Source of the DNA: Myxococcales bacterium
GTDB lineage: Bacteria; Myxococcota_A; Polyangia; Haliangiales; Haliangiaceae
Direction: 5' to 3'
Assembly (NCBI GenBank): GCA_016794525.1
Contig: JAEUJY010000157.1
Coordinates: 1-44,877 of the forward strand
DNA: 44,877 nt
The notes below the pieces were generated by a model that made no database searches, was not told the DNA's origin, and worked only from the letters and a program-made list of their open reading frames with translations. The translations under genes and the position numbers were made by a program. Of the stretch, positions 1-44,877 are shown in pieces; positions within the stretch are counted from its first letter, which is position 1; every line of letters starts with the position of its first letter.

Positions 1-1381
1 GGGCGGCGACGGCGGCGGCGTCGAGGGCCGCCAGCTCGGCGTCGAGGGCGGCCAGCTCGCCGAGCAGGCGGTGCATCGCGGCGCGCTCGCGCTCGGCGCG
101 GGCGCCGTCGCCGGCGGCGGTGGCGGCGTCGGCGTCGCGGCGCGCGGCCTCGACCGAGCGCACCAGCTCGGCCTTGCGCGCGGTGGCCTCGGCGCGGACG
201 GCGTCGAGGTCGGCCGGCGGCGGCGGTGGCGGCGGCGCGGCGCTGCCGCCGAGATCCTCGAGCTCGCCGGGCACCGCGGCGGCCTTGGCGGCGGCGGTGG
301 CGGCGGTGGTGACGGTGCGCAGGCGCTCGTGGGTCGCGGCCCGGGCCTCGGCGCGGCCCTCCTCGATGACGGCGCGCTTGTCGCGGCCGACCGCCCACAG
401 CACCTCGGCGATCGCGTCGGCGCCGTCGCCGTGCGGCGGCAGCGCCGGGGCGGCCAGCGCGGCCTCGAGGGCGGAGGGCACCAGCAGCGTGCCCTTGGCG
501 CCGACGCCGGCGCCGCGTAGCTCGAGCGCGCGGGCGATCCGCTCGGCGCTGGCGGTGGCGTCGTCGATCAGCGCGACCAGCCGCGCGCCGACCAGCTGGG
601 CCCGGGCCACGGTGCGCGCGGTCGGCCGCGCGACGACCACCTCGCCGGCGCGCCAGGTGCGCGCGGCGTCGGCGGTGGCGCCGAACAGCTTGGCCCGCAA
701 CCCCAGGATGGGCACCTGCCGGCGCAGCACGCCCGCCGATTCGGCGTCGCCGGCGGCGTCGAACAGGAACGTGAGGCGCTCGCTGACCTCGGCCAGCGAC
801 AGCTGCAGCGCCAGCGCGCCGGTGAGCTCGGCGCCGAGGCCGGCGACCTCGACCACGACGGCGCGGGTCTGCAAGCCGAAGCGCTGCGCCAGCGCGGCCC
901 GCGCCTCGCGGCCGGCGTCGGCGAACGCGCGCTCGCCGATCGCGCCGACCACCAGCACCCGATCGCCCTCGACGCCGGCGTCGGCCAGCGCCACCGCGGC
1001 GTGATCGTCGACCGCGCACACCCGATCGGCGTTGGTCTCGCCCCAGCCCTTGCCGGGATCGAGATCGCCGACGACGCCGACCACCGGCGCCGGGTTGACC
1101 ACCGCGTCGCGCGCGACGGTCAGCGCCGAGGTCGACAGCGGATCGAACGCGACCGCGACGTCGGGCGGGTTGGCGTCGATCTCCTTGCGCAGCCGGTGCT
1201 CGGCGCGCTCGCCGAGCAGCGCCCGCCGGAAGCGATCCTGCAGCCCGCCGCCGCCGCCGACCGCGCCCAGATCGATCGCGCGCACCCGCATGCCGAGCGC
1301 CTCGCACGCCGCCAGCACCGGCACGACGACCGCCGGATCGGCGGCGCTCGACGTGACCAGCAGGACGTGGGGCGCGGTCAC
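1..1381 (-). CDS. GT-B-like glycosyltransferase-related protein with coiled-coil tail (C-terminus cut by window edge)
   Basis: Translated directly from the minus strand; open from a GTG at 1381 to the window edge, about 460 residues. The GTG overlaps the TGA of the dehydrogenase in a GTGA junction, so the two are co-transcribed. The first ~130 residues alternate beta strands and helices (PHVLLVTSSAADP, VAVAFDPLSTSALT, APVVGVVGDLDPGKGW). A second half (RAVVVEVAGLGAELTG, RLTFLFDAAGD, LGLRAKLFGAT, GARLVALIDD) resembles the nucleotide-sugar domain of MurG/diacylglycerol-glucosyltransferase proteins. The last ~75 visible residues are Ala/Glu/Arg-rich with heptad character and a Pro5 break before them, suggesting a coiled coil. 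The fold assignment is an inference from pattern; donor and acceptor are unknown. The true C-terminus is not visible. Confidence 0.72.
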   Translation of the reverse strand, partial: MTAPHVLLVTSSAADPAVVVPVLAACEALGMRVRAIDLGAVGGGGGLQDRFRRALLGERAEHRLRKEIDANPPDVAVAFDPLSTSALTVARDAVVNPAPVVGVVGDLDPGKGWGETNADRVCAVDDHAAVALADAGVEGDRVLVVGAIGERAFADAGREARAALAQRFGLQTRAVVVEVAGLGAELTGALALQLSLAEVSERLTFLFDAAGDAESAGVLRRQVPILGLRAKLFGATADAARTWRAGEVVVARPTARTVARAQLVGARLVALIDDATASAERIARALELRGAGVGAKGTLLVPSALEAALAAPALPPHGDGADAIAEVLWAVGRDKRAVIEEGRAEARAATHERLRTVTTAATAAAKAAAVPGELEDLGGSAAPPPPPPPADLDAVRAEATARKAELVRSVEAARRDADAATAAGDGARAERERAAMHRLLGELAALDAELAALDAAAVAA

Positions 1382-2349
1382 GCGCGCACCCGCACCTGGT
1401 TGGCCGGCTCGCGGCCCGCCAGCACGTCACGCACCGCAGAGATGCACAGCTCGGCCATGGCCACGCGAGTCCTAGTGGTAGCGGATCCCAGGTGCGGCGC
1501 CAAGATCGTGCGCGGCGCGGTGAGGAGTCGCGGGTGGATCGCCGGCTCGGCCGCGAACACGTCGAGGCCGGCGCCGCCGAGGCGGCCGGCGTGCAGCGCG
1601 TCGGCCAGCGCGGCCTCGTCGATGCAGCCGCCGCGGGCGGTGTTGATCACGATCGCGCCCGGGCGCATCCGGCCGAGCGTGGCGGCGTCGATCAGCCCGC
1701 GGGTGGCCGGGGTGAGCGGGCAGTGCAGCGAGATCACGTCGGCCCGCGCCCACAGCTCGTCGAGCGTGCAGCCGCGGACGCCGTCGACGTCGGCGGGCAC
1801 GCCGCGGGTGTCGGCGGCGATCACCGCCATGCCGAAGGCCGCCGCGCGGCGGGCGACCGCGCGGCCGATCCGCCCGAGGCCGACGATCCCGAGCGTCGCG
1901 CCGGCCAGCTCGGCGCCCAGCAACAAGGTCGGCGTCCAGCCGTGCCAGGCGCCGTCGCGCACCAGCCGCTCGCCCTCGCCGAGGCGGCGCGCGCAGGCCA
2001 GCAGCAGCGCCCAGGTGAAGTCGGCGGTGGCCTCGGTCAAGACGTCGGGGGTGTTGGCCACGACGACGCCGCGGGCGGTCGCCGCCGCCACGTCGACGTT
2101 GTCGTAGCCGACGGCGTAGTTGGCCACCACCCGCAGCCGCGGCGCCGCGGCCAGCACCTCGGCGTCGACCCGATCGCCGAGCAGGCACACCAGCGCGTCG
2201 GCGGTGCCGAGCTCGGCCAGCCACGCCGCGCGGTCGAAGCGCCCCTCGCCATCGAGCGCCGGCGGCTCGCACAGCGCGTGGTCGGCGATCCACCCGCGCC
2301 ACGACGGCGCGCCCTCGGGCAGCCGCGACGTCATGACGATGCGTCCCAC
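1378..2349 (-). CDS. D-2-hydroxyacid dehydrogenase (glyoxylate/hydroxypyruvate reductase type)
   Basis: 323 residues, the usual length for NAD(P)-dependent D-isomer-specific 2-hydroxyacid dehydrogenases, which reduce glyoxylate, hydroxypyruvate or related 2-oxoacids in the cytoplasm. The N-terminal catalytic half ends in VVANYAVGYDNVDV; the Rossmann motif GLGRIGRAVARR follows. The catalytic Arg lies in INTARGG, the Glu in DVFAAEP and the His in APHLGSA, so all three key residues are present. The start is GTG at 2349 because GRIVMTSRLPE is the expected first beta strand; the in-frame ATG at 2334 would cut into it. It is the first gene of a minus-strand operon with the GT-B-like gene (4-nt overlap). 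Substrate cannot be fixed from sequence. Confidence 0.93.
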   Translation of the reverse strand: MGRIVMTSRLPEGAPSWRGWIADHALCEPPALDGEGRFDRAAWLAELGTADALVCLLGDRVDAEVLAAAPRLRVVANYAVGYDNVDVAAATARGVVVANTPDVLTEATADFTWALLLACARRLGEGERLVRDGAWHGWTPTLLLGAELAGATLGIVGLGRIGRAVARRAAAFGMAVIAADTRGVPADVDGVRGCTLDELWARADVISLHCPLTPATRGLIDAATLGRMRPGAIVINTARGGCIDEAALADALHAGRLGGAGLDVFAAEPAIHPRLLTAPRTILAPHLGSATTRTRVAMAELCISAVRDVLAGREPANQVRVRA

Positions 2350-2432
2350 GTACCCGGGATGCCGCGGACGACCGCCGAGCGCAAGCGGCTCGCCGCTCTA
2401 TCGCCCGGCTTGGCACCACCCCAAGATGGCGA

Positions 2433-2461
2433 TTGACAACCACACCTACCCACCTTAGCTT
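2433..2461 (+). promoter_or_regulatory. Near-consensus housekeeping promoter TTGACA-N17-TAGCTT
   Basis: TTGACA at 2433-2438 and TAGCTT at 2456-2461 are separated by exactly 17 nt in an AT-richer patch of a very GC-rich region. Transcription would begin near 2468 and run into the ATPase/TPR gene. The -35 coincides with an in-frame TTG that would otherwise extend that gene, arguing against the TTG as start. Confidence 0.75.
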
Positions 2462-2567
2462 CCGCGCGCTTCTCGGGGCCGTACACGCCCGGGGGGAGAG
2501 GCAACGCACGAACATGCAACCGCGGACGAATCCTGCTCCGGCCGGCTCGGTGTCGGTCACTGCGTGG

Positions 2568-2573
2568 TACGCT
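2568..2573 (+). promoter_or_regulatory. -10 element TACGCT, 6 nt before GTG 2580
   Basis: TACGCT followed by 6 nt and the GTG, the same spacing seen at many other starts here. It supports a leaderless transcript from a second promoter and the GTG at 2580 as start. Confidence 0.45.
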
Positions 2574-2579
2574 GGCGCC

Positions 2580-5303
2580 GTGGCGAGCGCTGGCGACACC
2601 GGGCCCAGCCCCGAGATCGACGGCGACTTCTTCGGGGATGACGAGGGAGAGCTGACCCAAGCGATTCCCGCGGTCTACGACCTGCGCAGCCGCTTCACCG
2701 GCCGCAAGGACGCGGTCGCGATCCTCGAGCGGCTGTTCACCACCGCGATCGCCGAGCGCACGTTCGGCTTCGCCGTGATCATCGGCCAGCCCGGCATGGG
2801 CAAGAGCCGCCTCGTCGGCGAGTTCGCGCGGCTGGCCCGCGAGCGCACGCCCGACGTGCGCGTCCTGACCGGCGCCGGCGAGGAGGGCGGAGGCCCGTTC
2901 CACGCCGTCGGCCGCATGCTCGGCCAGCGCTTCGGCATCGTCCCCGGCACGCCGGTGGTCGAGGCCCGCGAGCGCATCATCGCCGGCGTCGCCGACATCC
3001 TGCCGCCGGCGCGGGTCACCGAGGTGGCCCACCTGATCGCGCACCTGCTGCGGGTGCCGTTCGACGACAGCCCCGTCGTCACGCCGCTGCTCGAGTCGCC
3101 GCAGCAGCTCGAGACCCGCACGTTCCTGGCGCTGCGCCGCTTCCTGGCCGCCGACGCCGACAAGCGGCCGCTGGTGCTGACGCTCGAGAACCTCGAGCTG
3201 TGCGGCCCCGAGACGATCAACCTGGTCAACTACCTCGCCGCCGGCCTGCGCACCGCGCCGGTGATGATGGTGACCACCGGCCAGGCGTCGCTCTACGAGC
3301 TGCACCCCAGCTTCGGCGTCGGCGACCTCCCGCCCGAGCGCATCGAGCTCGGCGCGCTGGGCGACGGCGACGCCGACGATCTGCTGCGCGAGCTGTTGCG
3401 CCCGCTGGGCACGGTGCCCGATCGGCTGCTGGTCCACGCCCGCACGCTGGGCGGCTCGCCGCGCGCGCTGCAGGAGCTGGTGCGGCTGCTGCTCGAGAGC
3501 GACTGCATCGTGCGCGGCCCCGGCGGCGGCTGGCGGCTCGACGCCGTGCGCCTCGCCGAGACCCAGCTGCCGCGCACCTACGATCAGCTGGTGCTGGCGC
3601 GCCTCGCGGTGATGGATCCGGTCCACCGCCGGGTGCTCGAGATGGCGGCGACGATCGGCGAGATCTGCTGGATGGACGCCGTGCTCGCGCTCGAGCGCGG
3701 CGAGACGCTGAAGATCGACGACCCGGATGGTCCGACGCTGGCGCAGATCGCGTCGTCCGGCGACCACTCGCGCACCACCGTCGCCGCCGCGCTGACCAAG
3801 CTGGTCGAGCACGAGTGGCTGCTCGAGTCGGATCCGCCGACGATGTCCGGCGAGCGCGAGCTGCGCTTCGCGTACCCGATCCTGCACCAGCTGGTGGGCT
3901 CGGGCGTCGACGAGGCCCGCCGCCGCCACTACCACCGGCTGGCCGCGCAGTGGCTCGAGCTGCGGCCCGAGGGCCGCGGCCCGGCGGCGCAGGAGCACGT
4001 CGCGCGGCACCTCGAGCAGGCCGGCGAGCTGCGCGAGGCGGCCGGCCGCTACCGCCGCGCCGCCGAGGCGGCCCGCGCCGCGTACGACAACGAGCGGGCG
4101 ATCCGGCTCTACGACAAGGCGCTGGTGTGCGTCGGCGACAGCGATCACGCCGCGCGCATCCACCTGTGGCACGACCTCGGCTCGGTCTACGAGCACATCG
4201 GCGACTTCGAGGCGGCGCTCGGCGCGTTCGAGCGCATGCTGCGGCTGTCGTGGGTCGGCGCGTCGAAGGCCAAGGCCGCGGTCGCGTTCAACAAGATGGG
4301 CCGGGTGTGGCGGCGCAAGGGCGACCTCAAGCTCAGCCTCGAGTACCTCGAGCGCGGCGCCGAGCTGTTCCGCGCCGCCGGCGACGCCCGCGGCATCGCC
4401 GGCTCGCTCGACGACGTCGGCAAGGCGCTGCACCTGCTCGGCCGCTACGACGAGTCGTTCGCCAAGATCACCGAGGCGCTGGCCCGCCGCGGCAAGGGCG
4501 GCGACAAGCGCTCGATCGCGGCGTCGCTGTCGAACCTCGGCGTCGTCCAGCAGGCCCGCGGCGAGCACGAGGCCGCGTTCAACTGCCACCGCGAGGCGCT
4601 CGAGCTGCGCCGCGCGGCCGGCGATCGCTGGGGCGCGGTGGTGTCGCTCAACAACCTCGCGGTCATGCACCACGAGCTGGGCGACAGCGCCGAGGCCCGC
4701 GCCGGCTGGACGGCCGCCCTGGCCGAGGCCGAGGCGATCGGCTCGCTGCCGATCGCGGCGATGGTGCTGGTCAACCTCGGCGAGCTGGCCATCGACGAGA
4801 ACAAGCTCGAGGAGGCCCGCGGCCGCCTCGAGGACGCGCTCGAGATCGTCGAGGATCTCGAGGACCGCCAGCTCGAGAGCGAGTGTTGCCGCAACCTGGC
4901 GGTGCTCGAGAACCAGCTGGGCGCGGTGGGCAAGGCCCGCGACTTCGCCGAGCGCGCGCTGGCCGTCGCCACGACCGCCGGGCTCAAGGAGCTCGAGGGC
5001 CAGGCGCTCCTGACGATCGGCCTGGTGCTGTCGACCAGCCTGTACGACGCCGAGCGCACCGAGATCATGGACTCGCCGGGCGAGCCGCCGGCCGAGACCT
5101 ACTTCCGCCGCGGCCTCGCCGTGCTGCGCGGCATCGGCCACGACGCCGCCACCGCGCGCGGCCTCGAGCTGTACGGTCGCTACAAGATCGAGAACGGCGA
5201 GCCCGACGCCGGCAAGGATCTGCTGCGCGAGGCGCTGGCGATCTACGCCCGGCTGGGCATGCGCCGCGGCGAGCGGGTCCAGGCGCAGCTGCAGGCGGTG
5301 TGA
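2580..5303 (+). CDS. STAND/AAA-type ATPase with C-terminal TPR repeats
   Basis: About 907 residues from GTG 2580. An NTPase module begins at SRFTGRKDAVAILERLF; Walker A is GQPGMGKS (residues 69-76), and a Walker-B-like PLVLTLENLEL lies near residue 200, where ENL replaces the common DDL. Residues ~480-900 are tetratricopeptide repeats (HDLGSVYEHIGDFEAALGAF, LSNLGVVQQARGEHEAAFNC, LNNLAVMHHELGDSAEARAG). This resembles the ATPase-TPR half of myxobacterial sensor/regulator proteins, but no Ser/Thr kinase, HTH or cyclase domain is attached, so its output is unknown. The start is judged by codon use: between ATG 2514 and GTG 2580 only ~73% of codons end in G/C, against nearly all downstream. Alternatives are ATG 2514 (GGAGAGG upstream) and TTG 2433. 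TGATG overlap with the next gene. Confidence 0.88.
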   Translation: MASAGDTGPSPEIDGDFFGDDEGELTQAIPAVYDLRSRFTGRKDAVAILERLFTTAIAERTFGFAVIIGQPGMGKSRLVGEFARLARERTPDVRVLTGAGEEGGGPFHAVGRMLGQRFGIVPGTPVVEARERIIAGVADILPPARVTEVAHLIAHLLRVPFDDSPVVTPLLESPQQLETRTFLALRRFLAADADKRPLVLTLENLELCGPETINLVNYLAAGLRTAPVMMVTTGQASLYELHPSFGVGDLPPERIELGALGDGDADDLLRELLRPLGTVPDRLLVHARTLGGSPRALQELVRLLLESDCIVRGPGGGWRLDAVRLAETQLPRTYDQLVLARLAVMDPVHRRVLEMAATIGEICWMDAVLALERGETLKIDDPDGPTLAQIASSGDHSRTTVAAALTKLVEHEWLLESDPPTMSGERELRFAYPILHQLVGSGVDEARRRHYHRLAAQWLELRPEGRGPAAQEHVARHLEQAGELREAAGRYRRAAEAARAAYDNERAIRLYDKALVCVGDSDHAARIHLWHDLGSVYEHIGDFEAALGAFERMLRLSWVGASKAKAAVAFNKMGRVWRRKGDLKLSLEYLERGAELFRAAGDARGIAGSLDDVGKALHLLGRYDESFAKITEALARRGKGGDKRSIAASLSNLGVVQQARGEHEAAFNCHREALELRRAAGDRWGAVVSLNNLAVMHHELGDSAEARAGWTAALAEAEAIGSLPIAAMVLVNLGELAIDENKLEEARGRLEDALEIVEDLEDRQLESECCRNLAVLENQLGAVGKARDFAERALAVATTAGLKELEGQALLTIGLVLSTSLYDAERTEIMDSPGEPPAETYFRRGLAVLRGIGHDAATARGLELYGRYKIENGEPDAGKDLLREALAIYARLGMRRGERVQAQLQAV

Positions 5304-5842
5304 TGCGCCGGGCGCGGTGGGTCGTGGGGACGCTGGGGCTGGCGTGCGCCGCGGCCTGCGGCGGCAGCGGCGACGGCGGCGCCGCGTTCCTCGGCGTCTA
5401 CCAGGTGACGACCCACGTCGCCGCGCAGGGGCAGGGCGCGTCGATCGCGTGCGACACCGCCGGCGACCCGGTCGCGACGCCGCCGTTCGTGAAGCTGGCG
5501 GTCGACGAGTTCTTCGACGATCCGAGCTTCATCCGGCTGTCCGAGTGCGACGACGCGGCCGGCGCGGTGTGCACCGAGACGCTGGTGCTGTTCAACCCCG
5601 GCGGTCCGGGGCTGGTCACCGAGTCGGCGAACTCGCAGATCGGCGGCGGCTTCCCGTGCCAGCTGTACTACAGCAAGGCCACCGCGACCCTGGCCGAGCC
5701 GGCGCTGCACCTCGACCTGATCGAGAAGTACGACGGCACCGATCGGCCCGCGGCGCAGTGCACCGTCGAGGCCGCGGAGGGGCTGGCGGGCTCGCCGGAC
5801 TGCCAGCGGATCGAGCGGTACGACGCGACGCGCGTGGAGTAG
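5303..5842 (+). CDS. Small secreted lipoprotein of unknown function
   Basis: 179 residues. The ATG overlaps the stop of the TPR gene (TGATG), implying translational coupling. The N-terminus [20 protein letters not shown] is a short basic region, hydrophobic stretch and Cys-containing lipobox-like site followed by a Gly/Ser/Asp linker. The mature part has four or more further Cys residues (IACDTAG, SECDD, AVCTE, FPCQLYY, AQCTVE, DCQRIE), suggesting disulfides in the periplasm or on the outer membrane. No known domain is recognised. Being in an operon with an ATPase/TPR protein, it may be an accessory envelope component, but that is only inference. Confidence 0.8.
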
Positions 5843-5953
5843 GACGGGAGAGGGACGGGGACGGGACCTGCCTCCCCATCGACCGCTCGTGATTCGCGTG
5901 GTTCGGCGTCCCCCGCCGCCGCCCTGGGCACGGGCACGGCCCGAGGGACCTTG
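5843..5953. repeat. Convergent intergenic region with degenerate GGGAC/GGGCAC hexamer remnants
   Basis: The 111 nt between two converging genes contain GGGACGGGGACGGGACC near 5859-5876 and GGGCACGGGCACGG near 5926-5940, short relatives of the hexamer arrays at 13240 and 24897. No clear terminator with a T-run is visible. Confidence 0.5.
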
Positions 5954-7582
<1,629 letters not shown>

Positions 7583-7621
7583 TGAGGGTCGTTTACCACG
7601 ACGGCGCCGGGGTGCGGCTGC

Positions 7622-7627
7622 TATGGT
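7622..7627 (+). promoter_or_regulatory. -10 element TATGGT upstream of the DUF34 gene
   Basis: TATGGT sits 11 nt upstream of ATG 7639, so transcription would start only a few nt before the codon. It supports 7639 over the longer reading from 7582. Confidence 0.4.
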
Positions 7628-7638
7628 GCGCCGCCCCG

Positions 7639-8414
7639 ATGACCGTCCACCTTCGCGACGTCGTGGCCTACCTCGACGCCACGCTCGAGATCGATCGCTT
7701 CCGCGACTACGCGCCCAACGGCCTGCAGGTCGAGGGCGCGCCCGAGGTCGACACCGTCGTCACCGGCGTGTCGGCCAACCAGCTCTTGTTCGATCGCGCG
7801 ATCGAGCTCGGCGCCGATCTGATCGTCGTCCACCACGGCCTGATCTGGGGCCCGGGGCTGCCGACGGTGACCGGCCCGACGGCGCGGCGGCTGAAGGCGC
7901 TCCTGGCCCACGACGTGTCGCTGGCCGCGTACCACCTGCCGCTCGACAAGCACGCGCGGCTCGGCAACAACACCGGCCTGGCCGACGCGATCGGCCTGGC
8001 GCTGGCCGATCGCTCCGCGTTCGGCGACGTCAAGGGCACCGCGCTGGGCCTGGCCGGCAGCTGGGCCACCGCGCTGTCGCGCGACGAGGCGATCGCGCGG
8101 GTCACCGCCGGCGTGCTGGGCGCGCGGGCGGCGCCGTTCGTCTTCCCGTTCGGCCCGCCGGTGGTGCGCAAGGTCGGGCTGTGCTCGGGCGCGGCCGGCG
8201 ATCTGCTCGAGGCCGCGGTCGCCGCCGGCTGCGATCTGTTCGTCACCGGCGAGCTGGCCGAGCGCGCCGGCGAGCTGGCGCGCGAGCTGCAGATCACGCT
8301 GGTCGCCGCCGGCCACTACGCCACCGAGGTGTTCGGGCCGTCGCGCGTCGCCGACGAGCTGCGCCGGCAATTTCCGGCCCTGTCGGTCCACTTCGTCCCG
8401 GTGGCAACCCCGCT

Positions 8415-8418
<4 letters not shown>
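7639..8418 (+). CDS. DUF34/Nif3 family dinuclear-metal protein
   Basis: 259 residues, typical of the short Nif3/YbgI family that forms hexameric toroids with a two-metal centre. All ligand motifs are visible: VVHHGLIWG (His-His), AYHLPLDKH (Asp-Lys-His) and [11 protein letters not shown] (His and Glu). These proteins are often annotated GTP cyclohydrolase I type 2, but the biochemical role is unsettled and I do not assert an activity. The start at ATG 7639 gives [17 protein letters not shown], the family's normal N-terminus; a longer frame from 7582 would overlap the divergent mutase start. The stop overlaps the hisZ ATG (ATGA), so it heads a DUF34-hisZ-purA operon. Confidence 0.9.
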
Positions 8419-9722
<1,304 letters not shown>

Positions 9723-9732
9723 GCAGCGAACC

Positions 9733-9738
9733 AAGGAG
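9733..9738 (+). promoter_or_regulatory. Shine-Dalgarno AAGGAG for purA
   Basis: AAGGAG 6 nt before ATG 9745, a strong ribosome binding site that fixes the purA start inside a frame open from 9643. Confidence 0.8.
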
Positions 9739-9744
9739 CCTCCG

Positions 9745-11034
<1,290 letters not shown>

Positions 11035-11053
11035 TTAGAAGGGGCTGGGGCCC

Positions 11054-11125
11054 TGGCAAAGCGTTCGCGGCGGGTGATACGATTTTTCACCAAGCTCGGC
11101 GGGGGCCTTGGGTTCCAAGCCCTTG
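11054..11125 (+). promoter_or_regulatory. Possible promoter region and small hairpin upstream of the GltJ-like gene
   Basis: A 128-nt leader follows purA. TACGAT at 11078-11083 is a possible -10. TGGCAAAGCGTTCGC at 11054-11068 has the GG-N10-GC spacing of a sigma54 site but mismatches TTGC. Near 11105-11120 CTTGG and CCAAG can pair around GTT. All are weak on their own. Confidence 0.3.
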
Positions 11126-11162
11126 AACCGCCTCGCGCCACTGGCGAGAAACAGGAACGCCC

Positions 11163-13082
11163 ATGAAGATCGTCTGCGACGCCTGCTCTGCGAAGTACTC
11201 GATTGCCGACGAGAAGGTCCAAGGCAAAGTCTTCAAGATCCGCTGCAAGAAGTGCAGCAACATCATCGTCGTCCGCGGCACTGGCGACGACGCCGCCGCG
11301 GCGCCGGCCGCCGCGGCCGCCGCGCCCGCGGGCAGCTTCGACCAGAAGGAGACCCGGGTCTACGACTACGGCGGCTACGACGGCGCCGCGCCGGCCGGTG
11401 CCGACGAGGGCGTCTGGCACATCGTCGTCGACCAGGAGCAGGTCGGCCCGCTGACCGTCGCCGAGGTCCAGGCGCGCTTCGCCGCCGGCGAGATCGACAG
11501 CGAGTCGTACATCTGGCGCGAGGGCTTCTCCGACTGGCTGCCGCTGGCCCAGGTGCCCGAGTTCGCCAACCTGATCGCGAGCGGCAGCACCACCACGGCG
11601 CAGCCGTCGTCGGGCGCCGACGCGGTCGCCAGCATGTTCGGCGCGAGCAACTACGAGGAGCCGGCCGCCGCCGCTGCCAAGAGCGACCCCGGCGACGTCT
11701 TCGCCGCGCACGCCGCCAAGCAGGACGACGCCGGCGGCGACGATCTGTTCGGCGCCAAGGCCGCGGCCAAGCCGCGCTCGGCGCGCAAGACCGGCGCGCC
11801 CGCGCCCGACGCCGACGCGCCGCTGTTCGGCAGCGAGGCCAAGCCCGCGCAGCCGGCCAACGTGTCGTCGATGAAGGGCCAGCGCAACGAGAACTCGGTG
11901 CTGTTCTCGCTCGGCAACCTGGCCGCGCTGGCCAGCGATCAGCCGCGGGCCCAGGCCGCGTCGTCGTCGAGCTCGTCGTCATCGTCGTCGGGCGGCGCGG
12001 CCGGCTCGGCCAGCCACGGCGGCGGCGAGGGCTCGGGCCTGATCGACATCCGCTCGATGGCCAGCGCGTACCTCGGCGGCGCCAAGCCCGGCGCGCCGGC
12101 GGGTGGCGGCCCCAAGGTCGGCTCGGCCGACGATCTGCCGGTGTTCTCGACCGCGTCGTTCGCGGAGCCGGCCGTGATCATCCCGACGATGGGCGGGTCG
12201 CGGAACAACAACAAGATGCTCTACATCCTGCTCGGCGCGGTGGCGTTGCTCGCCATCGTCGCGGTGGTGCTGGTGGTGGTGGTGCTGGGCAAGAGCGACA
12301 ACAAGCCGGCCGCGGTCGCCAGCAACGACAAGGGCTCGGACAAGGGCAGCGACAAGGGCGGCGACGACAAGGGCTCGGCGCTGCCGGATCCGGCCGCGGG
12401 CACCGCCGCGGATCCCGGCACCAAGCCGGCCGACCCGGGCACCAAGCCCGCGGACCCGGTCGTCGGATCGAGCGATCCGGGCGTGGGCTCGAGCGACCCC
12501 GGCACCAAGCCGGTCGATCCGGGCACCAAGCCGGGCAGCGGCTCGGCCAAGCCGTCGAGCGGCTCGGCCAAGCCGTCGAGCGGCTCGAGCAAGCCGTCGA
12601 GCGGTTCGAGCAAGCCGTCGGGCGGCTCGAGCAAGCCGGTCGATCCGCCGCCGCCGCCGTCGGGTGGCAAGTGCTCGATGGGCGAGGTCGAGTGCATGCT
12701 GGCGCCCAAGCCGCCGGCCTGCTGCTCGGTCTACGGCGGCGGCAAGAAGACCGGCGGTGGTGGCGGCGGTGGCTCCACCGGTGGTGGCGGTGGCGGCGGC
12801 GGTGGCGGCGGTGGCGACCTCGCCGATGGCCTGACCAAGGCGGACATCTCGGCTGGCGTCGGCAAGATCTCGGCGAAGGCCACCGCGTGCGGCGCGAAGT
12901 CGTCGGCCAAGGGCAAGGTCACCGTGTCGGTGAAGGTCTCGGGCGGCGGCAGCGTGACGAGCGTGACCGTCAAGGAGAGCCCCGACCCCGCGCTCGGCAA
13001 CTGCGTCGCCTCGGCCATGCAGAAGGCGACCTTCGCGAAGACGAAGAACGGCGGATCGTTCAGCTATCCGTTCCGCTTCTAG
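11163..13082 (+). CDS. GltJ/AgmX-like protein: zinc ribbon, GYF domain, TM segment, TonB-like C-terminal domain
   Basis: 639 residues. Domains in order: MJ0042-type zinc ribbon with Cys5, Cys8, Cys28, Cys31; Ala linker; GYF_2 domain at ~84-136 (VWHIVVDQEQVGPLTVAEVQ, SYIWREGFSDWLPL); a long Ala/Ser-rich cytoplasmic linker containing SGLIDIRSMA; one TM helix at ~353-376 (LYILLGAVALLAIVAVVLVV); a periplasmic low-complexity region of DPGTKP and GS[AS]KPSS repeats, then poly-Gly; and a ~85-residue C-terminal domain (GKVTVSVKVSGGGSVTSVTV, NCVASAMQKATF) like TonB/AgmX C-termini. This is the architecture of Myxococcus GltJ (AgmX), an inner-membrane gliding-motor protein whose cytoplasmic ZnR and GYF domains contact MglA-type regulators. 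No other glt/agl gene is nearby, so it is a GltJ-type paralogue rather than proven motility protein. AGGA lies upstream of the ATG. Hairpins follow its stop immediately. Confidence 0.9.
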   Translation: MKIVCDACSAKYSIADEKVQGKVFKIRCKKCSNIIVVRGTGDDAAAAPAAAAAAPAGSFDQKETRVYDYGGYDGAAPAGADEGVWHIVVDQEQVGPLTVAEVQARFAAGEIDSESYIWREGFSDWLPLAQVPEFANLIASGSTTTAQPSSGADAVASMFGASNYEEPAAAAAKSDPGDVFAAHAAKQDDAGGDDLFGAKAAAKPRSARKTGAPAPDADAPLFGSEAKPAQPANVSSMKGQRNENSVLFSLGNLAALASDQPRAQAASSSSSSSSSSGGAAGSASHGGGEGSGLIDIRSMASAYLGGAKPGAPAGGGPKVGSADDLPVFSTASFAEPAVIIPTMGGSRNNNKMLYILLGAVALLAIVAVVLVVVVLGKSDNKPAAVASNDKGSDKGSDKGGDDKGSALPDPAAGTAADPGTKPADPGTKPADPVVGSSDPGVGSSDPGTKPVDPGTKPGSGSAKPSSGSAKPSSGSSKPSSGSSKPSGGSSKPVDPPPPPSGGKCSMGEVECMLAPKPPACCSVYGGGKKTGGGGGGGSTGGGGGGGGGGGGDLADGLTKADISAGVGKISAKATACGAKSSAKGKVTVSVKVSGGGSVTSVTVKESPDPALGNCVASAMQKATFAKTKNGGSFSYPFRF

Positions 13083-13084
13083 AG

Positions 13085-13107
13085 GAGGCTCTTTCGCAAA
13101 GAGCCTC
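13085..13107 (+). terminator. Hairpin with core CTTTCGCAAAG, 2 nt after the stop
   Basis: Ten-bp perfect arms GAGGCTCTTT and AAAGAGCCTC flank a CGC loop. First of two near-identical hairpins and part of a composite repeat that recurs at 32806. Confidence 0.7.
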
Positions 13108-13118
13108 GTGTTGCGAGA

Positions 13119-13141
13119 GAGGGTCTTTCGCAAAGACCCTC
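13119..13141 (+). terminator. Second hairpin with core CTTTCGCAAAG
   Basis: Arms GAGGGTCTTT and AAAGACCCTC around CGC. It differs from the hairpin at 13085 by compensating stem changes, which points to selection on structure. Confidence 0.65.
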
Positions 13142-13157
13142 CCCCGGCATGCGCCGG

Positions 13158-13174
13158 GGCCCCCACCCGAAACG
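13158..13174 (+). repeat. 17-nt conserved tail GGCCCCCACCCGAAACG, copy 1
   Basis: Identical to 32887-32903; both copies lie downstream of CTTTCGCAAAG hairpins after a gene end. Confidence 0.7.
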
Positions 13175-13223
13175 GCCCGGATCGTTTAGCGTGAACGACC
13201 GGGCCGTTTGGCGTTTTCGGGTT
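13172..13223 (+). terminator. Large GC stem-loop followed by T-rich segment
   Basis: ACGGCCCGG (13172-13180) pairs with CCGGGCCGT (13199-13207), with CGTT/AACG pairing inside the loop, then TTGGCGTTTTCGGGTT. The flanking CCCGAAA and TTTTCGGG can also pair. It resembles a rho-independent terminator for the GltJ-like gene. The rest of 13083-13394 holds the hexamer tract and an AT-rich operator, and no gene. Confidence 0.6.
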
Positions 13224-13239
13224 GATGCGGAGGGATGGG

Positions 13240-13350
13240 GGACGGAAACGGGGACGGGGACGGGGACGGGGACGGAGACGGGGACGGAGGCGGGAACGGA
13301 GGCGGGAACGGAGACGGGAACGGAGACGGGAACGGGGATCGGGCTCGGGC
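13240..13350 (+). repeat. GGRRRC hexamer tandem array
   Basis: About 18 consecutive hexamers of type GGGGAC, GGAGAC, GGAGGC, GGGAAC, ending GGGATCGGGCTCGGGC. An open frame crosses it as Gly-Thr repeats, but the downstream gene's signal peptide begins later, so the array is probably non-coding. Confidence 0.8.
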
Positions 13351-13356
13351 TGAATG

Positions 13357-13379
13357 TATTTGCATCAATGATGCAAATA
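13357..13379. promoter_or_regulatory. AT-rich perfect dyad (operator candidate) upstream of lipase-like gene
   Basis: Arms TATTTGCATC (13357-13366) and GATGCAAATA (13370-13379) around AAT, perfect over 10 bp, in a region otherwise almost free of A/T. A second dyad, ATGCC-GCG-GGCAT (13384-13396), overlaps the start codon. A -10-like TATCGT lies at 13378-13383. The placement suits repression of the gene at 13395. Confidence 0.65.
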
Positions 13380-13394
13380 TCGTATGCCGCGGGC

Positions 13395-14822
13395 ATGCGA
13401 GGACGGTTCATCCTGTGGGCGACGATCGCGGCGGCCGGCTGTGGGGGCACGCCGGCCGCCGACGATGTCGCGGTGGGCGCCGATGGTGGCGTCGACGCGG
13501 TCGCGGTCGACGCGACGCCGGCGATCGACGCGGGCTACGCGACCGAGCCGGTAGACTGCGACGACGAGCTCGCGGCGGTGTTCGCGACGCCGCCCGATCT
13601 GCCGCCGCTGACGCCGGCGCTGCGGGGGGCGCTGGTGCGGTGCTCGGTGGGCGAGTTGCTCGACGCGCCGGCGCTGCAGGCGGCGGCGGAGGACGCGGGC
13701 GCGACGATCGTGGCGACGTCGGGCGCGCGGGTGATCAAGCTGGCGTACCGCACGGTGCGCGGCGACGGCCAGGCGGCGGTGACGACGGCGACGGCGTACC
13801 TGCCGACGGTGCCGCGGGCGCTGCCGGTGCCGGTGGCGCTGGTGGCCCGATCGACCGCGGGCCTGGCCGACGCGTGCGCGCCGTCGCGCGAGGTGGTGCC
13901 GCACGCCAACCAGGCGCTGCCGCTGGCCGGGCTGGGCTACGCGGTGATCGCGCCGGACTTCGCGGGCCTGGGCAACGAGGGCGTGCACCTGTACCTCGAC
14001 AACCGCGAGGCCGCGAGCCAGCTGTTCGACGGCGCGCGGGCGCTGGGGCAGCTGATCGGCCCCGGCCTGGTCGGCGCCCCCGAGGTCGCGCTGGGCTACA
14101 GCCAGGGCGGCGGCGTGGTGCTGTCGGCGCAGGCGCTCGAGCACGCGCTGACCGGCGCGCGCACGCTGCGCGCGGTGGTGGCGATCGCGCCGGAGTGGCC
14201 GATCCGCGTCGGCTCGTTCGGCTACGAGCGGGTGCTGCGCAACCCGGCGCTCTTGACCTCGCTCGCCGGGCTGTCGGCGCCGACGGTCGCGGTGCTGCGG
14301 CACTACGGCTGGTTCGCCAACCACCTGGGCGCGGCGCGCGCCGGCGACAGCTTCCCGGCCGCCGAGCGCGCGGCGCTGATCGACGAGGTCGAGTCGCTGT
14401 GCACGGTGCCGCTGGGCGGCGCGCTCGACGTGCAGCAGCCGCACCTCGCCGACCTGATCGACGACGGCTTCCGCACCGCGATGCTGGCCTGCATCGACGG
14501 CGGCGCCGGCTGCGTCGAGCCGGCCCGGTCGTTCCACGCGTGGCTGACCGCCAACGTCGTCACCGCCGATCCGGCGGGCGCGGCGGTGCTGGTGATCGCG
14601 GGGCTGGCCGATCAGGTCATGCCGGCCGCGAGCGAGGCGGCGTGCGCGGTCGCCAAGCTGCGCGCCGAGGGCGTCGCCACCGACGTCTGCACCGACACGT
14701 TCGCGACCCACGACACGGTGCTCGAGGCCAAGATCGAGCACGGCCTGGCGTGGGCCGAGGCGGTGCGCGTCGGCGGGCCGCGGCCGTCGTGCCAGGCGTT
14801 GATGCCGGCGTGCTCGCCGTAG
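13395..14822 (+). CDS. Secreted lipoprotein alpha/beta hydrolase (secretory-lipase-like)
   Basis: 475 residues. The N-terminus MRGRFILWATIAAAGCGGTP is a lipoprotein signal with Cys in AAGC, followed by an Asp/Ala-rich linker (DGGVDAVAVDATPAIDAG). The body is an alpha/beta hydrolase like the fungal LIP/secretory lipase family: YRTVRGDGQAAVTTATAYLP, GYAVIAPDFAGLGNEG, nucleophile elbow GYSQGGG (Ser236), acid AGLADQVMP (Asp406) and His439 in FATHDTV, a complete triad in the right order. It probably hydrolyses lipid or ester substrates outside the inner membrane. The start at 13395 is chosen from the signal peptide; a frame open from 13149 runs through the hexamer array and is rejected. The AT-rich dyad just upstream suggests tight regulation. 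Confidence 0.88.
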   Translation: MRGRFILWATIAAAGCGGTPAADDVAVGADGGVDAVAVDATPAIDAGYATEPVDCDDELAAVFATPPDLPPLTPALRGALVRCSVGELLDAPALQAAAEDAGATIVATSGARVIKLAYRTVRGDGQAAVTTATAYLPTVPRALPVPVALVARSTAGLADACAPSREVVPHANQALPLAGLGYAVIAPDFAGLGNEGVHLYLDNREAASQLFDGARALGQLIGPGLVGAPEVALGYSQGGGVVLSAQALEHALTGARTLRAVVAIAPEWPIRVGSFGYERVLRNPALLTSLAGLSAPTVAVLRHYGWFANHLGAARAGDSFPAAERAALIDEVESLCTVPLGGALDVQQPHLADLIDDGFRTAMLACIDGGAGCVEPARSFHAWLTANVVTADPAGAAVLVIAGLADQVMPAASEAACAVAKLRAEGVATDVCTDTFATHDTVLEAKIEHGLAWAEAVRVGGPRPSCQALMPACSP

Positions 14823-14844
14823 CGGCTCGCCGCTGGCGCGGCGG

Positions 14845-14850
14845 TATACT
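14845..14850 (+). promoter_or_regulatory. -10 element TATACT, 6 nt before ATG 14857
   Basis: Five of six bases match TATAAT. With only 6 nt to the ATG the transcript would be leaderless. Confidence 0.6.
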
Positions 14851-14856
14851 CGGGGG

Positions 14857-16806
14857 ATGCGTCGTCTGCTCGCGATCGTCGGCCTGGGCCTCGCGGCCTG
14901 CGGCGATCCGCGACCGCCGGTCGCCGCCGACGCCGCGATCGACGCGCGGATCGACGCGCCGCTCGACGCCGGGCTCGACGCCCGGGTCGGCGCGCCGCCG
15001 GCGGTGATCGTGCTGATCGGCGACGGCATGGGGCAGGGGCAGCTCGACGCCGCGTCGTGGTACCGCCACGGCGCGCCGGGGCGGCTGGCGATGCAGGCGC
15101 TGCCGTACGCCGGGCAGGTCCGCACCGGCGGCCCGTCGGGCATCACCGACTCGGCGGCGGCGGCGACGGTGATGGCGACCGGCGCGTACGCCTACAACGG
15201 CGCGATCGGCGTCGACCGCTACGGCCGCCGCGTCGAGACGCTGCTCGAGCGCGCCGCCGCCCGCGGCTGGGCCACCGGGCTGGTGACGACGACGTCGCTG
15301 CCCCACGCCACGCCCGCCGGGTTCGCGGCGCACGTCGGCTCGCGTGGCCAGCTGGTCGAGATCGCCGACCAGATGGTCCGCGACGCGCACCCCGACGTGA
15401 TGCTGGGCGGCGGCACGCTGTTCTTCGCGCCGATGGGCGCCGGCTCGGTGCGCACCGACGACGGCCTCTACGACGACCTCGCGCTCGCCGGCTACACCCG
15501 CGTCGACACCGCCGCCGATCTGCGCGCCGCGCTGGCCGCGGGCGCGCCGCGGCTGTTCGGCGCCTTCGCGCCCGACCTGATGACCTACGTCGCGGCCCGA
15601 GCGCCGGAGACCCCGGAGCCGATGCTGATCGACATGGCGATGGCGGCGCTGACCACGCTCGATCGCGATCCCCACGGCTTCTTCGTGATGATCGAGGGCG
15701 GGCGGATCGATCACGGCGGCCACGCCAACAGCCTCGTCGACTCGGTCCAGGAGACGCTGGCGTTCGACGACACCGTCGCGGCGGTGACCGCCTGGGCCCG
15801 GGCCCGGGGCAACACGACGGTGCTGGTGACCGCCGATCACGAGTGCGGCGGGCTCGAGGTCACCGGCCCGGCGCCGGCCGGCGAGTACCCGCCGGTGCGC
15901 TGGCGCTGGGGCAACCACACCAACGCGCGGGTCGCGGTGTTCGGCGACGGCCCCGGCGCGGCGCTGGTCGACGGCGCGGTGATCGATCACCGCTGGATCT
16001 ACGCGATCGCCCGGGCCCGGATGGACAACGGCGCGATGATCGCGCCCGGCCGCGAGCCGATCCCCGACGGCGAGTTCGGCGATCTGCGCCACCGCGCCGC
16101 GGTGCAGGCGGTGCCCAGCGAGTTCGGCCCCGGCGAGAACCAGCTCGACGCGCTGTGGCTCGACGCCACCGCCGACGGCCTGTACGTCGGCGTCGAGGGG
16201 CTGTTCGCGTGGAGCGTCAACGCGGTCGAGGTGTGGATCGACGTCGATCCCGGCGCCGGCACCGGCGTCGCCAGCCCGGCCGGCGCGCTGACCGACGCCA
16301 CCGGCGTGCTCGATCTGGCGCTGGCGGCGTCGCACGTGACCGCGCCGGCGACGGTGTTCGACGCCGACGTCGTGCTGGCGTCGATCGGCGGCGGCGATCC
16401 GCACGTCGAGGACTTCCGCGACGACGCCGGCGGCCGGGCGCTGCGCGCGCCGTTCGGCCTGCCGAGCAACCTCGGCTGGCTGCGCGCCGCGATGAACTAC
16501 GGCGCGGTGCGCACCCGCGGCGCGCCGATCGCGCCGGTCGCGGGGCAGGGGCTCGAGGCGTTCGTGCCGTGGGCCGCGCTGTACCCGGGCGGGGTCGTGC
16601 CGCCCGGCGCCAAGCTGCGGCTGGCGGCGGTGCTGGTCAACACCACCGGCGAGTTCACGTCGAACCAGTTCCTGCCGGCGCTGCCGGTGGGCAGCCACAA
16701 CCCCGGCACCGCGCTGACGCCGCTGCCCGGCGTGATCGAGTACGCGATCGACGGGGACGGCGACGGCGTCATCGACGGCGATCGCCCGCCGACGATCGTC
16801 CGCTGA
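14857..16806 (+). CDS. Alkaline phosphatase family lipoprotein
   Basis: 649 residues. MRRLLAIVGLGLAACGD is a lipoprotein signal (LAAC), followed by a repetitive AAIDARIDAPLDAGLDAR linker. The alkaline phosphatase core is complete: LIGDGMGQGQL (metal-binding Asp56), TDSAAAATVMATG (phosphorylated Ser99), EGGRIDHGGHAN (Asp285, His289) and TADHECGGLEVTG (Asp327, His328). After the phosphatase, ~200 residues (GENQLDALWLDATADGLYVGVEG, VEVWIDVDPGAGTGVASP) form an extra beta-rich domain that may bind substrate or surface. It should release phosphate from extracellular esters. It lies 34 nt after the lipase-like gene but with its own TATACT promoter. A PhoB/PhoR-like pair is 1.7 kb downstream; no Pho box was recognised. 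It converges on tauE. Confidence 0.93.
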   Translation: MRRLLAIVGLGLAACGDPRPPVAADAAIDARIDAPLDAGLDARVGAPPAVIVLIGDGMGQGQLDAASWYRHGAPGRLAMQALPYAGQVRTGGPSGITDSAAAATVMATGAYAYNGAIGVDRYGRRVETLLERAAARGWATGLVTTTSLPHATPAGFAAHVGSRGQLVEIADQMVRDAHPDVMLGGGTLFFAPMGAGSVRTDDGLYDDLALAGYTRVDTAADLRAALAAGAPRLFGAFAPDLMTYVAARAPETPEPMLIDMAMAALTTLDRDPHGFFVMIEGGRIDHGGHANSLVDSVQETLAFDDTVAAVTAWARARGNTTVLVTADHECGGLEVTGPAPAGEYPPVRWRWGNHTNARVAVFGDGPGAALVDGAVIDHRWIYAIARARMDNGAMIAPGREPIPDGEFGDLRHRAAVQAVPSEFGPGENQLDALWLDATADGLYVGVEGLFAWSVNAVEVWIDVDPGAGTGVASPAGALTDATGVLDLALAASHVTAPATVFDADVVLASIGGGDPHVEDFRDDAGGRALRAPFGLPSNLGWLRAAMNYGAVRTRGAPIAPVAGQGLEAFVPWAALYPGGVVPPGAKLRLAAVLVNTTGEFTSNQFLPALPVGSHNPGTALTPLPGVIEYAIDGDGDGVIDGDRPPTIVR

Positions 16807-16824
16807 CGCGCGCCGCGGCGGCGC

Positions 16825-17583
16825 TCACAGCCGGGTGATCATGATCGCGGCCGAGCCGACCAGCGACACGCCGACGACGATCCGGGTGATCAGCACGCCG
16901 TGGCGGGTCAGCGCGACCTGCGCGGCCAGCCACGCGCCGATCATCGCGCCCACCGACATCACCAGGCCCGGCCCCCACCGCACCATGTCGTAGGCGATGA
17001 ACACCGCCGCGGTGAGCGCGATGTACGCCAGCATCACCACCGCCTTGAGCGCGTTGGCGCGCACCAGGTCGTAGCGCAGCCCGCCGGCGAGGATGCCGAC
17101 GAACAAGAGCCCGGCGCCGGCCTGCAGGACGCCGCCGTAGACCCCGGCGGCGAACAGCCCCAGCATCGCCCACGGGCCGCGGGCGGCGCGCGGCTCGGCG
17201 TCGGCCGGCGGCGCCCACCGGCTGGGGCTGACCACCACCAGCGCGATCGCCATCAGCACCAGCGTGCCGAGGATCATCGGCGTCAGCACCCGCGCCGGGA
17301 TCATCGTCGCGACGTAGGCGCCGAGGCCGGCGCCGACCATGACCGGCGGCAGCACGTTGCGCACCGCCGCGGTCGGCAGCTTGCCGCCGCGGGCGAAGCC
17401 GACGGCGCCGGCCGCGCACTGCGCCAGGATCGGGATGCGGCTGGTGGCGTTGGCGATCGTCGACGGCATGCCCGCGGCGATCAGCGCCGGCACCAGCACC
17501 AGCGAGCCGCCGCCGGCGAGCGTGTTCACCGCGCCGGCCAGGAGGCCCGCGCCGAGCAGCGATGCCGCGGTGCCGGCGTCCAC
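16825..17583 (-). CDS. TauE/SafE family membrane permease (sulfite/sulfonate exporter type)
   Basis: 252 residues, about eight hydrophobic segments arranged as two repeats, normal for this family of inner-membrane anion exporters. GAVNTLAGGGSLVLVPALIAAGMPSTIANATSR is the hallmark first repeat and FAAGVYGGVLQAGAGLLFVGILAGGL the second. GTG 17583 is preceded on the minus strand by TAAGGT and 6 nt, a leaderless-type promoter. It lies 96 nt downstream of modA in the same direction but can be transcribed independently. The substrate is unknown; linkage to a molybdate-binding protein makes a role with oxyanions of sulfur or molybdenum plausible but unproven. Confidence 0.9.
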   Translation of the reverse strand: MDAGTAASLLGAGLLAGAVNTLAGGGSLVLVPALIAAGMPSTIANATSRIPILAQCAAGAVGFARGGKLPTAAVRNVLPPVMVGAGLGAYVATMIPARVLTPMILGTLVLMAIALVVVSPSRWAPPADAEPRAARGPWAMLGLFAAGVYGGVLQAGAGLLFVGILAGGLRYDLVRANALKAVVMLAYIALTAAVFIAYDMVRWGPGLVMSVGAMIGAWLAAQVALTRHGVLITRIVVGVSLVGSAAIMITRL

Positions 17584-17589
17584 CGCCGC

Positions 17590-17595
17590 ACCTTA
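17590..17595 (-). promoter_or_regulatory. -10 element TAAGGT, 6 nt before GTG 17583
   Basis: Minus-strand TAAGGT then 6 nt and GTG. The same spacing recurs across the window. Confidence 0.45.
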
Positions 17596-17679
17596 GGGCC
17601 CCCGAAAGGGGAAGTCGATCGTTCTCGCGGCCGATCCATCCCCGCCGGCCACGACCGGAGCTGGACGCGGCGGTGACGT

Positions 17680-18441
17680 TCACTCGCCGGGCAGGCGGAA
17701 GCCGTAGTTGCGCATGATCGCGCGGCCGTCGGGCGAGTTGACGAACTGCGCGAACTGCTTGGCCGACGCGCTGCCGCCACCCTTGCCGCACACCACCAGC
17801 TCCTGATCGAGCGGGTCGTGCAGCGCGGGATCCACCGGCACCGAGGTGCCGCCCTGGGTCACCGTGGCCAGCGACAGCGCGACGATCGACGCGTCGGCGC
17901 TGCCGTCCTGGGCCCACTGCATCGTCACCTGGACGTTGTCGGCGTAGACCATCCGCCCCGCGACCTGGCTCCACAGCCCGAGCTTCTCGAGCGCCTGCTT
18001 GGCGGCCTTGCCGTAGGGCGCGTGGTCGGGGTTGGCGATCGCGATCTTGGCGAACCGAGGATCGGTGAGGTCGGTGATCGCGGTCAGCGGCTGGCCCTTG
18101 CTCCACACCACCAGCCGGCCGCGGCCGTACGGCGCGCGGGTGCTGGCGTCGCAGGCGCCGGCCTTGACCACGTCGTCGACGTAGCTCTTGGCGGCCGCGG
18201 CGTAGACGTCGAACGGCGCGCCCTCGGCGATCTGCTTGGCCAGGAGCCCCGACGAGTGGAACGTGAAGACGACGCTCGCGCCGGTCTTGGCCTTGAACGC
18301 CTTGCCGACCTCCTCGAACGCGCGGGCGAGATCCGCGGCGGCGGCGACGCGGACGGTGCCGGCCGGGGCGCGGCGGCGGCAGCCGGTGGTCAGGGCCAGG
18401 GCGCACAGGACGGCGAGGGCGAGCCAGCGACGCGCGATCAT
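17680..18441 (-). CDS. modA: Molybdate ABC transporter substrate-binding protein
   Basis: 253 residues. MIARRWLALAVLCALALTTGC is a lipoprotein signal (LTTGC), so the binding protein is membrane-anchored. Family features are VRVAAAADLARAFEEVGKAF, VVFTFHSSGLLAKQIAEGAPFDVYAAAAKSYVDDV, LVVWSKGQPL, IAIANPDHAPYGKAAKQAL, YADNVQVTMQWAQDGSADASIVALS and FAQFVNSPDGRAIMRNYGFRLP, typical of periplasmic ModA. It captures molybdate or tungstate. No modB or modC is next to it, so it is an orphan that must use a permease encoded elsewhere. ATG 18441 is preceded on the minus strand by TACCGT and 6 nt. It diverges from the response regulator across an 84-nt region with a strong palindrome. Confidence 0.92.
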   Translation of the reverse strand: MIARRWLALAVLCALALTTGCRRRAPAGTVRVAAAADLARAFEEVGKAFKAKTGASVVFTFHSSGLLAKQIAEGAPFDVYAAAAKSYVDDVVKAGACDASTRAPYGRGRLVVWSKGQPLTAITDLTDPRFAKIAIANPDHAPYGKAAKQALEKLGLWSQVAGRMVYADNVQVTMQWAQDGSADASIVALSLATVTQGGTSVPVDPALHDPLDQELVVCGKGGGSASAKQFAQFVNSPDGRAIMRNYGFRLPGE

Positions 18442-18447
18442 GGTGCC

Positions 18448-18453
18448 ACGGTA
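18448..18453 (-). promoter_or_regulatory. -10 element TACCGT for modA
   Basis: Minus-strand TACCGT 6 nt before ATG 18441. The site includes the palindrome GGTACC. Confidence 0.4.
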
Positions 18454-18472
18454 CCGGGGCCGGGCCGCGGTC

Positions 18473-18494
18473 GCTGTTACCGGTGGGTAACAGC
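18473..18494. promoter_or_regulatory. Perfect 9-bp dyad between modA and the response regulator (operator candidate)
   Basis: GCTGTTACC (18473-18481) and GGTAACAGC (18486-18494) flank GGTG. It lies midway between the two divergent -10 elements, positioned to control both. OmpR-type regulators usually bind direct repeats, so another factor may be involved. Confidence 0.55.
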
Positions 18495-18514
18495 CGCGCG
18501 CCGTCCTCTCGCGG

Positions 18515-18520
18515 TAGCAT
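18515..18520 (+). promoter_or_regulatory. -10 element TAGCAT, 5 nt before ATG 18526
   Basis: Supports ATG 18526 within a frame that is open from 17818. Confidence 0.45.
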
Positions 18521-18525
18521 CGGCC

Positions 18526-19215
18526 ATGCGCAAACGCGTGCTGGTGGTCGAGGACGAGCCCGACGTGGCCCGGCTGCTCGACTTCCACCTGCGCGGCGCC
18601 GGGTTCGACGTGATCGTCGTCGGCACGGTGGCCGCGGCGCTGGCCCGGGCCCGCGCCGACGAACCGACGGTGGTCTTGCTCGACGTGATGCTCCCCGACG
18701 GCGACGGCTTCGCGGTGTGCAAGGCGCTGCGCGCCGAGCCGGCGACCGCCGGGGTCGGCGTCGTCATGCTGACCGCGCGGGCCGAGGCCGACGATCGCAT
18801 CACCGGGCTCGAGGTCGGCGCCGACGACTACGTCGTCAAGCCGTTCGTCGTGCGCGAGGTGGTGCTGCGGGTGACCGCGCTCGCCAACCGGCTGGGCGAG
18901 CGCGCGTCGCCGGCGCCCGAGCAACCGCTGCAGCTGGGGCCGCTGCACGTCGATCCGATCGATCACGCCGTGACCTGCGCCGGCGCGCCGCTGGCGCTGC
19001 GGCCGCTCGAGTACAAGCTGCTGGTGACGCTGGCCGCGGCGCCGGGGCGGGTGTTTTCGCGCGAGGAGCTCCTCGCCGCGGTCTGGGACATCCACGGCAA
19101 CGTCAACACCCGCACCGTCGACGTCCACGTGCGCCGGCTGCGGCAGAGCCTGGGCGACGCCGCCGACTGGGTCGAGACCGTCCACGGGTTCGGCTACCGC
19201 GCCAAGAAGGAGTGA
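18526..19215 (+). CDS. OmpR/PhoB-family response regulator
   Basis: 229 residues. The receiver domain starts RVLVVEDEPDVARLLDFHL with acidic pocket Glu9-Asp10; phospho-acceptor Asp53 in VVLLDVMLPDGDGF, Thr in MLTARAE and Lys in ADDYVVKPF are present. The C-terminal winged helix carries LRPLEYKLLVTLAAAPGRVFSREELLAAVW and NTRTVDVHVRRLRQSLGDAADWVETVHGFGYRA. It is closest in style to PhoB. The histidine kinase begins 3 nt after its stop, so it forms a cognate pair. The nearby alkaline phosphatase and oxyanion uptake gene make phosphate control possible, but no Pho box is recognised and the target genes are unknown. Confidence 0.95.
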   Translation: MRKRVLVVEDEPDVARLLDFHLRGAGFDVIVVGTVAAALARARADEPTVVLLDVMLPDGDGFAVCKALRAEPATAGVGVVMLTARAEADDRITGLEVGADDYVVKPFVVREVVLRVTALANRLGERASPAPEQPLQLGPLHVDPIDHAVTCAGAPLALRPLEYKLLVTLAAAPGRVFSREELLAAVWDIHGNVNTRTVDVHVRRLRQSLGDAADWVETVHGFGYRAKKE

Positions 19216-19218
19216 CGG

Positions 19219-20886
19219 GTGGCGTTGCGCACCCGGCTCCTGCTCGCGTTCGTCACGATCGTGCTGGTGGTGACCGCGGCGACGCTGGTGCTGCTCGACC
19301 GCACGCTCGGGCGCGGCCTGGTCGACGACACCGACGACCGGCTGCGCCACCAGGCGCTGGGCGTGATCAAGTGGCTCGATCGCGCCGACCACCCCGAGCG
19401 GCTGGCGCCGCGGCTGGGCGGCGTCGTCAACGCGCGGGTGACGATCATCGACGGCGCCGGCGTGGTCGTCGCCGACTCCGAGCGGCCCAGCGATCTCGGC
19501 CACGCGGTGGGCGACGCCCCGGAGATCCGCGGCGCCCGGGCCGGCGCGGTCGGGCGCGCGATCCGCACGCTGCCGCCCGACGACGAGCCGTCGTACCTGG
19601 TGGCGGTGCGCGCCGGCGACCACCGCGTGATCCGGCTGGCGGTGCCGATGACCCGGCTGGCCGCGACCCGGCGCGAGCTGCGGTCGCGGCTCGTGCTGGC
19701 GGCGCTGGTCGGGCTGGTGGTGGCGCTGGGCCTGGGCCTCCTGGCGATCCGCGCGATCGTCCGGCCGCTGCGGGTGATGACCCGCGACGCCGAGCGGGTG
19801 GCGCGCGGCGACTACGCGATCGGGCCGCCGGCCGAGGGCGCCGACGAGCTGGGCGTGCTGTCGCGGGCGCTGGTCGGGCTGGCCGGCGAGGTGCAGGCGC
19901 AGGTCGGCGCGCTGACCCGCGAGCGCGATCGCTCGCTGGCGGTGATCGGCGCGATGGTCGAGGGGGTGATCGTCGTCGACGCCGCCGGCGCGGTGACGCT
20001 GACCAACCCGGCCGCCGACGCGCTGGTCGATCCGGCGGCGCTGCCGCCGGTGCTGGTCGCGCCGCTGGCCCGCGCCCGGGCCGGCGCCGCGGTCGAGGAC
20101 GAGGTCGCGATCGGCGGCCGCACCGTGCGCATCAACGTCCGGCCGCTGCCGGCGGGGCGGGGCGCGGTGTGCGTGCTGCACGACGTGTCGCGGCTGCGCG
20201 CCCTCGAGGCCGCGCGCCGCGAGTTCCTGGCCAACGCGGCCCACGAGCTGCGCACGCCGGTGACGGCGATCGCCGGCTTCGCCGAGACGCTGGCCGACGA
20301 GACGCTGCCGGCCGACACCCGCCGCGAGTTCGTCGCGACGATCGGCCGCAACGCCGATCGGATCGCGCGGCTGGTGACCGGCCTGCTCGAGCTCGAGCGG
20401 CAGGGCGACCGCCCGCTGGCGGTCGAGCGCGGCGCCGCCATCGCGCTGGCCCCGGTGGTCGACGGCTGCGTCGCCACCGCCGCCGCGGCCCGGCCCGGCG
20501 CGGCGCCGGTCGCGGTCGACGTGCCGGCCGCGCTCGCGGTGCGCGGCGATCGCGATCGCCTCGAGCACGTGATCCAGAACCTGATCGACAACGCCCACAA
20601 GCACGGCGCGCCTCCGCTCGCGGTGACCGCGACGGCGACCGGCGATCGGGTGCGGCTCGCGGTCACCGACGGCGGCCCCGGCCTCGATCCGGGGGTGCGC
20701 GAGCGGGTCTTCGATCGCTTCTACCGCGGCCCGGCGGCGCGCCGCGGCGAGGGCTCGGGGCTGGGCCTGGCGATCGCCCGGGCCGCGGCCACGGCGATGG
20801 GCGGCACGCTGACCGTCGAGGCCGCGCCCGGCGGCGGCACGACGTTCGTGCTCGAGTTGCCGCGCGCCAGCGACGCGGCGGCGTGA
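19219..20886 (+). CDS. PhoR-like sensor histidine kinase
   Basis: 555 residues from GTG 19219; the AAGGAG that ends the regulator gene serves as ribosome binding site. TM1 (LLLAFVTIVLVVTAATLVLL) at ~8-28, a ~125-residue periplasmic sensor, TM2 (LVLAALVGLVVALGLGLLAI) at ~155-178, HAMP to ~230, then a reduced PAS-like segment (VIGAMVEGVIVVDAAGAVTLTNPAA), HisKA with His342 in NAAHELRTPVTAIAGFAETL, and HATPase with N-box NLIDNAHKHG, G1 DGGPGLDPG and G2 GEGSGLGLAIA. All catalytic motifs are intact. The HAMP-PAS-HisKA order is that of PhoR/WalK kinases. It converges with the HEAT/TPR gene. Confidence 0.95.
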   Translation: MALRTRLLLAFVTIVLVVTAATLVLLDRTLGRGLVDDTDDRLRHQALGVIKWLDRADHPERLAPRLGGVVNARVTIIDGAGVVVADSERPSDLGHAVGDAPEIRGARAGAVGRAIRTLPPDDEPSYLVAVRAGDHRVIRLAVPMTRLAATRRELRSRLVLAALVGLVVALGLGLLAIRAIVRPLRVMTRDAERVARGDYAIGPPAEGADELGVLSRALVGLAGEVQAQVGALTRERDRSLAVIGAMVEGVIVVDAAGAVTLTNPAADALVDPAALPPVLVAPLARARAGAAVEDEVAIGGRTVRINVRPLPAGRGAVCVLHDVSRLRALEAARREFLANAAHELRTPVTAIAGFAETLADETLPADTRREFVATIGRNADRIARLVTGLLELERQGDRPLAVERGAAIALAPVVDGCVATAAAARPGAAPVAVDVPAALAVRGDRDRLEHVIQNLIDNAHKHGAPPLAVTATATGDRVRLAVTDGGPGLDPGVRERVFDRFYRGPAARRGEGSGLGLAIARAAATAMGGTLTVEAAPGGGTTFVLELPRASDAAA

Positions 20887-20888
20887 CG

Positions 20889-20933
20889 GCGCGCGGCTGG
20901 ACCGCCGGGCCCCGACGAGTCGCCGCCGCGCGC
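20889..20933. terminator. Inverted repeat between convergent genes
   Basis: GCGCGCGGC (20889-20897) and GCCGCGCGC (20925-20933) can form a stem usable from both directions, between a plus-strand stop at 20886 and a minus-strand stop at 20936. No T-run. Confidence 0.35.
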
Positions 20934-20935
20934 GG

Positions 20936-22420
20936 CTACCGGCGGCGGCGGCGCACGAAGCCGAGCACGCCGAACAGCGCGGCCAGGCTGGCCAGCCCGG
21001 CGCCGCCGTAGAGCATCCACGGCTTGTGGCGGGTCGGCTCGGCGGCGGCCGCCGCGGCCTTGGCCGGGGCGTAGTCGGGCTTGAGCGCGACCGCGCGGCG
21101 GAAGTTGGCGCTGCCGTCCTTGCCGGCGGCCTCGAGCGCCTTGCCCAGCGCGAACTCGCGGCCGGCCTCGGCGTCGACGGCGTGGCTGCCGGCGGGATCG
21201 ATGCCGAGCGCCTTGCCGTAGGCGGTGGCGGCGCCGTCCCACTTCGCGTCGCGCTCGAGCGACTGCGCGAGCGTCAGGTAGATCGCGGCGGCCTCGGTGG
21301 GGTGGGGGATGCGGCCGGTGGTCGCGAGCAGCCGATCGAACTCGGCGATCGCGCCGGGCAGGTCGCCGGCGTCGACCTTGGCCTTGGCCGCCGCGAACGC
21401 GGCGTCGTCGATCTTGGCGCGTTCGGCGTCGTAGTGATCGAACAGCCGTTGCGACAGCGCCGCGAGGTCGACCGCGGGGCCGTCCGCGGGGAACACGTCG
21501 CCCAGCACGTCCTCGGCGGTGCGCTTGAGCTCGATCGTCGCCAGCTCGCGGTAGGTGAGCCACAGCGGCGTCTCCTTCGCCGCGAGCTTGCCGCCGGGGA
21601 GCTGCAGCCGCTTGCGGGGCGCCGGCTTGGGCGGCGGGCCGGTGACGTAGTCGAGCCAGGCGGCGCGGGCCGCGGCCCGCACTCGCGGCGCGCCGTCATC
21701 GACGAACTTGAGCACGGTCGCGACCGCCTCTCGGTGGTGCGACGCGCCGAACGCCCGCAGCTGCGCGACGCGGAGATCCTCGTCGGCGGCGGTGGCGATC
21801 ATCGCCTTGCCCGGCTCCTGGCGATCGAGGCGCTCGAGCTGGTAGGTGGCGTAGCGGGCGCGCGGGGTCTCCGACGACTGCGACGCGATCGTCAGCGCCG
21901 GCAGCGACTGCGGCGCCATCGCGCGCAGCCGGCGCCCGCACTCGTCGCGGTAGATCATCGTGTCGGGCGCGAACGCGGCGTCGACGATCGCCGTCGCGGC
22001 GTCGCGATCGTTGGTCGCGGCCAGCGCCCGCAGGATCGCGACGTCGGCGATGACGTCGGCCCGGCCGGCCAGCCCGGCGTCGGCGCCGGCCAGCTCGGCC
22101 AGCCAGTCGAACGTGTCGTCGGCGCGGACCTGATCGGCCTTCTGCCGCGACGGTGTCTCGAACTTGCCCGACGCGTCGGGGACCGAGGCCTTGATCGCGC
22201 GCAGCACCTGGCGGCGCTGATCGACCGTGCTGGTGCGGGTGCGCTTGAGCTGCGCGGCCAGGTCGGCGACCGGCACGCCGGCCAGCTCGGTCACCGCCGC
22301 GGGGCCGGCGACCTTTCCGCTGGTCAGGTCGGCGACCACGGCGCTGGCGTCGCGACCGCCCGCGCTGGCCGGTGCGGCGGCCGCGATCGAGACGAGCAAC
22401 GCCAGGAGGACTCGACGCAT
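20936..22420 (-). CDS. Exported HEAT/TPR repeat protein with C-terminal TM anchor
   Basis: 494 residues from ATG 22420. MRRVLLALLVSIAAAAPASA is a signal peptide. Residues ~30-260 are alpha-helical with HEAT-like pairs (VIADVAILRALAATNDRDAATAIVD, RYATYQLERLDRQEPGKAMI, VAQLRAFGASHHREAVATVLKFV). Residues ~360-470 are TPR-like (AAIYLTLAQSLERDAKWDGAATAYGKALGIDP, NFRRAVALKPDYAPAK). The end MLYGGAGLASLAALFGVLGFVRRRRR is a TM helix with a basic tail, so the bulk faces the periplasm. No enzymatic motif is seen; it is likely a scaffold. An upstream minus-strand ATG at 22477 would hide the signal peptide; TACGAA 7 nt before 22420 favours the shorter form. Function unknown. Confidence 0.82.
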   Translation of the reverse strand: MRRVLLALLVSIAAAAPASAGGRDASAVVADLTSGKVAGPAAVTELAGVPVADLAAQLKRTRTSTVDQRRQVLRAIKASVPDASGKFETPSRQKADQVRADDTFDWLAELAGADAGLAGRADVIADVAILRALAATNDRDAATAIVDAAFAPDTMIYRDECGRRLRAMAPQSLPALTIASQSSETPRARYATYQLERLDRQEPGKAMIATAADEDLRVAQLRAFGASHHREAVATVLKFVDDGAPRVRAAARAAWLDYVTGPPPKPAPRKRLQLPGGKLAAKETPLWLTYRELATIELKRTAEDVLGDVFPADGPAVDLAALSQRLFDHYDAERAKIDDAAFAAAKAKVDAGDLPGAIAEFDRLLATTGRIPHPTEAAAIYLTLAQSLERDAKWDGAATAYGKALGIDPAGSHAVDAEAGREFALGKALEAAGKDGSANFRRAVALKPDYAPAKAAAAAAEPTRHKPWMLYGGAGLASLAALFGVLGFVRRRRR

Positions 22421-22427
22421 TCGCCCG

Positions 22428-22433
22428 TTCGTA
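22428..22433 (-). promoter_or_regulatory. -10 element TACGAA, 7 nt before ATG 22420
   Basis: Helps choose the start that exposes the signal peptide. Confidence 0.4.
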
Positions 22434-22545
22434 GCGAACCTGCGCCGGCGGCGCAAGTTGTCGAGATCGTCGGCCATCGTGGCGAGAGGACGCCGGGCCG
22501 GCGGCGGGTATTCCGACGGCGAGGCGGCGCGCGCCCCGCGCACGA

Positions 22546-22968
22546 TCAATGCAGCACGCGCTGGCTGGCCAGCGTCAGCGGCAGCTCGGTGTCGAAGTCG
22601 AGGAAGCGCAGCCCCATGGCGCGCGCGGCGCGCGGCTCGGCGCCGGGCGCGCCGAAGTTCAGGCACAGGTGGTGCTTCACCTCCGCGCGCGCGACGATCT
22701 CGTCGTCGCAGTCGCTCATCCGGAAGTGCACCGTGACCACCGCGCCCAGCGGCAGGATGTCGGCGGTCTGCACCATCATCCCGCCGGCCGAGACGTTGCG
22801 GACCACGACCTGCGCCTCGCCGTACAGCTCGCTGGCCATGACGCAGGGGAACAACATATCGAAGCGGATATGGATGCGCTTGTCGCCGGCGACCGCGACG
22901 GGATCGACGCCGCGAGGCGAGGGCGAGCGCGTCGACGATCCATCCCAGGCGACAGACGGGGGCTTCAT
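22546..22968 (-). CDS. PilZ domain protein (predicted c-di-GMP receptor)
   Basis: 140 residues, essentially a single PilZ beta barrel. Both signature motifs are present: RIHIR (R31xxxR35) and NVSAGG (N58xSxxG63), the residues that clasp cyclic di-GMP. Further barrel strands are VVTVHFRMSDCDDEIVARAEVKHH and AMGLRFLDFD. The first ~28 residues are Ser/Pro-rich and probably disordered. Its promoter is a clear TTGACT-N17-GATCAT, 7 nt before the ATG. It stands alone, divergent from the HpnA-like gene across an AT-rich 102-nt spacer. Such proteins often tune motility or surface traits; the partner is not visible. Confidence 0.9.
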   Translation of the reverse strand: MKPPSVAWDGSSTRSPSPRGVDPVAVAGDKRIHIRFDMLFPCVMASELYGEAQVVVRNVSAGGMMVQTADILPLGAVVTVHFRMSDCDDEIVARAEVKHHLCLNFGAPGAEPRAARAMGLRFLDFDTELPLTLASQRVLH

Positions 22969-22975
22969 GGTGGAA

Positions 22976-23004
22976 ATGATCGCGTGGTGCGCTGATGAAG
23001 TCAA
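22976..23004 (-). promoter_or_regulatory. Promoter TTGACT-N17-GATCAT for the PilZ gene
   Basis: On the minus strand TTGACT (22999-23004) and GATCAT (22976-22981) are 17 nt apart, and the ATG follows 7 nt after the -10. Transcript would be leaderless. Confidence 0.6.
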
Positions 23005-23058
23005 AAAACGTACATGTAGGATAAAATCATCCATCGCCCAGGTCCGCGCGATCCATTG

Positions 23059-23064
23059 TAAATT
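23059..23064 (+). promoter_or_regulatory. -10 element TAAATT, 6 nt before GTG 23071
   Basis: Five of six bases match the -10 consensus. The surrounding 100 nt are unusually AT-rich for this DNA. Confidence 0.55.
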
Positions 23065-23070
23065 CGCCGG

Positions 23071-24075
23071 GTGAAGACGCTGGTCACTGGCGCTGGGGGC
23101 TTCATCGGCTCCGCCGTCGTGCGTGCGCTCCTGGCCGAGGGGCGGGCGGTCCGCGCCACCCTGGCCCCCGGCGAATCGCCCGCCAACCTCGAGGGGCTCG
23201 ACGTCGAGCGCGTCACCGTCGACGTGTGCGATCGCGCGGCGGTGGCGGCGGCGGTCCGCGGCTGCGACGTGGTCTATCACCTGGCGGCGATCTACAGCCT
23301 GTGGCTGCCGGACGAGTCGGTGATCTTCCGGGTGAACGTCGAGGGCACCAAGAACGTGCTGGCCGCGGCGGCCAAGGCCGGCGTGCGCCGGGTGGTGCAC
23401 ACCAGCTCGATCGCCGCGATCGGCGTGCCGCCGCCCGGGCAGCTCGCCGACGAGCAGTTCGTATGGAACCACTGGCGCGGCGGCAGCGCGTACATCCGCT
23501 CGAAGTACCTCTCCGATCTCGACGCGCAGCGCGCCGCGGCCGACGGCGTGCCGGTGGTGATCGTCTGCCCGGCGTTCCCGTTCGGCGAGCGCGACCGCGG
23601 CCCGACGCCGACCGGGCGGTTCATCGTCGAGGCGCTGGCCCGCCGCGTGCCCGGCTACACCGAGGGCGGCTTCTGCGCGGTCGACGTCGACGACGTCGCC
23701 GCGTGCCACCTCGCGGCCGAGGCCCGGGGCCGGATCGGCGAGCGCTACATCGCCGGCAGCCACAACGTCACCTACCGCGAGTTCTTCGCCGCGGTGACCC
23801 GGATCGCCGGGCTGCCGCCGATCCGCCATCGGCTGCCCAACGCCGCGGTGCTCGCCGGGGCGTGGCTGGCCGAGCGCTGGGCCGAGCACGGCGGGCCGCC
23901 GCCGCGCATCACCAGCAAGGCCGCGCGCTACGCGCTGGCCACCGTCTGGTACGACGGCGAGAAGGCGCGCCGCGAGCTGGGCATGCCGCGCACGCCGCTC
24001 GACGAGACCATCGCCAAGGCGGTGCGCTGGTTCCGCGATCATCCCGTGGTCGACCCGGCGCACCGCCGGGCGTAG
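23071..24075 (+). CDS. NAD-dependent epimerase/dehydratase, HpnA-like
   Basis: 334 residues, an extended short-chain dehydrogenase. The Rossmann motif is GAGGFIGS (residues 7-14), catalytic Ser lies in VVHTSSIAAIG, and the YxxxK pair is Tyr141/Lys145 in YIRSKYL. Segments such as VYHLAAIYSLW, NVEGTKNVLAAAAKAGVRRVV, PTPTGRFIVEAL, CAVDVDDVAACHLAAE and GERYIAGSHNVTYREFF match the hopanoid-associated sugar epimerase (HpnA) subgroup. No squalene-hopene cyclase or other hopanoid gene is in the window, so the sugar-nucleotide or other substrate is open. It shares a spacer with the divergent PilZ gene. Confidence 0.88.
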   Translation: MKTLVTGAGGFIGSAVVRALLAEGRAVRATLAPGESPANLEGLDVERVTVDVCDRAAVAAAVRGCDVVYHLAAIYSLWLPDESVIFRVNVEGTKNVLAAAAKAGVRRVVHTSSIAAIGVPPPGQLADEQFVWNHWRGGSAYIRSKYLSDLDAQRAAADGVPVVIVCPAFPFGERDRGPTPTGRFIVEALARRVPGYTEGGFCAVDVDDVAACHLAAEARGRIGERYIAGSHNVTYREFFAAVTRIAGLPPIRHRLPNAAVLAGAWLAERWAEHGGPPPRITSKAARYALATVWYDGEKARRELGMPRTPLDETIAKAVRWFRDHPVVDPAHRRA

Positions 24076-24078
24076 ACT
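24073..24078 (+). promoter_or_regulatory. -10 element TAGACT, 6 nt before GTG 24085
   Basis: Overlaps the stop codon of the preceding gene. Leaderless-type spacing. Confidence 0.5.
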
Positions 24079-24084
24079 CCCGGC

Positions 24085-24873
24085 GTGCGGATCGCCCTGG
24101 CCCTCGCGCTGGCGCTCGCCCTCGGGCGACCGGCCCCGGCGCGCGCCGAGCCGCCGATGCCGTGGCTGGGCATCTCGTACCAACAGCTCGCCGGCGGCGG
24201 CGTCGTGGTCACCGAGGTCCACCCCGGCACGCCGGCGGCGGCCGCGGGCCTGCGGCCCAACGACCTGATCGTCCGCGCCGACGGGGCGCCGGTGTTCGAT
24301 CTCGGCGTGCAGATCCGCGCCGCCGAGATCGGCAAGCGGTTCCCGCTGGTGGTCGATCGCGACGGCCGGCGGGTGCTGCTCCTGCCGCGGCTGTCGGCGC
24401 GGCCCGCGCCCGACGAGATCGTCCACCTGCTGCTGGTCGGCCACGATCTGCCGGCGCTGGCGGCGGTCGACGAGCTGGGCCTGCCGGTGCGGCGCGACGC
24501 GTGGCGCGGCCAGCCGATGGCGCTGGCGGTGTTCGACGCGCGCTGCGACGCGTGCGCCCGCGACGTCGCGGGGCTGGTCGGCGAGCTGGCGGCGCGCGGC
24601 GTCGACGATCGCGTGCGGCTGCGCGCGGTGGTGCTGGCCGACACGCAGGTCGAGCTCGACGCGCTGCGCGCCCTGACGCCGCTGCCGATCGCGGCCTGGC
24701 GGGTGGCGCGCACCGACGGCGTCGGGCTGCTCGGCGCGCTCGACGGCCGCGTCGACGGCGTCGTGCTGGTGGCCGACGGCGACGGGCGGATCCGGTATGC
24801 GGCGGCGGCGTCGAGCGGCGAGCTGGCCCACGACGGCGCGTGCCAGGTCGTGACCGGGTTGATCGCGCCGTAG
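24085..24873 (+). CDS. Exported PDZ domain protein with thioredoxin-like CxxC domain
   Basis: 262 residues. MRIALALALALALGRPAPARAEP is a signal peptide. Residues ~28-95 form a PDZ domain (WLGISYQQLAGGGVVVTEVHPGTPAAAAGLRPNDLIVRADG). Residues ~135-260 look thioredoxin-like: PMALAVFDARCDACARDVAGLVGEL carries Cys154-DA-Cys157 after a beta strand, followed by RLRAVVLADTQVELDALRAL and GVVLVADGDGRIRYA. The region lacks the usual WCxxC Trp. No protease triad is present, so it is not a DegP-type enzyme. A periplasmic redox or copper-handling adaptor that recognises C-terminal peptides is possible, but this is inference. A strong hairpin follows the stop. Confidence 0.8.
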   Translation: MRIALALALALALGRPAPARAEPPMPWLGISYQQLAGGGVVVTEVHPGTPAAAAGLRPNDLIVRADGAPVFDLGVQIRAAEIGKRFPLVVDRDGRRVLLLPRLSARPAPDEIVHLLLVGHDLPALAAVDELGLPVRRDAWRGQPMALAVFDARCDACARDVAGLVGELAARGVDDRVRLRAVVLADTQVELDALRALTPLPIAAWRVARTDGVGLLGALDGRVDGVVLVADGDGRIRYAAAASSGELAHDGACQVVTGLIAP

Positions 24874-24896
24874 CCGGCCGGATCCGCCGGCCGGCT
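24872..24896 (+). terminator. 10-bp GC hairpin directly after the PDZ gene stop
   Basis: AGCCGGCCGG (24872-24881) and CCGGCCGGCT (24887-24896) around ATCCG, starting within the stop codon. No T-run, as is common in GC-rich genomes. Confidence 0.5.
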
Positions 24897-25068
24897 CCCG
24901 TGCCCGTGCCCGTGCCCGTGCCCGTGCCCGTGCCCGATCGGGTTTTCCGACCCCGACCCCGATCCCGATCCCGATCCCGATCCCGATCCCGGCTCCGGCT
25001 CCGGCTCCGGCTCCGGATCCGGCTCCGGCTGAGACGGGCACGGGCACGGGCACGGGCACGGGCACGGG
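24897..25068. repeat. Hexamer tandem arrays forming a 33-bp perfect inverted repeat
   Basis: Six CCCGTG units plus CCC (24897-24935), then GATCCC units (~24961-24990), GGCTCC units (~24991-25029), then GGG plus five CACGGG units (25036-25068). The outer arrays are exact complements: 24903-24935 pairs with 25036-25068. No gene is seen in the 252-nt spacer. Confidence 0.9.
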
Positions 25069-25076
25069 GCAGGTCG

Positions 25077-25105
25077 ACCTCGGATCGCCTGCGGCGATCC
25101 GAGGT
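25077..25105 (+). promoter_or_regulatory. 13-bp perfect stem-loop just upstream of the carbonic anhydrase promoter
   Basis: ACCTCGGATCGCC (25077-25089) and GGCGATCCGAGGT (25093-25105) around TGC, with outer AGGT/ACCT. It ends a few nt before the -10 TAGCCT at 25113, so it could terminate upstream transcription or be an operator. Confidence 0.5.
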
Positions 25106-25112
25106 GACCTGC

Positions 25113-25118
25113 TAGCCT
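25113..25118 (+). promoter_or_regulatory. -10 element TAGCCT, 7 nt before ATG 25126
   Basis: Leaderless-type spacing to the carbonic anhydrase ATG. Confidence 0.45.
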
Positions 25119-25125
25119 GCGGGCG

Positions 25126-25686
25126 ATGTCGCTCGTCCTGCCGTTCCGCGATCTCCGCCCGGTCATCGATCCCGACGCCTACCTCGCCGACCACACGTCG
25201 GTGATCGGCGACGTCACCATCGGCGCGGGATCGTCGATCTGGTTCGGCACGGTGATCCGCGGCGACGTCATGCCCATCCGGATCGGCGCGCAGACGTCGA
25301 TCCAGGACAACTCGGTCATCCACGTGACCAACGACGTCAACGGCACGACCGTCGGCTCGCGCGTCACCGTCGGTCACCGCGTCATCCTCCACGCGTGCGA
25401 CGTCGAGGACGACTGCCTGATCGGGATGGGCGCGATCATCCTCGACAACGCCCGCATCGGGCGCGGCAGCGTGGTAGGGGCAGGTGCGCTGGTCACACCG
25501 GGCACCATCATCCCACCCGGGAGCTTCGTGCTGGGGTCGCCGGCGCGGGTCAAGCGCGCCGTCGAGGATCGGGAGCGCGGCTGGATCGCGTCGAGCGCCG
25601 CGCACTACGTCGAGCTGGCGGCGGTGTATCGCGCCGAGGCGAGATCGCGCGAAAGCGCGATTGCACCGGCGACCCCGGCCCGTTAG
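25126..25686 (+). CDS. Gamma carbonic anhydrase family protein
   Basis: 186 residues with the left-handed beta-helix hexapeptide pattern (VIGDVTIGAGSSIWFGTVIRGD, IRIGAQTSIQDNSVIHV, RIGRGSVVGAGALV). The three zinc ligands of the family are present as His66 (VIHV), His84 (VGHR) and His89 (ILHAC). These cytoplasmic trimers are related to CaiE/PaaY/YrdA; some hydrate CO2, many have uncertain activity. The last ~25 residues (ARSRESAIAPATPAR) are encoded by a GC palindrome (ATCGCGC...GCGCGAT near 25651) and look like an unstructured tail. The HEAT gene's -10 element lies over its stop codon, so it may also read through into the following gene train. Confidence 0.9.
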   Translation: MSLVLPFRDLRPVIDPDAYLADHTSVIGDVTIGAGSSIWFGTVIRGDVMPIRIGAQTSIQDNSVIHVTNDVNGTTVGSRVTVGHRVILHACDVEDDCLIGMGAIILDNARIGRGSVVGAGALVTPGTIIPPGSFVLGSPARVKRAVEDRERGWIASSAAHYVELAAVYRAEARSRESAIAPATPAR

Positions 25687-25689
25687 CTT
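25684..25689 (+). promoter_or_regulatory. -10 element TAGCTT, 6 nt before GTG 25696
   Basis: Overlaps the TAG stop of the preceding gene. It is identical to the -10 at 2456. Confidence 0.5.
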
Positions 25690-25695
25690 GGTGAG

Positions 25696-26616
25696 GTGAA
25701 CAATCGCTCGGCGGCAGCGTCGTACGGGGCGATGCGACGTCGGTGGCCAGCTCGGGCGATGCGCGCGCTGCGCGGCCTCGCGGTCATCGCCACGCTCGCG
25801 ATCGTCGCGGTGGCCCACCCGTCGCCGGCGCGCGCCGACAACATCGACGCGCTGATCAAGGACGCGAAGTCGGGCTCCGACTACAAGGTGCGGCTGGCGG
25901 CGGTGCTCGGCCTCGCGAAGGTCGGCGACAAGCGCGGCATCCCGGCGCTGATCGGCGCGCTGTCCGACAGCGACAAGACGGTGCGCGGCGCCGCGGCGGT
26001 GGCGCTCGGCAAGCTGATCACCGCGTCGACCCCGGCGACCACGCGCGGGCAGGCCAAGACCGCCCTCGAGAAGCTGCTGGCCAAGGAGTCGACCGACTCG
26101 GTCAAGAAGGTCGCGCAGAAGACCCTCGATCAGCTCGCCGCCCTCGAGGCGGCGTCGACCGCGGTCACCACCGGCGGCATCTACGTCTCGGTCGACAAGA
26201 TGGCGTCGAAGGCCGAGCCGGTCGAGGATCTGCGCAAGCTGATGCGCGACACGGCGACGATGGTGATGACCAAGAAGGCCAAGGACTTCATGCAGACCTG
26301 GCCGGGCGGGAAGGCGCCCAGCAAGAAGGACCTGACGGCCAAGTCGGTGTCGGGCTTCTACGTGGACGGCACGGTCAACGAGTTGACCGTCAAACAAAAA
26401 GGCGCGTCGGCCACGATCTCCTGTAAGATCAACATGCTGATCGCCACCTACCCCGAGAAGAGCATCTTCGGCATGTTGACCGGCACAGCCAGCGTCGCGG
26501 GCTCGAGCGACGAGCGCGACATCGCGCTCGCCAAGCAGGACTGCGTCGCGGCGGTCGTCGAGGATCTCGTGCAGTCGAAGGTGATCCCGACCATCCGCCA
26601 GAAGGCAGGCTCGTGA
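25696..26616 (+). CDS. Exported HEAT-repeat protein, first gene of the stress-signalling train
   Basis: 306 residues from GTG 25696. A signal peptide ends at SPARA (hydrophobic GLAVIATLAIVAVAH); the Met at 25759 would give a tighter signal and is an alternative start. Two HEAT repeats follow (DYKVRLAAVLGLAKVGDKRGIPALIGALSD, KTVRGAAAVALGKLI, then VKKVAQKTLDQLAAL). The C-terminal ~150 residues (GGIYVSVDKMASKAEPVEDLRKLM, SVSGFYVDGTVNELTVKQKGASATISCKINMLI, DCVAAVVEDLVQSKVIPTI) form an alpha/beta domain I do not recognise. It resembles periplasmic peptide- or assembly-related proteins in having a DxxVxxVxxDLV helix. Its stop overlaps the next GTG (GTGA), so it is translationally coupled to the HAMP proteins and may be their periplasmic partner. 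Confidence 0.85.
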   Translation: MNNRSAAASYGAMRRRWPARAMRALRGLAVIATLAIVAVAHPSPARADNIDALIKDAKSGSDYKVRLAAVLGLAKVGDKRGIPALIGALSDSDKTVRGAAAVALGKLITASTPATTRGQAKTALEKLLAKESTDSVKKVAQKTLDQLAALEAASTAVTTGGIYVSVDKMASKAEPVEDLRKLMRDTATMVMTKKAKDFMQTWPGGKAPSKKDLTAKSVSGFYVDGTVNELTVKQKGASATISCKINMLIATYPEKSIFGMLTGTASVAGSSDERDIALAKQDCVAAVVEDLVQSKVIPTIRQKAGS

Positions 26617-27602
26617 GCAACCGCGCCTACAAGCGCAGCTGGAAGAACCTGCTGATCAACAAGCAGTACCAGCTGCGCTTCACGTTGATCATGGTCGGCC
26701 TGGCGACCTTGCTGATGGGCTTGCTCGGCTGGTGGGTCATCCGGGTGGCGTCCGAGGCGACGACCGTGAGCAAGTCGGGGCTGCGCGGGCAGGCGTGCCC
26801 GCCGCTGCCGGAGACGTTGATGGCGGAGCAGGCCGCGGAGCAGGCGGCGGCGAAGGCCGCGAAGCCGGCGCCGGTGGTGAATGGGACGGAGCCGGGGACG
26901 GGATCGGGGACGGGATCGGGGACGGGGACCGATCCGGGCACGGGCACGGGCACGGGCACGGGCACGGGAGCGACGGGCACGGGAGCGACGGGCGCGGGAG
27001 CCGGTTCGGCGGATGAGGCCGAGCCGCCGCCGGCGGATGGCGAGCCGGCGCCCGACGAGCACCGCCGGCGCGTGGTCATCGAGTCGAGCTCGATGACGAT
27101 CGAGGAGCCGAAGGAGCCGCCGCCGGCGCCGGCGATCGTGCCGGAGACCTACGCGCAGCAGGTGGCGGCGCACTACGCGTGCGAGTTCGCGATCGCGTCG
27201 AGCCTGGCCAAGGCCGACCACAACTTCCACCGCATCATCTACGTGATGGTGGCGGCGGGGCTGGCGTTGATCCTCGGCCTGGCGGTGATGGGCATCAAGA
27301 TGACCCACAAGGTCGCCGGCCCGCTCTACAAGGTGACGCTCTACCTCGCCAAGATGCGCGACGGTCGCTACGACAAGGTCTACGACCTGCGCAAGGGCGA
27401 CCAGCTGGTGGCGTTCTACGAGCACTTCAAGCACGCGCACGCGGGCGCGGTGCGGCTCGAGCAGGAGGACGTCGCGCGGATCAAGGCCGCGCTCGCCGCG
27501 GTCGAGGCCAGCGGCGCCGCCAAGCGCGATCCGGCGGTCGAGCGGGCGGCCGGCGCGCTGGCCGAGGCGCTGGCGCGAAAGGAGAAGTCCCTTGGCGGAT
27601 GA
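26613..27602 (+). CDS. Two-TM HAMP-only membrane protein, paralogue 1, with Gly-Thr repeat linker
   Basis: 329 residues. TM1 ~19-46 (LRFTLIMVGLATLLMGLLGWWVI), a large periplasmic loop, TM2 ~208-231 (IIYVMVAAGLALILGLAVMGI), then a HAMP-like segment with MTHKVAGPLYKVTLYLAKMRDGRYDKVYDLRKGDQL and a short helical tail. There is no kinase, cyclase or methyl-accepting output domain, so signals must be passed in trans. The loop contains ~40 residues of Gly-Thr repeats (90-132) encoded by GGCACG/GGGACG hexamers, apparently a repeat array captured in frame. It is paralogous to the next gene, which starts inside its last codons, and is encoded upstream of a soluble histidine kinase, its likely partner. 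Confidence 0.85.
   Translation: MSNRAYKRSWKNLLINKQYQLRFTLIMVGLATLLMGLLGWWVIRVASEATTVSKSGLRGQACPPLPETLMAEQAAEQAAAKAAKPAPVVNGTEPGTGSGTGSGTGTDPGTGTGTGTGTGATGTGATGAGAGSADEAEPPPADGEPAPDEHRRRVVIESSSMTIEEPKEPPPAPAIVPETYAQQVAAHYACEFAIASSLAKADHNFHRIIYVMVAAGLALILGLAVMGIKMTHKVAGPLYKVTLYLAKMRDGRYDKVYDLRKGDQLVAFYEHFKHAHAGAVRLEQEDVARIKAALAAVEASGAAKRDPAVERAAGALAEALARKEKSLGG
26881..27003 (+). repeat. In-frame hexamer array inside the HAMP protein gene
   Basis: GGGACGGGATCGGG-type units followed by five GGGCAC-type units and GGGAGCGACGGGCAC repeats, encoding Gly-Thr/Gly-Ser. Same motif family as the intergenic arrays at 13240 and 24897. Confidence 0.8.
27578..27584 (+). promoter_or_regulatory. Shine-Dalgarno AAAGGAG supporting a TTG start
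   Basis: AAAGGAG lies 7 nt before TTG 27592, inside the end of the previous gene, and decides the rare start codon. Confidence 0.75.
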
Positions 27603-28290
27603 ACCCAAGGTCCCGGCCGCGGTGGTCGTCACCGACGGCAAGGTGCCGGGCGACGTGCCCGGCGCCGGCCCCGGCAGCCCCGGCGGCGGCTCGCGCAAGC
27701 ACCGCAAGCTGTCGAACTACCTGATCGACAAGAGCCTGCAGCTCCGCTACGTGCTGGTGGTGACGATCGTGTCGGCGCTGATCGCCGGCATCCTCGGCTT
27801 CATGATCTACCAGCAGGAGCACCACGCCTCGGGGCAGCTGTCCAAGGGCCTTGCCGAGCTGGCTGGCACCGACGAGGCGCTCGCCGAGTACGGCAAGGAG
27901 TTCGCCGACGACATCAACCAGCGCGATCGCACGCTGGTGCTGCAGATGGTGGCCGTCGGCCTGGGCCTGACGGTGATCCTGTCGGGCTTCCTCCTGATCA
28001 TGACCCACAAGGTCGCCGGGCCGCTCTACAAGGTCGGCCTGTACATGGAGAAGATGTCCGACGGGCGCCTCGGCACGATCACCGCGCTGCGCAAGGGCGA
28101 CATGCTGCAGGACTTCTACCAGCAGTTCCGCGAGGCCCACGACGCGGTGCGGGACCGGCTCAAGCACGACACCGAGGCGATGGCGGCGCTGTGCGACGCG
28201 TGGTCGGCGGCGGACACCGACGGCAAGGACGCGGCGGCGATCGCGGCCCTGCGCGCGCACGTCGACGCCCGCCGCGCGGCGCTCGCCTGA
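27592..28290 (+). CDS. Two-TM HAMP-only membrane protein, paralogue 2
   Basis: 232 residues from a TTG start with a good ribosome binding site; the gene overlaps its upstream paralogue by 11 nt. A ~40-residue Pro/Gly-rich cytoplasmic N-terminus precedes TM1 (52-73, YVLVVTIVSALIAGILGFMI). The periplasmic loop is short (74-113), then TM2 (114-137) and a HAMP-like segment 138-190 containing MTHKVAGPLYKVGLYMEKMSDGRLGTITALRKGDML. A short helical C-terminus (KHDTEAMAALCDAW) ends the protein with no output domain. It shares the LI[ND]K...QLR[FY] entry to TM1 and the MTHKVAGPLYKV motif with paralogue 1, so the pair arose by duplication and may heterodimerise. It precedes the TPR-kinase by 24 nt. Confidence 0.85.
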   Translation: MADEPKVPAAVVVTDGKVPGDVPGAGPGSPGGGSRKHRKLSNYLIDKSLQLRYVLVVTIVSALIAGILGFMIYQQEHHASGQLSKGLAELAGTDEALAEYGKEFADDINQRDRTLVLQMVAVGLGLTVILSGFLLIMTHKVAGPLYKVGLYMEKMSDGRLGTITALRKGDMLQDFYQQFREAHDAVRDRLKHDTEAMAALCDAWSAADTDGKDAAAIAALRAHVDARRAALA

Positions 28291-28301
28291 CCGCGGCGTG
28301 G

Positions 28302-28307
28302 TAGCGT
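28302..28307 (+). promoter_or_regulatory. -10 element TAGCGT, 7 nt before ATG 28315
   Basis: Suggests an internal promoter allowing separate expression of kinase, regulator and PspA. Confidence 0.4.
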
Positions 28308-28314
28308 CGCTGCG

Positions 28315-30227
28315 ATGACGACGCTGGTCGAGCTCGGCGATCGCTACTGGGCGCTGGGGTTGCCGGCCGCGGCGCGCGCGGTGCTGGGCCGCGCGCACGA
28401 CGCCGCGGCGCCCACCGACGCCGGGCCGGTGCGCCGGCTGGCCGAGCTGGCGCTGGCGGTCGGCGACGTGACCGCGGCGCGCAAGCACGCGGCCGAGGCG
28501 GCCAAGCGCCAGCCGGGCGCGGCGGCGCGGGTGCTGCTGGGCTCGGCGCAGCTGGCGGCCGGCGAGCTGGCCGCGGCCCGGATGTCGTTCGCCGCCGCGA
28601 TCGACGCGCCGTCGGCGACGCCGGCGGCCCGGGCCCGGGCGCGGCTGGGGCTGGCCTCGGTGGCCGAGATCCAGCGCGACGCCGCCGGCGCCGCGGCCAA
28701 CCTGATGGCGGCGCTCGACGATCTGCTCGCGGCGATCGCCGCGCCCAAGGTGGCGCTGGCGACCCGCTGCGAGCTGGCCGATCGCGAGTGCGGGCTGTTC
28801 GAGGAGGTGGTGGCGCGGGTGGTGGCGTGCGGCCGCACCGACGACGGGGTCGCGGCGTTCGCCGCCGCCGCCGAGGCCGCGCCCGACGCGCCGCTGCGGC
28901 TGTGGCAGGCGCTGTTCCTGGCCGCGCGGATCGCCCACGGCGAGCGCGTCCTCGACAGCGACGTCGACGCCGCGCTGGCCGCCGAGGCCGAGGCCCGGCC
29001 CAGCTCGCGGGTCGTGCAGCTGCGCGCGATCGAGCGCAGCCTGCGCCGGCGCGCCGCCGACGCCGAGGCGCGGCCGGCGGCGATCGCGCAGCTCACCGCG
29101 CTGGCCGGCCAGCTCGAGCACGAGCCCGGCGCCGAGGCGATCGTCGAGCAGGCCCGGGTGTGGTTCCTGCTCGCGACCGCGCTCGAGGACGATCCCGCGA
29201 CCCGCAGCCGCGCCGAGGACGCCTACCGCCGCGGCCTGCGGCTGCGGCCCAGCCACGCCGAGGCCGCGTGCCGGCTGGCGCTGCTGATCCTCGATCGCGG
29301 CGACGCCGACGGCGCGCTGGCCGAGATCGAGCGCGCGCTGCGGATCGACGCCGGCTACGGCCTGGCCTGGCGCAACGCCGCGCGGCTGGCCGATCCGGCG
29401 AGCCCCGGGCTGGTCGACGTCGTCGGGCGCTTGCTCGACGCCGCCGCGCCCGGCGCCAGCGGCGTGGCCGGCACCGCCGCGCCCCGGCTGGTCACCGCCG
29501 CCGCCGAGGTCGCGCGCGGCGACGTGCTGGCCGGCGTCTACGCCCACGGCCACCGGGTCAAGAACGTCCTCGGCATCATCGGCTCGCGCACCCGCAGCGC
29601 GCGCAAGCTGGCCGAGGGCGAGCTCGGCGACCGGCTGCGCGACCTCGAGCGCGAGGTGATGGCGCTGTACGAGGAGTGGGCCCAGTACCTGCGCTCGATG
29701 GAGGCGTCGGGGCCGACCGTCGAGGTCATCGCGGTGGCGCCGCTGGTCCACGAGGTCGTGGCCGCGGCCCAGGCCCGCACGTCGGTGTCGATCGAGATCC
29801 ACGTCGCGGCGGCGGTGCCCGACCTGCGCGGCGATCGCATGCTCCTGCGCGAGGCGCTGGTCAACCTGGTCCACAACGCCGCCGACGCCGCCGAGCGCAC
29901 CGAGGGCAACGTCTCGGTGTCGGTGCGGCCGGTGGCCACGACCTCGGCGCCGGCGGTCGAGATCGTCGTCGCCGACACCGGCCCCGGCATCCCCAAGAGC
30001 GAGCTGCCGCGGATCTTCGTGCCCGGCTACACCACCAAGGAGACCGGCTCGGGCGTCGGCCTGACGATCGCCGAGCGCGTCGTCACCGCCCACCACGGCC
30101 GGATCCAGATCGACAGCGAGGAGGGGCGGGGCACGGTGGTGATCGTCGTCCTGCCCTCGGACCTCGGCGGCTTCCCCGGCCTCGGCCCGCTGGCGCCCCT
30201 GGCCGGAGGGCGATCGGGAGGGCGGTC

Positions 30228-30231
<4 letters not shown>
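28315..30231 (+). CDS. Soluble TPR-containing sensor histidine kinase
   Basis: 638 residues, no signal peptide or TM segment. The first ~400 residues are Ala-rich TPR/TPR-like helices (LAELALAVGDVTAARKHAAEAAKRQPGAAARVLLGSAQL, AYRRGLRLRPSHAEAACRLALLILDRGDADGALAEIERAL). The dimerisation/phosphorylation helix is YAHGHRVKNVLGIIGSRTRS (His411 or His413), not the common HExRTP H-box. The HATPase domain has N-box LVNLVHNAADAAE, G1 ADTGPGIPKSELPRIFVPGY, and TTKETGSGVGLTIAERVV, like NtrB/atypical kinases. It overlaps the regulator gene by 4 nt (GTGA). Being cytosolic, it plausibly reads protein partners, such as the HAMP pair, through its TPRs. That link is inference. Confidence 0.9.
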
Positions 30232-31655
<1,424 letters not shown>

Positions 31656-31659
31656 CGCG

Positions 31660-32412
31660 ATGGGCCTGTTCTCCCGCATGAAAGACGGCGTCAAGTCCAA
31701 GGCCAACGCCGCCCTCGACAAGGCCATCGATCCCGCCAAGGAGATCGAGATGGCGATCCTCGAGCTCGAGGAGCAGCGCAAGGCGGCGCTGGCCGAGCTG
31801 ATCTCGTACAAGGCCACCGCCAAGCAGATGGAGCAGGAGCAGGCCAAGTTCGAGGAGCGGGCCGCGACCTGGGAGAAGCGCGCGATGGCGGCGGTCAAGG
31901 CCGGCGACGACGAGGCCGCCAAGCAGGCGCTGCGCGAGAAGAAGGCGGCGCAGGTCGAGGCGGCCAAGATCCGCAAGGACCGCGACGAGGCCGCGAGCTA
32001 CGCGATCCAGCTGAACAAGAGCCGCAAGGAGTTCGAGACCAAGCTGCAGATCCTGAAGCTCAAGAAGGGCACGCTCGCGACCCAGCTGGCGTCGGCGCGG
32101 TCGGCGTCGGGCGACGCGTTCGGCCACGACGGCGAGGTCTGGGACAAGTTCGCGCGCGCCGAGAGCAAGATCGAGGACGAGGCGATCGCCACCGAGGTCG
32201 ACGCGGCGATGCGCGGCGAGGCCGAGGCCGAGGCGGCGCTGGCGTCGTCGATCGCCAAGCTGCCGGCCGGCGCCGCGACCGGCGACGACGCGCTGGCCGC
32301 GATCAAGGCCAAGGTGGCGGCCGAGCGCGAGGCCCGCGCCGAGCGGCTGGCCGCCGCGGCCGGCAAGGCGCTGCCCGCCGGGACGCCGCGCAAGCCGGAG
32401 GGCGACGCGTGA
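31660..32412 (+). CDS. pspA: PspA/IM30/Vipp1 family membrane-stress protein
   Basis: 250 residues, mostly one long coiled coil. It starts with the amphipathic MGLFSRMKDGVKSKANAALDKAIDPAKEIEMAILELEEQ, matching the membrane-binding helix and first hairpin of PspA; further helices (KFEERAATWEKRAMAAVKAGDDEAAKQALREKKAA) carry the family's A-x-x-G-x-D-x-x-A pattern. Residues after ~190 are Ala-rich and diverged. PspA proteins form ESCRT-III-like assemblies that stabilise damaged inner membrane. Placed 4 nt behind the sigma54-type regulator and overlapping the next gene by 4 nt (GTGA), it is the likely effector of the system. Confidence 0.92.
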   Translation: MGLFSRMKDGVKSKANAALDKAIDPAKEIEMAILELEEQRKAALAELISYKATAKQMEQEQAKFEERAATWEKRAMAAVKAGDDEAAKQALREKKAAQVEAAKIRKDRDEAASYAIQLNKSRKEFETKLQILKLKKGTLATQLASARSASGDAFGHDGEVWDKFARAESKIEDEAIATEVDAAMRGEAEAEAALASSIAKLPAGAATGDDALAAIKAKVAAEREARAERLAAAAGKALPAGTPRKPEGDA

Positions 32413-32795
32413 CCGACGCCGAGGACACCGCGCTGATCACCCGGCTGCGCGACCTGGCGCTGGTCGAGGTCGACGCGCTGCTGGCCGGGACCTCGGGCGA
32501 TCACCACCACGCGCTGCTCGCCGCCCACGCCAGCGATCTGCAGGACGCGCTGACCCTGGCGCGCACCCGGGCCGGCGAGCTGGGCCGGGCGATCGCCGCC
32601 GCCGATCCGCTGCAGCTGGTCGAGGCGTCGCCGGCGACGCGGGCCAAGGACGGCGGCAAGGACGGCGCCGAGCAGGTGGCGCGGCGGGCCGCGGCCCGGG
32701 CCCAGGCGGCGCGGGCGCTGGCCCGCATCGACGACGTCGCGCCGGCGGTCTACGCGCGGCTGGTCGAGGCCGACCGGCGGCGCGGGGGCGGCTGA
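32409..32795 (+). CDS. Small helical protein, partner of PspA by position
   Basis: 128 residues from GTG 32409, overlapping the pspA stop. It is Ala/Arg/Asp-rich and almost entirely helical (LITRLRDLALVEVDALLAGTSGDHHHALLAAHASDLQDAL, RAAARAQAARALARIDDVAPAVYARLVEADRR). No signal peptide or TM segment is evident, so it should be cytosolic. No family is recognised. Tight overlap suggests it acts with PspA, perhaps as a regulator or assembly partner. It ends the gene train, and a CTTTCGCAAAG hairpin follows within 11 nt. Confidence 0.75.
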   Translation: MTDAEDTALITRLRDLALVEVDALLAGTSGDHHHALLAAHASDLQDALTLARTRAGELGRAIAAADPLQLVEASPATRAKDGGKDGAEQVARRAAARAQAARALARIDDVAPAVYARLVEADRRRGGG

Positions 32796-32805
32796 GACCC
32801 TGGAG

Positions 32806-32822
32806 GGGCTTTCGCAAAGCCC
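32806..32822 (+). terminator. Hairpin GGGCTTT-CGC-AAAGCCC, third CTTTCGCAAAG copy
   Basis: Seven-bp arms around the same CGC loop as at 13085 and 13119, extended by CCTGG/CCAGG outside with a bulge. It lies right after the last gene of the PspA train. Confidence 0.6.
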
Positions 32823-32886
32823 AGGTGGAGGTAGGTGGCACGCCGGACCCCATGGACCAGCTCGGTTCGACGGGGACGCCTGAGCT

Positions 32887-32903
32887 GGCCCCCACCCGAA
32901 ACG
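32887..32903 (+). repeat. 17-nt conserved tail GGCCCCCACCCGAAACG, copy 2
   Basis: Identical to 13158-13174. Distance from its hairpin is ~65 nt here versus 16 nt from the second hairpin there. Confidence 0.7.
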
Positions 32904-32954
32904 CGAGATCCTCCTCGCGGCGTGGGGCGCGGCCCAAGGAAGGCGCGCGAAAGG

Positions 32955-32984
32955 TTGTCCTATTGGCGCTGCCGTTCCTATATT
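32955..32984 (+). promoter_or_regulatory. Promoter TTGTCC-N18-TATATT for the ECF sigma gene
   Basis: TTGTCC (32955-32960) and TATATT (32979-32984), 7 nt before ATG 32992. The palindrome ATTCCGCGGAAT (32982-32993) spans the -10 end to the start codon and may be an operator. Confidence 0.55.
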
Positions 32985-32991
32985 CCGCGGA

Positions 32992-33585
32992 ATGGCAGAG
33001 GACGAATCCGACCTCCTCACCCGCGCCCGCGGGGGAGACCGCTCTGCCTTCGGGGCGCTCGTGCGCCTCTACCAACGCCGCGTGTACGCCGCCGCCCTCC
33101 ACGTCACCGGGAACCACGCCGACGCCGAAGACGTCGCGCAGGAGACGTTCGTCCGCGCCTACCGCGGCCTGGCCAGCTTCGACGGCCGCGCCGACTTCTT
33201 CACCTGGCTGTACCGCATCGCGATCAACACCGCGCTCAACCGGCTGCGCTCCGGGCGCCGCACCCGGGCCCTGGCCGACGCCGGCGCCGCCGAGGTGGCG
33301 CAGCTGGGCGGCAAGCCCGAGGACCTGGGCACGCCGCGCTACGCGCCGGACGAGCAGGCCGCGCTGACACAAGAAGTAAGGACCACGCTCGAGGCGGTGG
33401 CGGCGCTGTCGCCGACGCTGCGGGTCACCTTGTTGCTCGCGACCGTCGAGGGCCTGTCCCACAAGCAGATCGCCGCCGTGCTCGACGTGCCCGAGGGCAC
33501 CGTGGCGTGGCGGGTCAACGAGGCGCGGCGCCTGCTGCGCGAGCGGCTGGCCGACGGCGCCGCCAAGGTCACACGAAAACCGTAG
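32992..33585 (+). CDS. ECF-subfamily RNA polymerase sigma factor
   Basis: 197 residues, sigma2 and sigma4 only. Sigma2: DLLTRARGGDRSAFGALVRLYQRRVYAAAL, NHADAEDVAQETFVRAYRGLASFDGRADFFTWLYRIAINTALNRLR. Sigma4: LVEGLSHKQIAAVLDVPEGTVAWRVNEARRLLRERL, a normal helix-turn-helix. The linker (ALADAGAAEVAQLGGKPEDLGTPRY) is longer than usual. It is followed after 46 nt by a single-TM protein in the anti-sigma position that lacks the common zinc-binding HxxxCxxC motif. The target promoter is unknown; the gene's own promoter looks like a housekeeping one. Confidence 0.95.
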   Translation: MAEDESDLLTRARGGDRSAFGALVRLYQRRVYAAALHVTGNHADAEDVAQETFVRAYRGLASFDGRADFFTWLYRIAINTALNRLRSGRRTRALADAGAAEVAQLGGKPEDLGTPRYAPDEQAALTQEVRTTLEAVAALSPTLRVTLLLATVEGLSHKQIAAVLDVPEGTVAWRVNEARRLLRERLADGAAKVTRKP

Positions 33586-33631
33586 GCGGCCCCCCGCGCC
33601 TTGTGATACCGCCGAACCGAACCTCCCTGCC

Positions 33632-35029
33632 ATGTCCGACGCCTCCTTCACCGACGACGAGCTCGACCAACGCCTGCGCGCGGCCACGTCCGCGCTGGCG
33701 GCGCTGGCGCCGGCCGGGCGCGTCGACGGCCTCGAAGCCAAGGTCCTGGCAGAGCTGGCCGACCTCGACGCCCGCGGTGCGACCGCCGCGTCTCAGGAGT
33801 ACCCGATGACCTCCGACACCGACCCCAAGCCCGGCTCCACCACCGTCACGCCCCCGGCCGCCACGCCGCGCACCGATGACTCGGGCCTGCACGACATCCG
33901 GTCGCTGGCGCAGGACACCAAGAAGCGCATCTCGCGCCGCATCACCAGCCAGCACGACGTCGACGATCGCATGCTGTCGTCGTCGACCGGCAGCCTGCGC
34001 GCGATCGCGCTGCCCGAGCCGGCGATGCTGGTTGCGCTGCCCGAGGCGCCGGCGACGATCGACGACGTCAAGGCGGCGATGGACGCCAACCCGGCGCTGG
34101 CCGCGGCGGCCGCGTCGATCCCGAAGGCGCCGCGCAAGCGCACCGGCCTGTGGATGGGCACCGGCGCCGTGGCGGTGGCCGCGGCGGCGGCGATCGTCGT
34201 CATGGCCGGCGGCGGCGGCAGCAAGAAGAGCGACAGCGCGCAGGTGGCCAGCGCCGGTTCGGCGAAGGCCCTGGCGGCCGCGCCCGCGGAGGCCGAGGCG
34301 GCCAAGCTGGCGGCGGATCCGGGGCCCGGCTCGGCGGCCGCGGCCCCGTCGGTGGCGCCGATGCCGCCGCCCAGCGCGACCGCGCCGGTGACCGGCGCCG
34401 GCGGCATGGCCCAGGCCACCGGCGACGCGGCGGCGACGCCTCCGGCGTCGGCGGACAAGGGCGAGGTCAAGGCGCCACCGCGCGGCGGCGCGCCCGCGCC
34501 GGGCGGCGGCAGCGCGAGCGGCAGCGGGAAGGATCCCAAGCCGGGCGCCGGCTCCGGCTCGGCCAAGGCGGGCGACAAGCCCGCGGGCGGCGCGGCGACC
34601 GGTGGTGGCAAGGCCGGCGGCGGTGCGGCTGGCGGCGGCGGCGCGCCGACCGGCGAGAAGAGCATCGAGGATCTGCTCAACGACGCGTCGGGCGGATCGA
34701 GCAAGCCCAAGGACAGCGGCGGCGGCGGCGGTGCGGCCGAGCCGACCGGGCCGGTCAAGACCGCGCTCGAGCCCAAGGAGATCAAGGCCGGCATGAGCGC
34801 GGTCGCGGGCGCGGCCCAGGCCTGCTACGGCAGCCACGGCGTCGCCGGGCACGTCAAGGTCAAGGCGGTCGTCGCGCCCAGCGGCTCGGTCACCAAGGTC
34901 GACGCGACCGGCGAGTTCGCCGGCACGCCGACCGGCTCGTGCGTGGCGGCGGCGGTCAAGGGCGCGAGCTTCCCGTCGTGGACCGGCGCGCCGATGACGG
35001 TGACGTACTCGTTCACGCTGCAGGAGTAG
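33632..35029 (+). CDS. Single-TM protein with TonB/AgmX-like C-terminal domain, in anti-sigma position
   Basis: 465 residues. The cytoplasmic N-terminus (~1-168) has helices FTDDELDQRLRAATSALAALAPAGRVDGLEAKVLAELADLDA, then SGLHDIRSLA, a version of the SGLIDIRSMA motif in the GltJ-like protein at 11163. TM helix ~171-190 (LWMGTGAVAVAAAAAIVVMA). A long Ala/Pro/Gly/Ser low-complexity periplasmic stretch contains EKSIEDLLNDASGGS, and the last ~85 residues (AQACYGSHGVAGHVKVKAVVAPSGSVTKV, SCVAAAVKGASFPSW) are a paralogue of the GltJ-like C-terminal domain. The N-terminal helices could bind the sigma factor; this is inference from gene order. Start ATG 33632 has no obvious ribosome binding site. Confidence 0.85.
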   Translation: MSDASFTDDELDQRLRAATSALAALAPAGRVDGLEAKVLAELADLDARGATAASQEYPMTSDTDPKPGSTTVTPPAATPRTDDSGLHDIRSLAQDTKKRISRRITSQHDVDDRMLSSSTGSLRAIALPEPAMLVALPEAPATIDDVKAAMDANPALAAAAASIPKAPRKRTGLWMGTGAVAVAAAAAIVVMAGGGGSKKSDSAQVASAGSAKALAAAPAEAEAAKLAADPGPGSAAAAPSVAPMPPPSATAPVTGAGGMAQATGDAAATPPASADKGEVKAPPRGGAPAPGGGSASGSGKDPKPGAGSGSAKAGDKPAGGAATGGGKAGGGAAGGGGAPTGEKSIEDLLNDASGGSSKPKDSGGGGGAAEPTGPVKTALEPKEIKAGMSAVAGAAQACYGSHGVAGHVKVKAVVAPSGSVTKVDATGEFAGTPTGSCVAAAVKGASFPSWTGAPMTVTYSFTLQE

Positions 35030-35090
35030 GGCATCGGCGGCGCGGAGGGGTTGCGTCGCGGCCGGCGCCGCCGCATGCTCGACGGCCGCC

Positions 35091-36143
35091 ATGGCCCACG
35101 CACCGCGCGGCAACTTCTTCGAGGACTTCCGGATCGGGCAGCGCTTCCAGCACGCGACGCCCCGCACGCTCCACGGCGGCGACCTCGCGCTGTACATCGC
35201 GCTGACCGGCGATCGCCGGCCGGTGTCGTCGTCGACCGAGTTCGCGCGCTCGCTGGGCTTCGGCCGCGAGGTCGTCCACGACCTGCTCGGCTTCCACGTC
35301 GTCTTCGGCAAGACCGTCGGCGACGTCTCGCACAACGCGGTGGCCAACCTCGGCTACGCGCGGGTGCTGTTCCCGCGGCCGATCTACCCCGGCGACACGC
35401 TGACCGCCGAGACCGAGGTGATCGGCCTGCGCGAGCTGTCCGACGGCAAGCGCGGCATCGTCTACGTGCAGAGCCGCGGCCACAACCAGAAGGGGCAGGA
35501 GGTGCTGTCGTTCGTGCGCTGGGTGATGGTGCAGAAGCGCGACGCCGCGGCGCCGGCGCCGACGCCGGTCGTGCCGAGCCTGCCGCAGGTGCTGGCCGCC
35601 AGCGAGCTGCCGGTGCCCGAGGCGCTCAACCTCGCGCGGTTCCGCGATCTGCGCTGGGCCACCGGCGGCACGCGGCTGTGGGGCGACTACCAGATCGGCG
35701 AGCGCGTCGACGGCGCCGGCGGCATGACCGTCGAGGACGCCGACCACATGCTCGCGACGCGGCTGTACCAGAACACCGCGCGGGTGCACTTCGACGGCCA
35801 CGCCGGCCGCCGCCTGATGTACGGCGGCCACGTCATCAGCGTGGCCCACGCGCTGTGCTACCCGGGGCTCGAGAACGTCGTGCGCATCGCCGCGTGGAAC
35901 AGCGGCAGCCACGTCAACCCGACCTACGGCGGCGACACGCTGTACGCGTGGACCGAGGTCGTCGATCGCGCCGAGCTGCCGGGGCGCACCGATCTGGGCG
36001 CGTTGCGGCTCAAGCTGTGCGCGGTCAAGAACGTCGATCCCACCGTCGAGCCGGTCGCGCTCGAGGTCGAGACCGACGGCAAGCGCGGCTTCGATCCGCG
36101 GGTCGTGCTGGTGCTCGACTACTGGGGCCTGGTCCCGCGGTAG
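35091..36143 (+). CDS. mch: Mesaconyl-CoA hydratase (double hot-dog MaoC family)
   Basis: 350 residues with two MaoC-like hot-dog domains, the length of mesaconyl-CoA hydratases. From memory of the Rhodobacter/Chloroflexus enzymes the run NFFEDFRIGQ, HATPRTLHGGDLALY, SSSTEFARSLG, FHVVFGKTVGDVSHNAVANLGYA, YPGDTLTAETEVIGLR, VRWVMVQKRDAAAPAP and ATRLYQNTARVHFDGHAGRR, YGGHVISVAHAL, SGSHVNPTYGGDTLYAW is near-diagnostic. It hydrates mesaconyl-C1-CoA to methylmalyl-CoA in the ethylmalonyl-CoA (acetate assimilation) or 3-hydroxypropionate pathway. The methylmalonyl-CoA mutase in this window belongs to the same pathway, but crotonyl-CoA carboxylase and methylmalyl-CoA lyase are not here. A related unidentified MaoC hydratase is the alternative. 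It overlaps the convergent minus gene by 25 nt. Confidence 0.82.
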   Translation: MAHAPRGNFFEDFRIGQRFQHATPRTLHGGDLALYIALTGDRRPVSSSTEFARSLGFGREVVHDLLGFHVVFGKTVGDVSHNAVANLGYARVLFPRPIYPGDTLTAETEVIGLRELSDGKRGIVYVQSRGHNQKGQEVLSFVRWVMVQKRDAAAPAPTPVVPSLPQVLAASELPVPEALNLARFRDLRWATGGTRLWGDYQIGERVDGAGGMTVEDADHMLATRLYQNTARVHFDGHAGRRLMYGGHVISVAHALCYPGLENVVRIAAWNSGSHVNPTYGGDTLYAWTEVVDRAELPGRTDLGALRLKLCAVKNVDPTVEPVALEVETDGKRGFDPRVVLVLDYWGLVPR

Positions 36144-36628
36144 GTCGCCAGCGCGCGGCGGCGGGCCAGCGTCAGCGCGATCGCCGTGGCCGCCGCGGCC
36201 AGCGCCAGCGCGGCCACCGCCACCGCCAGCCGGCGCGACGCGCGCTGCCACGCCGGCGCCGGCACGACGACGACCGTGATCTCGGCGTCGGCGCCGATCA
36301 GCGAGCGCGCGCCGGTGGTGGCCGCGGTCCGGATCGGGCTGGGATCGACGGCGCGCGCCACCGCGATCACCGTCGCCCGCGCCGGCCGCGGCGGCGCCGC
36401 CACCAGCGGATCGTCGACCGGCAGCACGACCATGACCCGCACGTCGAGGACGCCGGGCAGGCCGCGCACCAGCGCGGTCAGGCGCGCGTCGGCGCGGGCC
36501 TCCTCGGCGCGGGTGCGCTCGCGCGGCGACGGCGGCAGGCCATCGCCGCACCCGGCGACCGCGGCGATCAGCGCGATCAGCACGATCACCACGCGCCGCG
36601 CGGTGGACAGGGCGCGGCGTCCCGTCAC
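36119..36628 (-). CDS. Mini SctJ/FliF-like lipoprotein (single ring-building motif plus TM)
   Basis: 169 residues from GTG 36628, overlapping the upstream zinc-ribbon gene by 4 nt (GTGA). The N-terminus RRVVIVLIALIAAVAGCGD is a lipoprotein signal (AVAGC). Residues ~45-115 match the second ring-building region of YscJ/FliF proteins: LTALVRGLPGVLDVRVMVVLP, with a Pro-rich loop, then ATVIAVARAV, RSLIGADAEITVVVVPA. A C-terminal TM helix (LAVAVAALALAAAATAIAL) ends in a basic tail, as in SctJ. The first ring-building domain and catalytic-core-sized length (~240) of true SctJ are missing. No other secretion gene is near. Either a minimal, repurposed ring protein or a reduced remnant. Confidence 0.68.
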   Translation of the reverse strand: MTGRRALSTARRVVIVLIALIAAVAGCGDGLPPSPRERTRAEEARADARLTALVRGLPGVLDVRVMVVLPVDDPLVAAPPRPARATVIAVARAVDPSPIRTAATTGARSLIGADAEITVVVVPAPAWQRASRRLAVAVAALALAAAATAIALTLARRRALATYRGTRPQ

Positions 36629-37908
36629 AGCGTCCGCTTGCAGGTGCTGCACCACCACGCGGCGCGCTTGGCGTGCCACAGCGTCGCCACCCGGCAGGTC
36701 GGGCAGTACGGGCTGGGCCGCGGCGCCAGCGGGGCGGGCGCGACGGCGGGGCGGTGGAGCGACGGCGGCGCCGGCGAGAGCGCCGGCGCGTAGGCCGCGA
36801 TCGCCGGCGGCGCGGTCGGCGCGGCGGGCGGCGGGGCGGGGGACGCGAGCGCGGCGCCGCCCAGCGGGGCCAGCACCGGCTTGGGGCCGGCCGGGGCCGC
36901 GCCCCAGCGCGCCGGGGCGGTGGCGTCGTCGGCCGCGGCCGCGCCGGGCAGCGCGCGCAGCGCGGCGATCGCGACGCCGGCCAGCGCGGCGATCGCGCCG
37001 ACGAACAGCCACGCGCCGAGGCCGAGGTGCGTGTCGCGGCTCGGCACGGCGGCCAGCGCGGCGACCGCGGCGGCCAGCGTGGTGCCGGCGGCGGCGAGCG
37101 TGGCGGTCGCCCAGCCGCGCACCGCGACGCCGCTGATCGCGCGCACCACCAGGCCGGCGGCGATGGCCGCGGTCGCCGCCGCGGTGGCCGCGACCAGGCC
37201 CAGCAGGAACAGCGAGCGCAGCGCGGCGGCGCCGTTGCCGAACCGCGCGCAGGTGCCGAGGTCGCAGACCTCGAAGCCCAGCGGCGAGCGCGACCGCTCG
37301 CCGAACTCGACGTCGCCGTGCCACCAGCCGCGCTGCGCCAGCGTCACCCACGCCACCAGCACCAGCACCGCCGCCGCCGCGGCCAGCCCCCAGCGCCGCA
37401 GCGGCGCGCGCGCGTCGCCAGGGCCGATCGGCCACGCCGCGCCGGCGGTCAGCAGCGCGCAGCCGAGGAGCGCCAGCCACAGCCCGGCGCCCAGCGACGG
37501 CGTGCCGTAGCTGGCCGGCAGGCGCTCGATCGCGACCGTGGCCGCCGCCGCCGCCGCGGTCGTCCCCGCCGCGATCGCCACCGCGGCGCGCAGCGGGGGC
37601 CGGCGCTTGCCGCCGGCGAAGGCCAGCGTCACCGCCAGCGCCGCCGCCACCACCGCCAGCGCCAGCGTCGAGCGCGCCGCCCACGCGAACAGATCGTCGC
37701 GCGCGCCGGGGCGGCCGTCGAGCGCGACCTCCTTGCACGTCACCGTCGACGCGCCGACGCACTGCTCGCCGCCGGCCAGCCCGAACGTCGCGCGAGCGCC
37801 GGTGTCGTCGTCGCGATCGATCACGCGCCACCACGGCATCGCCAGGGCCAGCACCAGCACGAACGCGGCCGCGGCGCAAAGCGCGGCGCCGACGGCTCGA
37901 CGGTTCAT
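36625..37908 (-). CDS. Multi-TM membrane protein with C-terminal zinc ribbon
   Basis: 427 residues. About seven to eight hydrophobic helices, starting GAALCAAAAFVLVLALAMPWW; the extracellular loop after TM1 has two Cys (GEQCVGASTVTCKE) and a second loop has FEVCDLGTCARFG, suggesting disulfides and an internal duplication. A ~70-residue Pro/Ala-rich cytoplasmic linker leads to a terminal zinc ribbon CPTCRVATLWHAKRAAWWCSTC (two CxxC pairs). No family is recognised. The minus-strand TACCGT 6 nt before ATG 37908 is its promoter, which overlaps that of the divergent MutH-like gene. The SctJ-like lipoprotein is translationally coupled downstream, so the two probably form one membrane complex. Confidence 0.8.
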   Translation of the reverse strand: MNRRAVGAALCAAAAFVLVLALAMPWWRVIDRDDDTGARATFGLAGGEQCVGASTVTCKEVALDGRPGARDDLFAWAARSTLALAVVAAALAVTLAFAGGKRRPPLRAAVAIAAGTTAAAAAATVAIERLPASYGTPSLGAGLWLALLGCALLTAGAAWPIGPGDARAPLRRWGLAAAAAVLVLVAWVTLAQRGWWHGDVEFGERSRSPLGFEVCDLGTCARFGNGAAALRSLFLLGLVAATAAATAAIAAGLVVRAISGVAVRGWATATLAAAGTTLAAAVAALAAVPSRDTHLGLGAWLFVGAIAALAGVAIAALRALPGAAAADDATAPARWGAAPAGPKPVLAPLGGAALASPAPPPAAPTAPPAIAAYAPALSPAPPSLHRPAVAPAPLAPRPSPYCPTCRVATLWHAKRAAWWCSTCKRTL

Positions 37909-37914
37909 GGCGAG

Positions 37915-37924
37915 ACGGTACCAT
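37915..37924. promoter_or_regulatory. Overlapping divergent -10 elements sharing GGTACC
   Basis: Minus-strand TACCGT (37915-37920) serves the gene at 37908; plus-strand TACCAT (37919-37924) serves that at 37934. The two hexamers overlap by 2 bp at TA, so only one can be melted by polymerase at a time. Confidence 0.45.
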
Positions 37925-37933
37925 CGGACGCAG

Positions 37934-38839
37934 GTGAACGCCGCCCGCGCCCTGATCGCCGCGCTGCCGCCGCCGGCGCTGCGCCGGCTGGCCGGCGGTC
38001 GGCGCGACGACGCCGCGCAGGCCGCGGCGCTCGACGCGCGCTTCGCCGGTGATCTGGTGGCGCTGCTCAACTGCCTGCGCGCCGACGAGCTGCGCGGCCT
38101 GCTGGCGGCGCTGCGGCTGGGCCCGCCCGACGGCGACGCCGGCGCGCTGCGGGCGCGGCTGTGGCGGTGGGGCGCCGAGGCCGAGGCCGGCGGCGCGGCG
38201 CTGCTCGGCACCGGGCTGCAGCCGATCCCCGAGCGGCTCGGCGCGCGGCTGGTGCACGTCGCCGCGGCCCGCGGGCTGGCGCCGCCGTCGCCGGGCTGGC
38301 CGCGGCCGGTGCCGCCGCCGCGGCCCGCGCCGATCCCCGGCGACGAGCCGGCCGACGTCGACGAGCTGCTGGCCGCCGCCGATCGCGCGCTCGGCGTGCG
38401 GCTGCCGGCGCGCGGCAGCGACAAGGGCGCGTGGGGCCGCGCCGCCGCGGCGCTGCTGGGCGTCGTCGAGCGGGGCGACGACGAGCCCGACTGGCGCGGC
38501 GAGATCGAGCTGAAGACCGTGCCGATCGCCCGCGATCGCGGCGGTCGCTGGCGGGTCACCGAAGATCCCGCGATCGGCATGGAGGGCGCGTCGCCGCTGG
38601 CCAAGCTGGCCCGGGTGCTGTGGCTGTGTCGGGCCGCCGTCGACGATGGCGCCACGCTGGTGTCGTGGTACTTGCTGGACTGGGACGCCGACGTGGCCCG
38701 CTGGGTCCGCCGCGATCTGCACACCCGCCCCAAGGGCCCCCGCGGCACCGACGCCCGCGGCTGGTACCTGCACAAGCGCTTCTTCGTCGACGCCGGCCTG
38801 TACGCCACCCTCAACGGACCCCCTCGGAGCCACGCGTGA
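37934..38839 (+). CDS. MutH/Sau3AI-family endonuclease with N-terminal SAP-like helical domain
   Basis: 301 residues from GTG 37934. Residues ~38-80 (FAGDLVALLNCLRADELRGLLAALRLGPPDGDAGALRARLW) look like a SAP-type DNA-binding helix-extended-helix. Residues ~145-296 align by eye with E. coli MutH: DKGAWGRAAAALLG against its KGWIGVLLE, DWRGEIELKTVPI against DFAALGVELKTIP, LAKLARVLW against KLKRVLW, and ARGWYLHKRFFVDAGL against PRGFYLKKNFT. The catalytic D-x5-ExK is Asp186, Glu192, Lys194; the MutH Glu in KGxxGxLLE is Ala here. MutH nicks hemimethylated GATC in mismatch repair; Sau3AI cleaves GATC. No Dam-type methylase is next to it. The stop overlaps the methyltransferase start (GTGA). Confidence 0.78.
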   Translation: MNAARALIAALPPPALRRLAGGRRDDAAQAAALDARFAGDLVALLNCLRADELRGLLAALRLGPPDGDAGALRARLWRWGAEAEAGGAALLGTGLQPIPERLGARLVHVAAARGLAPPSPGWPRPVPPPRPAPIPGDEPADVDELLAAADRALGVRLPARGSDKGAWGRAAAALLGVVERGDDEPDWRGEIELKTVPIARDRGGRWRVTEDPAIGMEGASPLAKLARVLWLCRAAVDDGATLVSWYLLDWDADVARWVRRDLHTRPKGPRGTDARGWYLHKRFFVDAGLYATLNGPPRSHA

Positions 38840-39957
38840 GAATCGACACCCTGCGCCTGGTCGGCTCGGCCCAGACCAACCGCGCGATGGAGGCCGAGCT
38901 GGTGCGGATCGCCGGCAAGACCGTCGGCGCCCGCCCGCCCGCCCCCAAGCGCGACGGCACCGGCCAGCTGGCCTACCCGTGGGACGAGGCGCTGGCCACC
39001 GCGGCGCTGACCTACCACCGCACGTCGACCCGGGTCGTGCGCGACCTGTACTCGTCGGGCGCGCGCCGGCTCGAGCCGCTGTACGACGAGCTGGCGGCCG
39101 ACGTCGCCGCCGACGACCGCGGCTGGGATCGCGCGGTGCGCACGATCTCGGTCGAGGTGCGGCGGGTCGCCGAGTTCGCCGCCGGCGAGCGCCAGGTGGT
39201 CGGCACGGTCAAGAACGCGATCGTCGACGGCGCGCGCGCCCGCGGCGTGACGCTGGCGGTCGATGGCGAGCGCCCCGACGCGCTGGTGGTGGCGCGGCTC
39301 GACGATCGCGGCCAGGTGCTGATCGGCATCGATCTCACCCGCGGCACCCGCACCCGGCGCGGCTGGCGGCGCGACGCCGGCGAGGCGCCGCTGCGCGAGC
39401 ACCTGGCCGCGGTGATGGCGATCGAGGCCCGCTACGATCCGCGCAAGGATCTGCTGGTCGATCCGATGTGCGGCGCCGGGACGATCGCGATCGAGGCGGC
39501 GCTGGCCGCGCGCGGCGCGCCGGTCCACGGCGACGCGCCGGCCTTGTGGCCCGCGACCAAGCCGATCATCGTCGCCGGCGATCGCGACCTCGACGTGGTG
39601 GCCGCGGCCCGCGACAACGCGCGGCGCGCCGGCGTCGACCTGATCATGCACCGCGGCGAGTTCGCGGCGATCACCCGCGACAAGCTGCTGGCGTGGGCCG
39701 CCGACGCCGGGACCGTGCCGCCGGCCGGGCTGGTGCTGTGCAACCCGCCGTGGGGCGAGCGGCTCGACGTCGCCGACGCGCGGCTCTTGTACGGCGCGCT
39801 GGCCGACTGGTGGCGCAGCCTCGGCGACTTCCGCGCCGGCATCCTGTGCGCGCACCCCGAGTTCGAGTACGCGTTCGGCGCTCGCTGGAAGATGAAGAAG
39901 CCGCTGTCGGCGTCCTCGAACCTGCGCGGCTACTTCTACCTCTACGAGCCGCAGTAA
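38836..39957 (+). CDS. THUMP/UPF0020-type 23S rRNA guanine-N2 methyltransferase (RlmL-like)
   Basis: 373 residues from GTG 38836. The N-terminal part has the THUMP/ferredoxin-like region of RlmL (LVGSAQTNRAMEAELVRIAG, VVGTVKNAIVDGARARGVTLAVDGERPDALVVARL, IGIDLTRGTRTRRGWRRDAGEAPLREHLAAVMA). The methyltransferase fold follows: SAM motif DPMCGAGTIAIEAAL (from residue 210), an acidic loop IVAGDRDLDVVAAARDNA, and motif IV NPPWGERL (from residue 303), the NPP[YW] that positions the guanine amino group. It ends with ARWKMKKPLSASSNLRGYFYLYE, the usual RlmL tail. It methylates an rRNA guanine, probably as in G2445-type sites. It is coupled to the MutH-like gene, though substrates differ (RNA versus DNA). 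Confidence 0.87.
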   Translation: MRIDTLRLVGSAQTNRAMEAELVRIAGKTVGARPPAPKRDGTGQLAYPWDEALATAALTYHRTSTRVVRDLYSSGARRLEPLYDELAADVAADDRGWDRAVRTISVEVRRVAEFAAGERQVVGTVKNAIVDGARARGVTLAVDGERPDALVVARLDDRGQVLIGIDLTRGTRTRRGWRRDAGEAPLREHLAAVMAIEARYDPRKDLLVDPMCGAGTIAIEAALAARGAPVHGDAPALWPATKPIIVAGDRDLDVVAAARDNARRAGVDLIMHRGEFAAITRDKLLAWAADAGTVPPAGLVLCNPPWGERLDVADARLLYGALADWWRSLGDFRAGILCAHPEFEYAFGARWKMKKPLSASSNLRGYFYLYEPQ

Positions 39958-40008
39958 CAACTCAGCACCCGGTGCGTGGTGCGCGGCGGTAGTGGTGGAG
40001 GGCGCCTT

Positions 40009-40079
40009 CGTCGGGGCGGCGTGGGTGTTGCCCCCGACGTGCTCGCTGCGCTCGCACCGACCCCTTCGCCGCCCCGACG
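40009..40079. terminator. 13-bp inverted repeat in the 218-nt spacer after the methyltransferase gene
   Basis: CGTCGGGGCGGCG (40009-40021) and CGCCGCCCCGACG (40067-40079), with a smaller GTGC/GCAC pairing around GCTCGCTGCGCTCGC in the loop. Likely a terminator; no gene is seen in 39958-40175. Confidence 0.5.
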
Positions 40080-40163
40080 CCGGCGCGCGGAGGGGGGAGC
40101 GGACGCGAGAGGTCGGCACAGGGAGTGTCGACAGGTTCACTTGCTGGACCAATGGCGCGCGTA

Positions 40164-40169
40164 TAGAGT
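40164..40169 (+). promoter_or_regulatory. -10 element TAGAGT, 6 nt before GTG 40176
   Basis: TATAGAGT gives two overlapping hexamers; TAGAGT has the usual 6-nt spacing. Confidence 0.45.
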
Positions 40170-40175
40170 CCGCGC

Positions 40176-41438
40176 GTGCGTCGCCTCGCCTGCGCCTTGA
40201 TGGTGATCGCCGCGTGCGGCGGCGACCCCGACCTGACCGCCGACGCCGGCGGCCCCGACGCGGCGCCGCTGCCGCCGCTGCCCGCCGACACCGCGCCGTG
40301 CACTGACTACGCCCGCTGGCCCGACGCGCTGGCGTCGGCGCGGCTGCCGGTGCTGGTGCACTACCGCGGCGGCTTCGAGGCGGCGGTCGCCGCCGAGGTG
40401 CTGGCCGACGTCGAGCGGGCGTGGGACGTCGAGGTCGGCCGGCTGGGGTTCCGGCCGCCGCTGCCCGACGCCGGCCGGTGCGGGCCCGACGACCGGCTCG
40501 ACGTCTTCCTGTGGGCCGGCATCGAGGAGTGCTACGTCGACGTCGTCGGCGAGGATCCGACGACGCCGCACGACGACGAGTACGCCTACGTCGTGATCGA
40601 TCCGTTCGGCCCGTTCGCCGGGCCGATCCTCGACACCACCGTCGCCCACGAGCTCAACCACGCGCTGCAGGCCGCCGACGACTGGGACGACGCCGCGATC
40701 GCCTACGAGATGACCGCGGTGTTCGTCGAGGACGAGGTCGTCGACGCCGACGATCAGTACCTGGATCAGGTCGTCGACTTCCAGGCCCACCCCGACTGGT
40801 CGATCGATCGCGACGACGGGTACGAGACCTGGTTCATGTACGGCGCGGCGCTGTACCTGCGCTTCGTCCGCGATCGCTACTTCGCCGGCGACGCGGCGTT
40901 CATCGGCGAGGTGTGGCGGCGGCTGCGCAGCCCGCTGGGCAGCGCCGAGCCCGACGTCGAGGACGCGCTCGACGCGGTGCTGGCGCCGCGCGGAGCCGGG
41001 TTCGTCGCGTCGGTGCCCGAGTTCGCGCGCTGGCGGGTGTACACCGGCGCGCGCGCCGACGGGGCGCACCTCGAGGAGGCGGCGGCGATGGCGGCGCCGG
41101 CGCGGCTGGCGACGGTGGCCGGCGCGGTGGGCGGGCAGGTGGCGCTGGCGCCGATGACGCTCGGCTCGGCGTACGTCGACGTCACCGGGCCCGCGGTCGG
41201 GACCGCGCGGGTCGCGGTCGAGCTGCGCGGCGCCGATCCCGACGTGCGCTGGGTGGTGCAGGTGGTGCCGGGCGCCGCCGGCGACGGCGACGTGCTGGCG
41301 GTCGGCGCCGGCCCGGTGGTGATCGACCTGGCGCAGCCGCGCACGCTGGTCGTCACCGCGCTGCCACGGGGCGCCGACGACGTCGACGATCGGACCGACG
41401 ACCGCCACGCCGCGACGCTGGTGATCACGCCGCGATGA
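40176..41438 (+). CDS. Lipoprotein zinc metallopeptidase-like protein (HELNH)
   Basis: 420 residues. MRRLACALMVIAACGGD is a lipoprotein signal (IAAC) followed by an Asp/Ala/Pro linker. The core has LDTTVAHELNHALQAADDWDD: His158-Glu159-x-x-His162 is a canonical HExxH zinc site. Glu residues in AIAYEMTAVFVEDEVVD lie where a third ligand would be in gluzincins. Two Cys (CTDYARW, GRCGPDD) and an acidic middle region follow. The last ~110 residues (LGSAYVDVTGPAVGTARVAVELRGADPDVRWVVQVVP) form a beta-sandwich-like domain. It resembles putative myxobacterial secreted metalloproteases; the substrate is unknown. Own promoter at 40164. Confidence 0.82.
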   Translation: MRRLACALMVIAACGGDPDLTADAGGPDAAPLPPLPADTAPCTDYARWPDALASARLPVLVHYRGGFEAAVAAEVLADVERAWDVEVGRLGFRPPLPDAGRCGPDDRLDVFLWAGIEECYVDVVGEDPTTPHDDEYAYVVIDPFGPFAGPILDTTVAHELNHALQAADDWDDAAIAYEMTAVFVEDEVVDADDQYLDQVVDFQAHPDWSIDRDDGYETWFMYGAALYLRFVRDRYFAGDAAFIGEVWRRLRSPLGSAEPDVEDALDAVLAPRGAGFVASVPEFARWRVYTGARADGAHLEEAAAMAAPARLATVAGAVGGQVALAPMTLGSAYVDVTGPAVGTARVAVELRGADPDVRWVVQVVPGAAGDGDVLAVGAGPVVIDLAQPRTLVVTALPRGADDVDDRTDDRHAATLVITPR

Positions 41439-41517
41439 TCGTGAATCGGCGACGCCGATCGCGCGTTGGATCGGCATGTCCTTGACGCCCGCCGCCAAAC
41501 CCGCTCCCCTCGCCACC

Positions 41518-42276
41518 ATGCGCATCGCCCTCGGCTCGCTCCTCCTCGCCGCCGCGTGCGGCGGCGCCTCGCACCCCACCGCGATCGGCAACGGCGCCGC
41601 CGGCGGCGGCCCGGTCGGCCCGGCGCCGACCGTCGGCTGGCACACCGACGACAGCACCGACTGGGGCGGCGACTTCACCGTCACCGGCACGCCGGCGCTG
41701 TCCGCCGACGGCGGCAGCGTGCTGATCGCGCGGCAGGGCGAGGACGGGGCGCGCGGCGCGCCCAACCTGGCGCTCGAGGTCCGCGGCCGCGACGATCGCG
41801 CCACCGCGACCCGCGTCGTGCTCACCGCCGATCAAGCGGTCGGCGACGAGTCGCAGGAGCCGGTCGCGCCGAAGCCCGACATCGACGGCGCCAACGCGTG
41901 GATCGCCGCGCAGCACGCCAAGGCGGGGTTCGCGCCGATCGCGGTCGCCGAGGTCACCGCCGACGGCGAGGGCTTCCTCGACTCGAGCCAGTGGCGCGTC
42001 GCCGCCGGCGCGATCGGGCTGACGTTCGACGCGTCGGCGCACCTGGTGGTGACCGACGGCGGCAAGCCCGTGATCGACCGCACGATGGACGGCTGGCTGG
42101 TGAAGCCGTACGCGCCGTACGACGGCGCCGGGCCCGACGAGTTCTGCGACAACCCGATCGCGCTGCGTGAGGCGTATGTGGACGCCGCGCACCGGGTGGC
42201 GGTGGTGCTGGTCGCTTATCGGGGAACCGACACCTGCTGGGAACCCGACAGCGAGTACCACGTCGTCGCCTGGTAG
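41518..42276 (+). CDS. Lipoprotein of unknown function
   Basis: 252 residues from ATG 41518. MRIALGSLLLAAACGG is a lipoprotein signal (LAAAC). An upstream in-frame ATG at 41476 would add 14 residues with less GC-biased codons and bury the signal, so it is rejected. The mature protein is beta-rich and acidic (DWGGDFTVTGTPALSADGGSVLIARQGEDG, DSSQWRVAAGAIGLTFDASAHLVVTDGGKPVIDRTM) with a conserved-looking DEFCDNPIALREAYVDAAHRVAVVLVAYRGTDTCWEPDSEYHVV end where two Cys could bond. No known domain. It lies 79 nt after the metallopeptidase; a GCCGAT hairpin (near 41446-41460) separates them. Confidence 0.75.
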   Translation: MRIALGSLLLAAACGGASHPTAIGNGAAGGGPVGPAPTVGWHTDDSTDWGGDFTVTGTPALSADGGSVLIARQGEDGARGAPNLALEVRGRDDRATATRVVLTADQAVGDESQEPVAPKPDIDGANAWIAAQHAKAGFAPIAVAEVTADGEGFLDSSQWRVAAGAIGLTFDASAHLVVTDGGKPVIDRTMDGWLVKPYAPYDGAGPDEFCDNPIALREAYVDAAHRVAVVLVAYRGTDTCWEPDSEYHVVAW

Positions 42277-42320
42277 CTGCGACCCTGCGACGGCGGGTGC
42301 GACGCCGCGATCGTCGCAGC
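42276..42320 (+). terminator. Inverted repeat GCTGCGAC / GTCGCAGC after the lipoprotein gene
   Basis: Arms at 42276-42283 and 42313-42320, the first overlapping the stop codon. The rest of 42277-42474 shows a possible -10 TAAGCC near 42427 for the efflux operon and no gene. Confidence 0.4.
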
Positions 42321-42474
42321 GCCGTGGCCTGGAATGGGGTGTTCTGACCCGCGCCGTCGCATCCCGCCACGCCCAGGGCCAGCGCCGCATCGTCCGGGCC
42401 CGGCTCCGCACCGGCGCAGATCCTGCTAAGCCTCCGCGCACGCCGCGCCCCCCGGCGCGCGTCGCGGAGAGCCC

Positions 42475-43797
42475 ATGGCACGTTCGATCTCTGTCCTGGT
42501 AGTGGTGGCGGCCCTCGCGGGCCCCGCCGCCGCCGACGATCTCACCCTCACCATCGATCAGGCCATCGGCCGGGTCGAGCCCGCCGCCGCGGCGATCGCC
42601 GCCGCCCGCGAGGAGCTGGCCGGCGCGTCGGCGCGGGTCGAGGCGGCGCGCGCCGGGCGGATGCCGCAGGTGTCGGCGACCGCGTCCTACCAGCGGACGA
42701 TCCTGTCGGAGTTCGCCGAGGTCTTCGGCGACCTGCCGTTCGGCCAGGCCAACTCGTGGCGGATCGGCCTCAACGTCACGCAGCCGCTGTGGGACGGCGG
42801 GCGCACCCGCACCGCGGTGGCGGTGGCCAAGCTCGGCGTCGACGCCACCCGGCTGGGCATCTCGGCCCAGCGCACCGCGCTGGTGCTGTCGGTCGGGCAG
42901 GCCTACTGGGACGCCGCGCTGGCGGTGCGCGCCGTCGAGATCGGCCAGGCGGCGCTGACCTCGGCCGAGGAGACGCTGGCCCAGACCCAGCTCGCGTTCG
43001 ATCACCAGGCCGCCGCCGAGTTCGACGTCGTGCGCGCGCAGGTGGCGCGCGACAACCAGGCCACGGGCCTGATCCAGCTCGGCGCCCAGCGCGACATCGC
43101 GATGGCCACGCTGGCGCGGCTGATCGACGCGCCGCTGGATCGGCCGATCGCGCTGGCCACGCCGCTCGAGGGCGACGACGGCGCCGCGATCAGCGCGATC
43201 GCGCGCACCCAGGCCGCGCTGACCGCCGATCAGCCGCCGATCGCGGTGGCCACCGCCGAGAACTCGGTGCAGCTGCGCGAGGCGACGCTGCGCCAGCTCG
43301 GCGCCCAGGTGATGCCGTCCTTGGCCGCCACCACCGACTTCGGGCTGGTCGACTACCCCGAGGACATCCACCCGTTCAACACCGACTGGCGGACCAACTG
43401 GACCGTCGGCGTCGGCATCTCGATCCCGCTGTTCGACGGCTTCCGCGCGCGGGCGCTCGAGCGCGCCGCCAAGCGCGACGTCGCCGCGGCCCGGGCCCGG
43501 CTGGCCGACGTCAAGGAGCAGGTCGCGGTCACCGCGCGGGTGGTCGACGCCCAGCTGGCGGCCGCCACCGCGACCTGGGAGCAGGCCCGCCGCACCGTCG
43601 AGCAGGCCCAGCGCGCGTTCGCGATCGCCGAGCTGCGCTTCGCCCAGGGCGCGTCGACCCACCTCGAGCTGGTCGACGCCCGCACCCAGCTCGAACAAGC
43701 CCAACTCAACCGCGCGCGCTCGGCGCGCGACGTCCGCGTCGCCACGCTGCGGCGCGATCTGCTGGCCGGGCTGCCGCTCGGCGCTGGAGGTCCGTGA
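42475..43797 (+). CDS. TolC-family outer membrane efflux protein
   Basis: 440 residues. A cleavable signal MARSISVLVVVAALAGPAAADD starts it. Two homologous halves of coiled-coil/beta-barrel repeat are visible: LTLTIDQAIGRVEPAAAAIAAAREELAGASARVEAARAGRMPQVSATASY, NVTQPLWDGGRTRTAVAVAKLGVDATRLGISAQRTALVLSVGQAYWDAAL; then VGISIPLFDGFRARALERAAKRDVAAARARLADVKEQVAVTARVVDAQLAAATATWEQA and RFAQGASTHLELVDARTQLEQAQLNRARS. These are the hallmarks of OEP trimers that dock RND or ABC pumps. GGAG precedes the ATG. TGATG overlap with the adaptor gene. Confidence 0.94.
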   Translation: MARSISVLVVVAALAGPAAADDLTLTIDQAIGRVEPAAAAIAAAREELAGASARVEAARAGRMPQVSATASYQRTILSEFAEVFGDLPFGQANSWRIGLNVTQPLWDGGRTRTAVAVAKLGVDATRLGISAQRTALVLSVGQAYWDAALAVRAVEIGQAALTSAEETLAQTQLAFDHQAAAEFDVVRAQVARDNQATGLIQLGAQRDIAMATLARLIDAPLDRPIALATPLEGDDGAAISAIARTQAALTADQPPIAVATAENSVQLREATLRQLGAQVMPSLAATTDFGLVDYPEDIHPFNTDWRTNWTVGVGISIPLFDGFRARALERAAKRDVAAARARLADVKEQVAVTARVVDAQLAAATATWEQARRTVEQAQRAFAIAELRFAQGASTHLELVDARTQLEQAQLNRARSARDVRVATLRRDLLAGLPLGAGGP

Positions 43798-44877
43798 TGC
43801 GCATCGTCCCGTCGCTCGTCGCCGCGCTGCTCGTGGCGCTGGTCACCACCGTCGCCGCGTGCAAGAAGCCGGCGCCGCCCCCGCCCGCGCCGATCGCCGC
43901 GATCACGATCACCGCCGAGGACGCGGTGGCGGTGCGCCAGACCACGCTCGAGACCGGCCCCCGGGTCAGCGGCACGCTCGAGGCGCGCGCCCGCGCGGTC
44001 GTGCGCGCCGAGGTCGGCGGCCAGGTGGTCGCGGTCGGCCCCGAGCTGGGCGAGCCGGTCGAGAAGGGCGCGCTCTTGGCGCGCATCGAGGCCAAGACGC
44101 TGGGCGACGGCGTGCGCTCGGCCGAGGCCAGCGTCGCGTCGGCGCAGGCGTCGTACGACGTGGCCAAGAAGGAGGCCGATCGCGCCGAGGCGCTGGTCAA
44201 GGGCGGCGCGCTGGCCGCGCGCGAGCTCGAGCGGGCGCGCTCGGCGGTGGCGCTGGCCTCGGCGCAGCTGTCGCAAGCCCGGGCGATGGTCGCCGGCGCC
44301 AAGAACCAGCTCGGCGACACCAACGTCCGCGCGCCGATCACCGGCGTGGTCGCGGCGCGGCAGGTGTCGGTCGGCGACATCGTCGCGCCCGGCGCGCCGC
44401 TGTACGACCTGATCGTCCCGTCGACGATGCGGCTGTCCGCCGCGGTGTCGTCGGAGGACCTGTCGCTGGTCGCGATCGGCCGCCCGGTGCGGTTCGTCGT
44501 CCGCGGCTATCCCGGCCAGAGCTTCGACGGCACGATCGCGCGGATCGCGCCGGCCGCCGACCCGGTCACCCGGCAGGTGCCGATCCTGGTCGATCTGCCC
44601 AACCCGGGCGGCAAGCTGATCGCCGGGCTGTACGCCGACGGCCGGATCGCCGCCGAGTCGCGCGACGCGGTGGTGGTGCCGTTCGCCGCGGTCGACACCT
44701 CGGCCGATCGGCCGACGGTGATGCGGGTCAAGGACGGCATCGCCGAGCGGCTGCCGGTGACGATCGGCCTGCGCGACGACCGCCAGGAGCTGCTCGAGAT
44801 CACCAGCGGCGTGGCCGTCGGCGACGTCGTGCTGCTGACCCGCGCCGCGCGCGGCATCACGCCGGGCGCGAAGGTGG
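43797..44877 (+). CDS. RND efflux periplasmic adaptor (membrane fusion protein), C-terminus beyond window
   Basis: About 360 residues visible from ATG 43797. MRIVPSLVAALLVALVTTVAACKK is a lipoprotein signal (VAAC), so the adaptor is lipid-anchored like AcrA. A lipoyl half-motif (VSGTLEARARAVVRAEVGGQVVAVGPELGEPVEKGALLARIE), an alpha-hairpin coiled coil (SAEASVASAQASYDVAKKEADRAEALVKGGALAARELERARSA), the second lipoyl half (NVRAPITGVVAARQVSVGDIVAPGAPLYDLI) and beta-barrel domains (FVVRGYPGQSFDGTIARIAPAADPVTRQVPILV) appear in order. The inner-membrane pump presumably follows outside the window. Confidence 0.95.
   Translation, partial: MRIVPSLVAALLVALVTTVAACKKPAPPPPAPIAAITITAEDAVAVRQTTLETGPRVSGTLEARARAVVRAEVGGQVVAVGPELGEPVEKGALLARIEAKTLGDGVRSAEASVASAQASYDVAKKEADRAEALVKGGALAARELERARSAVALASAQLSQARAMVAGAKNQLGDTNVRAPITGVVAARQVSVGDIVAPGAPLYDLIVPSTMRLSAAVSSEDLSLVAIGRPVRFVVRGYPGQSFDGTIARIAPAADPVTRQVPILVDLPNPGGKLIAGLYADGRIAAESRDAVVVPFAAVDTSADRPTVMRVKDGIAERLPVTIGLRDDRQELLEITSGVAVGDVVLLTRAARGITPGAKV

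What the first reader, a model, noticed from the sequence alone, without database searches (positions are those of the whole stretch)
36119..36628. Miniature SctJ/FliF-like ring lipoprotein without a secretion system
LPGVLDVRVMVVLP plus a later ITVVVVPA strand and C-terminal TM match the second ring-building domain of type III secretion/flagellar ring proteins, with a lipobox as in SctJ. The protein is ~169 residues, lacks the first ring domain, and is coupled to a zinc-ribbon multi-TM protein. It could be the seed of an unrecognised ring complex.
Basis: partly seen in the sequence, partly recalled or inferred. Interest (0 to 1): 0.6.

Follow-up and report, generated by a model that had tools for sequence, protein, structure and literature searches.

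The report
One-ring-domain SctJ of scattered T3SS

Summary
Window 36119-36628 (minus) encodes a 169-aa protein: lipobox Cys27, one ring-building domain (RBM2) and a C-terminal TM helix. AF2, Foldseek/VIA-align and profile-profile comparison all place it on domain 2 of SctJ (PrgK/EscJ). RBM1 is absent and not encoded elsewhere in detectable form. "Without a secretion system" is wrong. The genome (Kofleriaceae, Myxococcota) carries, besides a flagellum with its own FliF, a second divergent export set scattered over four other contigs: SctV; FliO-SctR-S-T plus SctU; SctN; SctQ. No other non-flagellar SctJ was found. The short gene occurs in 20 of 23 family genomes with this SctV and in none of six without it, whether or not flagellar genes were found. 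It lies in the same gene neighbourhood as full-length SctJ in other Polyangia families, so it is the RBM1-less positional ortholog of SctJ. Inner rod (SctI) and needle were not detected in Kofleriaceae. Best reading: the inner ring of a reduced, needleless T3SS related to the Myxococcus T3SS*. New variant of a known kind. Caveats: no ring was modelled or shown, and the window's own copy evolves fast and has lost a conserved C-terminal strand.

The parts
36119..36628 (-). RBM1-less SctJ-like lipoprotein (P0001, 169 aa, GTG start, stop 36119-36121)
36548..36628 (-). signal peptide ending in lipobox AVAGC; Cys27 at 36548-36550, invariant in the 12 Kofleriaceae orthologs aligned
   Evidence: sequence; alignment A2
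36260..36526 (-). RBM2 domain (residues 35-123; helix 35-55, strands 60-68 and 84-91, helix 97-111, strand 116-123)
   Evidence: AF2; EscJ 98-185 and PrgK 92-190 aligned
36164..36229 (-). C-terminal transmembrane helix (about residues 134-155)
   Evidence: AF2 helix 132-165; sequence
36625..36628 (-). GTGA overlap: stop of the upstream gene and start of the SctJ-like gene, suggests translational coupling
   Evidence: sequence
36625..37908 (-). multi-TM protein with C-terminal zinc ribbon (427 aa), overlapping upstream partner; found next to the SctJ-like gene in genera g1 and g6, not g5; role unknown
31660..32412 (+). PspA/IM30 gene, part of the conserved neighbourhood (not part of the machine as far as known)
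32992..33585 (+). ECF-type sigma factor, part of the conserved neighbourhood
33632..35029 (+). conserved protein without Pfam family, also adjacent to full-length SctJ in other Polyangia families
35091..36143 (+). MaoC-type dehydratase, convergent neighbour overlapping the 3' end by 25 bp; same place in most Kofleriaceae loci read
37934..38839 (+). conserved protein without Pfam family, neighbour on the other side in the Kofleriaceae loci read

Best explanation
The gene encodes a SctJ that has lost RBM1. It is exported by Sec, lipidated at Cys27 and anchored at both ends in the inner membrane region, leaving one periplasmic RBM2 domain. About two dozen copies probably close into a single ring around the SctRST export gate of a reduced, non-flagellar T3SS whose genes lie scattered over the chromosome (SctV; FliO-SctRST and SctU; SctN; SctQ). 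With no inner rod or needle detected and no secretin seen beside the export genes, the machine would export substrates only as far as the periplasm, or hand them to another envelope system, as proposed for the needleless T3SS* of Myxococcus. In FliF, RBM2 alone forms rings and RBM1 holds it monomeric until RBM3 is present, so losing RBM1 may make the ring self-assembling. Shown here: domain anatomy, absence of RBM1, positional orthology with SctJ, co-occurrence with the non-flagellar export set. Inferred: ring formation, stoichiometry, membership of the same complex, periplasmic hand-over, predatory role.
For: Sequence and fold: TIGR02544 E 3.3e-4 in register; hhalign 99.3% against Polyangia SctJ, 60 shuffles at most 0.5%; AF2 RBM fold, best matches PrgK, MxiJ, EscJ domain 2 and FliF RBM2, VIA Z 10.3 to 8.6. 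RBM1 missing: the lipobox Cys joins straight to the RBM1-RBM2 linker (LPPSP against LVPTA); an RBM1 profile finds the full-length SctJ of the other families at 3e-13 to 3e-31 and nothing credible in Kofleriaceae. Machine present. Sole candidate: only FliF and this gene match SctJ/FliF models in the genome. Co-occurrence: 20 of 23 family genomes with the non-flagellar SctV have it, 0 of 6 without; seven of the 20 lack a detected FliF. Synteny with full-length SctJ of G051, G043, G039, G045, G053. RBM2 alone forms rings, RBM1 inhibits (PMC8786727). Needleless T3SS* (PMC12075869, PMC10433427).
Against: The gene is not in an operon with any export gene. Pfam PF01514 does not match and TIGR02544 scores far below its curated cut-off. 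The window's copy and that of G006 have lost the VGPFxV strand that other Kofleriaceae orthologs keep, and between these two genomes substitutions are almost even over codon positions (0.40/0.34/0.39), so relaxed constraint in this sub-lineage is not excluded; SctV and SctN of the same pair are clearly constrained. Co-occurrence counts are not phylogenetically independent. Three genomes with the SctV lack a detected copy (completeness 86, 86, 59%). SctD, which normally surrounds SctJ, was not searched for. AF2 used two sequences and no oligomer was modelled.
Confidence: 0.8

Rival explanations
1. The gene is a decaying remnant of SctJ. The scattered machine is being lost in this sub-lineage, or works without a SctJ ring, and the short ORF persists because GC-rich sequence rarely acquires stops.
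For: Even substitution pattern between G000 and G006 (0.40/0.34/0.39) and loss of the VGPFxV strand in both; three SctV-positive genomes without a detected copy.
Against: Short orthologs in four genera at one place, with invariant C27, P35, L50, P58-G59, D73-P74; G002-G003 show coding constraint (0.33/0.21/0.44); SctT, SctU and SctQ diverge about as fast; SctV and SctN of the same genomes are strongly constrained; RBM fold core above pLDDT 90.
Confidence: 0.12
2. An independent single-RBM ring lipoprotein, working with the overlapping zinc-ribbon/multi-TM protein and unrelated in function to type III export, as single-RBM sporulation ring proteins do.
For: Not encoded with export genes; GTGA overlap with the zinc-ribbon gene, pairing kept in genera g1 and g6; a SpoIIIAH structure is among the weaker fold matches.
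Against: The pairing is absent in genus g5; presence follows the non-flagellar SctV; the neighbourhood is that of full-length SctJ elsewhere; the export set would otherwise have no SctJ.
Confidence: 0.06
3. An accessory ring of the flagellum rather than of the non-flagellar system.
For: The genome has a flagellar export set and FliF on contig C137.
Against: FliF is complete; seven of the 20 genomes with the short gene have no detected FliF, and G007, G016 and G024 with a flagellar FlhA lack the short gene.
Confidence: 0.02

Closest known systems
SctJ (PrgK/EscJ/MxiJ/YscJ), inner-ring lipoprotein of non-flagellar T3SS
   Same: lipobox, RBM2 with linker in register, C-terminal TM; same gene neighbourhood as full-length SctJ in related families; a non-flagellar export apparatus in the genome
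   Different: RBM1 (about 75 aa) missing; 169 aa against 230-332 in the Polyangia SctJ aligned here; not clustered with other T3SS genes; below the curated score cut-offs
Needleless T3SS* of Myxococcus xanthus (MXAN_2434-2464)
   Same: phylum; non-flagellar SctRSTUV, SctN, SctQ; no needle detected; FliO reported in Myxococcota non-flagellar T3SS (PMC12403147)
   Different: T3SS* is one cluster and reported to contain SctD, SctJ, SctI and SctL (PMC10433427); here genes are scattered, SctI is undetected, and SctJ has one ring domain
FliF, MS-ring protein of the flagellum
   Same: RBM2 fold; FliF RBM2 alone forms rings in vitro (PMC8786727)
   Different: FliF has RBM1-3, two TM helices and no lipobox; the genome has a separate complete FliF on C137
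Scattered NF-T3SS of Chlamydiales
   Same: a non-flagellar T3SS spread over several chromosomal loci (PMC3459982)
   Different: Chlamydial systems have a secretin; here neither a needle nor an inner rod was detected

Membership tests
SctJ (TIGR02544 / canonical two-domain SctJ) | signal peptide with lipobox cysteine | tested here: met
   AVAGC, Cys27 invariant in the 12 aligned orthologs
SctJ (TIGR02544 / canonical two-domain SctJ) | RBM2 domain | tested here: met
SctJ (TIGR02544 / canonical two-domain SctJ) | RBM1 domain between the lipid anchor and RBM2 | tested here: not met
   absent from the protein; RBM1 profile finds nothing credible in the family
SctJ (TIGR02544 / canonical two-domain SctJ) | C-terminal transmembrane helix | tested here: met
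   AF2 helix 132-165 and sequence
SctJ (TIGR02544 / canonical two-domain SctJ) | score above the curated cut-off | tested here: not met
   20.4 bits against 161.95; the full-length Polyangia SctJ also miss that cut-off
SctJ (TIGR02544 / canonical two-domain SctJ) | non-flagellar export apparatus in the same genome | tested here: met
   SctV, R, S, T, U, N, Q found
SctJ (TIGR02544 / canonical two-domain SctJ) | assembles into a ring around the export gate with SctD | not testable with these tools
   no oligomer prediction available; SctD not searched
YscJ_FliF (PF01514) | gathering score | tested here: not met
   no match in hmmscan up to E 10; only FliF found in the genome
Needleless T3SS* (Myxococcus type) | no SctF needle gene | tested here: inconclusive
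   PF09392 not found, but no genome of the 56 reaches its cut-off, so the test is weak
Needleless T3SS* (Myxococcus type) | no dedicated secretin | not tested
   none seen beside the export genes read; genome-wide secretins not assigned
Needleless T3SS* (Myxococcus type) | genes in one cluster with SctD, SctJ, SctI, SctL | tested here: not met
   scattered over five contigs; SctI profile finds nothing credible in Kofleriaceae

The most novel reading that the evidence does not exclude
A minimal type III export machine: one RBM2-only SctJ ring, no inner rod, no needle and probably no secretin, with genes scattered over the chromosome. It would show that a single ring domain is enough to hold the export gate, and that the T3SS core can work as an inner-membrane exporter in its own right, possibly delivering cargo to another envelope machine during predation.
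Probability: 0.4. Interest if true: 0.72.

Novelty: new variant of a known kind. Interest (0 to 1): 0.52.

Why it matters
What the two SctJ ring domains each do, and what the needleless myxobacterial T3SS exports and where to, are open questions. A natural lineage that dropped RBM1, apparently together with the inner rod, while keeping the export gate and ATPase under strong constraint, gives a ready comparison: it predicts that RBM2 plus lipid anchor and TM is the essential part of SctJ and that RBM1 is tied to the rod/needle or to the outer ring. It also shows that standard SctJ models miss such variants, so secretion-system surveys will under-count scattered systems in Myxococcota.

Tried and rejected
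PF01514 and the Pfam scan gave no match to the protein; taken as a sensitivity limit, since profile and fold comparisons agree on SctJ. A single-sequence search of relatives gave many spurious low-complexity matches weaker than about 1e-4; replaced by the family profile. Split SctJ (RBM1 encoded elsewhere) was tested with an RBM1 profile and rejected. Needle search was uninformative because it is weak on relatives too. Ka/Ks by counting is unreliable at 98% GC3; codon-position differences against neighbouring and T3SS genes were used instead. Homologs from genome-search loci were not sent to AF2 because its stated rule does not list them; the model rests on two sequences. The genome-contig scan with the MaoC neighbour gave one useful named relative (Kofleriaceae bacterium Gw_SlAct_bin_340, whose contig length equals that of G006); most other hits were unrelated MaoC loci of other phyla. 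The SctV tree puts the RBM1-less lineages (Kofleriaceae, G031, G042/G050) near each other but does not settle one loss against several: long branches, and full-length G036/G044/G052 at the other end. Papers searched: no report of an RBM1-less SctJ was found in the open library, which does not show that none exists.

Full report
CHECK. Window 36119-36628, minus strand, reads as a 169-aa protein from a GTG that overlaps the stop of the upstream gene as GTGA. NCBIfam's SctJ model matches residues 29-96 to positions 91-158 of 193 (E 3.3e-4), which is the second ring domain; Pfam PF01514 does not match. PDB sequence hits up to E 10 are PrgK chains only, in the same register.

FAMILY. Aligned with full-length SctJ of other Polyangia families, the short proteins join the lipobox Cys directly to the RBM1-RBM2 linker; the rest runs in register through RBM2, a VGPFxV strand (kept in most, lost in the window's copy and in G006) and the TM helix. 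Profile-profile probability is 99.3% over residues 28-164; 60 column shuffles reach at most 0.5%.

FOLD. AF2 on two sequences gives mean pLDDT 76.5, core above 90, order helix-strand-strand-helix-strand plus a long C-terminal helix. Foldseek's best matches are PrgK, then a FliF model and MxiJ (1.3e-5 to 2.4e-4). VIA-align puts EscJ 98-185 (Z 10.3, rmsd 2.0, 79 aligned), PrgK 92-190, MxiJ and FliF RBM2 on top. MamB/MamM, ZnT and OsmC domains follow at Z about 8, so fold alone would not settle family; sequence register and gene context do.

RBM1 IS REALLY GONE. A profile of SctJ RBM1 alone finds the full-length SctJ of the other families at 3e-13 to 3e-31, and no credible match in any Kofleriaceae genome (best 0.02), nor in G031, G042 or G050, which also carry short forms. 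SctJ in Kofleriaceae is therefore not split into two genes, as far as detectable.

THE SECRETION SYSTEM. The genome has a flagellar set on contig C137 (FliF, FlhA, FlhB, FliP, FliI, FliM/N) and a second, divergent set: SctV on C126 (615 aa, beside his genes), FliO-SctR-SctS-SctT and SctU on C41, SctN on C105, SctQ on C63. The short gene is on C92. Only FliF and this gene match SctJ/FliF models in the genome.

CO-OCCURRENCE. From: of 23 family genomes with the non-flagellar SctV, 20 have the short gene; the three without are 59-86% complete. Six genomes without that SctV (G007, G008, G012, G014, G016, G024) all lack it; G001 is too fragmented to class. Three of those six have a flagellar FlhA, and seven genomes with the short gene show no FliF, so it follows the non-flagellar system and not the flagellum. 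A hypergeometric count gives about 2e-4 (own arithmetic), but species are not independent.

POSITIONAL ORTHOLOGY. In most Kofleriaceae loci read the short gene lies between a MaoC-type dehydratase and a conserved protein, next to a block of PspA, sigma factor and a protein with no Pfam family. Full-length SctJ of G051 lies next to that same protein, sigma factor and PspA; G043, G039, G045 and G053 keep one of these neighbours within the stretch read. In several of those families SctI sits beside SctJ. An SctI profile finds clear matches in 13 genomes of other families, every one with a full-length SctJ, and none (best 0.0014) in Kofleriaceae. RBM1 and SctI thus tend to be missing together.

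MECHANISM. In FliF, RBM2 alone forms rings, RBM1 does not, and RBM1-RBM2 is monomeric until RBM3 is added (PMC8786727, abstract). An RBM2-only lipoprotein with a TM anchor could therefore form a ring without an assembly check. Without rod and needle the machine would end in the periplasm. The relatives studied in Myxococcus, with no secretin or needle, act in prey lysis together with a Tad-like pilus (PMC12075869, PMC10433427). That Kofleriaceae use theirs likewise is inference.

LIMITS. The window's copy is among the most derived of the family, and its codon-position pattern against G006 is nearly even, while SctV and SctN of the same pair are constrained. Decay in this sub-lineage is possible though less likely. 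SctD and secretins were not assigned. No oligomer was modelled. The SctV tree does not decide between one and several losses of RBM1.

VERDICT. A real, conserved, one-ring-domain variant of SctJ. It does not meet the definition of canonical SctJ (RBM1 missing, below cut-offs) but is its positional ortholog and most likely does its job. It does not found a new kind of ring complex.

Noticed in passing
L182:8838-10304 (G000 contig C105): SctN has a 60-70 aa N-terminal extension resembling the start of the SctL that is a separate gene in G030 (L187:7187-7750); no full SctL was seen beside it, so the stator may be reduced to a coil fused to the ATPase.
   Followed up: partly
L208:2612-8116 (G000 contig C63), also L209, L210, L213: Beside SctQ lie a conserved small protein, a protein of about 1350 aa and FHA/double-zinc-ribbon proteins (the one scanned also matches the YscD cytoplasmic domain, E 7e-10); candidate partners of the scattered T3SS.
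   Followed up: no
L079:2564-4411 (G000 contig C126): Non-flagellar SctV of Kofleriaceae is short (585-631 aa) and skips positions about 398-457 of the FHIPEP model; some other Polyangia show the same gap.
   Followed up: no
L092:8003-8605 (G031), L090:1762-2340 (G042), L091 about 1640-2200 (G050): Short SctJ-like proteins also occur outside Kofleriaceae; the G031 one lacks the lipobox cysteine.
   Followed up: partly
window 36625-37908: Zinc-ribbon/multi-TM protein without Pfam family, overlapping upstream partner of the short SctJ in genera g1 and g6 only.
   Followed up: partly
window 36119-36143: The MaoC gene and the SctJ-like gene overlap tail to tail by 25 bases; similar short tail-to-tail overlaps are seen in relatives (for example L032, L037, L039).
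   Followed up: no
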